Assembly (NCBI RefSeq): GCF_000255295.1
Contig: NC_017030.1
Span: 1,240,001-1,304,000 of the forward strand
Direction of reading: 5' to 3'
DNA length: 64,000 nt
Origin: Corallococcus coralloides DSM 2259
GTDB taxonomy: Bacteria > Myxococcota > Myxococcia > Myxococcales > Myxococcaceae
Of the stretch, positions 1-64,000 are shown in pieces. Position 1 is the first letter of the stretch, and each line of letters starts with the position of its first letter. A program made the position numbers and the translations under genes. Under the pieces are notes generated by a model, which was given only the letters and a program-made list of their open reading frames with translations, made no database searches and was not told the DNA's origin.

Positions 1-702
1 GGTGAGGTCCTCAAGCGCCTGAAGAAGGAGCTGTGCGCGCAGGCGCAGGTGCGCCACCCGGGCGTGGTGCAGATCATCGACCAGAACGTGGACTCGGCGC
101 GGCCCTACTTCGTGGTGGAGCTGATGCGCGGCAGCCTGAAGGAGCGGCTGGAGGCGTCCGGCGGCAAGGGCATTGACGTGCAGCACGCGCTGCGCACCTT
201 CCTGCAGCTGGCGTACGGCCTGAAGGCCGCGCACGCAGCGGGGCTCACCCACCACAACATCAAGCCGGAGAACGTCCTCTTCGACGCGTACGGCAACGCG
301 AAGCTCGCCGACTTCGGCATGAGCCGCGTGGTGGAGGTGGACGCGACGAAGGGCATGCCCCAGGTGTTCGTGGGCACGGGCGGCATGGTCTACATGGCGC
401 CGGAGCTGATGAACAAGGGCGTCCAGGAGGCGGGTCCCGCCGCGGACGTGTACGCCCTGGGCATCCTGCTCTACGAGATGTTCACCGGTCAGATTCCGGG
501 CCGTCGCTCGCCGCTGCCGTCGGAGGTGAATCCGGAGGCGCCCAGCGGGCTGGATCAGCTCTTCGACAAGGCCACGCAGGACCGGCGCGAGCAGCGCTAC
601 CCGGACGTGGACGCGATGCTGGCGGACTTCTACAAGGCCTTCCCGGAGCGCGAGTACCTGGACCGCGGCGCGCTCATCCTGTCGTCGGATCCGCAGGAGT
701 AG
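1..702 (+). CDS. Ser/Thr protein kinase catalytic domain, 5' end outside window; likely pseudokinase
   Basis: The open frame enters from the window edge, so the N-lobe, including the glycine loop and possibly the VAIK lysine, is missing. A Hanks-type C-lobe is visible: DFG at bases 310-318, followed by an activation segment and an APE motif (YMAPEL). The catalytic loop reads HHNIKPEN where HRDLKPEN is expected. The proton-accepting Asp is therefore Asn (codon 256-258) and the preceding Arg is His. The protein ends soon after the kinase domain with no membrane segment, so this form would be soluble. Hanks kinases are abundant in myxobacteria. The family assignment is firm. Loss of activity is inferred from the missing Asp. 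Confidence 0.9.
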   Translation, partial: GEVLKRLKKELCAQAQVRHPGVVQIIDQNVDSARPYFVVELMRGSLKERLEASGGKGIDVQHALRTFLQLAYGLKAAHAAGLTHHNIKPENVLFDAYGNAKLADFGMSRVVEVDATKGMPQVFVGTGGMVYMAPELMNKGVQEAGPAADVYALGILLYEMFTGQIPGRRSPLPSEVNPEAPSGLDQLFDKATQDRREQRYPDVDAMLADFYKAFPEREYLDRGALILSSDPQE

Positions 703-802
703 TTGTTGGCCAGGCAGGCGGGCCTCCAACGCGAGGCTCGCCCGTCGCCACATGGACGGGCTCGCCCGTCCTCGCGAAGACCTGTCAGACTGCGGCGCGC
801 CC

Positions 803-1999
803 ATGTCCACGCGCCCCTCTGACAGCGTCCTCCTCACCGTCACCGGCAGGGACGGCCCCGACACCACCGCCCGCCTCACCGGCCTGCTCGCGAAAGCGGG
901 CGCGGAGCTGCTCGACGTGGAGCAGGTGGTGGTGCAGGGCCTGCTCACCCTGGCCCTCTGGGTGCGCCTGCCCGGCGGCGAGTCCCTCCAGGGGCTCCCC
1001 GAGCTGGCCCGCGAGCTGGGCGTCACGGTGGACGTGCGCGCGGTGCCTCCGGCCGTCACGGCTCCAGAGCCGGGGCCGGAGCCGCTGCGCTACGTCGTCA
1101 CCGCGGTGGGCAAGGCGCTGGGCGTGCACGACGTACATGCGCTGACGCAACAGCTGGTGGCGGGCAACGCGCGCGTGGAGCGCATCACCCGGCTGAGCGA
1201 GACGCCGCTCGCGGCGGTGGAGCTGCACGTCACGCTGCCTCCGGACGCCGACACGGCGGCGCTCAAGCGCGCGCTCCTGGCGCTGTCCATGGCGAGCCCC
1301 ACGTTCGACGTCGCCCTCCAGCGCGAGAGCCTCTACCGGCGCGGCAAGCGGATGGTGGTGATGGACATGGACTCCACGCTCATCCGCATCGAGGTCATCG
1401 ACGAGCTGGCGCGCGCGTATGGCGTCCACGCGAAGGTGGCCGCCATCACCGAGCGCGCGATGCACGGGGAGATGGACTACGACGAGTCCCTGCGCCAGCG
1501 CGTGGCGCTGCTCGCCGGGCTGGACGCGCGCGTGCTGCACGAGCTGGCCGCGAACCTGCCGCTCACCGAGGGCGCGGAGACGCTCATCCGCGTGCTCCGG
1601 CGCCTGGGCTACCGCACCGCGGTCATCAGCGGCGGCTTCTCCGTGGCGGCCGAAGCGCTGCAGAAGCGGCTGGGCATCGACTTCGCGTACTCCAACACGC
1701 TGGAGGTCCAGGACGGGAAGCTCACCGGCCGCACCGTGGGCACCATCGTCAACGCGCGCCGCAAGGCGGAGCTGCTGGAGACGCTGGCGAAGCAGGAGGG
1801 CATCCTGCTGGAGCAGGTCATCGCCGTGGGGGACGGGGCCAACGATTTGCTGATGCTGGAGAAGGCGGGGCTGGGCATCGCCTTCCGCGCCAAGCCGAAG
1901 CTGCGCGAGGCCGCCGACACGTCCATCTCCGCCGGCGGGCTGGACACCATCCTCACGCTGCTGGGCCTCACCGCGCGCGAGCTGCGCGAGGTGGGCTGA
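803..1999 (+). CDS. serB: Phosphoserine phosphatase with N-terminal ACT-like region
   Basis: This 398-residue enzyme should hydrolyse O-phosphoserine to serine, the last step of serine synthesis. Residues 1 to about 170 look like two ACT-type regulatory modules, as in long SerB enzymes. The HAD core follows, with motif I DMDST at about 188-192 (first Asp the nucleophile), an SGGF motif II, and GDGANDLLML as the metal-binding motif. An upstream in-frame ATG at 752 would add 17 residues, but the ACT domain begins just after the ATG at 803, so the later start is preferred. Serine feedback through the ACT region is known for some relatives and is only inferred here. Confidence 0.93.
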   Translation: MSTRPSDSVLLTVTGRDGPDTTARLTGLLAKAGAELLDVEQVVVQGLLTLALWVRLPGGESLQGLPELARELGVTVDVRAVPPAVTAPEPGPEPLRYVVTAVGKALGVHDVHALTQQLVAGNARVERITRLSETPLAAVELHVTLPPDADTAALKRALLALSMASPTFDVALQRESLYRRGKRMVVMDMDSTLIRIEVIDELARAYGVHAKVAAITERAMHGEMDYDESLRQRVALLAGLDARVLHELAANLPLTEGAETLIRVLRRLGYRTAVISGGFSVAAEALQKRLGIDFAYSNTLEVQDGKLTGRTVGTIVNARRKAELLETLAKQEGILLEQVIAVGDGANDLLMLEKAGLGIAFRAKPKLREAADTSISAGGLDTILTLLGLTARELREVG

Positions 2000-2014
2000 C
2001 AATCACAGGCAGGG

Positions 2015-2884
2015 TCAGACGCGCATGCGCGCGGCCAGCTCGCGCTGCTGCACGGCGCCCTTCTCGAAGACGAGCTCCAGCAGGGCGCGGAGGATCTTCG
2101 AGCTCTTCTCCTGGTTCTGCTGCACCGTCTGCAGGCGGGCCAGGTCCTCCTCCGTCCACTCGTTGGTGGGCGCGCCGCCCGCGAGGATTTCATCCAGGAT
2201 GTCCGAGGCGCTGGAGCCCGCGCTCGCCGGGGCGGGCGTGGGGGCCGCGCGCGCCGCGGGCGCCGGAGCAGCGGGGGGCGGAGGCGGCGCGGCGTTCGGG
2301 TCGACGATGTCGCTGATGCGCTTCACGACCGTCTTGCCGCTCATGTCCACGACCTTGAACTCCTCCTCCTCCGGGAGCTCGTCCGCCGCCTGCTGCTGCT
2401 TGCCCGTGTCGGGCTTGAAGCGCTTCTTCTCCACCGGCTCCTGGCCGCGGTAGTGGCGCAGGATGGCGTGCTCGATTTCACGGTCGCCCGCCACCATGGG
2501 GACCACGCGGGCGCGGCTGCGCGCCGCGACCTGGTCCAACGTGGCCAGGTCCGTGGGGTCGGACATCGCCAGCACCAGCGTCTTCCCGTTGTCCTTGAGC
2601 TGCACGGGGAAGATGCCCTTCTGCTCGGCGAGCCCCACGTCCACGCGCGCGAGCGCCGCCGCGTCCTTCGTCAGGTTGCCCAACTGCACGCGCGGCATTC
2701 CCAGGCCCTGGCAGATGGCCTGGGTGATGGTCTCCTCGGAGGCCAGGCCCAGGTCCGAGACGACGCGCGACACGCGTCCACCCCACTGGTCCAGCGAGGC
2801 GAGCGCGCTGCGCAGCTGCAGCTCGTCGATGACGCGCGCCTTGATGAGGATGTCCGCGATGCGATTCCGGGAAGGGGGAGCCAT
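2015..2884 (-). CDS. GspE N-terminal (MshEN-like) domain protein
   Basis: The 289-residue protein has an N-terminal region (about 5-150) resembling the GspE/PilB N-terminal domain found ahead of type II secretion and type IV pilus ATPases. Typical features are IADILIKARVI near the start and a later LAMSDPTDLATLDQV. There is no ATPase domain. The middle is an Ala/Pro-rich linker (about 205-240) and the C-terminus is a short helical segment. Some MshEN domains bind cyclic di-GMP, so a sensor or adaptor role is possible but not shown. It is transcribed divergently from the CPxCG gene. No Shine-Dalgarno sequence precedes the ATG, and a TAGAAT hexamer lies 9 bases upstream. Confidence 0.8.
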   Translation of the reverse strand: MAPPSRNRIADILIKARVIDELQLRSALASLDQWGGRVSRVVSDLGLASEETITQAICQGLGMPRVQLGNLTKDAAALARVDVGLAEQKGIFPVQLKDNGKTLVLAMSDPTDLATLDQVAARSRARVVPMVAGDREIEHAILRHYRGQEPVEKKRFKPDTGKQQQAADELPEEEEFKVVDMSGKTVVKRISDIVDPNAAPPPPPAAPAPAARAAPTPAPASAGSSASDILDEILAGGAPTNEWTEEDLARLQTVQQNQEKSSKILRALLELVFEKGAVQQRELAARMRV

Positions 2885-2893
2885 GGGGTGGGG

Positions 2894-2899
2894 ATTCTA
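2894..2899 (-). promoter_or_regulatory. Putative -10 element (TAGAAT) for a leaderless transcript
   Basis: On the minus strand TAGAAT is followed by nine bases and then the ATG of the MshEN-like gene. A start site 6-8 bases past the hexamer would leave almost no 5' leader, and no ribosome site is visible. No convincing -35 is seen. Confidence 0.4.
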
Positions 2900-2956
2900 G
2901 CGTCTGATGGCGCGGACGCTCAGTCCACGTCACCGAACAGGCAAGGAGGCTGGACC

Positions 2957-3151
2957 ATGCAACCGTTCGCGGATGCCGCCACCCAGATGTGCCCGTACTG
3001 CGGTGAGGAGGTCGAAGTCGACGTGGACTCGCTGGGCGCCTCCTCCGAGTCCTACGTGGAGGACTGCCCCGTCTGCTGCCGCCCCTGGCAGGTGCGCGTC
3101 ACCCGGGACGAGGACGGCGCCGCCGTGACGCTCGGCCGCGACGACGACTGA
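2957..3151 (+). CDS. CPxCG-family small zinc-ribbon protein
   Basis: This 64-residue acidic protein carries two CxxC knuckles, CPYC near residue 12 and CPVC near residue 37, the pattern of the small CPxCG-related zinc-finger family. An AAGGAGG ribosome site lies 8 bases before the ATG and fixes the start, although the frame is open far upstream. It is too short to be an enzyme. Metal binding is inferred from the four cysteines, and no specific function is known. Confidence 0.8.
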   Translation: MQPFADAATQMCPYCGEEVEVDVDSLGASSESYVEDCPVCCRPWQVRVTRDEDGAAVTLGRDDD

Positions 3152-3338
3152 GCCTGGCCCCCCCGCCAGGAGGGCAGGCGGGCAGGCACGAAGGCCTTTC
3201 GCGGGGGCTCCAGGGCGTGCGGGGGCGTTCCTTGACACGTCCCGAAGCATGGTTCTCTTGAGTCTTGTGAGGCGCTGCCGGGCACCCCCGAAGAACGGGG
3301 CCCCGGACGCCGATTCAACAACGACCGTGAACCCGCAC

Positions 3339-3360
3339 GACGTGCGTCCAGACGGACGTC
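3339..3360 (+). promoter_or_regulatory. 22-bp imperfect dyad in the hsp20 5' region
   Basis: GACGT and ACGTC flank CGTC and GACG in near-perfect inverted symmetry, ending 17 bases before the hsp20 ATG. A TTGACA at 3232-3237 could be the -35 of the gene, although no good -10 follows at the usual distance. The dyad would then lie in the transcribed leader, as an operator or an RNA fold. This is suggestive only. Confidence 0.35.
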
Positions 3361-3377
3361 ACGAACAGGAGACGACC

Positions 3378-3827
3378 ATGCTGAACAGCCGCTATCCCTT
3401 CAACAACGCCGCCGTCACCCACCCGCTGCTGCGCGACTTCGACTTCCTCTTCCGCGAGCTGGCCTCGCCGGGCGTCCGCAACGACGCCGAGCGCACCGTC
3501 ACGCCCGCGGCGGACATCCTGGAGGCCGAGTCCGGCATCACGCTGCGCGTGGACCTGCCGGGCCATGACGCGAAGGCCATCCAGGTGAAGGTGGAGGACG
3601 GGGTGCTGACCGTGCGCTCCGAGCGCAAGGCCGAGACCGTGCCGGAGGGCAGCACCCTGCGGCGCCAGGAGCGCGCCTCGGGTGTGTACGCGCGCCAGTT
3701 CCGCCTGCCGGAGACGGTGGACGCGACCCGCGTGGAGGCCCGCTACGACAATGGCGTGCTCACCCTCACCCTGCCGCGCCGCGAGGAGACCAAGCCCCGC
3801 GTCGTCGAGGTGAAGGTCCAGGGTTGA
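3378..3827 (+). CDS. Small heat-shock protein, Hsp20/alpha-crystallin family
   Basis: The 149-residue protein has the alpha-crystallin domain from about 40 to 140. Markers are ADILEAESGITLRVDLPG at the domain start and YDNGVLTLTLP, the conserved strand near its end. It should be an ATP-independent holdase for unfolded proteins, acting in the cytoplasm as oligomers. The ATG at 3378 is preceded by an AGGAGA ribosome site. An open frame further upstream lacks domain similarity and is not included. A dyad at 3339-3360 sits in the leader and may be regulatory. Confidence 0.92.
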   Translation: MLNSRYPFNNAAVTHPLLRDFDFLFRELASPGVRNDAERTVTPAADILEAESGITLRVDLPGHDAKAIQVKVEDGVLTVRSERKAETVPEGSTLRRQERASGVYARQFRLPETVDATRVEARYDNGVLTLTLPRREETKPRVVEVKVQG

Positions 3828-3914
3828 TGCGCATGCATCAACACCCCATCAGGGAGGCCGCTGTCCTCGCTGCGGCGAGGCGCGGCGACTCCCGCAAGCA
3901 TCCTTGCGACCCGA

Positions 3915-3942
3915 GGGCTTCCGCGGTGGCCGGCGGAAGCCC
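3915..3942. terminator. Hairpin between convergent genes (possible terminator)
   Basis: GGGCTTCCGC and GCGGAAGCCC form a perfect 10-bp stem with an 8-base loop between the convergent hsp20 and HTH-receiver genes. No T tract follows on either strand, so intrinsic termination is uncertain. Confidence 0.45.
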
Positions 3943-3950
3943 CCGTCCCA

Positions 3951-4541
3951 TCACTTGCGAGCAGCGCTGGTGTTGAGCGCCAGCGGCACCCGGAACAGCT
4001 CCATCACCTGCGTGACGTCCAGCGGCTTGGCCAGGCACGCCACCGCGCCGGCCTGCTTGGACTGCTCCACGACGTCGGGCGTGTGATTGCTCGTCATGGT
4101 GATGAGGCGCACGCCCTCCATCTGCTTGCGCGCGCGGATGCGCTTGCAGACCTCGATGCCGTCGATGTCCGGCATGTTGAGGTCGATGATCATTCCGTGC
4201 GGCTTCTGCTCCGACACCAGCAGCAGCGCCTCCACGCCGCTCGTGGTGGTCTGGAGCTCCACCTGGTTCGCGTGCGGCTTGAACGCGCGCTTGATGGCGT
4301 CCAGCACCGGGCGCTCGTCGTCCACGACCAGCAGGCGCACCGTGCTGCTGCCCAGTTCCTCGGGCACGGGCATCTGGTGGGTGACCAGGAAGGTGCGCAG
4401 GTCCGTCGAACGCACCCGGCGGTGACCGCCCGGAGTCCGGAAGGCCATCAGGATGCCGCGGTCAATCCACTTGCTCACCGTCGACGGGTCCACCTGAAGC
4501 AACCGACTGATGTCGTGCGTCGTGTAGAGCTGGTCCGTCAT
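3951..4541 (-). CDS. MerR/excisionase-type HTH fused to a response-regulator receiver
   Basis: This 196-residue protein combines an N-terminal winged HTH of the MerR/excisionase type (about 4-52; TTHDISRLLQVDPSTVSKW and TPGGHRRV) with a C-terminal receiver (about 67-190). The receiver has the acidic pair in VVDDE, the phospho-acceptor Asp at about 120 (IIDLNMPD) and a conserved Lys (CLAKPLD). DNA binding before the receiver is the reverse of the classical order. The start at MTDQLYTT matches the HTH beginning, and upstream ATGs at 4592 and 4577 are alternatives. No kinase gene is adjacent, so its phosphodonor and targets are unknown. Confidence 0.85.
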   Translation of the reverse strand: MTDQLYTTHDISRLLQVDPSTVSKWIDRGILMAFRTPGGHRRVRSTDLRTFLVTHQMPVPEELGSSTVRLLVVDDERPVLDAIKRAFKPHANQVELQTTTSGVEALLLVSEQKPHGMIIDLNMPDIDGIEVCKRIRARKQMEGVRLITMTSNHTPDVVEQSKQAGAVACLAKPLDVTQVMELFRVPLALNTSAARK

Positions 4542-4624
4542 CGCCGTACTCCCCTCGGACTGCATCGTTCCACTAGCCATGGAAATAAACACCTACCTTG
4601 AATGCGGGGTTTGATCAACCCACC

Positions 4625-5200
4625 CTACGACGTGCTGCGTTTATCTGTGCTTCTCATCAGACCCACGGCGTCTTCCCAACGGCCACTGGCACGGAGGCAC
4701 AGCTCCACAAGCTCACGGGCGGCTCCGTGACCGCCCACGTTCGTCGTAACGAAGTCCGCTTCCTGGCGCACCTCAGGAACAGCATCCGCCGGACAGGCGG
4801 AAAGCCCTGAGAGTGACATGGGGTCCAGGTCGTTCAGGTCGTCTCCCATATACGCGCACTGATTCGCGGGTATCTGGAGTTGGGCGAGCAATTCAAGGAA
4901 GGCGGGACCCTTCTCCTTGCGGCCCTGGAAGATGGCGGCGAGGCCCAATTCCCGGCCTCGCGCTTCGACGATGCGGGACGAGCGCGCGGTGAGGATGGCG
5001 GCGGGCAGGCCCACCAGCCGGGCCATGACGAGCGCATGGCCGTCCTTCACGTTGAAGCGCTTCATCACCTCGCCGTTGTCGCCGTAGTACAGCCCGCCGT
5101 CGGTGAGGACGCCATCCACGTCGAACACGAGCAGACGCACGCGCGACGCACGGGACGTCAGCTCTTCCTTGCCCGGTTTGGAAGGCGCTTCCGTCGGCAT
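4625..5200 (-). CDS. kdsC: 3-deoxy-D-manno-octulosonate 8-phosphate phosphatase
   Basis: A 191-residue HAD phosphatase that should convert Kdo-8-phosphate to Kdo for lipopolysaccharide. The KdsC pattern is clear: DVDGVLTDGGLYY as motif I (first Asp the nucleophile), ILTARSS as motif II, and MGDDLNDLDPM as the metal-binding motif. It lacks a large cap, as expected for this tetrameric family. A GAGGAGG ribosome site precedes the ATG at 5200. An alternative ATG at 5224 overlaps the kdsA stop. It lies directly downstream of kdsA, so the two consecutive steps are probably co-transcribed. Confidence 0.92.
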   Translation of the reverse strand: MPTEAPSKPGKEELTSRASRVRLLVFDVDGVLTDGGLYYGDNGEVMKRFNVKDGHALVMARLVGLPAAILTARSSRIVEARGRELGLAAIFQGRKEKGPAFLELLAQLQIPANQCAYMGDDLNDLDPMSLSGLSACPADAVPEVRQEADFVTTNVGGHGAARELVELCLRASGRWEDAVGLMRSTDKRSTS

Positions 5201-5223
5201 GGCCTCCTCACCTTTCGCATGCA

Positions 5224-7756
<2,533 letters not shown>

Positions 7757-7793
7757 GGACGGCTGGCTGGCCTCAACCCGCGAGGTCAGCCCC

Positions 7794-8027
7794 TCACTGC
7801 GCGTCCCAACCGCCTGGCCGGGCCACGGCGAACTGCTGGGCGGTGGGCTGGCCGACGCGGAAGTGGCGCAGGTCGCACCCCCGGCAACTCCAGCCTTCCC
7901 AGCCCTTCTTCACGACCTGGTGGAGGCAGGCGTCGTAGTTGGGACAAAAAAGGTTGCGCTGGTCATCGACCGTCTCCTCGTCACGGAGGGCGGAGGGCAG
8001 CGGGATGGGACACGGCGTGATGGACAC
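7794..8027 (-). CDS. Small zinc-ribbon-like protein of unknown function
   Basis: This 77-residue protein starts at a GTG with a GGAGAA ribosome site upstream. The frame stays open further upstream but loses plausibility there. It contains CPNYDAC and, 14 residues later, CRGC. The four cysteines suggest a zinc ribbon, and the protein has no signal peptide. It lies upstream of pyrG on the same strand and downstream of the micro-ORF and terminator at 8131-8257. I do not recognise a family. The start codon is moderately certain. Confidence 0.6.
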   Translation of the reverse strand: MSITPCPIPLPSALRDEETVDDQRNLFCPNYDACLHQVVKKGWEGWSCRGCDLRHFRVGQPTAQQFAVARPGGWDAQ

Positions 8028-8130
8028 GGAAGTTCTCCGGCAGGCGACCCCGACGGTCGTGGATGGCACTTCCCCCCGGCGGCCACGAACCGGTGGGTGG
8101 ACAGGACATTCCCGGTAGGCAGGGGGGACG

Positions 8131-8166
8131 AAAAAAGTCGCCCCCGCCGGCAAAGGCGGGGGCGAC
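8131..8166 (-). terminator. Strong intrinsic terminator
   Basis: Read on the minus strand, a perfect 12-bp stem (GTCGCCCCCGCC with its complement, six-base loop) is followed directly by six T residues. It lies 40 bases after the micro-ORF stop at 8207 and about 100 bases before the zinc-ribbon gene. It could end the micro-ORF transcript or act as an attenuator for the next gene. Confidence 0.85.
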
Positions 8167-8206
8167 TCGTTACCGCAGGCGTCACTTCCGCCGGGGACAA
8201 CCCGCG

Positions 8207-8257
8207 TTAGCAGGCCACCGCGACGGAGGTGGACGCCTTGATCTTGCTGTCGTTCAA
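8207..8257 (-). CDS. Candidate 16-codon micro-ORF
   Basis: Reading MNDSKIKASTSVAVAC from a TTG start, this tiny frame has a near-perfect AAAGGAGGTG ribosome site seven bases before the start, stronger than at most full genes here. It ends in TAA, and a textbook intrinsic terminator follows 40 bases later. An ATG four bases after GGAGG would give only two codons. The peptide is Ser/Thr/Ala-rich with one terminal Cys and no signal peptide. It lies 100 bases downstream of a peptide-type ABC exporter. It could be an independent small protein, an exported peptide or signal, or a leader controlling the downstream zinc-ribbon gene. Translation is inferred only. Confidence 0.55.
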   Translation of the reverse strand: MNDSKIKASTSVAVAC

Positions 8258-8356
8258 GGCATCACCTCCTTTCTTGCGGCAGCAGAGATAATGCGCGCCC
8301 CCTTTTCTCGCCACGAAGAGCGGGAGGTGGGAGGAACCCGTCCGGGGAACGAGCGT

Positions 8357-10126
8357 TCAGGCTGCGACGACCTGGCGCTCCACGAGGCGGCGGTACAAGC
8401 CGTCCTGCGTCATGAGGGTGGAGTGGGTGCCGCTCTGCACCACGCGGCCGTGCTCCATCACCAGCACGCGCTGGGCGTTGGCCACGGTGGACAGGCGGTG
8501 GGCGATGATGAGCGTGGTGCGGCCCTGCATCAGCCGGTCCAGGGCGTCCTTCACCAGGTGCTCGCTCTCCGAATCCAGGGCAGAGGTGGCTTCATCCAGG
8601 ATGAGGATGCGCGGGTCCTTGAGCACGGCCCGCGCGATGGCCACGCGCTGCTTCTGGCCGCCGGACAGCTGCACGCCGCGCTCGCCCACCTCCGTGCGGT
8701 AGCCGTCCGGGAAGCGCTGGATGAAGTCGTGCGCGTTCGCGGCCTTCGCGGCGGCTTCCACTTGCGCGTCGGTGGCGTCCGGGCGGCCGTAGCGGATGTT
8801 GTCCGCGATGGAGCAGGAGAAGAGCAGGGGCTCCTGGGCCACCATGCCCACGTGGCGCCGCAGCCAGCTGGGGTCCAGGGACTTCAGGGGGCGGCCGTCC
8901 AGGCGCAGCTCGCCCTGGAGCGGATCATAGAAGCGCGACAGGAGGGCGGCGAGGGTGGACTTGCCGGCGCCGGAGGAGCCCACGACGGCGACGACCTCGC
9001 CCGCGTTGACGGTGAGGTCGATGCCCTGGAGCACCGCCACGTCCGGGCGCGTGGGGTAGGCGAAGTGCACGCCGCGCAGCTCCACGCGGCCCTCGACGGT
9101 GTCGGGGCGCTCGCCCTCGTTGGCGGGGATGGCGGGCGCGCGGTCCATCAGTTCGAAGACGCGCTCGGCGGCGCCGGAGGCGCGCATGAAGTCCGCCCAG
9201 AGGTCCGCCAGGGAGCCCAGGGAGACGGCCACGAGCATCGTGTAGATGAGGAACGAGGTGAGGGCGCCCACGGAGAGCTCGCCGTCCACCACCAGCCGGC
9301 CGCCGTACCAGAACACCACCACCGCGGCGATGTAGCCCGCGCTGGAGGCGCCCCCCATGAAGGCGGCGGACTGGCGCGCGCGGTTGCGGGCGACCTCGTA
9401 GGCGTTCTTCACGGCGTTGCCGTAGCGCGCCACCTCCGACGGTTCCGCCGCGAAGGAGCGCACGGTGCGCATGCCGGAGAGGCTCTCCTCGGCGACCTCG
9501 CTGGCCTTGGCGAGCGCGTCCTGCACGTTGCGCGACAGCCCGCGCACGCGCCGGCCGTAGACCATGCCGCCCACGGCCACCACGGGCACGATGGCGAGCA
9601 TGAGGAAGGTGAGCGAGGGCGACGTGTAGAAGAGCAGCACGATGCCACCCAGGGCCTGCACGGCGTTGCGCAGCCCCTGGGAGATGTTCGCGCTCACGGT
9701 GTTCTGGAGCACGGTGGTGTCGGAGGCGAGCCGGCTGGTGAGCTCTCCGGTGCGGCGCGTGTCGAAGAAGGCCACCTCCTGGTCCATGAGGCGCCGGAAG
9801 AAGTCCTGGCGCAGGCGCATGACCACGCGCTCGCCGGCGTTGGTGAAGAGGTAGAAGCGCAGGGCGGTGGCCACGCCCTGGACCAGGAAGACGGCCAGCA
9901 TGACGAGCGCGGCCTTGTCGATGAGGCCGCGGTTCTTCGCGTTGAGGGCCTCGTCGATGAGGATGCGGACGCCCTGGGGGTAGACCAGGCTGGCGCCGCT
10001 GCTGATGAACAGGAAGACGGTGGCGACGAGCAGCGTGCCCAGCTCGGGGCGGGCGAGCGCCAGCAGGCGGCGCGCGGTGACCCCGGAGGAGAGGTGCGGT
10101 GTCGGAGCGGTGACGGAGGGAGGCAC
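8357..10126 (-). CDS. ABC exporter, fused permease and ATPase (MsbA/TAP-like)
   Basis: This 589-residue half-transporter has six membrane helices in about residues 20-320 and a nucleotide-binding domain from about 345. It shows Walker A (GSSGAGKST), signature LSGGQKQR and Walker B ILILDEATSALD. It should work as a homodimer in the inner membrane. Close families export lipids, drugs or peptides, and TAP-type relatives export peptides. No C39 peptidase domain is present, so cargo cannot be assigned. It is transcribed divergently from the aldo/keto reductase. The next element on its strand is the micro-ORF at 8207-8257. Confidence 0.93.
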   Translation of the reverse strand: MPPSVTAPTPHLSSGVTARRLLALARPELGTLLVATVFLFISSGASLVYPQGVRILIDEALNAKNRGLIDKAALVMLAVFLVQGVATALRFYLFTNAGERVVMRLRQDFFRRLMDQEVAFFDTRRTGELTSRLASDTTVLQNTVSANISQGLRNAVQALGGIVLLFYTSPSLTFLMLAIVPVVAVGGMVYGRRVRGLSRNVQDALAKASEVAEESLSGMRTVRSFAAEPSEVARYGNAVKNAYEVARNRARQSAAFMGGASSAGYIAAVVVFWYGGRLVVDGELSVGALTSFLIYTMLVAVSLGSLADLWADFMRASGAAERVFELMDRAPAIPANEGERPDTVEGRVELRGVHFAYPTRPDVAVLQGIDLTVNAGEVVAVVGSSGAGKSTLAALLSRFYDPLQGELRLDGRPLKSLDPSWLRRHVGMVAQEPLLFSCSIADNIRYGRPDATDAQVEAAAKAANAHDFIQRFPDGYRTEVGERGVQLSGGQKQRVAIARAVLKDPRILILDEATSALDSESEHLVKDALDRLMQGRTTLIIAHRLSTVANAQRVLVMEHGRVVQSGTHSTLMTQDGLYRRLVERQVVAA

Positions 10127-10243
10127 CGGTGGAGCCTACCGGACTGTCGGGGGACGTGCAGCCCGGACAGCGTCCGCAGGGCCGGGATGCAGGCGGGAGG
10201 CCTGGGTGGTATTCCAAGACACGTTCCACGCGAGGAGGGGCCA

Positions 10244-11092
10244 ATGGAGAAGCGCGTCTTTGGCAACACCGGAGTGGCGGTGCCCGTCATCGGACAGGGC
10301 ACCTGGCAGATGGAGGACGACGACGCGGAAGCAGCCGTCCGAGCCCTGCGCGCCGGGCTGGACCTGGGGCTCACGCACCTGGACACCGCGGAGCTCTACG
10401 GGCAGGGGCGGGTGGAGGAGGAGCTGGTCTCGAAGGCCATCGAGGGCCGGCGCGAGGAGGTATACCTCGTCTCCAAGGTGATGCCGTCCAACGCGACGCG
10501 GAGGGGCGCGGTGGCCGCCTGCGAGCGCAGCCTGAAGCGGCTGCGCACGGACCACCTGGACTGCTACCTGCTGCACTGGCCCGGTTCACACCCGCTGGAG
10601 GGCACGGTGGAGGCCTTCGAGGAACTCGTAGCGGCCGGGAAGATCCGCTCCTGGGGTGTGAGCAACTTCGGGGTGGAGGACCTGGAGGAGGTGCTGGCGC
10701 TCGCGGGCAGGGGGCGCATCGCGTGCAACCAGGTGCTGTATCACCTGGAGGAGCGCGCCATCGAGCACGCGGTCATCCCGTGGTGCGAGGCGCAGGGCGT
10801 GGCGGTGGTGGCCTACAGCCCCTTCGGCAACGGGCAGTTCCCGTCACCGACCAGCGCGGGCGGCAAGGTGCTGGCGTCCATCGCGAAGGCGCATGGCGTG
10901 ACGCCCTTCCAGGTGGCGCTCCAGTTCCTGGTGCGCCGGCCGTCGGTGTTCGCCATCCCCAAGGCGAGCAACGCGGCGCACGTGCGCGACAACGCGAGCG
11001 CCGCCTCGCTGAAGCTCACGAAGGAGGAGCTCCAGCAAATCGACGCGGCCTTCCCGAAGGGCGACGAGCCGGACGAGCTGCCGGTCATCTGA
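10244..11092 (+). CDS. Aldo/keto reductase
   Basis: A 282-residue (beta/alpha)8 NADPH-dependent oxidoreductase of the AKR superfamily. The catalytic tetrad is visible as Asp and Tyr in LDTAELYG, Lys in YLVSK and His in YLLHWPG. The C-terminal AIPKASN cofactor region is also present. A GAGGAGGGG ribosome site precedes the ATG at 10244. The frame is open far upstream, but that stretch is antisense to the ABC exporter. Its stop overlaps the convergent kdsB stop by 8 bases. The substrate is unknown. Confidence 0.93.
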   Translation: MEKRVFGNTGVAVPVIGQGTWQMEDDDAEAAVRALRAGLDLGLTHLDTAELYGQGRVEEELVSKAIEGRREEVYLVSKVMPSNATRRGAVAACERSLKRLRTDHLDCYLLHWPGSHPLEGTVEAFEELVAAGKIRSWGVSNFGVEDLEEVLALAGRGRIACNQVLYHLEERAIEHAVIPWCEAQGVAVVAYSPFGNGQFPSPTSAGGKVLASIAKAHGVTPFQVALQFLVRRPSVFAIPKASNAAHVRDNASAASLKLTKEELQQIDAAFPKGDEPDELPVI

Positions 11093-11831
11093 CGGCGGCG
11101 CGCTCGCGCATCACGGCTTCGACCCGGGCCACGTCCTCCGGCACGTCCACCGCCACGGTGCGCCAGTTCACGCTGGCGCAGCGGATGCGCAGGCCGTTCT
11201 CCAGGGCGCGCAGCTGCTCCAGCTTCTCCGTCTCCTCCAGAGGGGTGGGGCTGAAGGAGGCGAGCTGGAGCAGCGTGTCCCGCCGGTAGCCATAGAGGCC
11301 CAGGTGGGCCCAGCGGCGCACGGGTGTGCCGGGGTCGCGGGCGTGCGGCACCGCGGCGCGGCTGAAGTAGAGCGCGTCGCCGTTGAGGGCGAGCACGGCC
11401 TTCACCACGTTGGGGTTGTCCACCTCCTCCGTTTCCAGGGGACGCACCAGGGTGCCCATGTGCACGCTTTCGTCCTGGAAGAGGTCCGCGAGCACCTTGA
11501 GGGCGGCGGGGTCCACGAGCGGCTCATCTCCCTGCACGTTCACCCACACCTCCACGTCTGGGCGGGCGCGGGCGACCTCCGCGATGCGGTCCGTGCCGGT
11601 GGGGCAGGTGGGGCTGGTCATCACCGCCTTGCCTCCGAAGCCCTCCACGACGTCGCGGATCCGCGTGTCGTCCGTGGCCACCCACACCTCGTCGAAGGCG
11701 CGGGCTTCCTGACAGCGGCGCCAGACGTGTTCGATCATCGGACGGCCGGCGATGAGGGCGAGCGGCTTGCCAGGGAAGCGTGTGCTGGCATGGCGGGCGG
11801 GGATGACGGCCACGGTGCGGGAGGCGGGCAT
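11085..11831 (-). CDS. kdsB: 3-deoxy-manno-octulosonate cytidylyltransferase
   Basis: The 248-residue enzyme should activate Kdo with CTP to CMP-Kdo. Family motifs are IPARHASTRFPGKPL at the N-terminus (nucleotide loop), TSPTCPTGTDRI, VNVQGDEPLVDP (metal-binding Asp), and LGLYGYRRDTL in the second half. The ATG at 11831 gives the conserved start. The frame continues open upstream only as antisense of the epimerase gene. Together with kdsA, kdsC and pyrG within 7 kb, it completes the route to CMP-Kdo. Confidence 0.94.
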   Translation of the reverse strand: MPASRTVAVIPARHASTRFPGKPLALIAGRPMIEHVWRRCQEARAFDEVWVATDDTRIRDVVEGFGGKAVMTSPTCPTGTDRIAEVARARPDVEVWVNVQGDEPLVDPAALKVLADLFQDESVHMGTLVRPLETEEVDNPNVVKAVLALNGDALYFSRAAVPHARDPGTPVRRWAHLGLYGYRRDTLLQLASFSPTPLEETEKLEQLRALENGLRIRCASVNWRTVAVDVPEDVARVEAVMRERAAVR

Positions 11832-11920
11832 GGGGCGGCATCTATCAGATTCAGGACGTCCCGCCGCGCTTGGGGAGGGGCTGATTGGCTCCCACCACTG
11901 GCCAGAACTGGCGCCATGCC

Positions 11921-11926
11921 TAGCTT
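11921..11926 (+). promoter_or_regulatory. Putative -10 element (TAGCTT) upstream of the epimerase gene
   Basis: TAGCTT lies ten bases before the ATG at 11937. The same hexamer with nine-base spacing occurs before the gene at 58655. A leaderless or near-leaderless transcript would follow. No clear -35 is seen. Confidence 0.4.
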
Positions 11927-11936
11927 CCGGGGCGAC

Positions 11937-13058
11937 ATGAAGAAGGTCATCCACATCGTTGGCGCGCGTCCCAATTTCATGAAGGTGGCACCCATTCACC
12001 GGGCCATCTCCGCGCGTACGTCCCTGCGGCAGCTCGTCATCCACACCGGCCAGCACTACGACGCGAAGATGAGCGACGTCTTCTTCGCGGACCTGGGCCT
12101 GCCTCCGCCCGAAATCCACCTGGGCATCGGCTCTGGCAGCCATGCCGAGCAGACGGCGAAGATGATGGTGGAGATGGAGAAGGTCTTCCTCCAGGAGAAG
12201 CCGGACCTGGTCTCCGTGGTGGGCGACGTGAACAGCACCATCGCCGCGGCGCTCGTCACGTCCAAGCTGGCGATTCCACTGTCCCACGTGGAAGCGGGCC
12301 TGCGCAGCTTCGAGCGGCACCAGCCGGAGGAGATCAACCGCGTCGTCACGGACCGGCTCTCCGACCTGCTGCTCACGCCGTCGCGTGACGCGGACGCGAA
12401 CCTCTTGAAGGAGGGCATCGACCCGAAGCACATCCACCTGGTGGGCAACGTGATGATCGACTCGCTCCTGTCGTCCAAGGAGAAGGCCGACCAGCTGCCC
12501 ACGCTGAAGACCCTGGGCCTGACGCCCAAGGGCTACGTGGTGGCGACGCTGCACCGGCCGTCCAACGTGGACAACCCGAAGCTGCTGGCGGGCCTCTTGG
12601 GCGTGCTGATGGACGTGGCGAAGGAGCTGCCCGTCGTGTTCCCGGTGCACCCGCGCACGCGCAAGATGATCGCCGAGCAGGGCCTGGGCCCCAAGCTGGA
12701 GCAGACGCCGGGGCTCAAGCTGGTGGACCCCATGGGCTACCTGGAGTTCCTGTCCGTCACGTCGCAGGCGAAGCTGGTGATGACGGACTCGGGCGGCTTG
12801 CAGGAGGAGACCACCGCGCTGAACGTGCCGTGCCTCACCATGCGCGAGCAGACCGAGCGCCCCATCACCGTGGAGGTCGGCTCCAACGAGGTGGTGGGCA
12901 CCGACCCCGCGCGCATCCGCGAGGCCGCGAACCGCGTGCTGTCCGGCGACTTCAAGAAGGGCCGCGTGCCGGAGCTGTGGGACGGCCGCACGGGCGAGCG
13001 CATCGCGGACCTGTACGCGCGCTTCCTGGGCGTGGAGACGAAGCGCGCCTTCGGGTGA
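11937..13058 (+). CDS. wecB: UDP-N-acetylglucosamine 2-epimerase (non-hydrolysing)
   Basis: A 373-residue GT-B-fold epimerase interconverting UDP-GlcNAc and UDP-ManNAc for surface polysaccharides. Markers are HIVGARPNFMK at the start, HTGQHYD, VVGDVNST, SHVEAGLRSF, and TDSGGLQEE in the C-terminal domain. A further ATG at 11916 in frame would add seven residues. The start at 11937 is preferred because MKKVIHIVGARP matches the family start and a -10-like hexamer sits between the two. Its neighbours are Kdo genes, consistent with envelope polysaccharide synthesis. Confidence 0.92.
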   Translation: MKKVIHIVGARPNFMKVAPIHRAISARTSLRQLVIHTGQHYDAKMSDVFFADLGLPPPEIHLGIGSGSHAEQTAKMMVEMEKVFLQEKPDLVSVVGDVNSTIAAALVTSKLAIPLSHVEAGLRSFERHQPEEINRVVTDRLSDLLLTPSRDADANLLKEGIDPKHIHLVGNVMIDSLLSSKEKADQLPTLKTLGLTPKGYVVATLHRPSNVDNPKLLAGLLGVLMDVAKELPVVFPVHPRTRKMIAEQGLGPKLEQTPGLKLVDPMGYLEFLSVTSQAKLVMTDSGGLQEETTALNVPCLTMREQTERPITVEVGSNEVVGTDPARIREAANRVLSGDFKKGRVPELWDGRTGERIADLYARFLGVETKRAFG

Positions 13059-13165
13059 GCTGACGCGTTTCGTGAAGCAATCAGGCCGCCGGGTGCTCAC
13101 GTCTTCGTGCGCGAGGGCTCAGGCGGCCTTGGTGTTTCAAAGCGTGGTAGAGCGTCGGGTCCGCC

Positions 13166-14140
13166 ATGCGTGACGACTCCGAGAGCGCTCCGGCCGTGCC
13201 CGACGGCTACGTCGACATCCCGTTCGTCGTGGAGCCGAACTACGCGGGGTGGCGGCTGGACCGGTACCTCTGCGAGAAGATCCGCCGCATGGACCTGGAG
13301 CGTGTGCGCGGCATCATCCTGCGTGGCGTCCTGTGCGACGAGTACCGGCTCAAGCCCTCCACGCCCGTGTACCCGGGGCTCACCTTCCGCATCCGCCGTC
13401 CCGCGAGCCAGGAGCCCGTGACGCCCACGGAGCTGCCTGTCGTCTTCTCCGATGACTGGCTGCTGGTGTTGGACAAGCCGGCGGGGCTGCCCATCCACCC
13501 CACCGCGCGCTACCACAAGGGCACGCTGGTGACGCTCCTGCGCGAGCGTTTCGGCGAGCGCTTCGCGGAGCCCGCGCACCGGCTGGACCGCGAGACGAGC
13601 GGGCTGGTGGTGTGCGGCCGCACCACCGAGTCCTGCCGGGTGCTGGGCGGACTGTTCCTGTCGCGCGATGTGCACAAGGAGTACCTGGCGCTGTGCGAGG
13701 GTCAGCCCTCCGAGGACACCTTCGTCGTGGACGCGCCCATCGCGGAGGGCACGGACCTGATCCGCATCGCCGTGCGCATCGACCCGGTGGTGGGCAAGCC
13801 CAGCCGCACGCGCTTCCAGGTGCTTCAGCGCTTCATGCATGGCGACGCGCCGTTCGCGCTGCTGCGCTGCTTTCCGGAGACAGGGCGGCAGCATCAGATC
13901 CGCGTCCACCTGCGTGAGGCGGGATTCCCGCTGGTGGGGGACAAGATGTACGGGCCGGATCCGGGTTACTTCGACCGGTTCAGCAAGCACTCGTTGGAGC
14001 CGGAGGCGTGGGCCCGGCTGCGATTGCCCCGGCATGCGCTTCATGCGGAGCGCATCACGTTTCCGCACCCGGGCACCGGGGAGACCGTCACCTTCGCGTC
14101 GCCGCTTCCCGATGACTTGAAGGACTTCATCTCCGGGTGA
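13166..14140 (+). CDS. RluA-family pseudouridine synthase
   Basis: The 324-residue protein should isomerise uridines in rRNA or tRNA. An S4-like N-terminal segment (about 20-85; AGWRLDRYLCEKIRRM) precedes the catalytic domain. The HRLDRETSGLVV motif contains the catalytic Asp, and GRQHQIRVHLREAGFPLVGD is the typical C-terminal motif. Which RNA position it modifies cannot be told from sequence. The start at 13166 lacks a good ribosome site, and TAGAGC sits 12 bases upstream. Confidence 0.92.
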   Translation: MRDDSESAPAVPDGYVDIPFVVEPNYAGWRLDRYLCEKIRRMDLERVRGIILRGVLCDEYRLKPSTPVYPGLTFRIRRPASQEPVTPTELPVVFSDDWLLVLDKPAGLPIHPTARYHKGTLVTLLRERFGERFAEPAHRLDRETSGLVVCGRTTESCRVLGGLFLSRDVHKEYLALCEGQPSEDTFVVDAPIAEGTDLIRIAVRIDPVVGKPSRTRFQVLQRFMHGDAPFALLRCFPETGRQHQIRVHLREAGFPLVGDKMYGPDPGYFDRFSKHSLEPEAWARLRLPRHALHAERITFPHPGTGETVTFASPLPDDLKDFISG

Positions 14141-14176
14141 GTGACGATGGCCTTGGGCCGGCGGTACGCTCATGGA

Positions 14177-14725
<549 letters not shown>

Positions 14726-14727
14726 CG

Positions 14728-15519
14728 TCAGGCCAGCTCACGCATGAACGACGCGACCCCCTCCGCCAGGCGCTCGGGTTGGTCATACGGAAGGCCGTGG
14801 CCGGCGTCCTGGACCTGTTCGATTCGCACGCGTGGGTTGAGGCTCCGCAGCTCCGTTGCCATCTCGAGCGTGACGACGGGGTTGTCCCCGATGACGAGGA
14901 GGATCGGGACGTCAATCGCGCTCAACACGTCGCGATAGTCGGGGTTGGGCGGCGTAAGGACGTCGAAGGGCTCCAGGCGGGTCTTCAGTCTCGCCTCGGC
15001 AAGCAGTTCGATGATCTCGGGCGAGCGATGCGGCTGCCGGGCCAGGGCCTGGGCAACGAGCTCGGACCTACTCAAGCCGAGGGCCCGGCGGTGTTGTTCG
15101 GCGACGTCGCTGGCGTGCACCTCGCGTTGGCGCTCGGGGCTCAAGAACGTCGGGTCGACCAGGATGAGGCCGCGGAGGTCAGCCCCCCGGCTCGCCACCA
15201 CCGCGGCGGTCATTCCGCCCATCGAGTGGCCCATCAGCACCGGACGCGAGAGCTCCAGGCCGCGGATGAGGCCCACGACGTCGCTTGCGTGATCGTCGTA
15301 CCGGTAACCGTGGGGCGGCGTGCTCGAATCGCCGTGCCCTCTTGCGTCGGGCATGACGACGTCGAATTCACTTTCGAGCACGCGCGCCACGGGAGTCCAG
15401 CAGGCGCCGCTCCCGATCAATCCATGGAGCAGGACGACGGGAGGGTTGGCGCCTCCGGTCCGGAGGTAGTGGAGGCTGATGCCATTCGTTTCGCAGACTC
15501 CACGCATCCAGGTCGTCAT
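14728..15519 (-). CDS. Alpha/beta hydrolase
   Basis: This 263-residue alpha/beta-hydrolase has VVLLHGLIGSG (oxyanion loop), GHSMGG (nucleophile elbow with Ser), an acidic residue in LVIGDNP and the catalytic His in DAGHGLPYDQP. It has no signal peptide, so it is cytoplasmic. The substrate cannot be predicted. It lies just downstream of the RND pump gene on the same strand (20 bases), so it may be the last gene of that transcript, although its role there is unclear. Confidence 0.87.
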   Translation of the reverse strand: MTTWMRGVCETNGISLHYLRTGGANPPVVLLHGLIGSGACWTPVARVLESEFDVVMPDARGHGDSSTPPHGYRYDDHASDVVGLIRGLELSRPVLMGHSMGGMTAAVVASRGADLRGLILVDPTFLSPERQREVHASDVAEQHRRALGLSRSELVAQALARQPHRSPEIIELLAEARLKTRLEPFDVLTPPNPDYRDVLSAIDVPILLVIGDNPVVTLEMATELRSLNPRVRIEQVQDAGHGLPYDQPERLAEGVASFMRELA

Positions 15520-15538
15520 GGGACTCCGTGAGCTTCAA

Positions 15539-18500
15539 TCAGCCTGTCTTGCGGAGGTTCTTCGCTCCGGGCACCACGCGCAACAGTTGTGCGGGCATCC
15601 GGTCCACGACCTGCTCCGTGAAGCGGGCGAAGATGCGGAAGAGCACCGGCAGGAGCACCAGCGTCAGCGCGCACGCGGAGATGGTTCCGGACACGATGAC
15701 GATGGCCAGGGGCTTCTGCATCTCCGAGCCGATGCCGTTGCTCAGGCACGCCGGCACCAGGCCCAGGGCCGCCAGCGCGGCGGTCATCAACACCGGGCGC
15801 AGGCGTTCGCGGCTGCCGTGGAGGATGGCGTCGTCCAGTGATTCTCCGGCTTCCCTCCGCTCCGCGATGGCGCTCATGACCAGCACGCCGTTGAGCGCCG
15901 CCTGTCCGATGAGCGCGATGAAGCCCACCGCCGCCGCCACGCTCAGCGGCATGCCCGCCCAGTACAGGCCGAACACGCCTCCCATCAGCGCGAAGGGCAC
16001 GTTGAGCAGCGTCACCACCGCGCGGCCGAAGGAGTTGAACGCCTTGAAGAGCAAGAGCAGCGTGAGCACCAGCGCCACCGGCAGCACGGTGAGGAGCCGG
16101 TCCATCGCGCGCTCCTTGCTCTCGAACTCGCCGCCCCATTCGACGCTGATTCCCGTGGGGGGCGCGGCTTCCTTCTCCACCAGCGCCTGCGCGTCCTTCA
16201 CGAAGGAGCCCAGGTCCCGGCCTCGCACGTTCATGCGCACGCCGATGTAGCGCCGGCCGTTCTCGCGGTTGATGGAAGCCCGGCCGAAGCCTGTCTTCAC
16301 CTTGGCCAGCTCACTCAGCGGCACGAGCACGCCACCCTCCACGGGCACGCGCAGGCGGGAGATCTTCTCCACGTCGTCCCGGCTGGACATGGGCAGGCGC
16401 ATCACCACGTCGAAGCGGCGCTCGCCCTCCCAGAACTCGCTGAGAGGCCGGCCGCCCACGGCCGTCTGGAAGACGTGCTGGAAGTCGCCCAGCGACATGC
16501 CGTGGCGGGCCAGCGCCACCCGGTCCGGGGTCACCTGGATGCTGGGCACCTCACCGCTCTTCACGATGCCCAGGTCCGCGACGCCGTCCACCTTCGACAG
16601 CGTGCGCTTCACCTTCTGCGAGTACTCCTGGAGCATCTGGAGGTCGTCGCCGAAGAGCTTCACCGCGAGCTGGCCCTGCTGGCCGCTGATGCTCTCGTTC
16701 ACGTTGTCGCCGATGGGCTGGCTGAAGCTCACCTCCATGCCCGGGACCTCCGACACGGAGCGCTGGAGGACCTCCAGCACGTCGTCGAGTCTGGGCGTGC
16801 TCCTGGGCCACTCGGCGGGTGGCTTGAGCTTCACGAAGAACTCCAGGTTGTTGGTGAGCTTCGCGTCGGTGCCGTCCTCCGGGCGGCCCAGCTGGCTGAG
16901 CACTCCGTCCACCTGCGGCGCCTGGCGCAGCAGGCCTTCGATTCGAGGCACCAGCTTGCGGCCCTCCGACAGGGAGATGTTCGAGGGCATGGTGAAGGTC
17001 AGGTAGAGGCTGCCTTCGTTGAGCGCCGGGAGGAACTCGCTGCCCATGCGCGGGACGAGCGCTCCCGCGAAGAGCAGGCCCGCCGTGCACACCGCGACCA
17101 CGGTGACCGGATGCTTGAGGCTCCAGGTCAGCACGGGTCCGTAGGCCTTGTCCGCGGCTCGCAGCACCGGTGATTCCTTGTGCTTCACCGGCTTGCGGTA
17201 GACGAACGACGCCAGCACCGGGATGAGCGTGACGGAGAAGACGAGCGCGCCCAGAAGCGCCGCCACCACCGTGTTCGCCATGGGCGCGAAGATGCGGCCC
17301 TCCACCCGCTGCAACATGAAGATGGGCAGGTACGCCGCGATGATGATGAGCAGCGAGAACACCGTGGGGCGCACCACCGCCTTCGTCGCGCGCTGGATGC
17401 GTTCGAGCGGGGTCTCTCCCTCGAACTGGTGGCCGGACATGCGCGCCAGGATGCTCTCGATGATGACCACGCCTCCGTCCACGATGACGCCGAAGTCCAC
17501 CGCGCCCATGGACAGGAGGTTCGCCGACATGCCGCGCATCTTCAGGTAGATGAACGACGCCAGCAGCGAGAGGGGAATCAGGACGCTCACGACGATGGCG
17601 GCCCGCAGGTCCAGGAGGAAGATGAAGAGGACCAGCGTGACGAGCAGCGCGCCCTCCAGCAGGTTGTGGCCCACCGTGCGCAACGTCGTGTTCACCAGGT
17701 CCGTGCGGTCGTAGAACGGGTCGATCTGCGCGTCGTCCGTCTGGAGTCGGCCGTTCACCGCGGTCACCGCGTCACGGACTCTGGAGAGCACGACGGAGGG
17801 GTTCTCCCCCCGGCGCATCAGCACGATGCCCTGCACCACGTCACCGTCGCCGTCGCGGCTGACCACGCCCTGGCGCGGGGACCAGCCTTCGTTCACGTCC
17901 GCCACGTCCTTGAGGAACACGGGCGTGCCTTCGTGCGTGGCCACCCGCACGTCGCGGATGTCTTCCAGCGAGTGGAAGAGGCCCTCGCTGCGGATGACGA
18001 ACTGCTCAGAGCCTCGCTCCAGCACGCCGCCGCTCGCGTTCTCCGAGCCGTCCTTCAGCGCGTCCTCCACGTCGTCCAGCGTGAGGCCGAACGCCGCGAG
18101 CCTCGCGGGGTCTGGCTGGATGTGGATCTCCTTGAGGAGGCCTCCGTAGCTGACGACGTCCGCGACGCCGTCCACTCGCAAGAGGCCCGGCCGCACCACC
18201 CAGTCCTGGAGGGTGCGCAGCTTCATGGGGTCGCCCTTCGCGCCCTTCAGCGTGTAGCGGTAGATCTCCCCGATGGGCGTGGCCAGCGGGCCCAGGGAGG
18301 GCGTGAGGCCTTCCGGCAGCTCCGCGTCACGCAGGCGCTCCAGCACCTGGGCCCGGGCGAAGAGCACGTCGGTGTTGTCGTTGAAGCTCAGCGTCACGAA
18401 CGACAGGCCGAACATGGAGAGGTTGCGCAGGCGCGTCAGGCCCGGGATGCCGTTGAGGGCGCGCTCCAGCGGGAGGCCAATCTGTCGCTCCACCTCTTCG

Positions 18501-18673
18501 GACGGCTGGCCCGGGTAGAGGGTGATGACGTTGACCTGCGTGTCCGTGGGATCCGGGAAGGCTTCCACGGTGAGGTCGCGGAAGCAGAAGTACCCCCAGA
18601 TGGCGGTGAGCAGCGTGAGGAACACCACCGCCGCGCGGTTCTTCAGACTGAAGTCGACGAGCTTTTCGAACAT
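15539..18673 (-). CDS. HME-family RND efflux pump (CzcA/CusA-like)
   Basis: A full-length 1044-residue RND transporter with 12 membrane helices and two large periplasmic loops, exporting substrate by proton antiport. The helix-4 motif DFGVIVDGGVVIIES places it nearer the Zn/Co/Cd/Ni (DFGxxxDG) group than the Cu/Ag group. The usual final Asn of that motif is Ser here. It is third in an operon of outer membrane factor, adaptor and pump, the order of cnr/czc-like systems. Upstream lie a dedicated kinase and sigma-54 activator. Metal specificity is inferred from one motif only. Confidence 0.93.
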   Translation of the reverse strand: MFEKLVDFSLKNRAAVVFLTLLTAIWGYFCFRDLTVEAFPDPTDTQVNVITLYPGQPSEEVERQIGLPLERALNGIPGLTRLRNLSMFGLSFVTLSFNDNTDVLFARAQVLERLRDAELPEGLTPSLGPLATPIGEIYRYTLKGAKGDPMKLRTLQDWVVRPGLLRVDGVADVVSYGGLLKEIHIQPDPARLAAFGLTLDDVEDALKDGSENASGGVLERGSEQFVIRSEGLFHSLEDIRDVRVATHEGTPVFLKDVADVNEGWSPRQGVVSRDGDGDVVQGIVLMRRGENPSVVLSRVRDAVTAVNGRLQTDDAQIDPFYDRTDLVNTTLRTVGHNLLEGALLVTLVLFIFLLDLRAAIVVSVLIPLSLLASFIYLKMRGMSANLLSMGAVDFGVIVDGGVVIIESILARMSGHQFEGETPLERIQRATKAVVRPTVFSLLIIIAAYLPIFMLQRVEGRIFAPMANTVVAALLGALVFSVTLIPVLASFVYRKPVKHKESPVLRAADKAYGPVLTWSLKHPVTVVAVCTAGLLFAGALVPRMGSEFLPALNEGSLYLTFTMPSNISLSEGRKLVPRIEGLLRQAPQVDGVLSQLGRPEDGTDAKLTNNLEFFVKLKPPAEWPRSTPRLDDVLEVLQRSVSEVPGMEVSFSQPIGDNVNESISGQQGQLAVKLFGDDLQMLQEYSQKVKRTLSKVDGVADLGIVKSGEVPSIQVTPDRVALARHGMSLGDFQHVFQTAVGGRPLSEFWEGERRFDVVMRLPMSSRDDVEKISRLRVPVEGGVLVPLSELAKVKTGFGRASINRENGRRYIGVRMNVRGRDLGSFVKDAQALVEKEAAPPTGISVEWGGEFESKERAMDRLLTVLPVALVLTLLLLFKAFNSFGRAVVTLLNVPFALMGGVFGLYWAGMPLSVAAAVGFIALIGQAALNGVLVMSAIAERREAGESLDDAILHGSRERLRPVLMTAALAALGLVPACLSNGIGSEMQKPLAIVIVSGTISACALTLVLLPVLFRIFARFTEQVVDRMPAQLLRVVPGAKNLRKTG

Positions 18674-18685
18674 GGATGTCTCCGG

Positions 18686-19879
18686 TCAGTCCGCCAGCTC
18701 GATCTGGTTCTCCAGGAGCAGCGCGCCCCGGGCGACGAACCGGTCTCCAGAGGCGAGGCCTCCGCGCAGCTCCACCTCTCCGTCGCGGCGGCGGCCCGGC
18801 GTCACGGCGACGCGCTCCAGGCGGTTCGAGTCACGGGCGACGAAGACCACCGAGCGCGCTCCGTCCGTCACCACCGCGCTGTCCGGGACCCGCACGCGCT
18901 TGACGCCTTCGGGCGCCGTGGGCGTCACCTCCACGAAGGCGTTGGGGCGGAAGCGGCGGTCGTTGTTGGGGACCCGCACGCGCACCTCCACGGTGCGACG
19001 CACCGGATCCACCACTTCGGAGACGCGGTCCACCTTGCCGGCGCGGACGATGCCGTCTCGCGTGGTGACCGTGACGTCCTGGCCTGGGGACATGTCCAGC
19101 GCGTCCGCCTCCTGGAGGTCGGCGACCACCATCACTTGATCCAGGTCGGAGAGACGCACGAGCGGCCTGTCCCGGTCCGGCGTCACCTCCTGGCTGGCCA
19201 CCAGGTCCAGGTCCACCACCGTGCCGGAGCGCGGCGCCGTCACCCAGAAGAGGTTCTCGCCTCGGGAGGACACGCGGAGGCTGCCTTGCTTCGCCTTCGC
19301 GGCTTCCAGGGAGAGCTCGGCCTGACGCAGCTCCGTCTGCGCGGCGAGGAGCTCCTTCTCCGGGGCGGCTCGCAGGGCCACCAGCTCCTTGAGGCGGTCC
19401 GCGTTGCGGCGCTTCTCCGCGAGCTCGGCTTCCGCGCCGCGCTGTTCGCGCACGAGCTCCGCGAAGGCGCCGGAGCGCACGCTGAAGAGGTCGTCACCCT
19501 GCTTCACGCGGTCGCCGGGGCGCACGCGGACTTCTTCCACCCGGCCCGCGAGCGGGGCTCCCACGGACGCGGTGCGTGCCTCGTCGAACTGCACTCGCGC
19601 GGGGGAGGGGAGTGGGGTGAGGGCGCTGCCCTCGGTGGCCACGGCGAGCTGCACGTAGTGCCACTGCGGCGCGTCGTCCGGCAGGTGCACCGTCTCGCCC
19701 TTCACGGTGGGCCCGCTGATGGCGGTCTCGCTCTCCGCGACGGAGTCCGTGGGGGCCAGCGCGTAGAGCAGCACGCCGGTGCCCAGCAGGCCCGCTCCGG
19801 CGAAGGCAATCCAGACCGGGGCTCGGCGGGATGGAGTGGTGCTGGACGTCGGAGCGGCGGCGGTGTCGGGGGTGTTCAT
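18686..19879 (-). CDS. RND efflux periplasmic adaptor (membrane fusion protein)
   Basis: The 397-residue adaptor has one N-terminal membrane anchor (about 18-38), then lipoyl/barrel-sandwich halves separated by a helical hairpin (about 135-195). A beta-barrel and membrane-proximal domain follow. GAPLAGRVEEVRVRPGDRVKQGD is the lipoyl half-motif, partly visible at about 95-118. It should bridge the pump and the outer membrane factor. It lies 12 bases upstream of the pump and 26 bases downstream of the outer membrane factor, clearly co-transcribed. No His/Met-rich metal-binding tail is seen. Confidence 0.92.
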   Translation of the reverse strand: MNTPDTAAAPTSSTTPSRRAPVWIAFAGAGLLGTGVLLYALAPTDSVAESETAISGPTVKGETVHLPDDAPQWHYVQLAVATEGSALTPLPSPARVQFDEARTASVGAPLAGRVEEVRVRPGDRVKQGDDLFSVRSGAFAELVREQRGAEAELAEKRRNADRLKELVALRAAPEKELLAAQTELRQAELSLEAAKAKQGSLRVSSRGENLFWVTAPRSGTVVDLDLVASQEVTPDRDRPLVRLSDLDQVMVVADLQEADALDMSPGQDVTVTTRDGIVRAGKVDRVSEVVDPVRRTVEVRVRVPNNDRRFRPNAFVEVTPTAPEGVKRVRVPDSAVVTDGARSVVFVARDSNRLERVAVTPGRRRDGEVELRGGLASGDRFVARGALLLENQIELAD

Positions 19880-19905
19880 GGGGGGCTTTCTGGAAGGGGG
19901 GGAGA

Positions 19906-21222
19906 TCAGGAGCGGGGGTTGATCAGCGTGTCCGGTGCGCGCGGACCGGCGGCGCTGGCCCGAGCGATGGCGATGGTCAGGCGGTAGGCGGTCTGATCCA
20001 GGTCGGCCGCGTGCAACACCAGCTCTCCGTAGGTCCGGCGCGCGAGGAGCAGGTCCTGCAACGCCGCGCCTCCTGCCTTCACCGCCGCGTCCAGGCGCTG
20101 CACCACGCCTTCGGCCAGCGGCAGCGTCTGGGTTTGGAGCTTCTGGCGGCGCTCCTGCACGGCTCGCAGTTGCTGGTTCAGCGTGTCCGTCTCCCGCGAG
20201 GCCTGGGCCGTGAGCAGCTCTCTCGCGGTCCTCGCGGCTTGGGCGCTCGCGCTGGCGGCGTGCGCGTCCGCCTGACCGTGGTCGAAGAGGGGGAGCGGAA
20301 TCGACAGGCCCACGAAGAGGGAGTTCTTCTGGTTGCCGGAGATCATGAACTGGTCTCGCGTGTAGCCAGCTCGCACCGTCGGATCCGGAATCCAGCGGCG
20401 CTGCGCCAGCGTCAGTGACGACCGCGCGGAGTCCTCCTGCGCGCTCAGGGCCCGCAGGTCCGGCCTTGCTTCGATGGCGGCGGGGGCGGGCGCCCGGTCG
20501 AGCCTCTTCTGGAGGAAGGACATCGCCCGCTCGTGACTTCCGAACGGCTCACACGGGATGCCCGCGAGCTGCGCGCAGGCGAGCAGCGCGTCCGTGAGCT
20601 TCACGCGCTCCTCTCCCAACGACGTCTCCAGCGACTGCGCCTCCAGCGTGGAGCGGTCCACGTCCAGGCCCGCGGCGTCGCCGTGCCGCTGCCGGGCGCG
20701 TTGCAGGTCCGTGAGCTTCAGCGCGTCCTCGGTGAGCTTCGTCAGCTCCGCGATGCGCACCTCCGTGGTGGCCACTTCCGCCGCCCGCTCCAGCACGTCG
20801 TACGTGCGGGCTCTCAGCGCGGCGTGCACGTCCAGCGTGGTGGCGGACAGCGCCGCCTTCGCCGCGTCCTGACGTGGGCCCCGCTTGCCCAGCTCCACCA
20901 GCTCCGACACGCCCACGACGTAGTTGGGCACGTCGTCCAGGCGGCGCAGGCCCGGCGGGTTCGTGGCGCCGATGGGGATGGTGTTCATCGACACGTCCAG
21001 CTCCGGATTGGGCAGCAGGTGCGTGCGCTGGTGATCTGCTCGCGACGCCGCGAGGCGGGCGCGGTCGTCCGCGAAGTCCGCGGAGTGCTCCCAGAGCAGC
21101 TCCGCCAGACCGTCGTCGTCCGGCAGTGTGGAGAGCCGCAGCGTGGCGGAGGACGTGGGGAGCTGCTCGGCACCGGCGGTGAGACCGAGCAGGGTGATGA
21201 GAGCGGGGAGGAAACGGCGCAA
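19906..21222 (-). CDS. TolC/CzcC-family outer membrane efflux protein
   Basis: A 438-residue outer membrane factor with a signal peptide (MRRFLPALITLLGLTAGAE) and two coiled-coil repeats rich in Ala, Leu and Arg, as in CzcC. A TTG start at 21222 is chosen over the ATG at 21258. The TTG has a CCGGAG ribosome site eight bases upstream and directly begins a signal peptide. The ATG lies only one base beyond the -12 element of a sigma-54 promoter (21260-21274), upstream of the expected RNA start. It is first gene of the efflux operon. Confidence 0.88.
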   Translation of the reverse strand: MRRFLPALITLLGLTAGAEQLPTSSATLRLSTLPDDDGLAELLWEHSADFADDRARLAASRADHQRTHLLPNPELDVSMNTIPIGATNPPGLRRLDDVPNYVVGVSELVELGKRGPRQDAAKAALSATTLDVHAALRARTYDVLERAAEVATTEVRIAELTKLTEDALKLTDLQRARQRHGDAAGLDVDRSTLEAQSLETSLGEERVKLTDALLACAQLAGIPCEPFGSHERAMSFLQKRLDRAPAPAAIEARPDLRALSAQEDSARSSLTLAQRRWIPDPTVRAGYTRDQFMISGNQKNSLFVGLSIPLPLFDHGQADAHAASASAQAARTARELLTAQASRETDTLNQQLRAVQERRQKLQTQTLPLAEGVVQRLDAAVKAGGAALQDLLLARRTYGELVLHAADLDQTAYRLTIAIARASAAGPRAPDTLINPRS

Positions 21223-21259
21223 GCGGCAGGCTCCGGTGAGAATCCGGAGGTGCCCCATC

Positions 21260-21274
21260 GCAAGCCGTGTGCCC
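21260..21274 (-). promoter_or_regulatory. Sigma-54 (-24/-12) promoter for the RND efflux operon
   Basis: GGGCACACGGCTTGC on the minus strand matches the consensus TGGCACR-N4-TTGC at all but the first base. It has the invariant GG and GC separated by 10 bases. It lies 38 bases ahead of the proposed TTG start, with the activator gene and repeats just upstream. Confidence 0.78.
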
Positions 21275-21312
21275 GGTCTGGCCCCAGCAAATCCGCGCGG
21301 ATGCGGCGCCGC

Positions 21313-21379
21313 GCGACTTCAAAATCCTTTCAGCGCCCGCGACTTCAAAATCCTTTCATCGCGGGCACTGCAAATCGCT

Positions 21380-21382
<3 letters not shown>
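21313..21382 (-). repeat. Three direct repeats at 26-bp spacing, probable activator-binding sites
   Basis: A perfect 20-bp repeat occurs at 21313-21332 and 21339-21358, and a degenerate third copy lies at 21365-21382. Read on the minus strand each begins TGAA and contains GATTT. The array sits 39-108 bases upstream of the sigma-54 promoter, a usual location for enhancer sites. The stop codon of the activator gene is inside the third copy. Binding by that activator is inferred. Confidence 0.65.
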
Positions 21383-22743
<1,361 letters not shown>

Positions 22744-22747
<4 letters not shown>

Positions 22748-24402
22748 GGCCGGGGCACTCGGGGAAGGTGGAGGAGGAAGCGGCTGCCGTCGGGAAGGCG
22801 CTCGAAGGTGAGCTGTCCGCCCTGATGTTCCAGCGCCTGGCGCGTCATGGCCAGCCCCAGGCCGATGCCCTTGGGCTTGGAGGTGTGGAAGGGCTCGAAG
22901 AGGTGTCCCTCCACGTCCGGCGGCGGTCCGCCCCCGTTGTCCTCCACCGTGACCACCGCCGCGTCCGCGTCCAGGCGGGCGCGCACGCGCACCTGGGGCT
23001 CGGTCACCTTGCCCAGGTCCTTGGCCGCCACCGTGGCCTCCATCGCGTTGCGCACCAGGTTGTCCAGCGCGGTGGTGAGGAGCAGCGGGTCGCACGACAG
23101 GGGCGCCGCGTCCGGGGGCACGTCCACGTCCACGCGCACCTCGCCCGCCTCCGGCAGTGAGCGCAGGCCCTCCACCACGTCACGCACCAGCTGGGACAGG
23201 TTCACGTCCACGCGGCGCACGACGGGCGGCTTGCCGAAGTTGAGCAGCGACGTGGCCAGGTGCGCCAGCCGGTCAATCTGGCCGTGCAGCGTGCGCACCA
23301 CGAGCCCGCCCTCACCTTCAGGCGAGACGAGGCCGGTGGCCGCCTTGAGGCCGTTGAGGGAGTTCTTCACCTCGTGCGCGATGAGGCTGGCGGCGCTGCC
23401 CAGCGCGGCCATCTTCTCCTGCCGGGCGGAGCGCGATTCGACCTCGCGGAACAGGCCGTAGACGCGGCGCCAGTGGACGGTGAAGAGCACCAGCGTGCCC
23501 ACCTGGAGCAGCGCCAGCACCAGCAGCTGCACGAGGAAGCGGTCGCGCAGCCCGGACAGGAGCGCGGTCTCATCCGCGGCGAGCACCAGGTGCAGCCCCG
23601 TGCCGGGCACGGGCGTGGCGGTGAGGAAGGTCTCCGGCATCGCGTCCAGCGACGGGGGCCGGACGCCCTCGCGGATGAAGTCACGCAGCTCCCCGGATGC
23701 TCGCGACACGTTGGCCCATGAGGGCGGCGCGCTCGGCAGGAAGAGGTCGCCGGAGGCGTTGAGGACGAGCAGCTCCAGGTCGTTGCTCAGGGGCCGTCCG
23801 CCCGGCAGCGCCGTCCCTGTGTCCAGCAGGCCCGCGAGCACCGCGGTCGTCTGGCCCGCGCGCACCACCGGCACCGCGACGACGAAGAGGGACGCGCCCG
23901 GCGCGATGGCGTCCACCACCGACGTCTGGCGCGCGAGCACCTGCTGGAACCAGGGGCGCGTGGCGAAGCCGTCCTGGGCCTGCGCCTCGTCGAGCGGCGG
24001 GTCGCTCCAGCGCAGCTTGCCCTGCGCGTCCAGCACCATCACGCCCGCGTGGAAGAGGCCCGCGTGGGGCGTGGTGAGGTCCTGGAGGTCTTCCGTGGGC
24101 AGCTCGCGCTTCACGTCCGGGCCCACGCCCTCCGACACGCGCAGCAGCTCCGTCTGGAGCAGCTTCAGGTGCAGGCCCAGCGCCTCCGCGTAGACGCGGG
24201 CCTCGCGCGTCATGCGGGACTGGAACTCCGCACGGGCTCCGGCGACGTCACTGCGGTAGGAGAGCAGCGGCCCCGCGACGGCGACCGCGCCCAACAACAC
24301 CAGGCCCGCGACGACGGAGCGGACGAACTGCCGCTCCGCCTGGGCGAGCCCGGGCCGGCCCGAAGGCGCGGCTGACGTCTCAGGCGCTGAGCTTGGTGGC
24401 AC
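22744..24402 (-). CDS. Membrane sensor histidine kinase
   Basis: This 552-residue kinase has a first membrane helix at about 28-48, a periplasmic sensor of about 220 residues and a second helix near 275-300. A dimerisation domain follows with the phospho-accepting His in [12 protein letters not shown], then an ATPase domain with N, G1 and G2 boxes ([24 protein letters not shown]). It overlaps its response regulator by four bases. A GTG start at 24402 overlaps the purF stop by 23 bases, and internal starts are possible. The sensor domain has no obvious metal-ligand cluster, so the stimulus is unknown. Confidence 0.92.
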
Positions 24403-25762
24403 CCGCGCTCTGGGACAGCTTGTCGGTGAGGTACTGCCCGGAGAAGCACGCGGTGCAGTAGGTGCTCCGCTTCGGGTCCTCCACCGCGGTGCCCAGGCCC
24501 TCCAGCGACAGGTAGCCCAGGGAGTCGGCCGTCACGTACTTCGCGATTTCTTCCGTGGTGTGGCTGGCCGCGATGAGCTCCGTGCGGCTGGGCGTGTCGA
24601 TGCCGTAGTAGCAGGGCCACTGCGTGGGCGGCGACGAGATGCGCAGGTGCACCTCCACGGCGCCCGCGGCCTTGAGCATCTTCACGATCTTGCGGCTGGT
24701 GGTGCCGCGCACGATGGAGTCATCCACCACCACCACGCGCTTGCCCTTGAGCACCTGGCGCACGGCGGACAGCTTCAGCTTCACGCCGAAGTGGCGGATG
24801 GACTGCTGCGGCTCGATGAAGGTGCGGCCCACGTAGTGGCTGCGGATGAGGCCCACGTCGTAGGGGATGCCGCTCGCCTGCGAGAAGCCGATGGCCGCGG
24901 GCACGCCGGAGTCCGGCACCGCGATGACCAGGTCCGCCTCCGCGGGCTGCTCGCGCGCCAGCTGCATGCCCAGGCGCTTGCGCACCTCGTACACGCTGCT
25001 GCCGAAGAGCACCGAGTCCGGCTTGGCGAAGTAGACGTGCTCGAAGATGCAGCGGCCCAGCCGGGGCGCGGGCTTGAAGGGCATGCTGGAGCGCAGCACG
25101 CCGTTCTCGATGACGACCAGCTCGCCGGGCTCCAGCTCGCGCACGATCTCCGCTTCGATGAGGTCCAGCGCCGTCGTCTCGCTGGCGAGCACGTACGCGC
25201 CTTCCTTCATCTTGCCCAGCACCAGCGGCCGGAAGCCGTTGGGGTCGCGCACCGCGATGAGCTTGTCCTCGGTGAGGAGCAGGATGCTGTACGCGCCCTC
25301 CACCCGGCGCAGCGCCTCCACGAGGCGCGCCTCGAAGGTGGGCTGCTTGGAGCGGGCGAGGAGGTGCATCACCACCTCCGTGTCCGCGTCCGACTGGAAC
25401 AGCGCGCCCTCCGCCTCCAGCTCCGCCTTGAGCTCCACCGCGTTCACGAGGTTGCCGTTGTGCGCGATGGAGAACTGGCCGCCCGCGTAGTTCACGAACA
25501 GCGGCTGGGCGTTCTTGATGCCACTGCCACCCGCCGTGCTGTAGCGCACGTGGCCGATGGCTGCCTTGCCGGGGAGCCCTTCAATCACCGGCGCGGTGAA
25601 GATGTCGGCGACCAGGCCCATCTGCCGGTGCGCGCGCAGGGTGTTCCCGTCGGACGCGACGATGCCGGCGGACTCCTGTCCGCGGTGCTGCAGGGCGTGC
25701 AACCCCAGGTACGTCAGGTTGGACGCCTCTCCGTGACCCACGATTCCGAAGATGCCGCACAT
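24380..25762 (-). CDS. purF: Amidophosphoribosyltransferase
   Basis: A 460-residue enzyme that makes phosphoribosylamine from PRPP and glutamine, the first step of purine synthesis. The start at 25762 gives Met-Cys, with Cys2 the glutaminase nucleophile (MCGIFGIVG). The PRPP loop [12 protein letters not shown] is intact. Cysteines in [19 protein letters not shown] and TYCTACFSG correspond to the four iron-sulfur ligands of the Bacillus-type enzyme, so it probably carries a 4Fe-4S cluster. The activity is normally inhibited by purine nucleotides. A palindrome at 25860-25880 lies in the upstream region. Confidence 0.96.
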
Positions 25763-25859
25763 GGCGCGCTGCCTTACCCCTTTCGACCGCGAAGCGGAAC
25801 AGGAACGCACGCCTTGGAGGTGGGTATTCCACCATCAGCCGACGTCGGCCCTTGTAGGC

Positions 25860-25880
25860 CAGGCAAGGTACCGTTGCCTG
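25860..25880. promoter_or_regulatory. 21-bp palindrome between purF and the ceramidase-like gene
   Basis: CAGGCAA and TTGCCTG flank a 7-base GGTACCG centre, giving a perfect 7-bp inverted repeat. It lies about 98 bases before purF and 50 before the divergent gene. It looks like a dimeric repressor site. It does not match the E. coli PurR box closely. Confidence 0.45.
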
Positions 25881-25913
25881 AAAGGTAGGAGCCGCCTGGA
25901 CGCGCCGAGGAGT

Positions 25914-25919
25914 TACGCT
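25914..25919 (+). promoter_or_regulatory. Putative -10 element (TACGCT) for a leaderless transcript
   Basis: TACGCT is followed by ten bases and the ATG at 25930. No ribosome site is visible, in keeping with other genes here that carry a hexamer just before the start. Confidence 0.35.
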
Positions 25920-25929
25920 GCTCTCCGGC

Positions 25930-27246
25930 ATGTCCTCTTCCCGGCGCTCCTTCCTCCGCCCCTTGCTTCCCTTCGCCTTGCTAACGGCCGGGGCCGCCTA
26001 CGCGCTCGCCTCCTGGAACTGGTGCGGGAGGTGGGAGGAGCGCACGCCCGAGGTGCTGTCACAGGTGCGTGGCGAAGGCCCCCTGCGCGCGGGCGCGGCG
26101 AAGGTGGCCCTCTCCCCGCCCTATCCGGTGGTGGTGGCGGGCTACGTCCCACCCCGGCCCGAGGCGAGCCAGGCCGAGCTCCCCCTCCATGCGAGGGCCC
26201 TGGTGCTGGAGGCCGGTGGCGCGCGCGTGGGCGTGGTGTCGCTGGAGCTGCTCCTGGTGACGCCGGAAATCACGGCCAGGGTGCGCGAGCGCGTCGCGAA
26301 GGCCGGGGTGAAGGAGGTGCTGGTGGTGGCCACGCACACCCACTCCTCGTTTGGAGGCTACGACGCGCGGTGGGCGGCCCAGCTCTCCGGCACGGGGCGC
26401 TACCGGGAGGCGTCCGTGAACGCGGTGGTGGAGGGCGCGAGCGAGGCGCTGGAGCTGGCCGCGGCCTCCATGAAGGACGTGACATTGGAGGTGGGCGGCG
26501 CGGCGGACGCGGGGCTCGTCTATTCCCGCTCCGGTGGGGATGCACCGGACGGCCAGCTCACGCGGGCGGTGTTGCGCGGAGCGGAGGGGCCCGTGGCGGA
26601 GGTGCTGGTGTTCGCCGGGCACGCCACGCTCATTCCCCGGCAGCGGGCGCTGGTGGATCCGGACTTCCCGGGCCGGCTGAGCGCGCTGCGCGAGGAGGCG
26701 GGCAGTGGCGTCACGCTGTTCGTGCAGGGCAGCGAAGGCAACGCGTCCGTGGCCTTCAGCGAGGGCCAGGGCCCCGAGCGCGCCCTGGGCTTCGCGCGCA
26801 AGCTGTCAGCGCTGGCGGACGGGGCGACCCCGGCGTCCGTGACGGAGCCGGTGCGGCTGGCGTTCGCGCGCGTCCAGACGGCGCTGCCCCGGCCGGACTC
26901 GTCGCGGCTGGTGCCCGCCTTCACCCGCGCGGCGGGGGACAACTTCCTGTGCGGTTCGTCACCGCGCGAGGCGGAGGTGGACGCGCTGGCGCTGGGGCCC
27001 CTGGAGCTCTTGTCCATCCCCGGCGAGCCCACCGTGGGCGCGGGCCGCGTGCTGGCGGACCTCACCGGGGCCACGCACGTGCTGGGGCTCGCCAACGGCT
27101 ACGTGGGCTACCTGGACACGCCGGAGCGGGTGCGCGAGGGACAGGGCGAGTCCCGGCGCCAGTATTTCGGTCCCGCGCTGCTGGAGCGCCTGGGTACGGC
27201 CGCGCGCGTGGCCTCCGGCGCGGTGGGCTTCTCTCCCGAGAAGTAG
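25930..27246 (+). CDS. Neutral/alkaline ceramidase N-terminal-domain-like protein
   Basis: The 438-residue protein has an N-terminal signal or anchor (about 10-30) and then sequence like the N-terminal catalytic domain of neutral ceramidases. Examples are RAGAAKVALSPPYPVVVAGY, the THTHSSFGGYD metal-ligand segment and GSEGNAS, near where ceramidases have their catalytic Ser. Ceramidases cleave the amide of ceramide. Here the C-terminal domain of true ceramidases is missing, so a different amide or ester substrate is possible. It should be periplasmic or exported. It is divergent from purF and separated by a palindrome. Confidence 0.75.
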   Translation: MSSSRRSFLRPLLPFALLTAGAAYALASWNWCGRWEERTPEVLSQVRGEGPLRAGAAKVALSPPYPVVVAGYVPPRPEASQAELPLHARALVLEAGGARVGVVSLELLLVTPEITARVRERVAKAGVKEVLVVATHTHSSFGGYDARWAAQLSGTGRYREASVNAVVEGASEALELAAASMKDVTLEVGGAADAGLVYSRSGGDAPDGQLTRAVLRGAEGPVAEVLVFAGHATLIPRQRALVDPDFPGRLSALREEAGSGVTLFVQGSEGNASVAFSEGQGPERALGFARKLSALADGATPASVTEPVRLAFARVQTALPRPDSSRLVPAFTRAAGDNFLCGSSPREAEVDALALGPLELLSIPGEPTVGAGRVLADLTGATHVLGLANGYVGYLDTPERVREGQGESRRQYFGPALLERLGTAARVASGAVGFSPEK

Positions 27247-27394
27247 GCGGCAGGTAGGCGTGGCGGAGGCCCGTCCGCCCGCCTGCCCTGCGGACCTCCT
27301 GACATCCGTCTGTCCCAGGTCCGCACCGTCGCTGACGGAGGGCCCGCTGCCTACCTTGGTCCTCGGATCGTCTTCGCGAAACAGGGGGCACGGG

Positions 27395-28252
27395 ATGAGG
27401 TGGGAAGGCGGACGTCGCAGCTCGAACATCGAGGACCGGCGGGGCGGTGGCTTCGGGCGTCCGCTCGCGGTGGGCGGCGGCGCCGCGTCACTGGTGGTGG
27501 CCCTGCTGGTGATGCTGCTGGGCGGCGACCCGTCCGACGTGCAGATCGGCACGCGCACCTCCCCGTATTCGCAGCCGGGCACGGGCGGCTCCGGGAACGT
27601 GGATCCACGGCAGGAGGAGCTGAAGGACTTCGCCTCCGTGGTGCTCGCGGACACCGAGGACACCTGGCCCGGCCTGCTGGAGCCCCAGGGCGTGCGCTAC
27701 GTGCAGCCGCGCATGGTGCTCTTCTCGGACGCGGTGCAGTCCGCGTGCGGCATGCAGGAGAGCGCGGTGGGGCCCTTCTATTGTCCGGGCGACCAGAAGG
27801 TGTACCTGGACCTGAGCTTCTTCGACGAGCTGGAGAGCCGCTTCGGCGCGCCGGGTGACTTCGGCCGCGCGTACGTCATCGCGCACGAGGTGGGGCACCA
27901 CGTGCAGAACCTGCTGGGCGTCTCCCGCAAGGTGCAGTCCCTGCGCAACCGCGTGAGCGAGGAGCAGGCCAACCAGCTCTCCGTGCTGACCGAGCTCCAG
28001 GCGGACTGCTTCGCCGGCATCTGGGCCCACCACGCGCAGCGGGAGCGCAACCTCCTGGAGCAGGGCGACGTGGAGGAGGGTCTGGGCGCCGCCAGCGCCG
28101 TGGGCGACGACACCCTCCAGAAGCGCGCCCGGGGCTACGTCGTCCCCGAGTCCTTCACCCATGGCTCCGCCGAGCAGCGCATGACCTGGTTCAAGCGCGG
28201 CCTGGAGCAGGGGACGCTGGAGGCGTGCGACACCTTCAACGCCCGGCGGTAG
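27395..28252 (+). CDS. Neutral zinc metallopeptidase, YpfJ family
   Basis: A 285-residue membrane-anchored metallopeptidase. After an Arg/Gly-rich start (MRWEGGRRSSNIEDRR) a helix at about 27-45 anchors it. The catalytic domain then faces the periplasm. AHEVGHHVQ is the HExxH zinc motif and ELQADCFAGIWA holds a likely third ligand. Members of this family are uncharacterised but widespread. The start at 27395 coincides with the typical family N-terminus and has a GGGGG-type ribosome site nearby. Substrate unknown. Confidence 0.88.
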   Translation: MRWEGGRRSSNIEDRRGGGFGRPLAVGGGAASLVVALLVMLLGGDPSDVQIGTRTSPYSQPGTGGSGNVDPRQEELKDFASVVLADTEDTWPGLLEPQGVRYVQPRMVLFSDAVQSACGMQESAVGPFYCPGDQKVYLDLSFFDELESRFGAPGDFGRAYVIAHEVGHHVQNLLGVSRKVQSLRNRVSEEQANQLSVLTELQADCFAGIWAHHAQRERNLLEQGDVEEGLGAASAVGDDTLQKRARGYVVPESFTHGSAEQRMTWFKRGLEQGTLEACDTFNARR

Positions 28253-28261
28253 GTGACGCGC

Positions 28262-28690
28262 TCAACGGCGGCGCAGCGGCTGCTGCTGCGTCCCCATGAG
28301 CGGCTGCTGGAGCTGGTACGTCCCATTCAGCGGCTGCTGGAGCTGGTAGCTCCCGTTGAGCGGCTGTTGGAGTTGGTAGCTGCCGATGAGCGGCTGCTGG
28401 ATCTGGTAGCTGCCGACGAGCGGCTGCTCGAGCTGGTACGAACCGGCCATCGGCTGTTCGAGCTGATACGTGCCGGCGAGGGGTTGCTGGAGTTGGTACG
28501 CCCCGGCGGGCGGCTGATAATAGTAATTGTCCCAGAAGGTGTTGGCGCCGGAATCGCTTGTCAGTGATTGTTGGTCGTCCAGGTTCTGCGAATCATTGTC
28601 TTCCGGGCCCGTCAACGCTTCGTCCTGCTGCGCCAGGACCGGACCTGACGCGAGCGCCACCACCAGGGTCACCAGGGGGCCAGTGCGCAT
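28262..28690 (-). CDS. Secreted decapeptide-repeat protein
   Basis: This 142-residue protein has a signal peptide (cleavage probably after about residue 20, VLA), an acidic linker with a YYYQPP segment, and seven tandem 10-residue repeats at 64-133. Each reads (A/S/T)YQ(L/I)(Q/E)QP(L/M)xG. The tail is Arg-rich. There are no Cys residues and no hydrophobic stretch after the signal. The Gln/Tyr/Pro-rich repeats suggest an extended, possibly self-assembling or adhesive polymer. I recognise no family. It converges with the metallopeptidase gene. A start upstream at 28795 would bury the signal peptide, so the ATG at 28690 with a GAGGA site is used. Confidence 0.72.
   Translation of the reverse strand: MRTGPLVTLVVALASGPVLAQQDEALTGPEDNDSQNLDDQQSLTSDSGANTFWDNYYYQPPAGAYQLQQPLAGTYQLEQPMAGSYQLEQPLVGSYQIQQPLIGSYQLQQPLNGSYQLQQPLNGTYQLQQPLMGTQQQPLRRR
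28292..28501 (-). repeat. Seven tandem 30-bp in-frame coding repeats
   Basis: The repeats encode the decapeptide units of the gene at 28262-28690. Variation between units is mostly at the first and ninth residues of each decapeptide. The whole array preserves frame, arguing for selection on the protein. Confidence 0.85.
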
Positions 28691-29042
28691 GGGCGTCCTC
28701 GTTCTTTCCGTCGCGGGAGAGGGGAACCGCGCCGCGACCTCCTTCTCAAGATGACCGCCCGGGTCGGCTCCGGGGAGCGCGGTGCCCTCGCGCACGGGCC
28801 TGTCCGGGCGCCTGTCATGGGGCCGTGCGTCATTCGCCTTCCGGACACATTGCGAGCGATAGGCTTACCGCGTGCGCGTGCTTTTTTGAGCGTGACTGAA
28901 GGGGCGCTGCGTCAAAACACAAACGTGAAACTTGTGCTTGTCGTCAGTGTGTCTTTGCTCCGAGCATGCCGCCTTCCCGCTGCTTCGCGGGCCGCGGGCG
29001 CTTCCCTGCGGCCCATGCGGAGCGGCCTCGCGGAGGAACGAC
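28691..29042. other. 352-bp divergent intergenic region
   Basis: The region separates the decapeptide-repeat gene from the beta-helix lipoprotein gene. A lower-GC patch at about 28905-28945, unusual for this window, probably contains promoters, but I see no convincing -35/-10 pair. No small gene or RNA fold was recognised. Confidence 0.4.
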
Positions 29043-30587
29043 ATGCCCCGTTTGCAGTGGACCCGCGCTTCGCGCGCGACCGTTCTGGCCCTGGTGGGGG
29101 CCCTCTCGCTGACCGCCTGCTCGGATGACGAGGACACCACGCCGGACTCGGGCGTGAAAGTGGACGCGGGTACAAAGACGGACGCAGGCACGGACACGGA
29201 CGCGGGCAGCGACGCGGGAAGCGTGGACACGGGCATTCCCTGGGACGGCGGCAGCGCGGGCGACTTCTCCTGCGAGGGCAAGACCCAGACGACGCTGAAC
29301 TTCGCGCCGGGCCAGGAGGAGGAGCTCCAGGACCAGGTGAACACCATGGCCGAGTGCACCACCATCACCCTGGCGGCGGGCACGTACACCTTCGACAACG
29401 CCATCACCATCCGCCAGAACGGCATCACGCTGGTGGGCGCGGGCAAGGGCACGAAGGGCGAGGGCACGGGCGGGGCGCAGAGCACGGTGCTGGTGTTCAC
29501 CGGCGCCGCGGCGAACTCCAACGGCCTGGACGTGGTGGGCAATCGCTTCACGGTGAGCGACCTGGCGGTGTGGAACGCGAAGAAGGACGCCATCCGCGTG
29601 GAGTCCTCCACCGACGTCGTGATGCGCCGCGTGCGCACGGAGTGGGCGGAGGCCGACAAGGAGAGCAACGGCAAGTACGGCCTGTACCCGGTGAAGTCCA
29701 AGTACGTCCTCATCGAGGACTGCGAGGCGTACAACGCCGCGGACGCGGGCATCTACGTGGGCCAGACGGAATACGCCGTCGTGCGCAACTGCGTGGCGAA
29801 GCAGAACGTGGCGGGCATCGAGATTGAAAACACGAAGTACGCCTACGTGCTGGGCAACACGGCCCAGGACAACACCACGGGCCTGGTGGTGTTCGACCTG
29901 CCGGGCAACCCCATCATGGGGACGGACATCCGGGTGAAGAACAACATCATCACCGGCAACAACCGGCACAACTTCGCGTCCGTCGCGAACAGCAGCAGCA
30001 CGGTGTCGCAGGTGCCGGCGGGCACGGGCACGTTCATGCTGGCGTCGCGCCGCGTGGAGCTGACGGGCAACACCTGGGGCAACAACAACACGGTGGACGT
30101 GGCGGTGCTGAGCGGCCTCACCATCGAGCCCAACGACAAGCTGTGGGAGGCGGGCGGCTTCAACTTCGCGAGCGCGGACATCTACATCCACGGCAACACC
30201 TTCCAGGGTGGCAGCGGCGACAACGTGGACAACGGCAACCTGAGCCCGCAGCTGCGGCCCCTGGGCGCGGCCCTGGCGGCGCTCTACACCTACGGCGAGA
30301 CGCAGGGCGCGAAGGGCGTGGAGCACCTGGTGTGGGACGGCGTGGACCCCTACGGCCATCCCCGCGCGGAGCTGAACCCCATCAACATCTGCTTCGCCGA
30401 CAACACGCTGCCCTCGGGCACCGTCAACGCCATCGCGGACCTGGACCTGGTGGCGGCGGGTCAGGCCGCGGCCACGGGCAACTTCGCGGGCGGGTGGGCC
30501 CTCACGCGGCACTACCCGGCCAACAAGGCGGAGTTCGCCTGCTCGGGCTTCAGCCCCGCGCTGACGATTGGCGACTTCATCCAGTAA
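29043..30587 (+). CDS. Parallel beta-helix lipoprotein (TIGR03805-like)
   Basis: The 514-residue protein has a lipoprotein signal with a lipobox ending LTAC at about residue 24, and an Asp-Ala-Gly-rich linker (about 36-62). A right-handed parallel beta-helix then runs through most of the rest. Stacked short repeats such as NGITLVGAGKG, VMRRVRTEWAE and ADAGIYVGQTEYAVVRN are typical. It lies directly upstream of a diheme-cytochrome-like lipoprotein. Members of this beta-helix family are known to occur in a two-gene pair with TIGR03806 proteins, of unknown function. A GGAGGAACGAC ribosome site supports the start. No catalytic residues can be assigned. Confidence 0.85.
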   Translation: MPRLQWTRASRATVLALVGALSLTACSDDEDTTPDSGVKVDAGTKTDAGTDTDAGSDAGSVDTGIPWDGGSAGDFSCEGKTQTTLNFAPGQEEELQDQVNTMAECTTITLAAGTYTFDNAITIRQNGITLVGAGKGTKGEGTGGAQSTVLVFTGAAANSNGLDVVGNRFTVSDLAVWNAKKDAIRVESSTDVVMRRVRTEWAEADKESNGKYGLYPVKSKYVLIEDCEAYNAADAGIYVGQTEYAVVRNCVAKQNVAGIEIENTKYAYVLGNTAQDNTTGLVVFDLPGNPIMGTDIRVKNNIITGNNRHNFASVANSSSTVSQVPAGTGTFMLASRRVELTGNTWGNNNTVDVAVLSGLTIEPNDKLWEAGGFNFASADIYIHGNTFQGGSGDNVDNGNLSPQLRPLGAALAALYTYGETQGAKGVEHLVWDGVDPYGHPRAELNPINICFADNTLPSGTVNAIADLDLVAAGQAAATGNFAGGWALTRHYPANKAEFACSGFSPALTIGDFIQ

Positions 30588-30611
30588 CCGCGGTCAGGGA
30601 GCGTGACACCC

Positions 30612-31853
30612 ATGTGGACGTCGTTCGTGAGCCCCCGTCTCTCCGTGGTGCTGCTGGCGCTGTCGCTGGCGGCCTGCGGTTCCTCCGACCCGGAAGGCCC
30701 CGGGCCCACAGCCGACTCGGGGACCTCCGTGCCGGATGCCGGAACGGAGGACGCGGGGGTTCCGGACGCGGGTGAACCGGATGCGGGCATGGATGCCGGA
30801 ACGCTCGATGCGGGCGTTCCGGACGCGGGGCCCGTGGACGCGGGGGCTCCGCTGGCCATCCCCAACGCGCTGTCGGGCTTCGGGCTGTTCACCGGAAGCC
30901 CGGCGGACGGGGGGCTCGTCCCGGTGGAGGGCAACGTGCCCTACACCCTGTCCACGCCGCTGTTCTCCGACTACGCGGTCAAGTCACGCACCCTCTCCAT
31001 CCCCCCCGGCAAGACGGCGCACTACCAGCCCGTGGACGCGCTGGACCTGCCGGTGGGGACGCTCATCACGAAGACGTTCGCCTTCCCGGCGGACCTGCGG
31101 AATCCAGACCAGGACGTGCGCTACATCGAGACGCGCGTCCTGGTGCGCCAGCCCTCCGGCTGGGAGGCATGGCCGTACGTCTGGAACACCGAGCAGACGG
31201 AGGCCACGCTGGCCACCGGCGGCCGTGTGCGCGACGTGACGTTCATCGACTCGGAGGGGGAGCCCCGGTCGTTCCGGTACGCGGTGCCCTCCAAGAACCA
31301 GTGCCAGCAGTGCCACCACCTGGTGGACGCGAAGGGCGATCAGGTGATGCATCCCATCGGGGTGAAGGCGCGCTACCTGCACCGCACGAACACCTACGGC
31401 GGCGTGGAGCGCGACCAGCTGGAGTACCTGGCGTCACTGGGCAAGCTGGACGGGCTGCCCGCCCAGGCGGAGCTGCCAAAGGCGCCGGACGCGTTCGACA
31501 CCCAGGCGGCGAACCTAGACACGCGGGCGCGCACGTACCTGGACATCAACTGCGCGCATTGCCACAACCCGAAGGGCACGGCGGGCATCACCAGCCAGCT
31601 GTTCCTCAACTTCGACAACACGAGCGTGTTCAACCTGGGCGAGTGCAAGCGCCCCGGCTCGGCGGGCAGCGGCGTGGGCGGCGATTTCGACATCGTCCCC
31701 GGCAAGCACGACGAGTCCATCCTCTGGTACCGGCTGCACACGGAGGAGTCCGGCAAGATGATGCCGCAGATCGGCCGCACGATTCACCACGCGGAGGGCG
31801 CGAAGCTCATCGAGGATTGGATCAACGCCATGCCGGTGAAGGCCTGCAAGTAG
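30612..31853 (+). CDS. Diheme cytochrome c-like lipoprotein (TIGR03806-like)
   Basis: A 413-residue lipoprotein (lipobox LAAC near residue 22) with an Asp-Ala-Gly-rich linker. The downstream domain contains LSTPLFSDYAVKSRTLSIPPG and two heme-type motifs, CQQCH and CAHCH. A later MMPQIGRTIHH segment may supply distal ligands. The start at 30612 is used, and a GTG nine bases upstream is possible. It begins 24 bases after the beta-helix gene and surely shares its transcript. The pair may carry out an extracytoplasmic redox step on a bound polysaccharide or other ligand, but this is speculation. Confidence 0.85.
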   Translation: MWTSFVSPRLSVVLLALSLAACGSSDPEGPGPTADSGTSVPDAGTEDAGVPDAGEPDAGMDAGTLDAGVPDAGPVDAGAPLAIPNALSGFGLFTGSPADGGLVPVEGNVPYTLSTPLFSDYAVKSRTLSIPPGKTAHYQPVDALDLPVGTLITKTFAFPADLRNPDQDVRYIETRVLVRQPSGWEAWPYVWNTEQTEATLATGGRVRDVTFIDSEGEPRSFRYAVPSKNQCQQCHHLVDAKGDQVMHPIGVKARYLHRTNTYGGVERDQLEYLASLGKLDGLPAQAELPKAPDAFDTQAANLDTRARTYLDINCAHCHNPKGTAGITSQLFLNFDNTSVFNLGECKRPGSAGSGVGGDFDIVPGKHDESILWYRLHTEESGKMMPQIGRTIHHAEGAKLIEDWINAMPVKACK

Positions 31854-31856
31854 CGC

Positions 31857-33143
31857 TCAGGCGGCCGGCGACGGGGGCTGGGGTTCCTGCTCCAGCCCCA
31901 CGTTGCTGGACGCGCGGTTGTAGACGGCCAGGTCCAGCAGGCCCTCCTCGCGGGCCACCAGGACGGGCACCAGCATCTGGCCGGTGACGTTGGTGAGGGT
32001 GCGCATCATGTCCAGCACCCGGTCGATGGCCAGCAGGTAGCCCAGCCCCTCCAGGGGCAGCCCCGCGGCGCTGAGGACGACGGTGGTCATCACCACCGCC
32101 GTTCCGGGCACGCCCGCGGTGCCGAAGCTGCCCAGCACGGACGCCAGCAGGATGATGAAGAGCTGGGGCGCGGACAGCGTCAGGCCGAAGTACTGGGCGA
32201 TGAAGAGCGACGTCATGGCCGGGTAGATGGCGCCGCAGCCGTCCATCTTGATGCTGGCACCCAGCGGCACCGCGAACGCCGCGTAGTCCCGGTCCACGCC
32301 CAGGTTGTGGGTGACGCTGCGCAGGGCCACCGGCATGGACGCGAAGCTGGAGGAGCTGACGAACGCCACCTGCATGCCCGGCGCGGCGCCCCGGAAGAAG
32401 CGCAGCGGGTTGAGCCCGTGCGCCGCGAGCAGCCCGCCGTACACGAAGACGACGTGCACCGCGCACGCGAGGTACAGCGTGAGGACGAAGGTGCCCAGGG
32501 GCAAGAGGCGCTCGAAGCCGTAGGTGCCCACCAGCGCGGCGATGAGGCCGAAGGTGCCCAGCGGCGTCAGCTCCAGCACGAAGCGGGTGACTTGAATCAT
32601 CGCCTCGCTGGCCTCGCCCACGAGCTGCCGCAGACGCGCGGTGCGCTCCCCCAGCTTCACCAGCGCGAAGCCCAGCAGGCCCGCGAAGAAGATGACCTGG
32701 AGCATCTTGCCCTCCGCCAGCGCGGCGAAGGGGTTGGTGGGCACCACGTCCAGCAGCACCTGCACGGGGCCGGGCACCTGCCGGGGCTTGAAGTCGCTGG
32801 CCGCCTGGAGCGTGCCCACGCCCACGCCCGGCTTCGTGAGGGCGGCGATGCCCAGGCCCACGCCCACGGCCAGCGCGGCGGTGACGGCGAACCAGAGGAA
32901 GGTGCGGCCCCCCAGCGCCGCCACGCTCTTCTGGCCGCGCAGCGCGGACACCGCGTGGATGACGGCGAAGAACACCAGCGGGGTGGCGATCATCCGGATC
33001 AGCTGGACGTAGAGGGTGCCCAGCGGCTGGAGCCAGATGCCGGCGCGGTCGCCCAGCGCCCACCCGGCGAGCGCGCCCAGCACGAAGGCGCCCAGCACGC
33101 GCTGCCAGAAGGGAATGCGGAACCAGCGGGCCCAGAGCTTCAT
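31857..33143 (-). CDS. Dicarboxylate/amino acid:cation symporter (DAACS family)
   Basis: A 428-residue inner-membrane symporter with the GltP/DctA fold. It has about eight membrane helices plus hairpin loops. The serine-rich hairpin (AFVSSSSFASMPVAL), GVPGTAVVMTTVVL and the NVTGQMLVPVLVARE substrate/cation region are conserved. It probably imports glutamate, aspartate or C4-dicarboxylates with H+ or Na+. It converges with the cytochrome gene (stops three bases apart). Exact substrate is not clear. Confidence 0.92.
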   Translation of the reverse strand: MKLWARWFRIPFWQRVLGAFVLGALAGWALGDRAGIWLQPLGTLYVQLIRMIATPLVFFAVIHAVSALRGQKSVAALGGRTFLWFAVTAALAVGVGLGIAALTKPGVGVGTLQAASDFKPRQVPGPVQVLLDVVPTNPFAALAEGKMLQVIFFAGLLGFALVKLGERTARLRQLVGEASEAMIQVTRFVLELTPLGTFGLIAALVGTYGFERLLPLGTFVLTLYLACAVHVVFVYGGLLAAHGLNPLRFFRGAAPGMQVAFVSSSSFASMPVALRSVTHNLGVDRDYAAFAVPLGASIKMDGCGAIYPAMTSLFIAQYFGLTLSAPQLFIILLASVLGSFGTAGVPGTAVVMTTVVLSAAGLPLEGLGYLLAIDRVLDMMRTLTNVTGQMLVPVLVAREEGLLDLAVYNRASSNVGLEQEPQPPSPAA

Positions 33144-33305
33144 CGCGAGACACCTCTCACAGCGGCGGACGGGCAGACCCTAACCCCCTCGCGGGTCCGG
33201 CGCCGCGTTCCCCTGCGCGGGACGCCCCACATCATTGCGACCCGCTCCCTGGCCCCCTAGGCTTCTGCCCGCTTTTCCCCCCAATCCAATGCCGGGAGTG
33301 CTCCC

Positions 33306-33497
33306 TTGAAATTCACGAGCAAGGACGTGTCGAAGCTGCTGGAGGAAGTGAGCGGGTCCGAGGACCTGATGGGCCACGCCTGCGCGACGTCGTACCTCAA
33401 CGGCCAGCACTACACCTGGAGCGGTACCCAGTGGGTGGGCACCTACTTCCCGGTGCTCAAGTATCCGGTGGGCGAGGACTCGTCCGGCTCCTGCTAG
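33306..33497 (+). CDS. 63-residue candidate precursor peptide next to a subtilase
   Basis: Starting at TTG with a GGGAG site nine bases upstream, this small gene encodes an amphipathic helical N-terminus (KFTSKDVSKLLEEV). A Gly/Trp/Tyr-rich second half (QHYTWSGTQWVGTYFP) follows, ending in GEDSSGSC. There is no secretion signal. The next gene, 24 bases downstream on the same strand, is a compact subtilase. A charged leader-like helix, an aromatic C-terminal half, and an adjacent intracellular protease fit a ribosomal-peptide precursor. No radical-SAM, YcaO, lanthionine synthase or transporter gene is adjacent, so modification is unproven. No known precursor family is recognised. Confidence 0.7.
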   Translation: MKFTSKDVSKLLEEVSGSEDLMGHACATSYLNGQHYTWSGTQWVGTYFPVLKYPVGEDSSGSC

Positions 33498-33521
33498 TCG
33501 GTGTTTCAAGGCCCTGCCCCC

Positions 33522-34238
33522 ATGAAGGTCGCCATTGTGGACAGCGGTGTGTCGGTGGGCTTCCTTCGTGGGGCGGGGCTGTCGCTCGCCGGGGCCGCGA
33601 GCTTCACGGTGGACCGGGAGGCGCGGCGCCTGGAGTCCCGTGTCCACTCGCGTGAGGAGCTGGCGGCCTGGCGCGGCGGCGACTGCGTGTTGGAGGACCT
33701 GGAGGACCCGCACGGCCACGGCACCTCGGTGCTGAGCATCCTGACGGAGCAGGGCCGCCGTCCTGGTATCGACGTGGAGTGGTACGTCGCGCGCGTGCTG
33801 GACGGCCGGATGCGCGGCGATTCGCTGTGCCTGCTGGAAGCGCTGGAGTGGCTGACGCAGGACGTGCGGCCGGACCTCATCAACCTGAGCCTGGGCACCG
33901 TGGGCCGCGCCTTCGAGGCGCCCCTCACCGCGCTGCTGGACCGCGCGGTGGCGCAGGGCAGCCTGGTGCTCTGCGCCGCGGGCCCCGTGTCGGGCCTGCC
34001 GTCCGGGCTGCCGTCGGTGGTGACGGTGGCGGACGCGGCCATGGCCCACGCGCTGCGGAAGGGAGACATCGTGGACCACGTCGAGGACGCGGCCACGGTG
34101 CGCTTGCATGTGGACGGTGCCTGGGGCGAGCGCCCCATCACGAGCAGCTATGCGTGTGCCCTCGCGGCGGCGCGGGTGCTGCGCGAGGGCTGTCCTCCCG
34201 GGTGGCGGCGCGTCACCGCGTCACAGCGGACGCGGTGA
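33522..34238 (+). CDS. Compact cytoplasmic subtilisin-like (S8) protease
   Basis: The 238-residue protein contains a minimal S8 fold: Asp7 in VAIVDSGV, His66 in GHGTSV and Ser209 in ITSSYACA. The oxyanion-hole Asn of the usual AAGN motif is replaced by Pro155 (CAAGP). There is no signal peptide, prodomain or extra domain, so it probably stays in the cytoplasm. It is preceded by the candidate precursor gene. Subtilases of RiPP clusters (for example PatA/PatG) cleave leaders, and a similar job is inferred here. The start at ATG 33522 fits the domain, and a GTG at 33501 adds seven residues. Confidence 0.8.
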   Translation: MKVAIVDSGVSVGFLRGAGLSLAGAASFTVDREARRLESRVHSREELAAWRGGDCVLEDLEDPHGHGTSVLSILTEQGRRPGIDVEWYVARVLDGRMRGDSLCLLEALEWLTQDVRPDLINLSLGTVGRAFEAPLTALLDRAVAQGSLVLCAAGPVSGLPSGLPSVVTVADAAMAHALRKGDIVDHVEDAATVRLHVDGAWGERPITSSYACALAAARVLREGCPPGWRRVTASQRTR

Positions 34239-34256
34239 CCTTCGCCAGGGTGGACC

Positions 34257-36371
34257 TCAGGCCGGGACGCGGTCGTTGTCCTTGCGGTCCCAGTGCCGGT
34301 GCTTCGCGAGCGCCTGCGCGAACGCGGTGGCCAGCGCTGTTCCGGCCCCGGCCTTGGAGCCCGCGACGACGCCGGGCGCGGCCGGGTCGATTTCACAGGC
34401 CTTGAGCAGCTCCTCCGCGTCCTTGGACGCGCCCACCGTCTTGCAGTGCAGGTAGGCCTCCTGGACGAAGTGGCGCGACTCGCCGTCCTTCTTCAGCGTG
34501 GCCACGCTCGCGGCGCCGCCGGGGATGAAGACGCCGTCGTACTCCACGGAGGCCGTGGTCATGGCGCTCTTGTCCACCGGCACGTCCTTGCCGTTGGAGG
34601 CCTTCACCGTGCCCAGGCGCTTGGCGATGACCTTCAGCTGCGCGCCCCCGGCCTCCAGCTCCTTGCGCAGGGCCATCAGCTCGTCCGCGTCCACGCCGTC
34701 CGCGACGAGCACGCCAATCTTCCGCGTCTTGATGGACGGCGGCATGGCCATCTTCATCGCCTCCATGCTCAAGGCCTTGGACGCGGGAGGGCCCTTGGGC
34801 GTGACGGGCGTGGCCTTGGGTGCGGGCAGGCCCAGCCCTTCCGCCACGGCCGACACCAGCAGGGCGTCAATCTTCGCGAAGTGCTCCAGCACGCGCTCCT
34901 GGATGGCCTTCGTCTCCACCTTGCCCAGTTCGAAGCGGCACGCGGCGATGAGGTGCTGCTGCTCCGGTTCGGACAGGCTGCGGAAGAAGAGGCCCGCCTG
35001 GCTGTAGTGGTCGTTGAAGGAGGCGGAGCGCTCGCGCACCTTCTTCCCGCTCACCTGCTCCGGGTGGTGCACGTAGCCGCCCTGTTGCTGGGACGCGAGG
35101 AACGGGCAGCCACCGCCCAGCGAGTTGGGGAAGTAGTTGGCGCGGCCCACGTTGCTGGTGTGCCGGCCGAAGCCGTCCTGCTGGTGGTTGTGCACCGGCG
35201 CCACCGGGCGGTTGATGGGGATCTCCGCGAAGTTCGGCCCGCCCAGGCGCGTCAGCTGCGTGTCCAGGTACGAGAAGAGCCGCGCCTGCATCAGCGGATC
35301 ATCCGTGAAGTCGATGCCCGGCACGATGTTGGACACGCAGAAGGCGACCTGCTCCGTCTCCGCGAAGAAGTTGGTCGGGTTGCGGTTGAGCGTGAGCTTG
35401 CCCACGGGCTGCACCGGGGCAATCTCCTCCGGGATGATCTTCGTCGCGTCCAGCAGGTCCACGCCCAGCGCCTGCGCGTCCTTCTCCTCCAGGATTTGAA
35501 CACCCAGCTCGTACTCGGGGAAGTCCCCCTGCTCGATGGACTCGAAGAGGTCGCGGCGGTGGAAGTCCGGATCCTTGCCGGCGAGCTTCTGCGCTTCGTC
35601 CCAGACGAGCGAGTGCGTGCCCAGGAGCGGCTTCCAGTGGAACTTCACGAAGCGCGAGGTGTTCTTCTCGTCCACGAAGCGGAAGGTGTGGACGCCGAAG
35701 CCCTGCATCATCCGGAAGCTGCGCGGGATGGCGCGGTCGGACATGATCCACATGACCATGTGCATGGTTTCCGGGACGAGCGACACGAAGTCCCAGAAGG
35801 AGTCATGCGCCGTCTGCGCCTGGGGAATCTCGTGGTGGGGCTCCGGCTTGGCGGCGTGGACGACGTCGGGGAACTTGATGCCGTCCTGGATGAAGAAGAC
35901 GGGGATGTTGTTGCCCACCAGGTCGAAGTTGCCTTCCTCCGTGTAGAACTTCACCGCGAAGCCGCGCACGTCGCGCACGGTGTCCGCGGAGCCGCGCGAG
36001 CCCGCGACGGTGGAGAAGCGCACGAACACGGGCGTCTTCTTGGATGGGTCCTGGAGGAACTTCGCGCGGGTGTACTTCGCCTGGGATTCGTAGACCTGGA
36101 AGTAGCCGTGGGCGCCCGCGCCGCGCGCGTGGACGACGCGCTCGGGGATGCGCTCGTGGTCGAAGCGGGTGAGCTTCTCGCGGAAGTGGAAGTCCTCCAG
36201 GAGTGTGGGGCCGCGCGCGCCAATCTTGAGCGAGTCGTCGGTGTGCTCGACGCGGATGCCCTGGTCCGTGGTGAGGAAGTTGCCCGTGGGCTCCGAGCGA
36301 TCCCGCGCGAGCTGCTGGTCCTTGCTCTTCTCGTCGACGTGAACCGCGTCCGGGTGCTTCTGTGAGGTCAC
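34257..36371 (-). CDS. katE: Large-subunit (clade 2) catalase HPII type
   Basis: A 704-residue catalase that disproportionates hydrogen peroxide. The catalytic His lies in [11 protein letters not shown] and the proximal heme Tyr in [10 protein letters not shown]. The core spans about 20-560, and a C-terminal class I glutaminase-like flavodoxin domain (about 585-690; [14 protein letters not shown]) marks the large-subunit clade. The enzyme is expected to be a heat-stable tetramer. It converges with the subtilase gene. Large catalases are often induced in stationary phase, but no promoter element was identified here. Confidence 0.95.
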
Positions 36372-36512
36372 CGCGCTGCCTCCTTCAAGGGGGCGTGCAG
36401 GGTGCCGGACGCGGTGGCGGCCGCACGTCTTGTGTCCCGCGTCTGGGAGGTGCAGGACGCAAGACGGCGGCTGTGTCCGGTGTCGTTCGTTCGCGACGTT
36501 GGCCAGCGAGCG

Positions 36513-37535
36513 TCAGGCGTCCTTCGCCAGGCGCACCAGCATCTTGCCGGTGTTGTCCCCGCGCAGCAGGCCGATGAAGGCGTCGGGGGCCTTGTCCAGG
36601 CCGTCCACGATGGTGGAGACGTCCTGGACCTTGCCCTCGCGCAGCCACTGGCCCACGTCGCGCAGGAAGTCCGCCCGGCGGTCCGCGTGGTCGGAGACGA
36701 TGTAGCCCTGGAGCGTGAGGCGCTTGCCCACGGCGAGCATCAGGTTGCGGGGGCCGGGCGAGGGGGCGGTGGCGTTGTACTCGGAGATGGCGCCGCACAG
36801 GACGAGGCGGCCGTGGTTCTTCATCAGGCCGATGGCGGCCTCCAGGTGGTCTCCGCCCACGTTGTCGAAGTAGACGTCGATGCCGTCCGGGCAGGCTTTC
36901 GCCAGGGACTCGGCGATGGGGGCGGTCTTGTAGTTGATGGCGGCGTCGAACTTCAGGTCGTCGCGAATGTGCTTCACCTTCGCGTCCGAGCCGACGCTGC
37001 CCACCACGCGGCAGCCCTGGATGCGGGCAAGCTGGCCCACGACGCCGCCCACGGCGCCCGCGGCGGCGGACACGAAGACGGTGTCGCCGGCCTTCGGCTT
37101 GCCGATGTCGAGCAGGCCCACGTACGCGGTCATGCCCGGCATGCCGAGCACTCCGAGGTACGCGGAGAGCGGGCCCACGGACGGGTCGGCCTTCTGGTAG
37201 TGCTTCGCGGGGGCGACGGCGTACTCGCGCCAGCCGCCGGTGCCGGCGACGACGAAGTCCCCTTCCTTGAAGTCAGGCGAGCGCGAGCGGAGCACCTGGC
37301 CCACGCTGCCGCCGTCCATGACCTCGCCCAGCTTGAAGGGCGGGACGTAGGACTTCGCGTCGTTCATGCGGCCGCGCATGTACGGATCCACGGACATGAA
37401 GTGGTTGCGCACGAGGAGCTGGCCTTCGGCGGGTTCCGGCACGGAGACCGTGGCGAACTCGAAGTTGTCCGAAGTGGGCTCGCCGTGCGGGCGGGACTTC
37501 AGGCGGATTTCACGTCCCTGGAGCGGCGTGGCCAT
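36513..37535 (-). CDS. NADP-dependent medium-chain reductase (CurA/PTGR family)
   Basis: A 340-residue zinc-free medium-chain dehydrogenase/reductase. The N-terminal catalytic fold is followed by a Rossmann domain with the nucleotide motif AAAGAVGGVVGQLARI. A YFDNVGGDHLEAAIGLM motif is typical of prostaglandin/leukotriene reductases and CurA. It probably reduces enones or alkenals. The start is placed at 37535, where the conserved domain begins, although 16 more residues are open upstream. It is not obviously linked to neighbouring genes. The substrate is unknown. Confidence 0.9.
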   Translation of the reverse strand: MATPLQGREIRLKSRPHGEPTSDNFEFATVSVPEPAEGQLLVRNHFMSVDPYMRGRMNDAKSYVPPFKLGEVMDGGSVGQVLRSRSPDFKEGDFVVAGTGGWREYAVAPAKHYQKADPSVGPLSAYLGVLGMPGMTAYVGLLDIGKPKAGDTVFVSAAAGAVGGVVGQLARIQGCRVVGSVGSDAKVKHIRDDLKFDAAINYKTAPIAESLAKACPDGIDVYFDNVGGDHLEAAIGLMKNHGRLVLCGAISEYNATAPSPGPRNLMLAVGKRLTLQGYIVSDHADRRADFLRDVGQWLREGKVQDVSTIVDGLDKAPDAFIGLLRGDNTGKMLVRLAKDA

Positions 37536-37721
37536 GAGGGGGCCTTTCAAGAAGGGGGATGGAGATGCGGGCCTCTTAACCACCGCGTGGAGGCGCGGCA
37601 GGGAATTGGACAGGGAATGTGTAGGGTAGGGCGCTGGACGTGTGTCCTGTCATGTCGGACGGGCGTGCTACCTCCTGCCGGCATGGATAGAGTGGTGGGC
37701 GGCGAGGAATGGGGAGACGTG

Positions 37722-38282
37722 ATGGGAAAGAAGCCCGCGACCTACGCGGACCTGGAGGCGCTTCCCGAGCATGTCGTGGGGGAGATCGTCGCGGGGGAGC
37801 TGTATGCAAGCCCACGGCCGGCAGCGCGGCATGCATCAGCGGCCATTCGGCTCAGCAGCGAACTTGTAGGGGCTTTCCAGCGGGGACGCGGTGGACCCGG
37901 TGGATGGGTGTTTCTGGGCGAGCAGGAACTGCACCTCCAGCAAGATGTCCTGGTTCCAGACATCGCGGGCTGGAGGTTGGAACGGATGCCCGATGTTCCC
38001 GAATCAGCGGCGATGTCTCTCGCGCCGGACTGGGTCTGCGAGGTGCTGTCTCCATCCACCCGGAAGCTGGACCGCGAGGCGAAGCTGCCCGTCTACGCGC
38101 GCGAGGGCGTGCGGCACGTCTGGTTGATGGATCCGCGGACACGCACGCTGGAGGTATTCGGGCTGCGAGACGGAAGGTACGAGGCGCTACTCACGCATGT
38201 CGGGGTTGCTCCCGTACGGGCGGAGCCCTTCGATGCGGTGGAACTGGACCTGGAATTCATCTGGGGCAGCACGATGAGCTGA
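37722..38282 (+). CDS. Uma2-family (DUF820) protein, copy 1
   Basis: A 186-residue protein with the restriction-endonuclease-like fold of Uma2/DUF820. GKKPATYADLEALPEHVVGE begins the domain. PDWVCEVLSPSTRKLDREAKLPVYAREGVRHVWL holds the predicted acidic and Lys catalytic residues, the core being Glu43-Val-Leu and Glu/Lys downstream. Many bacterial genomes carry such genes in families, and their function is unresolved. A GGGGAGA ribosome site supports the ATG at 37722. An in-frame ATG at 37683 sits 8 bases after TACCTC. It is followed by a second copy. Confidence 0.82.
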   Translation: MGKKPATYADLEALPEHVVGEIVAGELYASPRPAARHASAAIRLSSELVGAFQRGRGGPGGWVFLGEQELHLQQDVLVPDIAGWRLERMPDVPESAAMSLAPDWVCEVLSPSTRKLDREAKLPVYAREGVRHVWLMDPRTRTLEVFGLRDGRYEALLTHVGVAPVRAEPFDAVELDLEFIWGSTMS

Positions 38283-38396
38283 AGGAATGAGACCTCCAGG
38301 GTCCAGGAAAGTCCGTCCGCCTTTGTACGTCAGACAGGCGTGCTACCTCTCCCCGTCATGGATAGAGTGATGGGCGGCGAGGACTGGAGGGAATCC

Positions 38397-38954
38397 ATGG
38401 GAAAGAAACCCGCGACCTACGCGGACCTGGAGGCGCTCCCGGAGCATGTCGTGGGGGAGATTGTCGCGGGGGAGCTGTATGCGAGCCCCCGGCCGGCGTT
38501 CCCACATGCCATTGCCGCGTCCCACCTGGGCAGTGAACTCACTGGACCTTTCGATCGAGGACGCGGGGGACCCGGCGGGTGGCTCATTCTGAGTGAGTCG
38601 GAACTGCACTTCGGAGAGGACGTGCTGGTTCCGGACATCGGGGGCTGGCGGCGTGAACGGCTGCCAGAGGCGCCCCGAGCTGCCGCCTCTCGCTTGGCGC
38701 CGGATTGGGTGTGTGAAGTGCTGTCGCCATCTACCCGGAAGCTGGACCGCGAGGTGAAGCTGCCGGTGTATGCACGCGAAGGCGTGCGCCATGTCTGGTT
38801 CCTGGATCCAGTGCCCCGCGTGTTGGAGGTGTTCCGGCTGGAGTCGGAGGGCTACAGGCGGGTAGGTCTCCACTCTGGAAGCGCGGTCGTCCACGTCGAA
38901 CCCTTCGAGGCTCTGGCATTGGAACTCTCCTTCCTGTGGGACGAACACAGCTGA
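38397..38954 (+). CDS. Uma2-family (DUF820) protein, copy 2
   Basis: The 185-residue paralogue of the preceding gene is clearly homologous over its whole length. It keeps GKKPATYADLEALPEHVVGE and APDWVCEVLSPSTRKLDREV. Its promoter-like upstream segment, including TACCTC and the MDRV-coding bases, is also similar to that of copy 1, so gene and promoter were duplicated together. A GGAGG site precedes the ATG at 38397. The putative nuclease is not attached to a recognisable mobile element, and its targets are unknown. Confidence 0.82.
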   Translation: MGKKPATYADLEALPEHVVGEIVAGELYASPRPAFPHAIAASHLGSELTGPFDRGRGGPGGWLILSESELHFGEDVLVPDIGGWRRERLPEAPRAAASRLAPDWVCEVLSPSTRKLDREVKLPVYAREGVRHVWFLDPVPRVLEVFRLESEGYRRVGLHSGSAVVHVEPFEALALELSFLWDEHS

Positions 38955-39050
38955 CGGAGTCGTTCGCTTCCTGGCGCTAATGCCCACGGGGCGACCGGCC
39001 GAGCACGGATTCTGGTGCGCTCGGGCACGAGGCGCGGGAGGCTTGGGCTC

Positions 39051-40220
39051 ATGCCGCTGTCTCCGTTCTCGCTCCTCATCGCGCTGGGTGCCGTGCTCGG
39101 GCACCTGTATCTGTTCCGGCGGCTCGTTTGGAACCTCACGTCCCGCCGTGGGCCCCGGATTGTCGCCGCGCTCGTGCTGGGCTTCATGACGCTGGTGCTG
39201 ATTGCGCGGCGGTATCTGCAGCGCACGCTTCCGGAGGCTCCTGGCGACGTCGTGGAGCTGGTGTCCTATTCGTGGATGGGTGTGGCGCTGTGCCTGGTGC
39301 TCGCGCTCGCGGGTGTCGACCTGGGACGCGCCGTGCTCGCCTTGGGACGCCGGCTTCGTCCTGCTCCTGCTGCTCCTGCCGTGGATGCCGACCGGCGGCG
39401 CTTCCTGTCTCAGGCGACCGCGGGTGGGGCGCTTGCTTTGGGTGGAGGTCTGGCGGGGTATGGGAGCTGGCGCGCGTTCACCGCTCCGGAGGTCACGGAG
39501 GTGGTGGTTCGCATTCCGAAGCTGCCCCGCTCACTGGACGGCTTCAGCATCGTGCAGCTCACCGACCTGCACGTGGGCCCCTTCATCCAGCGGCGCTTCA
39601 TGGACGAGCTCGTGCGGCGGGCCAATGCGCTCAAGCCGGACCTCGTCGCCATCACCGGTGACATGGTGGATGGCACCGTGCCCCGGCTGGGCGGCTTCGT
39701 CGCGGCGCTCGGCAACCTCCATGCCCGCTACGGGAGCTTCTTCGTCACCGGCAACCATGACTATTCGTCCGGCGCGGAGGACTGGGTGGCCCACCTGGGC
39801 TCGCTGGGCATTCCTTCGCTGCGCAACCGGCACGTGCGCATTGGCGACGCGGGCGGCACGTTCGACCTGGTGGGCGTGGATGACTGGCACGGCGGCCGGC
39901 GCCTGGGACAGAAGGGCTATGACCTGGACCTGGCGCTCGCGGGCCGCGACCCCGAGCGCGCCGCGGTGCTGCTCGCGCACCAGCCCGCCAACTTCAAGGT
40001 GGCCGCGGAGCGCGGTGTGGACCTTCAAATCTCTGGCCATACCCACGGCGGCCAGCTCTTCCCGATGACCGCGCTCATCGGGCTGAGCTGGGAGCACTCC
40101 GCCGGTCACTACCGGCACGGCGATTCACACATCTACGTCAGCCGGGGCTGCGGCTTCTGGGGCCCCCCCATGCGGCTGGGCAGCCCCCCGGAGCTGGTCA
40201 AGCTGGTGCTGACTTCGTGA
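39051..40220 (+). CDS. Membrane metallophosphoesterase
   Basis: A 389-residue calcineurin-like phosphoesterase with three N-terminal membrane helices (about 4-22, 36-54, 68-88). A fourth hydrophobic segment (about 122-142) follows, preceded by RRRFL at 115-119, which resembles a twin-arginine motif. The catalytic domain has TDLHVG, GDMVDG, GNHDY and GHTHGGQ. It resembles YaeI/YkuE phosphodiesterases that act on envelope lipids outside the cytoplasm. A GGGAGG ribosome site fits the ATG at 39051. Substrate is unknown. It overlaps the convergent hydrolase gene by 23 bases. Confidence 0.88.
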   Translation: MPLSPFSLLIALGAVLGHLYLFRRLVWNLTSRRGPRIVAALVLGFMTLVLIARRYLQRTLPEAPGDVVELVSYSWMGVALCLVLALAGVDLGRAVLALGRRLRPAPAAPAVDADRRRFLSQATAGGALALGGGLAGYGSWRAFTAPEVTEVVVRIPKLPRSLDGFSIVQLTDLHVGPFIQRRFMDELVRRANALKPDLVAITGDMVDGTVPRLGGFVAALGNLHARYGSFFVTGNHDYSSGAEDWVAHLGSLGIPSLRNRHVRIGDAGGTFDLVGVDDWHGGRRLGQKGYDLDLALAGRDPERAAVLLAHQPANFKVAAERGVDLQISGHTHGGQLFPMTALIGLSWEHSAGHYRHGDSHIYVSRGCGFWGPPMRLGSPPELVKLVLTS

Positions 40221-41316
40221 GGAACGCGTCCAGCGCGGCGTTCACCGCGTCCGGATGGTCCAGCTGGATCCAATGGCCGGCGCCCTCCACCACCTGGTGC
40301 GCCACGCCTTCCCCCAGCCGGTGGAGGCTGCGCGGCGTGTCGTTGTCCGGCGCGACGAGCGAGAACTTCGGCCCCGGGTAGCGTGCGAGCGCCGCCGTCA
40401 GGTCGAAGCGCAGGCTGGAGCGCTGCACGGCCGTCACGGCGGACAGCGGTGTGGCCTCCAGGTCCGCCAGCAGCCGCTCGCGCACGTCCGCGCGCGTCCC
40501 CGCCATCTGCGCCCAGTCCTGCCGCACCGCCTGCGCCACGTCCGGCGCATCCAATGAAGCGATGTACGCGGCCACCTGCTCCTCGGGGTACCCGCGCGAG
40601 TCCGTCATCGGATCCACCAGGAACAGGCCCGCCACCTGCCGCGGGTTCTCTCCCGCGTACGCCAGCGCCACGCCTCCGCTGATGCTGTGCCCCACCAGCA
40701 CGAAGCGGCGCAGCCCCAGCGCTCGCACGACCGCGGAGATGTCCCCGGCGAGCGACTCCAGCGTGTAGTCCTCTGGCTCCGGAACGGTGGAGCCTCCGTG
40801 GCCGCGCAGCTCCAGCGCGATGCCCCGGCGGCCCTGACGCGCCAGGTGCTCCAGCTGCGCCTGCCAGTGGGACGCGTTGCCCGCGAGCCCGTGCACGAAG
40901 ACGACGGGCAAGGCCTTCCCGTCACCGCCGGTGTCCACCAGCCGCAGGTCGCCCGCGGGCCCCGCCACCCGGAAGTCGTCGAAGCGGATCCGCTGGGGCT
41001 CGAAGGCCTGGCCGTCCGCGAAGGGGACCTCGTAGTGGGTGACGTGCAGGTCCCGGTCGATGAGGTAGCGGTCGTCCTCCGGGAAGAAGATGGCGCGCTC
41101 CGGCGTGTCCCCCGCGAAGCGCTTCACCGCGTCCATGGACTCCCAGAGGGTGACGAGGAGGAACTCCGCGCGGCCGTCCGCCACCTTGCGCAGGCAGTAC
41201 GCGGCCAGGTTGCCCGGCGTGCGCCGGTAGTGCGTGAGGCCCGTCTGGTGGAGATAGGCGAGGTAGGTGTCGGCGTCCTCCGCCTTCGTCACTCCGCGCC
41301 AGGTGCGTGCGAGCAT
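40198..41316 (-). CDS. Fusion of antibiotic-biosynthesis-monooxygenase-like domain and alpha/beta hydrolase
   Basis: A 372-residue two-domain protein. The first 100 residues resemble a dimeric ferredoxin-like ABM domain (TWRGVTKAEDADTYLAYL, FLLVTLWESMDAVKRFAG). From about 130 there is an alpha/beta hydrolase with PVVFVHGLAG, a nucleophile elbow GHSISGG and catalytic His (VEGAGHWIQLDHP). The ABM domain is normally a separate small protein, so the fusion suggests a cofactor-free oxidation coupled to hydrolysis, but this is inferred. The start at 41316, with GAGGAACC upstream, begins the ABM domain. Longer open sequence upstream shows no domain. Confidence 0.8.
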   Translation of the reverse strand: MLARTWRGVTKAEDADTYLAYLHQTGLTHYRRTPGNLAAYCLRKVADGRAEFLLVTLWESMDAVKRFAGDTPERAIFFPEDDRYLIDRDLHVTHYEVPFADGQAFEPQRIRFDDFRVAGPAGDLRLVDTGGDGKALPVVFVHGLAGNASHWQAQLEHLARQGRRGIALELRGHGGSTVPEPEDYTLESLAGDISAVVRALGLRRFVLVGHSISGGVALAYAGENPRQVAGLFLVDPMTDSRGYPEEQVAAYIASLDAPDVAQAVRQDWAQMAGTRADVRERLLADLEATPLSAVTAVQRSSLRFDLTAALARYPGPKFSLVAPDNDTPRSLHRLGEGVAHQVVEGAGHWIQLDHPDAVNAALDAFLTKSAPA

Positions 41317-41440
41317 TCCAGGTTCCTCGTGCCCCAAAAGGATGGAGCCGCGCATGTAGCGCGCCCGGTGGGAGGACGGCCACTGCTCGCTGGCCCGGGC
41401 GTGGGCGGATGACACTTGGGCCGCGGCACCCCGCCCCTGG

Positions 41441-41476
41441 AAACACGACGGCCCGCCCCGGAAGACGGAGCGGGCC
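41441..41476 (-). terminator. Terminator-like hairpin after the membrane protein gene
   Basis: On the minus strand, an 11-bp stem (one G:T pair) with a five-base loop lies at 41450-41476, about 40 bases after the stop at 41518, followed by a weak GTGTTT. Probably ends the membrane-protein transcript. Confidence 0.6.
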
Positions 41477-41517
41477 GGTGGTGGCTTCGTGCGTCGGCTC
41501 GACGCGGGCGGGCCGTG

Positions 41518-42408
41518 TCAGGCGGTGGGGATGACGACGCCCGGGCTCGACTGGCGCTGGGCCGACACGAGCGCCGAGCGCTGCAACCACCCGGCGAGCC
41601 CCAGCATCGCGAGCCCCGAGGTGCGCAGCGTGCGCAGCAGCTCCACCGCCTCCGTGGGACTGCCGGGCAACAGCGGCGCCAGCCACTCGCGCGCGTCGTA
41701 GAAGAGCCACACCGCGCCGGACATGCCCATGGTCCACCACACCCAGGCGAGCCGCCCACCGCGAAGCATGTACGCGACGCGGAGGATGGGCGCGACGAGC
41801 AGGATGGTCGTCATGTCCGCCAGCGTGGACGCCAGCGCGATGACCGCCGTGCACGTGGCCGCGAAGCCCTGGCCCAGGTTCCCCACCGCCGCGACGAGCG
41901 CCGGTCCACCCACCGCCAGCGCCGCCACCGCCGCCACCGCCCACAGGAGCGACGCGCGGGAGCTGGGCGGCGGCTGGAGACCGGACTGCTTGTAGGTGCG
42001 CGCCAGCAGCACCAGCGCGAAGGGGGTGCACACGTTCGCCAGCACCACCACGCCCATGCGCACGGGCAACAGCGGAGACTCGGTGAACGGCACGTCCGGC
42101 ACCGCGTGCATCCAGTAGCTGCGCAGGGCCGTGCTGATGAGCGACAGCACCGCGCCCGCCGTCAGCAGGCCCCACACGCGGCGCAGGTAGTCCCCCGCGC
42201 CGAAGGACAGCGCCGCCGCCGCCGTGCCCGCCACCGCGAGCAGGCCCACCGCCCAGCCCGCCACGTCACCCACCAGCGCCAGCCGGGGCGGGTCCTGGAA
42301 GGACGTGGCCACCGCGGCCAGGTGCACCAACTGGAGCACCGCGACGGCGCCCAGCCACGGCGCCATCCGCTTGAAGGCGCGGCCCGAGGAAGAACGGGGG
42401 GCGTTCAT
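41518..42408 (-). CDS. Polytopic membrane protein of unknown function
   Basis: A 296-residue protein with about seven or eight hydrophobic helices (near 17-35, 46-65, 75-95, 115-135, 155-175, 178-205, 215-240). It has few charged residues within them and no recognisable motif. It overlaps the upstream small gene by four bases and is therefore translationally coupled to it. A hairpin terminator follows it. I do not recognise a family. Both members of this pair look lineage-specific, so I assign no role. Confidence 0.7.
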   Translation of the reverse strand: MNAPRSSSGRAFKRMAPWLGAVAVLQLVHLAAVATSFQDPPRLALVGDVAGWAVGLLAVAGTAAAALSFGAGDYLRRVWGLLTAGAVLSLISTALRSYWMHAVPDVPFTESPLLPVRMGVVVLANVCTPFALVLLARTYKQSGLQPPPSSRASLLWAVAAVAALAVGGPALVAAVGNLGQGFAATCTAVIALASTLADMTTILLVAPILRVAYMLRGGRLAWVWWTMGMSGAVWLFYDAREWLAPLLPGSPTEAVELLRTLRTSGLAMLGLAGWLQRSALVSAQRQSSPGVVIPTA

Positions 42409-42677
42409 CGCAGCTTCTCCATGGCCTTCGAAAGCTCCGTGAGGGTGTTCGTCGTGCGCGCCGCGCCGATGAAGACGTTGAGCATGGGCTTGAGGCCCTC
42501 CAGCACCAGCGGCACGTCCTGCAGGCCTACCTGTTCCGGTGGACGCTTCAGGACCCGCAACGCGGCGGTGTGGATGGCCATCTTCGCGGTGAAGTCACCC
42601 AGGAGCGGCTCCAGGTGATGCATCAGCACGCCGTGCCAACCGGGCATGGTGGAAGGGGAGGACGGGGAAGTCTGCAC
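42405..42677 (-). CDS. Small protein of unknown function coupled to a membrane protein
   Basis: This 90-residue protein is mostly helical after residue 15 (HHLEPLLGDFTAKMAIHTAA). A GTG start at 42677 is chosen because GGAGG lies four bases upstream. Later in-frame ATGs lack such a site. A TACGCT hexamer lies further upstream. It overlaps the following membrane-protein gene by four bases. No family is recognised, and a regulatory or assembly partner for the membrane protein is possible. Confidence 0.6.
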   Translation of the reverse strand: MQTSPSSPSTMPGWHGVLMHHLEPLLGDFTAKMAIHTAALRVLKRPPEQVGLQDVPLVLEGLKPMLNVFIGAARTTNTLTELSKAMEKLR

Positions 42678-42809
42678 GTCACCTCCGCGGGGGGAAGACC
42701 CCCAGCGTAGGGACATTTCGAACCCGGTACGAGGGTCCGATTGCTCTCGAACCCGCAGAAAGTGCGCGGGTGGATCTGGATTCCCCGCGACCTCTGGAAA
42801 AAGGTGCGG

Positions 42810-43166
42810 CTACCGGCGGCGCGGCTTCTTCTCTTCGTCCTGCTTGGGGGCGGGACGGGGCTCATGCGGGCCCTTGAGGATGTCCTCGAAGCGGGACTGC
42901 TGCTTGCGGCGCTTGAAGAAGAGGGCGGTGCGGCCCAGGAGCTGCGCGAGCTCCGAGCCGGTGGCCTCGGCGATGCTGTCGGCGCCTTCGTGGCGGCCTT
43001 CCGGGCCTTCGTTGATCTTCACCTTGATGAGCTCGTGGTCGTTCAGCGCCTGCTCGACGGCGGCGATGACGCCCTCGGTGACGCCGGACGAGCCGACGAT
43101 GACCACCGGCTCCAGGTGGTGGCCGAGGGCCCGCAGGTGGCGGCGTTCTTTCCCGGTGAGGGGCAT
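42810..43166 (-). CDS. yhbY: YhbY/CRM-domain RNA-binding protein
   Basis: The 118-residue protein is the single-domain CRM fold. LTGKERRHLRALGHHLEPV starts the domain, VVIVGSSGVTEGVI follows, and the GxxG-like loop is present. The C-terminus is basic (RPAPKQDEEKKPRRR). Its relative in E. coli associates with pre-50S ribosomal subunits, and a ribosome-assembly role is likely. The domain is intact from its ATG. It lies downstream of the J-domain gene with 30 bases between, and co-transcription is plausible. Confidence 0.9.
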   Translation of the reverse strand: MPLTGKERRHLRALGHHLEPVVIVGSSGVTEGVIAAVEQALNDHELIKVKINEGPEGRHEGADSIAEATGSELAQLLGRTALFFKRRKQQSRFEDILKGPHEPRPAPKQDEEKKPRRR

Positions 43167-43196
43167 GGGGGGTGTCTCCTTGAAAAGGCGCGCACC

Positions 43197-45621
43197 CTAC
43201 TTCTTTTGCGACGCCATGCGGACCTCTCGCATCGCATCGATGTGGTCCGGTTGCAGCTCGACCGTCCGCTTGAAGTGCTTGAGGGCCCCGGTCGCGTCGC
43301 CGCACAGCTTGGCGATGACGCCCAGGAAGTAGTGGGCGGGGGCGCACCGCTCGTTGCGCTTGATGGCGCCCTGGATTTCGCGGAAGGCCTCCGGCTGGGC
43401 TGCCTTCTTGTCTGGAGAGGCGAGGAAGCGCGCGTAGCCCCGCCAGGCGTAGAACTCCGGCTCCTCGGCGTTGAGGGCGATGGCGTCGTTGAGCATCTTC
43501 ACGGCTTCCGGGTACTTGCGCGCCTTCACCAGGATGCAGGACTTCTGGAAGAGCTCCTCAGCCTGGAGGATGGACTGGACGTCCACGCCGTCTCCGCCGC
43601 CGCTCTTGAGCTCCTCGATGTAGGCCGCGCGGCTCTTGTCGTCGGAGAGGGCTCGGTAGGCGTCACCGATGTACGCGAACACCTCCGCCTTGAGCTTCTC
43701 CAGCTCCGGCGGGGCGCCCTGGGGCAGGGTGTCCGGGTGGTAGAGCTTGGCCAGGCGGAAGTAGGCGATCTTCACCGCGCTGCCTTCGGTCTGCTCGGTG
43801 AGGCCCAGCCGCTGGAAGTGGTTCTGGCCCTTCATGGTCGCGGCGAGCTGGCGCAGCGCGGGCAGTTCGTCCGAACCGGGGGCGGGACCCGAAGCGGCCG
43901 GAGCAGCGACGACGGGCGGAGCGGGCCGGGCGGCACCGGGACCCGCCACGGGGGCGGCACCGGCGGGAGCACCCGGGGGACGCGCACCCGGGCCCGCTGT
44001 GGGAGCGGCACCGGCGGGACGAGGCGCGCCGGGACCCGCCACGGGGGCGGCACCGGCGGGGCGTGGCACGGCACCTGGACCCACAACGGCCGCGGCACCC
44101 GCGACGGGCGCACCGGGTCTGGCTCCAGGGCCCGCGACGGGCGCACCCGGTGCGGCAGCCGCGACGGCACCGGACCCAGCGACTCCAGGGCCCGCAGCGG
44201 GCGCACCGGGTCTGGCTCCAGGGCCCGCGACAGGTGCGCCGGGTGCGGTACCCGGGCCGGTGGCTCCAGGCCCTACGGTGGGCACGGTGCCGGACGGACG
44301 GGTCGGGTTTCCCGGGCCCGCCGTGGGGCCGGAGGCCGGAGGCGGTGGCGCTGCCTGCGTGCGCGAGGCCGCCGCGAAGGAGACGCCGTTCAGCTCCTTC
44401 AACAGGAACGCCACGCGCAGCAGGTGCTCCGCGTCCTGCGGCACGTCCTGGAGCAGCTGCCCCAGCGAGCGCACCCCGTCGATGAAGGAGAGCGCCCGGA
44501 CCTCGTGCGGCGTCAGGCGCAGCTCGCTGGAGGCCACCCGGCCCCCGGACTTCATGATGGGCATGGGCAGCACGATGGCCAGCCGCCGCTTGAGGTCCGC
44601 CGTCGGCATGCGCCGCACCTGGTCGCTGAGCAGCGCCCAGCGGTTGCCCAGCGGCATCGCCTTCTGCGCGGGCAGGTCCCGCGCCTCGAAGGTGAACGTC
44701 CCGGACTCCGCCCGCAGCGCCTTGCCCAGGATGCCCAGCGCCCGCTGCGACAGCTGCGCGAACGCCGTCGCCGGCTGGAGCAGCCCCAGCCCGAACAGCG
44801 CCGCGAGCAGGTCGCCTCCGAAGCGCTCCCTGGAACCCTCCGCCTGCTGGAGCTGCTCCGCCGTCAGGAGCCGCGCGCCCATCAGCGACACCCCCAGCGC
44901 GTCCTCCGCGTGCGACGAGTCCACGTACTCCGGACTGCCCTTGCGGAAGTGGACCGACAGGGTCCGGTCCGAAAGCCCCAGCGTCAGCAGGCCCGTCTGC
45001 TCGCCCGCGGCGATGCGCCCATACAGCTGTATGGGCGAGCACTGCTGGAGCTGCCCCTGCGGCGGCACCGTGTTGGTCCCATCATCCGCTGGAGCCTGCG
45101 GTGCCTGCGGTGCCGCCGCGGCCGGAGCCGCTCCCGCCGGACGGGCCGCCGCGACCGGAGGACCCGGAGGCCGCGCGGCCGCGACAGGACGTCCCGCCGC
45201 GTCGACGGGCGCACGCACCGCTCCAGGCCCGGGCCGTATCGCGCCGGGGCCCGCCATGGGCATGGCGCCAGGACCCGCGGCGGGGGCCGCTCCAGGGCCT
45301 GCCAGGGCCTGCCATGGGCACGGCGGCCGGACCCGCGACGGGCGCGGCGGCGGGGCCGGGCGGCGGCGGAACGATGGCGGCGGGCGTGGATTGCAGCAGC
45401 GACGCGGGCGCGCCGTCCCCCCACAGCTCACGAGGGAACGCGTCCCGCACCTCCGGGAAGCGCCACGGGAAGGCGAACTGCAGGCCATCGCTGGAGACCT
45501 GGAGCTTGCCCTGGATGGAGCCGCTGTCGATGAGCAGCTCGATGGTCGCGCCCGTCAGGGGGCCCCAGGTGGTGCCCCGATCGTTGCGCACCCAGTACTG
45601 CCGGACCTCGCCCTCCGCCAT
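43197..45621 (-). pseudogene. GYF-like/J-domain/TPR protein with a frameshift
   Basis: Two overlapping frames together make one large protein. The N-terminal frame (from ATG 45621) holds a GYF_2-like domain ([18 protein letters not shown]). It runs into a Pro/Ala/Gly-rich repeat region where the frame changes at a 10-bp tandem duplication (45292-45311). The second frame continues the same repeat ([15 protein letters not shown]). It then gives a DUF4388-like region ([20 protein letters not shown]) and a second repeat region. A J domain ([13 protein letters not shown]) and TPR-like tail follow. Removing one duplicate copy restores a single ~800-residue frame. It may be a true mutation, a phase-variable gene or an assembly artefact. 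The C-terminal part could start elsewhere. Confidence 0.78.
45292..45311. repeat. 10-bp tandem duplication that shifts the reading frame
   Basis: The 10-bp unit CCAGGGCCTG occurs twice, side by side, inside the Pro/Ala/Gly-repeat part of the J-domain gene. Ten is not a multiple of three, so one copy too many puts the two halves of the gene in different frames. Confidence 0.85.
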
Positions 45622-45663
45622 GTGCCGTCCTGCTCCCACTCCCTCGACCACCGGGAAGATGGA

Positions 45664-45692
45664 ATTTTATCGCCGCCCGTGCCCGCGTCCAA
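45664..45692 (-). promoter_or_regulatory. Vegetative sigma-70-type promoter of the J-domain gene
   Basis: On the minus strand TTGGAC and TAAAAT are separated by exactly 17 bases, the clearest -35/-10 pair found in this window. The start codon of the J-domain gene follows about 42 bases after the -10. Confidence 0.7.
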
Positions 45693-45727
45693 GCAGACGA
45701 CCTCATCCAGGCGGCCGGGCGGGCGTT

Positions 45728-46549
45728 TCAGGGCGTGGCGCCCTCGATCGCCGCCAGCCCCACGCTGGCCAGACACGCCGCGTCCGCCTGCTGCTCGGCG
45801 GGCGGGTCGAAGCAGTACACCTCGCTGTCGAAGACCTTGCAGATGCCCGCCGGGGTCCCCGCGCACGCCACCTTGCCGTACGCCGTGGTGCAGTTGTAGC
45901 CGCACACCGGGCCCGTCTCGCTCAGCTTGCACTGGGGCGCCGGCAGGCCCTTGCCCCACGCGCAGACCGCCGCGGGCGACGGGTCGAAGCAGGTGATGTG
46001 GCCGTTCTGCGCCTTGCACACGCCCAGGGGCGTCTTCGCGCAGCGCACCCCTTCGGAGGCGTTCACGCAGTTGAAGCCGCACGCCATCTGCAAGCCGTTG
46101 CTGACGCACTGCGCACGCGGCACCTGCCGGCCGAACACCGCGAACACCGCGGCGGGCGGGTCGAAGCACGTCACGTTGCCGCTCTGGCTGCGGCACACGC
46201 CCGCGGGCGTCTTCGCGCACTGCACCTTGCCGAAGTCCGTGACGCACCCGTACCCGCAGCCCACCACCCCGTCGATGGTCTTGCACTCCGAGTCCGGCAG
46301 CCCAGCGCCGTACGCCTTCACCACGTAGGCCGGCGGGTCGAAACAGGTGGCCTGTCCGTCGATGACGGTACATTTGCCCTGGAGCGTCTGGGCGCACCGC
46401 ACGCGCTGTCCATCCGACTTGCACGCGTAGCCACAGCTCACGTGCCCGTCGATGGAGCGGCACGTGGCGGTGGTCGCGTCAGGCTGCGAGGGCGGAGCGG
46501 CGAGCGTCAGCGCCAGCACGGTCATCAGGGTCGCGAGCATGGACCCCAT
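45728..46549 (-). CDS. Secreted protein with four six-Cys repeats
   Basis: A 273-residue protein with a signal peptide (about 1-18) and four tandem repeats of about 58 residues. In each, cysteines follow C-x8-C-x3-C-x8-C-x7-C-x8-C and the last is followed by FDP. The spacing is identical in all four, and 24 of the cysteines are in this pattern, so three disulfides per repeat are likely. The repeats include CGYGC and CAKTPAGVC-type segments. No known domain is recognised. The ATG at 46549 or 46540 is the start. It is divergent from the TSUP gene, and its target or ligand is unknown. Confidence 0.78.
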   Translation of the reverse strand: MGSMLATLMTVLALTLAAPPSQPDATTATCRSIDGHVSCGYACKSDGQRVRCAQTLQGKCTVIDGQATCFDPPAYVVKAYGAGLPDSECKTIDGVVGCGYGCVTDFGKVQCAKTPAGVCRSQSGNVTCFDPPAAVFAVFGRQVPRAQCVSNGLQMACGFNCVNASEGVRCAKTPLGVCKAQNGHITCFDPSPAAVCAWGKGLPAPQCKLSETGPVCGYNCTTAYGKVACAGTPAGICKVFDSEVYCFDPPAEQQADAACLASVGLAAIEGATP

Positions 46550-46602
46550 TGACCCCCAAGCTTCGACCCCGCGCAAGTAAGGGTGATAAGCGGGGCGCCA
46601 TC

Positions 46603-47388
46603 GTGGACCTGGACGTCAGCGCAGTGAAGCTGGGGCTGTTGTGTGTCGCCGCGTTGAGCGCGGGCTTCGTGGACGCCATCGCGGGGGGCGGCGGGCTCAT
46701 CACCCTGCCGGCGCTGCTGACGGCGGGCCTGCCGGCGCACGTGGCGCTGGGCACCAACAAGGGCCAGTCCGTGTTCGGCTCGGGCGCGGCGCTGGTGCGC
46801 TTCGCGCGTGCGGGGCTGGTGGACTGGAAGCTGGCCAAGGTGGCGTTCCCCTTTGGCCTGATGGGCGCGTTCGCCGGCGCGGCGCTGGTGCTGCTGCTCA
46901 AGCCGGAGGTGCTCAAGCCGCTGGTGCTGGTGCTGCTCATCGCGGTGGCGGTGTTCCTCGCCTTCCGCCGCACGCCGCCGAAGCGTGACAGCGAGGAGCC
47001 CTCGCCCAAGCCGCGCGCGCAGGCCATCGGCGCGCTCATCGCGCTCGTCATCGGCACCTATGACGGCTTCTTCGGTCCGGGCACGGGCACCTTCCTCATC
47101 GTGGCGTTCTCGTCGCTCTTGGGGCACGGCCTGGCGCGCGCGTCCGCGGACGCGAAGGTGGTGAACTTCGCCTCCAACCTGGCGTCGGTGACGCTCTTCA
47201 CGCTCCGGGGCGTGGTGCTGTGGAAGGTGGCGCTGCCCATGGCCGCCGCGCAGTTCACCGGCGCGTGGCTGGGTGCGCACGTGGCGGTGAAGGGCGGCGA
47301 CAAGGTGGTGCGCGTCGTGGTGCTCTGCGTGGTGGCCGCGCTGGTGCTGAAGCTGGGGCACGACGTGTGGCAGGGCTGGGCGGCCTGA
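46603..47388 (+). CDS. TSUP-family permease (TauE/SafE type)
   Basis: A 261-residue membrane protein with about eight helices in two homologous halves. Its hallmark loops are GFVDAIAGGGGLITLPALL in the first half and GTYDGFFGPGTGTFL in the second. TSUP proteins export or import sulfite, sulfoacetate and related anions. Which is not evident here. The GTG at 46603 is used as start since MDLDVSAVKLGLL fits the first helix, although an ATG at 46549 is also in frame. Confidence 0.88.
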   Translation: MDLDVSAVKLGLLCVAALSAGFVDAIAGGGGLITLPALLTAGLPAHVALGTNKGQSVFGSGAALVRFARAGLVDWKLAKVAFPFGLMGAFAGAALVLLLKPEVLKPLVLVLLIAVAVFLAFRRTPPKRDSEEPSPKPRAQAIGALIALVIGTYDGFFGPGTGTFLIVAFSSLLGHGLARASADAKVVNFASNLASVTLFTLRGVVLWKVALPMAAAQFTGAWLGAHVAVKGGDKVVRVVVLCVVAALVLKLGHDVWQGWAA

Positions 47389-47410
47389 AAAGGCGCGCTC
47401 CAGCCCGACT

Positions 47411-47935
47411 TCAGCCGATGTGCACGAGCAGGCACAGGCCGCGCTTCGCCACGGCGGCGGTGAACTTCTGGAGCTCCACGAAGTAGGAGAGCAGCTCCTC
47501 CAGCGGATCCACGTCCTCCTCCAGCTCCTCCTCCTCGTCCCAGGTGCCGGGGTAGATGTCCTCGGCCTGGAGCTTCGCGGGGTCGAAGCGCTTGCGCAGG
47601 TCCTCCACGGAGATCTTCTTCAGCGCCTCCGCCAGCGCCTTCACGGAAGGAGCGTCGAACACGCGCGCGGTGCCTTCATCCGACGGGATGTCGCCCACGT
47701 CCTCGCCGCCGCGCACGAGGAAGTCCAGGGGCGGCGTGCCCTCCCAGGCCGTGCCGGTGAGCAGGTACTGGAGGCCGTGCCACGCCTCGCCGATGTCCAG
47801 CTCCAGGAACGATGCGCCCTTCGCGTCGCCGAAGTCCTCCTCGTCCTCCAGGAAGGGCTCCAGCGCTTCGGGCGTCTTGTGCAGGGCCTGGCGCTGCGAC
47901 TCGGTGGTGCTGCGCAGCGTGCAGAGCATCTCCAT
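47411..47935 (-). CDS. DUF1877 family protein (YfbM-like)
   Basis: The 174-residue protein resembles YfbM/DUF1877 in its WHGLQYLLTGTAWEG segment and in the later KKISVEDLRKRFDP and DEEEELEEDVDPLEELLSYF regions. It is acidic, with no membrane helix or signal, and is likely cytoplasmic. Members have no known function. It lies just downstream of the biotin carrier gene (7 bases) on the same strand and may be the last gene of the carboxylase transcript. Nothing suggests an enzymatic role. Confidence 0.8.
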   Translation of the reverse strand: MEMLCTLRSTTESQRQALHKTPEALEPFLEDEEDFGDAKGASFLELDIGEAWHGLQYLLTGTAWEGTPPLDFLVRGGEDVGDIPSDEGTARVFDAPSVKALAEALKKISVEDLRKRFDPAKLQAEDIYPGTWDEEEELEEDVDPLEELLSYFVELQKFTAAVAKRGLCLLVHIG

Positions 47936-47942
47936 GGGGCGG

Positions 47943-48452
47943 CTACTCCACGACGACGAGCTTGGCGTTGTTCTCCACGGCGGTGCCTTCCTTGGCGAAC
48001 ACCTCCGTGACCTTGCCGGCCTTCGGGCTCTTGAGCTCGTTCTCCATCTTCATGGCCTCCACGACCACGAGCCCCTGGCCCTCCTTCACTTCCTCACCGA
48101 CCTTGACCAGCACCTTCACCACCTTGCCGGGCATGGGCGCGAGGATGACCTGACGGCCCTCCACGGAGAAGCTGCCCGCGGCGGCGCGCATGCGCAGCTT
48201 GCGCTCGTCCGCGACGTCGGTGCGGTTCACCTGCCCGCGCACCAGCGTGCCAATCTCGTCGCCGTTCTCCTCGAACTCGACGTTGTACGACTGGCCGTCC
48301 ACCAGGAGCGACAGCGTGCCCTGGTCCACGGACAGCGCGTCCACCTGGAACGTCTTGCCGTTCACCGTGAGCCGGTAGCGGTCCTGGCCCAGTGACTCCA
48401 GGTCCACCGGCACCGCTTCCTTCTGGCCCTGCTGCTTCGTGAAGTAACGCAT
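47943..48452 (-). CDS. Biotin carboxyl carrier subunit of an acyl-CoA carboxylase
   Basis: The 169-residue protein has an N-terminal BC-CT-linking-like region and a C-terminal biotinyl domain (about 95-169) with EAMKMEN, the lysine that takes biotin, and the ILAPMPGKVVKVLVKVGEEV start. It should carry CO2 between the biotin carboxylase and the carboxyltransferase subunits nearby. The start at ATG 48452 follows an AAGGGA site. Longer open sequence upstream overlaps the accC end. It is downstream of accC on the same strand. Confidence 0.9.
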   Translation of the reverse strand: MRYFTKQQGQKEAVPVDLESLGQDRYRLTVNGKTFQVDALSVDQGTLSLLVDGQSYNVEFEENGDEIGTLVRGQVNRTDVADERKLRMRAAAGSFSVEGRQVILAPMPGKVVKVLVKVGEEVKEGQGLVVVEAMKMENELKSPKAGKVTEVFAKEGTAVENNAKLVVVE

Positions 48453-48493
48453 GGGGAAAGGTCCCTTCCGAAAGGCTTGCGGGAGGAAGAAGG

Positions 48494-50011
48494 TCAGCGG
48501 CGGCGGCTCTTCAGCGCCAGACGCCACGGGCTGATGCGGTTGCCGGAGTCACCGCCACCGGAGCGCGACGGCAGCGTCTTCGCGCGCTTCTGGTCGCGCT
48601 GGAAGGCGTGCAGCGTGCTCGCGAGCAGCGCCACCTCGCTGAGCTTGGAGTCCTCCTGGCCCAGCAGCTCCGTGTGCTGGCGGGTGAGGAAGCTGGTGTC
48701 GTAGTCCCCGCCCACGAACTCCGGGTGGGAGAGGATGCCGTGCAGGTAGCGGATGTTGGTGGTGATGCCCTTCACCACGTACTCGGACAGCGCGCGCTTG
48801 GCCCGCGCGATGGCCTCTTCACGCGTGGCGCCCCACACGGACAGCTTCGAAATCATGGGGTCGTAGTAGTTGGGCACCGTGAAGCCCGCGAACACGCCCG
48901 AGTCGTCGCGCACGTTCGGGCCGCTCGGCACGCGCAGCGCGTGGATCTTGCCCGGGCTGGGCATGAAGTTGCGCGCCGGGTCCTCCGCGTACACGCGCAC
49001 TTCGATGGCGTGACCGCGCGGCGTGGGGGCCTCGAAGAGGGGGAGCTTCTCCCCTTCCGCGGCGCGGATCTGCATGGCCACCAGGTCCAGGCCGGTGACC
49101 CACTCCGTCACCGGGTGCTCCACCTGGAGGCGGGTGTTCATCTCCAGGAAGTAGAAGTTGCGGTGCACGTCCACCAGGAACTCCACCGTCCCGGCGCCCA
49201 CGTAGTTGACGGCCTTGGCCGCCTTCACCGCGACCTCGCCCATCTTCGCGCGCAGCTCCGGCGTGAGGATGGGGCTGGGCGTCTCCTCCACCACCTTCTG
49301 GTGACGGCGCTGCGCGGAGCACTCGCGCTCGTTCAGGTGGATGGTGTTGCCGTACTGGTCGGCGAAGACCTGGATCTCCACGTGGTGCGGCTTCTCCAGG
49401 TACTTCTCGATGTAGACCGCGTCGTTGCCGAACGAGCTCATCGCCTCGCTCTTGGCGGAGCGCCACGCGGAGTCGAAGTCGCCCAGGCCCTCCACGCGGC
49501 GCATGCCCTTGCCGCCACCGCCGCCGGCGGCCTTGAGCATGATGGGGAAGCCGATCTTCTGCGCGTACTCGCGCGCCTCCTCGATGGTGCCGATGGGCTC
49601 GGTGGTGCCGGGGACGACGGGCACGCCCGCCTTGATCATGTTGGCGCGGGCGCGGGTCTTCTCGCCCATGGCGTCCATGGCGGCGGCCGGCGGACCGATG
49701 AAGGTGATGCCGGCCTTCTCGCAGGCGCGCACGAAGGACGCGTTCTCGGAGAGGAAGCCGTAGCCGGGGTGGATGGCGTCCGCGCCGGACTGCTTCGCGA
49801 CCTCCAGGATGCGCTCCTGCACGAGGTAGCTCTCGCGCGAGGGCGGGGGGCCGACGAGGTAGGCCTGGTCGGCGGTGCGCACGTGCAGCGCGGAGCGGTC
49901 TGCTTCGGAGTACACCGCCACCGTGGCGATGCCGAGGTCCTTGCAGGTGCGCATCACCCGGATGGCGATCTCGCCGCGGTTGGCGACGAGCACTTTGCGG
50001 ATCTTGGGCAT
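48494..50011 (-). CDS. accC: Biotin carboxylase subunit of an acyl-CoA carboxylase
   Basis: The 505-residue ATP-grasp enzyme carboxylates biotin with bicarbonate and ATP. Signatures include KVLVANRGEIAIRVMRTC, HPGYGFLSENASF, KAAGGGGGKGMR (glycine loop) and FLEMNTRLQVEHPVTE. It is 505 residues, somewhat longer than E. coli AccC (about 450), as often in propionyl/acetyl-CoA carboxylases. It is upstream of the biotin carrier gene. The start is the universal MPKIRKVLVAN, and TAGACG sits 7 bases before it with no ribosome site. Confidence 0.95.
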   Translation of the reverse strand: MPKIRKVLVANRGEIAIRVMRTCKDLGIATVAVYSEADRSALHVRTADQAYLVGPPPSRESYLVQERILEVAKQSGADAIHPGYGFLSENASFVRACEKAGITFIGPPAAAMDAMGEKTRARANMIKAGVPVVPGTTEPIGTIEEAREYAQKIGFPIMLKAAGGGGGKGMRRVEGLGDFDSAWRSAKSEAMSSFGNDAVYIEKYLEKPHHVEIQVFADQYGNTIHLNERECSAQRRHQKVVEETPSPILTPELRAKMGEVAVKAAKAVNYVGAGTVEFLVDVHRNFYFLEMNTRLQVEHPVTEWVTGLDLVAMQIRAAEGEKLPLFEAPTPRGHAIEVRVYAEDPARNFMPSPGKIHALRVPSGPNVRDDSGVFAGFTVPNYYDPMISKLSVWGATREEAIARAKRALSEYVVKGITTNIRYLHGILSHPEFVGGDYDTSFLTRQHTELLGQEDSKLSEVALLASTLHAFQRDQKRAKTLPSRSGGGDSGNRISPWRLALKSRRR

Positions 50012-50018
50012 GGGCGCC

Positions 50019-50024
50019 CGTCTA
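50019..50024 (-). promoter_or_regulatory. Putative -10 element (TAGACG) before accC
   Basis: TAGACG lies seven bases before the accC ATG on the minus strand with no ribosome site between. A leaderless transcript is likely. No good -35 is apparent. Confidence 0.35.
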
Positions 50025-50051
50025 GCATGGGGCGCCCGGGATTGCCCGCCT

Positions 50052-50666
50052 CTACTTGCGCAGGTTCAGGTACTGGTCCATCAGCTGCTTCGCCTGGGCG
50101 AGCTTCGCCTCCACGAAGCGGTCGTCCTCGTCCGGCTCCGGGGGAGGGGCGGGGTGCGAGGGGGCCTCCACGGCCTTGCCGTCCGGCCCGAAGTCCACCG
50201 CGGCCGCCAGCAGGTTTCGCGCGGCATTCCCGCTGAAGAGCCGGGCCAGCGCCGTCGTCTCCACGTCCAGCCAGCGCGCGGCCTGGCGCAGGACGTCCAG
50301 GTACTCGCCCTCCATGGCGCGGGGCGGGCGGCTGGGGGCGGCCATGCAGACGCGCGCGTAGCTGTGCTCCCGGTCCACGTACATGCCCATGGAGCGGTCG
50401 CGGAAGTCGCGGGAGAGCGCCTGCGTCATGGCGTCCACGTGCTCCTCGGGGGAGGAGACCTTGCCGGACGTCTTGCCGGAGACGAGGGGAATCTCCGCCA
50501 CGTGCCAGCCGCTGTCGGCCAGCGACTCCGGGCGGGGCTCCACCCACTTCACCTCGGGACAGGGGAGGTCCAGCCCCTCACACACGCCCTTGAGCGTCTG
50601 ACGCAGGGCGGTGAGGTTTCCTTCGACGTCGGAGAGGAAGAGAACGAGTCGGCGCTGCTGGGACAC
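50052..50666 (-). CDS. Protein of unknown function within an acyl-CoA carboxylase cluster
   Basis: The 204-residue cytoplasmic protein begins MSQQRRLVLFLSDVEGNL and has a Pro-rich stretch near 165-175 (SHPAPPPEPDEDDR). An acidic helical tail (EAKLAQAKQLMDQYLNL) follows. I do not recognise a family. It sits between the carboxyltransferase and biotin carboxylase genes, all on the same strand, 132 bases after the former, so a function connected with the carboxylase or its regulation is possible. No motif for ATP or biotin binding is seen. Confidence 0.75.
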   Translation of the reverse strand: MSQQRRLVLFLSDVEGNLTALRQTLKGVCEGLDLPCPEVKWVEPRPESLADSGWHVAEIPLVSGKTSGKVSSPEEHVDAMTQALSRDFRDRSMGMYVDREHSYARVCMAAPSRPPRAMEGEYLDVLRQAARWLDVETTALARLFSGNAARNLLAAAVDFGPDGKAVEAPSHPAPPPEPDEDDRFVEAKLAQAKQLMDQYLNLRK

Positions 50667-50798
50667 GGGGGTGGCTCCTTGAGTGGCCCCGTGAAAGCCC
50701 CGGCGTTACCTGAGAATTTCCGGAAGTGACGACGCCCGCCTGCCCCCCTGGCGACGGGGGACGTGCGGGCGGGGTCCGGGACTTCTTCTGGACTTGCT

Positions 50799-52361
<1,563 letters not shown>

Positions 52362-52368
52362 GGGGGGC

Positions 52369-52374
52369 GCTCTA
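52369..52374 (-). promoter_or_regulatory. Putative -10 element (TAGAGC) before the carboxyltransferase gene
   Basis: TAGAGC lies seven bases before the ATG on the minus strand. A CTGCCA 17 bases upstream could act as -35. No ribosome site lies between the hexamer and the start. Confidence 0.4.
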
Positions 52375-52533
52375 ACACGATTGGAAGTCGCTGGCAGCGC
52401 TTCCCTTGCTCCTGGAGGGGTGGGCGGACGGCCGGGCCCGGTGTGCATGGGGTGGGGACGGGACGGAAGTTCAGGATTTCCGACACCGCGTCTTCCCGGG
52501 CTCCGGGCCGGGGGCGGGCAGGGGAGGCTGGCG

Positions 52534-53685
52534 ATGCGTGCGAGGCCGGGAGCACTGCAGGTGGGCTCATTCCGAGGGGTGCCCATCCGGGTCCATGTGT
52601 CCCTGCTGGTGGCGTTGCCGCTCCTGGCGCTGTCGTTCGGTGGCGCACTCCAGCAGGCGGCGGAGACGGCGGACGTGCCGCCGGGCGCGCTGAGCGGGCA
52701 CCCGTGGGCGTGGGGGCTGGCGGTGGCGGTGGGTCTGTTCCTGTCGGTGCTGCTGCACGAGATGGCGCACACCCTCTATGCGCTGCGGCATGGCGGCGAG
52801 GTGCACGGCATCACGCTGATGATTGTGGGAGGCGTGTCGGAGCTGGCGGAGGTGCCCAAGCGTCCCCGGGACGAGGCGGTGATGGCGCTGGTGGGGCCGC
52901 TGACGAGCCTGGGACTGGCGGCGTTCCTGGGCGCGCTGACGTGGTTGGTGCACGGCCTGGGGATGTTCCAGGTGCAGTTCGCGCTCTTCACGCTGGCGAT
53001 GCTCAACGCGGTGCTGGGGGGCTTCAACCTGTTGCCGGCATTCCCCATGGACGGAGGCCGCATCGTGCGCGCGGCGCTGACGCCAAGGCTGGGGCTGTTG
53101 CGGGCGACGCGGGTGGCGGCGGGGCTGGGGCGGATGTTCGCGGTGTTGTTCGGTGTGTGGGGGCTGGTGACGCTGAACCCGTTCACGCTGGTGGTGGCGT
53201 TCTTCGTGCTGATGGGGGCGGAAGGGGAGTCGCGGCAGGTGCGGATGAAGGCGCTGCTGGAGCGCGTGAATGTGGAGGCGCTGATGACGCCCCGGATGGT
53301 GGGCGTGGACCTGGACCTGTCGATGCAGGACGCGCACTGGGCGCTCAGGCACGAGCACGTGAGCATGTTGCCGGTGACGAGCGCGGGGCGGCCGGTGGGG
53401 CGGGTGACGTGGGCGGCGGCGCAGGCGGTGCCGGAGGCGCAGCGCGGAGGCTACGTGGTGCGCGACGCGATGGAGGACGGCGTGGTGGCGGACCTGCGCG
53501 AGGACGGGTGGGCGGCGCTGCGGAGGATGGCGGAGGCGCGCGTGCCCATGGCCGCGGTGGTGGATGAGGAGGGGCTGCTCGCGGGGACGCTGGACTGGAA
53601 TGACATCCAGCGAGGGATGGCGCGGGCGGAGGAGGCGGAGCGCCAGCGGTCGGGGCCGGGCTGGCCTCGTGAGCGGACGGCGTAG
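52534..53685 (+). CDS. Site-2 protease family metallopeptidase (M50) with CBS-like tail
   Basis: A 383-residue intramembrane protease. Helices span about 20-240. LLHEMAHTL is the HExxH zinc motif and [12 protein letters not shown] is the NxxPxxPLDGG-type second motif. A CBS-pair-like region follows (about 245-360; [19 protein letters not shown]). CBS pairs sense adenosine nucleotides in some relatives. It resembles the SpoIVFB/Rip3 class and may cleave a membrane regulator. The GGGGAGG site supports the ATG at 52534. A longer upstream frame is antisense to the carboxyltransferase gene. Confidence 0.9.
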
Positions 53686-53697
53686 GTTGGAAACGCG

Positions 53698-54198
53698 GTG
53701 CTTTCAGGTCTGTATGACGCGCTCAACAGAGAGCGTGAGCTGCGTGAGGAGAACGAGCGGTTCAAGAAGGAGGAGAACTCCATCGATCATGCCTACGCGA
53801 CGCTTCTCTCCAACGGAGAGGTGGGGAAGACGCCGTTCCGGCGCAAGCGGGTCTTCCGCTTGCGGCATGAGGACATGGACATGGTGGTCGAGCTCTTCAA
53901 GGGCCCCGGGAAGGCAGCCGCCGTGGTGACGTTGCGGAACACCGTGCTCCAGGAGCCGTGGCGGTTCGAAGCGGCCTCCGTGACCCGTGAACTCTCTCCC
54001 ACGGAGCGCCCGTTCGCGTTGCGCATGGAACGGCCGGTCATCGTCCCTGGCCAGTCAGGAAGGATCGCCGTCGTCGTGGACAGGAGTTCCTTCGAACTGG
54101 AGGGTGGTCAGTTGGCGGATCTGGCCCTCCAGATCTTCCGTGCGGATGGGCTCCTCCAGGTCGCCGTGGCGATGGAACATGCACTCGTTCGGCAGTAG
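53698..54198 (+). CDS. DUF2381-like fragment, possibly a truncated gene
   Basis: A GTG-started 166-residue protein resembling the C-terminal half of the Myxococcus DUF2381 (TIGR02268) paralogues: helical NRERELREENERFKKEE, then VVTLRNTVLQEPWRFEAASV and VPGQSGRIAVVVD. The family normally has a signal peptide and an N-terminal half, which are absent here. Either this is a remnant, or a short stand-alone variant. It is 13 bases after the protease gene and is followed by a lipoprotein. DUF2381 genes often neighbour Ser/Thr kinases, but none is near here. Confidence 0.6.
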   Translation: MLSGLYDALNRERELREENERFKKEENSIDHAYATLLSNGEVGKTPFRRKRVFRLRHEDMDMVVELFKGPGKAAAVVTLRNTVLQEPWRFEAASVTRELSPTERPFALRMERPVIVPGQSGRIAVVVDRSSFELEGGQLADLALQIFRADGLLQVAVAMEHALVRQ

Positions 54199-54211
54199 AA
54201 AAGTCGCCCCC

Positions 54212-54700
54212 ATGCCCACGACACAGGCCCTGCTGCTCGGCACTTTTGTCCTGCTTGCTGCGTCTTCCGGATGTACCAGCAGCGGAGTGTCGCTGCGCCC
54301 GGACGGAACTCCGGGGCCGCAGGAGTGCTCGGAGGAAGCCAATCGGACGATGCGTGCCTTGAAGTTGCGTGTGGGGGACGCGCAATTGGTCGAGCTGGAC
54401 GCGAACCAGATTGGTTCACGGCGTCCCACGCTCTACGACGGTCCGATTGAAAGCATCCTCGAGGATGACTTCGGCACGCTGGAGGCGACGACCCGTTTGT
54501 ATGGGCAGGTCTGGACGAGCGGCCCGCAGGTCGTCATCCGGTACTACGAGGCCCATCCACCGGACAGCGAGAAGTTCCCCATCTGTGCCGTGGCCCGGCT
54601 CAGCCAGGACCAGATGCGGAAGAGTCCAGACTCGAAGCCTGGGATGGCGATTCTCGAAGGCTCCACCGCGGCGGCCTACGTCGTTGATGCGTTCCGGTAG
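54212..54700 (+). CDS. Lipoprotein of unknown function
   Basis: The 162-residue protein has a lipoprotein signal (about 1-20, ending ASSGC) and then GVSLRPDGTPGPQECSEEA. The downstream domain contains RPTLYDGPIESILEDDFG and SGPQVVIRYYEAHPPDSEKF. I recognise no named domain. It follows the DUF2381-like gene by 13 bases on the same strand, so the two are likely co-transcribed. The ATG at 54212 precedes a normal signal peptide. Confidence 0.75.
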   Translation: MPTTQALLLGTFVLLAASSGCTSSGVSLRPDGTPGPQECSEEANRTMRALKLRVGDAQLVELDANQIGSRRPTLYDGPIESILEDDFGTLEATTRLYGQVWTSGPQVVIRYYEAHPPDSEKFPICAVARLSQDQMRKSPDSKPGMAILEGSTAAAYVVDAFR

Positions 54701-54775
54701 GGGACGGCGTCGCGCTCCGGGTGAATAGGTCCACTCTGGCCACGTCGGGATAGGTGTCTCCCACAAGGAAGCCCC

Positions 54776-55243
54776 ATGAAGAGCCTGCTGGTTGGAATGA
54801 TGTTGGCGTCGACGCTGGGTGCCGGTCCCTCGAAGACGGTGGAACTGGTGGGCACGGTGCACAGCGAGGACATCGGCAACCAGAGCTCCCGCCGGACCAC
54901 GTGGCTGCCCACGCAGCCCAAGCGCATCGAGCAGTTCGAGTTCCACCTGAAGCGGCCCATGAAGGCCGTGCAGTTGGAGTACCAGTGCCACCTCCAGGAC
55001 ATCGGTGATTCAGGGGGGCTGCCCGAGGGCACGCCCTGCGGAACACAGGGCGAGTCACGGCGCCTGGAGGCCTTCGGCATCCGGCTGCGCGGCGAAGGGG
55101 CGCACCTGTACACCGTGCGCTACTGGTGCAAGGTGGAGGGCATGGAGCGCCCCATGGGCCCGCTCACGGACGGCGCGATGTGCGGCACCACGGGCGAGAG
55201 CCGCAAGCTGTTGGGCATGCAGGTGGAGCTGGTGCGCAAGTAG
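54776..55243 (+). CDS. Secreted protein of unknown function
   Basis: A 155-residue protein with a short signal peptide (MKSLLVGMMLASTLGAG) followed by a beta-rich domain. Two copies of a similar module are visible: YQCHLQDIG and, later, YWCKVEGMERP. Each precedes a CGT(Q/T)GESR(R/K)L motif, PCGTQGESRRL and MCGTTGESRKL. Four Cys pair naturally into two disulfides. An AAGGAAG ribosome site precedes the ATG. No family is recognised, so only an extracytoplasmic location is inferred. Confidence 0.72.
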   Translation: MKSLLVGMMLASTLGAGPSKTVELVGTVHSEDIGNQSSRRTTWLPTQPKRIEQFEFHLKRPMKAVQLEYQCHLQDIGDSGGLPEGTPCGTQGESRRLEAFGIRLRGEGAHLYTVRYWCKVEGMERPMGPLTDGAMCGTTGESRKLLGMQVELVRK

Positions 55244-55249
55244 CCGCGC

Positions 55250-56629
55250 TCAGTTCTTCTCCGGCAGTGACCAGTTCATCTGGAACCGATGCGCGCCGTT
55301 GGGGGCGCTGTCCAGCCAGCCGGTGATGCTGTCGCTCTTCGCGAGCAGGGGGCCCAGCTCCGTGCTCGCTCCGAAGAACGCGGCCAGGCGCTCGTCGCCC
55401 ATCACGTCCATCAGCGACACCTGGGACAGGCCCCTGGCCAGCTTCTTCGGATCCAGGGTGAACTCCACCGCGCGCTTCAGCGGCCCGCCCTTCTCCGGCA
55501 GTGACGCGAGCAGCGTCTGCGTCACCGTGGAGTCATTGCCGAACACCAGCTGCTTGCCCTTGAGGCGTACGTAGACGCTGCCGCCCTTGGCCTCCATCGC
55601 GTAGCCGTCCTCCAGCGCCTTGGCTCCCGGGAACTTCGCCAGCGGGGCCAGCGCCGCCTTCACCGCCGCCGCGTCTGTCACCTCCGCCGCCAGCGCCTGC
55701 TTCGCCGCGAAGAAGCGCACCTCCGGCTTGCGCAACGAACCGCGCACCGCCACCGAATCCACGCCGAACAACACCTGCCCCGTCAGCTGCTTCGCCAGCG
55801 CGTCCGTCACCGCCTTCACGTCCTCCGCCGGGCACGTGGGACACACCGTCCGCACCGCGTCCGCCACGGACTCCACCGCCTGCGCCACGCCCGTGGGCGC
55901 CACCTGCGCCCTGGCGAAGAGCAGGCCCGCGGGGGACATGGCGCCGTAGGGGCTCGTGCCCTTCGTCTGGAAGGGCGGCAGTGGCAGCTTCGCCGCCGTG
56001 CCCTCCACCTTCAGCCCCGTCGCCGTGCCGTCCAGCGCCACCACGCCGTCCTTCGTGGACACGAACAGCACGCCCGGCACCGCGGCCATCCTCGCGTCCG
56101 CGGCCGGCGCCTTCTGCGCCACCAGCTTCGCGGCCTCCTTGCGGAGCGCGTCGTCCGAATCCGTGCTCAGGAAGGCACAGGCCTCCTGGCCCTTGATGAC
56201 ATAGCCGCCGAAGCCGCCCGTGGCGCTGGGGGCTCGCAGCGTCGTCACGCCCTTCACCGTGCCCGCCTTCACGTCGCCGTTGCGCGCGAGCACGTTCGCC
56301 GTCGCTTCCTGGAACACCTTCGCGTCCTTCACCCGCGTGCACGCGATGCGGCCGTCCTTCCGCATGGACACCGTCAGCGGCCCCGTCACGTCGATGCCCT
56401 GCGCCTCCATCACCTCCGGCTTCCCGAGGTCCAACTGCAGGATGGGGTGCAGCTCGCCGCGCCAGGCCTCCGGGTTCAGCATCTGCGAGTACGCCCCGGC
56501 GCGCGTCAGGAACGCGTTCAACCCCTGGAGCTGATCCAACTGCGGAGCGTGGAGGACCGTCACCGTGGAGGCGGCGACGCGAGGCGCGGGTGCGGCCGCC
56601 AGCGTGGCGGCAAGTGCGAGGGCGAGCAT
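55250..56629 (-). CDS. Secreted protein of unknown function
   Basis: A 459-residue protein with a signal peptide (about 1-20) and no membrane helices. It is Ala-rich with a repeating beta/alpha pattern, with segments such as PSATGGFGGYVIKGQEACAFL. Two Cys pairs are possible, including VCPTCPAEDVKA. It converges with the secreted protein gene at 54776 (stops six bases apart). I do not recognise a domain. It resembles large extracytoplasmic proteins of unknown role that are common in myxobacteria. Confidence 0.72.
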   Translation of the reverse strand: MLALALAATLAAAPAPRVAASTVTVLHAPQLDQLQGLNAFLTRAGAYSQMLNPEAWRGELHPILQLDLGKPEVMEAQGIDVTGPLTVSMRKDGRIACTRVKDAKVFQEATANVLARNGDVKAGTVKGVTTLRAPSATGGFGGYVIKGQEACAFLSTDSDDALRKEAAKLVAQKAPAADARMAAVPGVLFVSTKDGVVALDGTATGLKVEGTAAKLPLPPFQTKGTSPYGAMSPAGLLFARAQVAPTGVAQAVESVADAVRTVCPTCPAEDVKAVTDALAKQLTGQVLFGVDSVAVRGSLRKPEVRFFAAKQALAAEVTDAAAVKAALAPLAKFPGAKALEDGYAMEAKGGSVYVRLKGKQLVFGNDSTVTQTLLASLPEKGGPLKRAVEFTLDPKKLARGLSQVSLMDVMGDERLAAFFGASTELGPLLAKSDSITGWLDSAPNGAHRFQMNWSLPEKN

Positions 56630-56718
56630 GCCCCCACCTGAAAGCGCCCCACCGCCCCTGTCAAGGCACTCCCACCCGGGACGCCCACCACCAACGTCCG
56701 CGCGGCGCCCCGCTCGCC

Positions 56719-57129
56719 CTACGCCGGAAGACGCCCCGCGTTGGCCCAGTCAATCATCCGCTCCGCCAGCTCCTCCGCGTTGCGGCGCAGGTAGGCCAGC
56801 TGCAACACCTCGTCGTCCGTGCACGCCAGCGCCATGCGCACCCGCAGGCCGTCCACGAACCGCAGCACCTGCCCGATGCTCAGCGACGCCCGGTCCTCCA
56901 GCGCCCCCGCGAACCCCGCCACCTCCGCCTCCGCCGTGAAGCCCTCCGCCAGCAGCGCCGCGACGAGCACCGACCGCGCCACCCGGTGCTCGCGCGCCCT
57001 CGCGTCCTGAAGCTGGAGCCGCCACGGCTGCGCCTCCCAGCGCGGCGCGCCCCCGACGTTCGCCACCAGCTCCCGCCCGCCCTGTGTCGGCGATTCCATC
57101 GCTCGCATCATCCGTGCCCCCTCTTCCAT
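56719..57129 (-). CDS. Protein of unknown function
   Basis: A 136-residue protein from an ATG at 57129. It is helical with LQLQDARAREHRVARSVLV and a C-terminal YLRRNAEELAERMIDWAN. No signal peptide or metal motif is present. The frame extends upstream to 57318, but that part is not convincing protein. I do not recognise a family. It is divergent from the methyltransferase gene across a 435-bp region with strong hairpins. Confidence 0.6.
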   Translation of the reverse strand: MEEGARMMRAMESPTQGGRELVANVGGAPRWEAQPWRLQLQDARAREHRVARSVLVAALLAEGFTAEAEVAGFAGALEDRASLSIGQVLRFVDGLRVRMALACTDDEVLQLAYLRRNAEELAERMIDWANAGRLPA

Positions 57130-57564
57130 CGAGACCTGGGTCCATCCACGGGCGTGACCGGCAGCCTTCCTCCCGTCCACGAGCAGGGCTCGCGAATGAG
57201 CGGCTTTCCGGAAAAGACGCATTCCGCCTGTTTTCTTGCCCGCCCGGAGGGATGCTTGGACTGTCATTCGCGGACGCTCCCGTGCAGGTGGAAAGCCTCT
57301 CGCCGGCGCCGTCTCCAAGTCGCCGGCGAGAGGTCACCGGGGGGACCGGTGTCTTCCTGCTTTGAGGGATTGTCGCGGGGCGGTGCGAGTGGATTGCGCC
57401 CCCCGGTGCGGGGGCGGATGTTCACGTCGGGACAGTGAGCGGCCCTCGGGACGGATTGGGGGAAAGCCGGGATTTACCGCATCCTCCGGAGTCCGGTTCA
57501 GGGGGACGGGGTGGTCGGCCACGTCTTTGTCGGGACCGTCACGGCCTTCCGGGGGGAAGCCACC
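57130..57564. other. 435-bp divergent intergenic region with three hairpins
   Basis: Hairpin 1 is CCTCTCGCCGGCG paired at 57296-57308 and 57321-57333 (perfect 13 bp). Hairpin 2 is CACCGG/CCGGTG at 57335-57340 and 57346-57351. Hairpin 3 is CGCCCCC/GGGGGCG at 57397-57403 and 57410-57416. No protein gene is supported. A structured RNA or regulatory region is possible. Confidence 0.45.
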
Positions 57565-58560
57565 ATGTCGAATCTGCTCGACCTGCCGCGTCAGGCGTTG
57601 ATGGATTTGCGCTCGCGTCTCAGGCACCTGCCGCTCGTGTCCCATCTGCACCGCCGGCACGCGCCCAACAGCCTGTCCCTGTCCAGTCCGGCGCCGCAAG
57701 ACTCCGTCCTGGCGGATCCGCAACGCGTGGAGATGTGGCGCCGCGCGGTGGAGCGCTACGTGCGTCCCAACCAGGTGGTGGTGGACGTGAAGGCCGGCAC
57801 CGGCCTGCGCACCTTCCTCGCCGCGCACCAGAACCCGCGCAAGCTGTACGCGGTGGATGACTCGCGTCTGTTGGACACCACGCAGTGGGTGGCCCGCCGC
57901 AACGGCCTGGACCGCATCGACTTCGTGCGCGAGCCCACCTGGCACTTCCAGCCGCAGGAGAAGGCGGACGTGCTGCTGCACGAGCTCCTGGGAGATGCGC
58001 TGCTCGACGCGGGGCTCGTGCCCCGGATGCTGGATTTGCGCACGCGCCTGCTCAAGCCCGGCGGCCGCATCCTCCCCAACCGCTTCGAGGTCTACGTGGA
58101 GCCCGTGCAGCTGCGCGAGGAGGCGTGCGTCCCGTTCATCTGGACGCAGCACCTGCCCCACGTGGACTTCCGCTGCCTCCAGTCGCTGCGCGAGGCGATG
58201 AGCCCGTCGTACTTCACGCGGCTGGTGCGCTCGTATGAGGTGGACCACCTGCTGTGTGAACCGGAGCCCGCGTTCGGGTTCGACCTGGAGACGATGCGCG
58301 CGGAGGGGCTGCCCTCGCGCGTGCGCATCCAGCGGCCGGTGGAGGAGGACGGGCGGGTGGATGGCTTCTGCCTCTTCTACAAGGTCGCCTTCGACGCGGA
58401 GCTGGCCTTCGACGTGTCCCCCATGCGCGAGCGCAACACGACGGCGATGACGCTCCTGCGCGTGGAGCCTCGCGAGTTCAGCCGCTACGACACGCTGGAC
58501 TTCGAACTGGAGCTGCCCAATCCGTCCGACCCGCGCACCTGGCGGTGGCAGTTCACCTGA
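57565..58560 (+). CDS. PRMT-like class I SAM-dependent methyltransferase
   Basis: A 331-residue protein resembling protein arginine methyltransferases. Motif I reads VVVDVKAGTGLRTF, where a Gly of the usual D-x-G-x-G-x-G is replaced by Lys. LHELLGDALLDAGL matches the double-E loop region in part. The second half fits the PRMT beta-barrel. A GGGGGGAAG ribosome site precedes the ATG at 57565. True substrates are unknown. The ancestral fold is clear, but the altered motif I may change SAM binding. Confidence 0.8.
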   Translation: MSNLLDLPRQALMDLRSRLRHLPLVSHLHRRHAPNSLSLSSPAPQDSVLADPQRVEMWRRAVERYVRPNQVVVDVKAGTGLRTFLAAHQNPRKLYAVDDSRLLDTTQWVARRNGLDRIDFVREPTWHFQPQEKADVLLHELLGDALLDAGLVPRMLDLRTRLLKPGGRILPNRFEVYVEPVQLREEACVPFIWTQHLPHVDFRCLQSLREAMSPSYFTRLVRSYEVDHLLCEPEPAFGFDLETMRAEGLPSRVRIQRPVEEDGRVDGFCLFYKVAFDAELAFDVSPMRERNTTAMTLLRVEPREFSRYDTLDFELELPNPSDPRTWRWQFT

Positions 58561-58639
58561 CGGCAGTGCCGGAGCCCGGAGTGATGCCCGGTGGACAGCC
58601 GTCCTGTCGCCGGGTGTCGCCGGAGGTGGGCGCACTGCC

Positions 58640-58645
58640 TAGCTT
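58640..58645 (+). promoter_or_regulatory. Putative -10 element (TAGCTT) upstream of a secreted Cys-rich protein
   Basis: TAGCTT lies nine bases before the ATG at 58655 and is identical to the element before the epimerase gene at 11937. A transcript starting near the ATG would have little or no leader. Confidence 0.4.
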
Positions 58646-58654
58646 GCAGGGCGC

Positions 58655-59458
58655 ATGCGACCGTTCCGACTCCTCGTCCTGCTTCTCGTTTCCCTCGCCG
58701 CGCTGCCCGCGGCGGCCCAGGCTCCCCGCACCGTCGCGGGCGTGTGTGGCCGCACCAACTGGGTCTGTGTGTCGGAGTGCATCGACGCGGAGTGCGTCGA
58801 CAAGTGCATGCGCGAGGGGTGTGAGGACGCGCTCAAGCGGCTGAAGGCCTGCACCAGCAAGGCGGCGTGCGCGCCGGACGACACGGCGTGCGCGGCGAAG
58901 TCGTGCGGGCTCACCTGCGAGAAGTCCTTCGAGCCCGCGCCCAAGAGCCCGGAGAAGCTGGTGACGAACCCGTGCGAGGGCGACAAGGCGCCCAAGGGCA
59001 CGGCGGTTCCGGAAGAGCTGGTGGGCACGTGGGTGCTGTCCGCGGCGAGCATCCCGGACACGGAGCAGGGGGAGGAAGAGCGCATCGACGTGCAGCCCCG
59101 GTCCGACTACGCGCGGGCGTTGCAGATCACTCCGAGTGGGTGCTTCGTGATGCGGACGAAGCTGGATGACGCGACGCTCGGGCGCGGCAGCACGCTGGAT
59201 GTTCGCGCGTGGGGCCGGCTGGAGGTGAAGGACCAGAAGCACCTGGCGCTGCGCACGCAGGATGGTCAGGCGGTGGGGCCGGTGTGCGGCAAGGAGCGCG
59301 TGGTTCCCCTGACCCAGGGCAAGTTCAAGGGCGGGGACTTCACGTACGTCATTGAAGAGAAGGACTCGCTCGTCCTCACGGTGCCGGGCGCCACCCGGCA
59401 GACGTTCCAGTTCGAACGGGAGAAGCAGGAGGCGCCGGAGCCGCAACCCAAGCCTTGA
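58655..59458 (+). CDS. Secreted Cys-rich protein of unknown function
   Basis: The 267-residue protein has a signal peptide (about 1-22, ending PAAAQ). A Cys-rich N-terminal part of about 70 residues follows (VSECIDAECVDKCMREGCED, CTSKAACAPDDTACAAKSC). The C-terminal beta-rich domain (VGTWVLSAASIPDTEQG, then YTVIEEKDSL-like strands) is Cys-poor except for one VCGKERV. The first part has about 13 Cys and probably forms several disulfides. No known family was recognised. It lies between the methyltransferase and the WS/DGAT gene. Confidence 0.72.
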   Translation: MRPFRLLVLLLVSLAALPAAAQAPRTVAGVCGRTNWVCVSECIDAECVDKCMREGCEDALKRLKACTSKAACAPDDTACAAKSCGLTCEKSFEPAPKSPEKLVTNPCEGDKAPKGTAVPEELVGTWVLSAASIPDTEQGEEERIDVQPRSDYARALQITPSGCFVMRTKLDDATLGRGSTLDVRAWGRLEVKDQKHLALRTQDGQAVGPVCGKERVVPLTQGKFKGGDFTYVIEEKDSLVLTVPGATRQTFQFEREKQEAPEPQPKP

Positions 59459-59502
59459 GGAGGACCTTGCCCCCATGGGGGCGCACGGGTGAGAAGGACG
59501 CC

Positions 59503-61008
59503 ATGGCAGGTCGCGAGCGGATGGCGAGCATGGACGCGGCGTGGCTCCAGATGGAGGAGCCCGCGAACCTGATGATGATCACCGCGGTGCTGTGGTTCGA
59601 CGGCGCCGTGGACCTGGAGCGCCTGCGCGCGGTGGTGCGCGAGCGGCTGGTGGAGCGCTACCCCCGCTTCCGGCAGCGCGTGGTGCCCGGACCGCTGGGC
59701 GCGCCGCACTGGGAGGACGCGCCGGACTTCGAGCTGGAGGAGCACCTGTCCACGCTGCGCGTGCCGGAGTCGGCGGGACGCGCGGGGCTGGAGGCGCTCG
59801 TCGGGGACTGGCTGGGCGTGCCGTTGGAACGCTCCCGTCCGTTGTGGCACTTCCACCTGGTGCGGGGCGCGCAGGGTGGGGACGTGCTGCTCGCGCGGCT
59901 GCACCACTGCATCGCGGATGGCATCGCGCTCGCGCGGGTGCTGCTGTCCCTCACGGATCCGGTGGACGCGGGCGCTGACGTGGCGCGGACCGCCGCGTCG
60001 GGAGCGGATGCGGAGGCCCACGCGGCAGGAATGCAGGAGCGTGCTGCCGAGCCGGGCGCGGATGCGGAGGCACGCGAGGCACGTACCTCCACACCAGGAG
60101 AGCTGGAGGCTCGGCATGAAGACTCCGGCTCGGTGACGCCTTCCGAGGCGGCGAGGCGGCCCGGCGCCCCAGGCTGGCTGCGCTTCGCCCGGGGGGCCCG
60201 CTCCGCGCTGCGCAAGGGCGCGGAAATGGTGCGTGAGCCCATCCTCGCGGGGGACCTCGTGCGCGAGGGAGCGAAGGGCGCGGCGGCATTGGGCAAGCTG
60301 TTGGTGCTGCCTCCCGACCCTCGCTCTCCTCTGCGTGGACCGTTGAGTCCCCGGAAGCTCGCCGCGTGGTCGGAGCCCATTGAGCTGGAGCGGGTGAAGG
60401 CCGTGGGCCGGACCCTGGGCGGCACGGTGAATGACGTGCTGCTCACGGCGGTGACAGGCGCGCTGCGTCGCTACCTGGCCACTCGGGACGCCCCGCTGGA
60501 GGACGTGCACGCGCTGGTGCCGGTGAACCTGCGGCCCCTGGATGTGCCGGTGCCTCGCGAGCTGGGCAACCGCTTCGGCGTGGTGTTCCTGCGGCTCCCC
60601 GTGCACCTGGCGGAGCCGCGCCGCCGCTTGCGCGAAGTGACGAAGCGGATGGAGCACCTCAAGCGCTCGCCGGAGGCCGTGGTGACGTCCGGTGTGCTGG
60701 AGCTGCTGGGCCGCACGCCCGCGGCGCTGGAGCGCGCCGTCGTGGACGTGATGGGCACCAAGGCGTCGCTCGTCGCCACCAACGTGCCCGGGCCGCGCCA
60801 GCCGGTGTCGCTCGCGGGCAGCCGGCTTCGGGGACTCACGTTCTGGGTCCCCCAGGCCGGCCACGTGGGCCTGGGGGTCAGCCTCTTCAGCTACTCGGGA
60901 CAGGTGACCGTGGGCGTGGCCTCGGATGCGTCACGCGTGCCCGACCCGGGGGCCATCGTCGCCGCGTTCCAGGAGGAGCTGGACTCGCTGGCGACGCTGG
61001 CTCCCTGA
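59503..61008 (+). CDS. Wax ester synthase/diacylglycerol acyltransferase (WS/DGAT) family
   Basis: A 501-residue acyltransferase that should use acyl-CoA to esterify diacylglycerol or a fatty alcohol. The catalytic HHCIADG lies near residue 130. ELGNRFGVVFLRLP and TNVPGPRQPVSLAG are typical of the C-terminal half. Between them an Ala/Glu-rich, low-complexity linker (about 160-225) is inserted. The ATG at 59503 is chosen, and an open frame upstream adds 16 residues. It may supply storage lipid for myxobacterial lipid bodies. Which acceptor alcohol is used is unknown. Confidence 0.88.
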   Translation: MAGRERMASMDAAWLQMEEPANLMMITAVLWFDGAVDLERLRAVVRERLVERYPRFRQRVVPGPLGAPHWEDAPDFELEEHLSTLRVPESAGRAGLEALVGDWLGVPLERSRPLWHFHLVRGAQGGDVLLARLHHCIADGIALARVLLSLTDPVDAGADVARTAASGADAEAHAAGMQERAAEPGADAEAREARTSTPGELEARHEDSGSVTPSEAARRPGAPGWLRFARGARSALRKGAEMVREPILAGDLVREGAKGAAALGKLLVLPPDPRSPLRGPLSPRKLAAWSEPIELERVKAVGRTLGGTVNDVLLTAVTGALRRYLATRDAPLEDVHALVPVNLRPLDVPVPRELGNRFGVVFLRLPVHLAEPRRRLREVTKRMEHLKRSPEAVVTSGVLELLGRTPAALERAVVDVMGTKASLVATNVPGPRQPVSLAGSRLRGLTFWVPQAGHVGLGVSLFSYSGQVTVGVASDASRVPDPGAIVAAFQEELDSLATLAP

Positions 61009-61012
61009 CGCG

Positions 61013-62350
61013 CTACTTCGCGAAGACCTTGTGCGGGTCGTACTTGCCGCGCACGTCCTTGAGCTTCGCGCGGATGGCGTCCGGCCAGGCGCTGTCGAAG
61101 TGCTGCGCGTCACGGACCTTGCCCATGAAGTTGATGCTCATCTCCGGCGACAGCCACGGCTTCAGCTCCGCGCGCAGGCCCTCCGTGGCGCCGGGCAGCA
61201 CCGTCTCGAACAGCGGCGGGTGCATGCCCACCAGACCGACGATGAAGTTGCCGCCGCGGCCGCCCACCGCGGAGCCGCCCGCCACGTCCTTCTGGCTGGC
61301 GCCGCCCAGGTGCCGCAGCTCCAGCATGAAGTACGGCGTCTGCACGCCCGCGCCCACGTGGCGCAGCAGCGTGGTGGCCAGGTCCTGGTCCACGTGGGTC
61401 AGCATCATGCCGTTCGTCCACACGGGGCTGGGCTTGTCCGGATCATTGTGGATGCGGGCAATCTGCGTCACGGGCAGCTCGCTCAGCATGTCCAGGTAGA
61501 TGGGCGCCAGCGCACGCAGGGGCGCCGCCAGCTTCGCGCCCTCTTCCGTGGAGCCCGGGAAGGCGAAGCGCAGGTTGATGACCGTGCGGCCCTGCAGCGG
61601 GGGCGGGATGAAGTCGAACGGCGGGAAGCGCATCACGGCGATGCTCGTGGACACGCGCGCGTCCGCCTCCGACGTCCACTTCACCCAGCCGCGCAGCACG
61701 GCCTCGATGTGCTCTTCCGCGAAGAAGAGGCTGCCCGCGTAGAGCGAGCGCATCTCCACCAGCTTGAGCTTCACCTCCGTCACGATGCCGAAGCCGCCCT
61801 TGCCACCGCGCAGGGCCCAGAACAGGTCCGGGTGCTGCTCGGCGCTCGCCTCCACCGTCTCCCCGTCAGAGGTGACGAGCGTGTAGCTCACGACGTAGTC
61901 GGAGCTGACGCCGTGGCTGCGCACCAGGGGCCCCAGGCCGCCGCCCAGGAGGTAGCCCACCACGCCCACGTTCGTGGACGAGCCCGCGATGGGCGTCAGG
62001 CCGTGCTTCGCCGCCTCCTCGATGACCGGCTCCCAACGCGCGCCCGCGCCGATGGTGGCGATGCGCGTCGCGGGGTCGATGCTCACGTGGTTCAGCGCCT
62101 TCGTGGAGATGAGCACGCCGGAGGTGATGGACGCGTACGTCCCGTGCCCCGTGGCCAGCACCGACACGGGCAGCTGGTTCTCACGGGCGAAGCGGATGGC
62201 CTCCGCCACGTCCTTCGTGGACTTCACCGCCACCACGTACTGCGGCGAGTGCGTCACCAGCACGTTGAAGCCGGCGCTCTCCGGGGCATAGCCCGCGTCG
62301 TTGGGGGTATAGACGGTGCCGCTCACGCGGCTGGCGAGGGACTGGGTCAT
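61013..62350 (-). CDS. FAD-linked oxidoreductase, BBE/PCMH family
   Basis: A 445-residue flavoenzyme with an N-terminal PCMH FAD domain (about 30-215) and a C-terminal berberine-bridge-like end (KYDPHKVF). SVLATGHGTYA holds a His that may bind FAD covalently. The Cys for a second bond seen in bicovalent relatives is not at the matching place (GSSTNVGVVGYLLGGG). It oxidises an unknown alcohol, sugar or amine using oxygen. It has no signal peptide. It converges with the WS/DGAT gene, with four bases between the stops. Confidence 0.88.
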   Translation of the reverse strand: MTQSLASRVSGTVYTPNDAGYAPESAGFNVLVTHSPQYVVAVKSTKDVAEAIRFARENQLPVSVLATGHGTYASITSGVLISTKALNHVSIDPATRIATIGAGARWEPVIEEAAKHGLTPIAGSSTNVGVVGYLLGGGLGPLVRSHGVSSDYVVSYTLVTSDGETVEASAEQHPDLFWALRGGKGGFGIVTEVKLKLVEMRSLYAGSLFFAEEHIEAVLRGWVKWTSEADARVSTSIAVMRFPPFDFIPPPLQGRTVINLRFAFPGSTEEGAKLAAPLRALAPIYLDMLSELPVTQIARIHNDPDKPSPVWTNGMMLTHVDQDLATTLLRHVGAGVQTPYFMLELRHLGGASQKDVAGGSAVGGRGGNFIVGLVGMHPPLFETVLPGATEGLRAELKPWLSPEMSINFMGKVRDAQHFDSAWPDAIRAKLKDVRGKYDPHKVFAK

Positions 62351-62489
62351 GGGGCGTTGCTCCTTCGTGTCAGCCAGCCCCTGCGGGCTGGGAGGGGGAC
62401 TCGGGTGCGCTGAGGTACCGCGTCCAGGGAGTACGAGCGCGAAGCAGCATAAACCTGGAAGTCCGGTCCGTACACGGAAGCTCCGTGTG

Positions 62490-62517
62490 AAAACACGGCC
62501 CGGGTTCCAGCGGGCCG
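62490..62517 (-). terminator. Intrinsic terminator after the sigma-54 regulator gene
   Basis: On the minus strand a 7-bp GC stem (CGGCCCG/CGGGCCG, eight-base loop at 62503-62510) is followed by TGTTTT. It begins 15 bases after the stop at 62532. Confidence 0.55.
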
Positions 62518-62531
62518 GCCTCCCGGTAGCT

Positions 62532-63923
62532 CTACAGCAGGCCGTGCTCCTCCAGCTTGTTGTAGAGCGTGCGCCGGCTCACCCCGAGCAGCCGCGCCGC
62601 CAGCGTGCGGTTGTCACCCGAGCGCTTCAGCGCGTCCACCAGCGCCTCCTTCTCCACGTCCTTGCGCCGTGACTCCAGCGTGACCGGGTCGGACGGTGAA
62701 GGAGGCAGCGGCGCGGCGACGGGCGGTGGCGCGAGTCCCGGTTGGCGGGAGAGCTCGCGCGCCACGTCCTCGCCCGTGAGCACGGGCCCGTCGGAGAGCA
62801 CCACCAGCCGCTCCAGGAAGTTCTGCAGCTGGCGCACGTTACCGGGCCACGGCTGGGCCTGGAGCGCTCGCAGTCCGTCCTCGCTCAGGGTGAAGGGAGG
62901 GCGACCGTTGGTCCTGGCGTGCACGTCCAGGAAGTGGCGGGAGAGGGACGCGATGTCCTCCGGCCGCTCACGCAGTGTGGGCAGCCAGAGGGGCACCACG
63001 TTGAGCCGGTAGAAGAGGTCCTCGCGGAAGGTGCCCCGGCGCACGCCGTCCTCCAGCGACTGGTGCGTGGCCGCGATGAAGCGCACGTCGATCTTCACCG
63101 TCTGGGTTCCGCCCAGCCGTTCGAACTCGCGCTCCTGGAGCACGCGCAGGAGCTTCACCTGCACGGCGGGGGACACGTCGCCAATCTCGTCGAGGAACAG
63201 CGTGCCGCCGTGCGCCAGCTCCACGCGTCCGGGCTTGCGCGTGGCCGCGCCGGTGAAGGCGCCCTTTTCGTAGCCGAACAGCTCGCTCTCCAGGAGCGTG
63301 TCCGGGAGCGCCGCGCAGTGCAGCTTCACGAAGGGCCCTGTGCGCCGGGGACTGTTTTCGTGCAGGGCTCGCGCGGCCAGCTCCTTGCCCGTGCCGGACT
63401 CGCCCCTCAGCAGCACCGTGGCGGTGCCCTGGGCAGCCTTCACCAGCAGGGCCTTCACCTCCGTCATGGCGCGGCTCTGGCCCATGAGCAGGCTGTCCAG
63501 GCCGTCCGGCGCCTTGCCGGTGCCGCGCGTGGGCTCCGGGTCCTGGCTCGCGTGGAGCAGGGCCTTCTTCAGCGAGAAGAGGAGCTCCTCGCGGTCAAAG
63601 GGCTTGAGCACGAAGTCCGCCGCGCCCGCCTTCATCGCCTCCACCGCCAGCGGCACCGTGCCGTGCGCGGTCATCAGCAGCACGGGCACGTCCGGCCAGC
63701 CGCGTCCCACCTCCGCGAGCAGCTCCATGCCGCTCATGCCCGGCATGCGCACGTCGCTCAGCACCACGTCGATGGGACGGCGCGCGAGCAGGGCCAGGGC
63801 GTCCTTCGCGTTCGAGGCCGGATGCGGGGTGAGGCCCGCCTGGGTGAGCAGCGCGCCCAGCACCTTGAGCAGCGCGGGATCATCGTCGACCACCAGGACG
63901 TGGCCCTTCAGTGCTTCGCTCAC
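62532..63923 (-). CDS. Sigma-54-dependent response regulator (NtrC family), second copy
   Basis: A 463-residue NtrC-type regulator. Its receiver (about 7-120; VVDDD at 11-15, phospho-acceptor Asp57) precedes an AAA+ domain (about 150-380) with GESGTGKE Walker A, GAFTGA sigma-54 loop and FLDEIGDV Walker B. A Fis-type HTH ends the protein (about 420-463; [19 protein letters not shown]). A GTG start overlaps the kinase gene stop by four bases. Target genes are not identifiable in the window. An intrinsic terminator follows. Confidence 0.94.
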
Positions 63924-64000
63924 GCGGCTTCTCCCTCGGATGTCGGGGCCTGGGAAACGGGGGCCGCCGGCAGGCGCAGGCGGAGGATGGTGCCATGGCC
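63920..64000 (-). CDS. C-terminal end of a sensor histidine kinase (truncated by window)
   Basis: Only the last 26 residues are in the window, including GHGTILRLRLPAAP, the end of a HATPase domain, and a Glu/Ala tail. It ends four bases into the response regulator gene, whose GTG start overlaps its stop. It is surely the partner kinase of the second NtrC-type regulator. Sensor type cannot be judged from this piece. Confidence 0.75.
   Translation of the reverse strand, partial: GHGTILRLRLPAAPVSQAPTSEGEAA

Follow-up and report, generated by a model that had tools for sequence, protein, structure and literature searches.

The peptide-subtilase locus

The analysed stretch of DNA (64,000 nucleotides, hereafter the window) belongs to a 10.08 Mb genome represented by one contig, and contains a short peptide gene followed on the same strand, with a gap of 24 bases between peptide stop and protease ATG, by the gene of a small subtilase. 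Both ORFs were retrieved as an earlier note on this DNA had read them, namely as a TTG-started 63-aa peptide located 24 bases before a 238-aa S8 protease. The following features were assigned:

33194-34255, no strand: discrete two-gene unit, the stretch missing at the empty site of genome G014 (comparison with G014)
33294-33298, plus strand: GGGAG, ribosome-binding-site-like, 7 bases 5' of the TTG (upstream sequences of relatives)
33306-33497, plus strand: precursor peptide gene, 63 aa, with TTG start at 33306 and stop at 33495-33497
33306-33377, plus strand: putative leader, residues 1-24, common to the other peptides of the family; the border is similarity-based and not a mapped cleavage site
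33378-33494, plus strand: putative core, residues 25-63, aromatic, with Cys26, Cys63 and Glu57-Asp58
33522-34238, plus strand: gene of the small S8 (subtilase) protease, 238 aa, ATG start, QhpE-like, apparently without signal or prodomain
33540-33542, plus strand: codon of catalytic Asp7 (alignment of relatives)
33717-33719, plus strand: codon of catalytic His66 (alignment of relatives)
33984-33986, plus strand: codon (CCC) of Pro155, where subtilisin has its oxyanion Asn (alignment)
34146-34148, plus strand: codon of catalytic Ser209 (alignment of relatives)

The pair is flanked by two minus-strand genes, encoding a sodium:dicarboxylate symporter (31857-33143) and a catalase (34257-36371). 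The TTG start of the peptide is supported by the start codons of relatives, which align there as TTG, GTG or ATG, depending on the genome, and by the GGGAG at 33294-33298; the GC contents of the peptide gene by codon position are 0.51/0.46/0.94. For the protease, an alternative longer start exists (GTG at 33501), but the position of 33522 is occupied by ATG or GTG in relatives. The protease chain starts six residues ahead of the catalytic Asp and should therefore, as judged from the start position, be too short at its N terminus for a signal or prodomain, in keeping with the earlier note. The long minus-strand ORF at 33180-34109 presumably arises as a shadow ORF from GC-rich coding DNA. No structured RNA was detected at 33000-34500 at E values up to 0.1. 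Elsewhere in the window, the catalase, convergent with the protease, is large (704 aa) and has a DJ-1/PfpI-type C-terminal domain (Pfam), and two adjoining lipoprotein-like genes with Asp/Ala/Gly-rich "DAG" linkers locate at 28932-31853, the first with a right-handed beta-helix match and the second without a Pfam match.

Of 16 Corallococcus genomes, 12, the own one included, carry orthologues of both genes, and the named relatives of the window protease at 72-91 % identity belong to Corallococcus species or a Myxococcaceae MAG. In all 12 orthologous loci the two genes are adjacent, with the peptide directly upstream of the protease and its reading frame preserved; the spacing amounts to 24-26 bases in nine loci and to 106-160 bases in the three most divergent ones. 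Within the main clade (36 pairs), pS and pN are 0.187 and 0.082 for the peptide and 0.152 and 0.053 for the protease, and between the two clades (27 pairs) 0.346 and 0.263 for the peptide and 0.328 and 0.176 for the protease. Both genes are thus under constraint (pN < pS), that on the peptide being weaker between clades and clear within the main clade.

At the empty site of G014, window positions 33194-34255 are missing, the flanks are 33 bases apart and the genes for symporter and catalase nearly adjoin. Since this genome lacks both genes, the unit consists of just these two. In three further genomes devoid of the pair (G002, G005 and G015), the 5' end of the symporter gene and the catalase gene are still present, with other ORFs in between. 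The earlier note had proposed mining for homologous peptide/subtilase pairs, and had taken the lack of a neighbouring peptide gene in relatives as evidence against cleavage of the peptide by the protease. Such an absence was not encountered in any of the 12 loci, and homologous pairs were found both there and in a paralogous cassette (see below), in which related peptides are combined with a related protease. That peptide and protease are unrelated neighbours, co-transcribed by chance, would agree with their common strand and short gap, many bacterial neighbours being unrelated; this explanation was already disfavoured and is very improbable in view of the complete linkage, the absence as a two-gene unit and the linkage of the paralogues within the cassette.

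The peptide family and its paralogous cassette

A profile of the peptide (A1) was searched against 195 Myxococcota genomes and matched 18 of them. A pattern search of the examined loci (50-90 aa, "ED" near the end) yielded 57 distinct family peptides, 12 of the window type and 45 others. Exactly two Cys, none of them within the first 24 residues, occur in all 12 window-type peptides and in 44 of the 45 others, the remaining one having three Cys. Alignment of 20 peptides revealed invariant Ser9, Leu11, Leu12, Val15, Gly17, Ser29 and Glu57-Asp58 as well as a nearly invariant Cys63. Three peptides were scanned and matched no Pfam or NCBIfam family, just as no known precursor family had been recognised before.

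When window-type peptides are compared with those of the other types, similarity is higher over the first 24 residues than over the remainder in 540 of 540 pairs (means 0.47 vs 0.21). The same applies, without sorting, to 912 of 990 pairs among the 45 others, with 6 ties (means 0.76 vs 0.48), and to all ten pairs formed by the five peptides of the own genome. When sorted by core motifs into four types, a procedure which biases toward a leader/core result, the first 24 residues are more alike in 616/616 (four pairings) and 96/96 (other two) pairs. Within the window clade, conservation of leader and core is about equal (0.79 vs 0.74, the leader being higher in 51 of 66 pairs). Conserved first 24 residues followed by a variable remainder represent, as far as can be read from the sequences, the leader/core pattern of RiPP precursors, which is apparent across types and weak within the window type. 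As for the other hallmarks of RiPP precursors, a dedicated leader protease nearby is indicated solely by gene linkage (12/12 loci), and a candidate modifying enzyme, a GH57-DUF1611 fusion, is present in the paralogous cassette, no modifying enzyme being found among the scanned neighbours of the pair.

The cassette was identified in the own genome at locus L060 and comprises, on one strand, genes for three related peptides, a 994-aa fusion protein, an ABC exporter without a match to C39 peptidase, a 91-aa protein and an S8 protease about 55 % identical to that of the window. It recurs in further Corallococcus loci, with one to three peptides per cassette, and was found in three genera in all; cassettes with one whole peptide each are present in G026 (another genus) as well as in G106 and G105 (a third genus), the one in G106 displaying an additional partial peptide match and the one in G105 being split across two contigs. 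Between ABC exporter and protease, a conserved protein of some 76-96 aa is encoded that contains a single hydrophobic stretch (L060 8281-8556; L061 9386-9616), the 91-aa form of which, in L060, has no Pfam match; this small membrane-type protein might confer immunity or assist the exporter. A methyltransferase-type gene (Pfam; L060 15753-16790) lies about 1.5 kb upstream of the peptide genes of the cassette. It is also listed near L063 and is not apparent near L062 and L067, and may either belong to the tailoring genes or have no relation to the cassette.

The most conspicuous cassette protein is encoded as follows:

L060 10385-13369: GH57-DUF1611 fusion, 994 aa

Over residues 3-435 it aligns to GH57 structures (2b5d, E 1.2e-43), and Glu202 and Asp363 thereby coincide with the Glu and Asp of GH57 motifs that we take to be catalytic. 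Residues 787-842 match PDB 2g0t (E 3.1e-6), presumably a DUF1611-type protein, and the score against Pfam DUF1611 is 23.1 bits, just under the cut-off of 25. The P-loop GTDTVQGKFTT is invariant in all ten aligned rows. The DUF1611 identity rests on sequence, because AlphaFold2 modelled the C-terminal 555 residues too poorly for use (mean pLDDT 50.5). Of the 195 Myxococcota genomes, the 18 with the peptide family are also the ones with the full-length fusion; the remaining fusion matches, among those listed, cover the GH57 part only, as in ordinary branching enzymes, with G018 as the one exception. In this member of a fourth genus (L186, contig C863), a diverged C-terminal DUF1611-type piece at the contig end precedes an ABC gene and one more gene, and no S8 match was detected beside them in the 5.9-kb contig. 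From co-occurrence and gene order, it may be guessed that the fusion modifies the peptides, via sugar transfer or carboxylate activation. Among open-licence papers, none linking DUF1611 with RiPPs and none on a Corallococcus RiPP subtilisin together with a precursor peptide was found, and co-mentions of GH57 and RiPPs appeared incidental, as judged by title and first lines of the abstract.

The earlier note's statement that no modifying enzyme is adjacent applies to the pair, since neither an exporter nor a modifying enzyme was detected among the five window neighbours scanned (Pfam), but not to the family, the cassette of which provides the GH57-DUF1611 fusion and an ABC exporter. All 12 pair-bearing genomes also possess a cassette-type protease and family peptides other than those of the window type, three genomes have the cassette without the pair, and G014 has neither. 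This nested distribution, observed among close relatives and statistically weak, fits a dependence of the pair on the cassette. The RiPP cluster of the graspetide corallotide is likewise confined to Corallococcus and contains a graspetide synthetase and a 2OG oxygenase (PMC13097080); unlike there, neither enzyme was detected among the scanned L060 cassette genes. A function in defence was considered and discarded, as two peptides, two proteases and the fusion had no PADLOC match at E 0.01; the cassette exporter matches ATPase-type PADLOC models such as mad3, mad8 and AriA.

A third site of the own genome (L130 9646-9879; G000:C1, about 5.82 Mb) harbours an orphan family peptide of 77 aa, close copies of which are present in G006, G012 and G013 (L135-L137), and another orphan (L132) is found in G106. 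Profiles were used for inspecting these sites, since the rough gene finder had missed some genes (e.g., the L060 protease), and revealed no S8 match in the 19-kb stretches surrounding L130, L132, L135 and L137; at L136, an ordinary larger subtilase is located about 6 kb away.

Subtilases often need partners acting as inhibitors or folding helpers. The peptide could accordingly be a detached propeptide that inhibits the protease in trans or helps it to fold, instead of being its substrate, and its size and neighbourhood as well as the missing prodomain of the protease would suit such a role. This alternative is nevertheless unlikely: in the cassette, one protease is accompanied by up to three peptides with different cores and by an ABC exporter, the conserved end of the peptides is the N terminus and the core is variable, and the orphan peptides at L130, L132, L135 and L137 exist without an S8 match in the surrounding 19-kb stretches.

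The protease and its relation to QhpE

According to Pfam, the window protease is a single S8 domain, which passes the PF00082 cut-off of 21.8 bits narrowly with 26.9 bits (E 3.7e-6); the cassette protease matches with E 7.1e-10. The triad of Asp7, His66 and Ser209 reported earlier is invariant in 13/13 aligned relatives (A2), and the Pro reported in place of the oxyanion Asn recurs as Pro155 in 12/12 orthologues, the own one included. This Asn, typical of PF00082 but not universal, is absent in all 13 aligned relatives, and the aligned cassette proteases have Gly or Ala at its place, vs Pro155 in the window type. AlphaFold2 was given a single read-through chain of peptide and protease. In the protease part, most ten-residue blocks have pLDDT values of 83-96 (71 in one block, 56 at the last residue), and this part adopts a subtilisin fold, with Z 18.1-19.3, rmsd 2.6-3.1 and 191-216 aligned residues among the 50 best matches listed. 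The peptide is modelled with a helix at residues 5-15, at low confidence; residues 1-5, 15-42 and 44-69 are below pLDDT 50, so that the peptide is not reliably placed, and no confident contact between peptide and protease was seen in this chain.

The closest characterised analogue is QhpE, a cytoplasmic single-turnover leader peptidase that removes the 28-residue leader of QhpC before ABC export, as described in PMC7876137. For comparison, five QhpE proteins were taken from qhp loci of a plasmid collection, three of them annotated as S8 and two (Leisingera, Novosphingobium) assigned by place and alignment. QhpE (197-241 aa, n=5) is encoded by a small S8 gene in the same operon as its short precursor, which resembles the arrangement of the window pair, and an ABC transporter gene is annotated in 3/6 qhp loci, comparable to the ABC exporter of the window family's cassette. 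Both also lack the oxyanion Asn, which is missing in 5/5 QhpE and replaced by Pro in 4/5; in an ungapped count from the preceding strand, these four carry their Pro at the position of Pro155, although hhalign sets a two-residue gap there. Profile-profile comparison of A2 with the five QhpE gave a probability of 98.8 (E 1.2e-16), aligned over residues 60-170, and the five-QhpE profile matched 3/5 cassette proteases (E about 1e-15 to 1e-14), missing those of L060 and L061 at E 0.1. Two further observations concern the qhp loci: the likely QhpE of Leisingera (L177 9060-9716) is annotated as a hypothetical protein, and the qhp operon on a Cupriavidus basilensis plasmid (L176) has no QhpE annotated or matched within 12 kb, and a transposase gene downstream.

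Membership of the window protease in the QhpE family was rejected on score, tree and neighbourhood. With the QhpE model (NF049966), window and cassette protease score 59.8 bits (E 2.4e-16) and 68.3 bits (E 6e-19), respectively, both below the cut-off of 165 bits. The model also matches subtilases in 175 of 195 genomes, where most of the ORFs are far larger and none exceeds the cut-off, and in 4 of 14 control genomes; the QhpE profile taken alone is poor evidence, because ordinary subtilases match as well. In a tree, window and cassette proteases form a clade of their own (100/100), apart from QhpE and seven ordinary subtilases, and QhpE groups with two small Myxococcota subtilases (96/89) on long branches; with three long-branched groups, this tree demonstrates distinctness and not which two are sisters. 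The two small subtilases grouping with QhpE (L138 9913-10611; L139 1719-2429) are stand-alone proteins of other Myxococcota without apparent qhp genes in the gene lists. Unlike qhp loci, the scanned window and cassette neighbours include no radical SAM enzyme, monooxygenase or amine dehydrogenase, and a qhp neighbourhood (QhpA-D, QhpG) was not detected among five window and five L060 neighbours (Pfam) or the cassette proteins. Distant matches of the genome scan (L157-L161), ORFs of 409-1173 aa, resemble ordinary subtilases and were set aside. A plasmid search with the cassette protease returned weak matches in ten records, eight of them annotated as S8. By analogy, the window protease may, as a separate lineage, work like QhpE.

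Other RiPP pathways also employ subtilases. Leader removal, as proposed here, is a property of the lanthipeptide S8 proteases NisP, ElxP and AmyP, of which ElxP is cytoplasmic (PMC10885120); unlike for lanthipeptides, no lanthionine synthetase was detected among the scanned neighbours, and the three scanned peptides match no named precursor family. Cyanobactins had been named as precedent in the earlier note, which holds insofar as a subtilase is proposed to act on a RiPP precursor, as do PatA and PatG. These two cut at other recognition sequences, and PatG-type subtilases transamidate (PMC10885120). A cyanobactin-like system is not the nearest model, since no YcaO-type gene was matched among the scanned neighbours (five each of the window and L060), no PatE-like precursor is apparent among the three peptides, which match no named family, and the window protease, unlike PatA/PatG, is single-domain; QhpE is nearer with respect to profile matches, missing oxyanion Asn and presumed cytoplasmic action.

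Loss of the oxyanion Asn could alternatively have turned the protease into a transpeptidase or macrocyclase, with PatG-like ligation, or into a near-dead protein of mere binding function. In favour of this, none of the 13 aligned relatives has the Asn, the close structural matches listed include engineered ligases, besides ordinary subtilisins, and transamidation by PatG-type subtilases is documented (PMC10885120). On balance we regard this as quite improbable, considering that the triad is invariant, that the protein is a single S8 domain and that QhpE, likewise devoid of the Asn, is an active leader peptidase.

Proposed maturation and implications

The pair is best read as an orphan branch of a new two-Cys peptide family, and we consider it likely to be a precursor/leader-peptidase unit, composed of a RiPP-like precursor and a dedicated cytoplasmic leader peptidase, with export and modification probably contributed by the cassette in trans. 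By analogy with QhpE, the protease most likely cleaves the peptide. The precursor would consist of an N-terminal leader of about 24 residues followed by the variable aromatic two-Cys core; the neighbouring subtilase would stay in the cytoplasm, recognise the leader and remove it, as QhpE does for QhpC. Because the protease is devoid of the oxyanion Asn, cutting is proposed to be slow or to occur about once per molecule. Any modification of the core would probably take place in trans by the cassette, with the GH57-DUF1611 fusion as candidate enzyme, and the core, modified or not, would leave the cell in trans, probably through the ABC exporter of the paralogous cassette in the same genome. For these predators, a role of the secreted peptide in antagonism or signalling is plausible.

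A wider and rather doubtful proposal is that of a new RiPP class in Corallococcus and a few relatives, comprising two-Cys peptides with conserved Glu-Asp that are modified (glucosylated or acyl-activated) by the GH57-DUF1611 enzyme, cut about once per substrate by a subtilase devoid of the oxyanion Asn, and exported. The enzyme would here be bifunctional, combining a transglycosidase-type GH57 domain, equipped with the aligned catalytic-type Glu and Asp, and a DUF1611 P-loop domain, and the pair of the window would represent a detachable unit borrowing enzyme and exporter of the main cassette.

Relatives of peptide and protease beside an exporter and an odd fused enzyme point to an undescribed peptide-making system in predatory bacteria that are mined for antibiotics. 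Close relatives offer the pair, the cassette and the empty site, so that the question is directly testable. If the proposed reading is true, leader cleavage of the QhpE-like single-turnover kind, described for one enzyme-cofactor pathway, would extend to small peptides, a subtilase could cut a leader without an oxyanion Asn, and GH57, a sugar-polymer enzyme fold, would form in fusion with DUF1611 a possible peptide-modifying enzyme.
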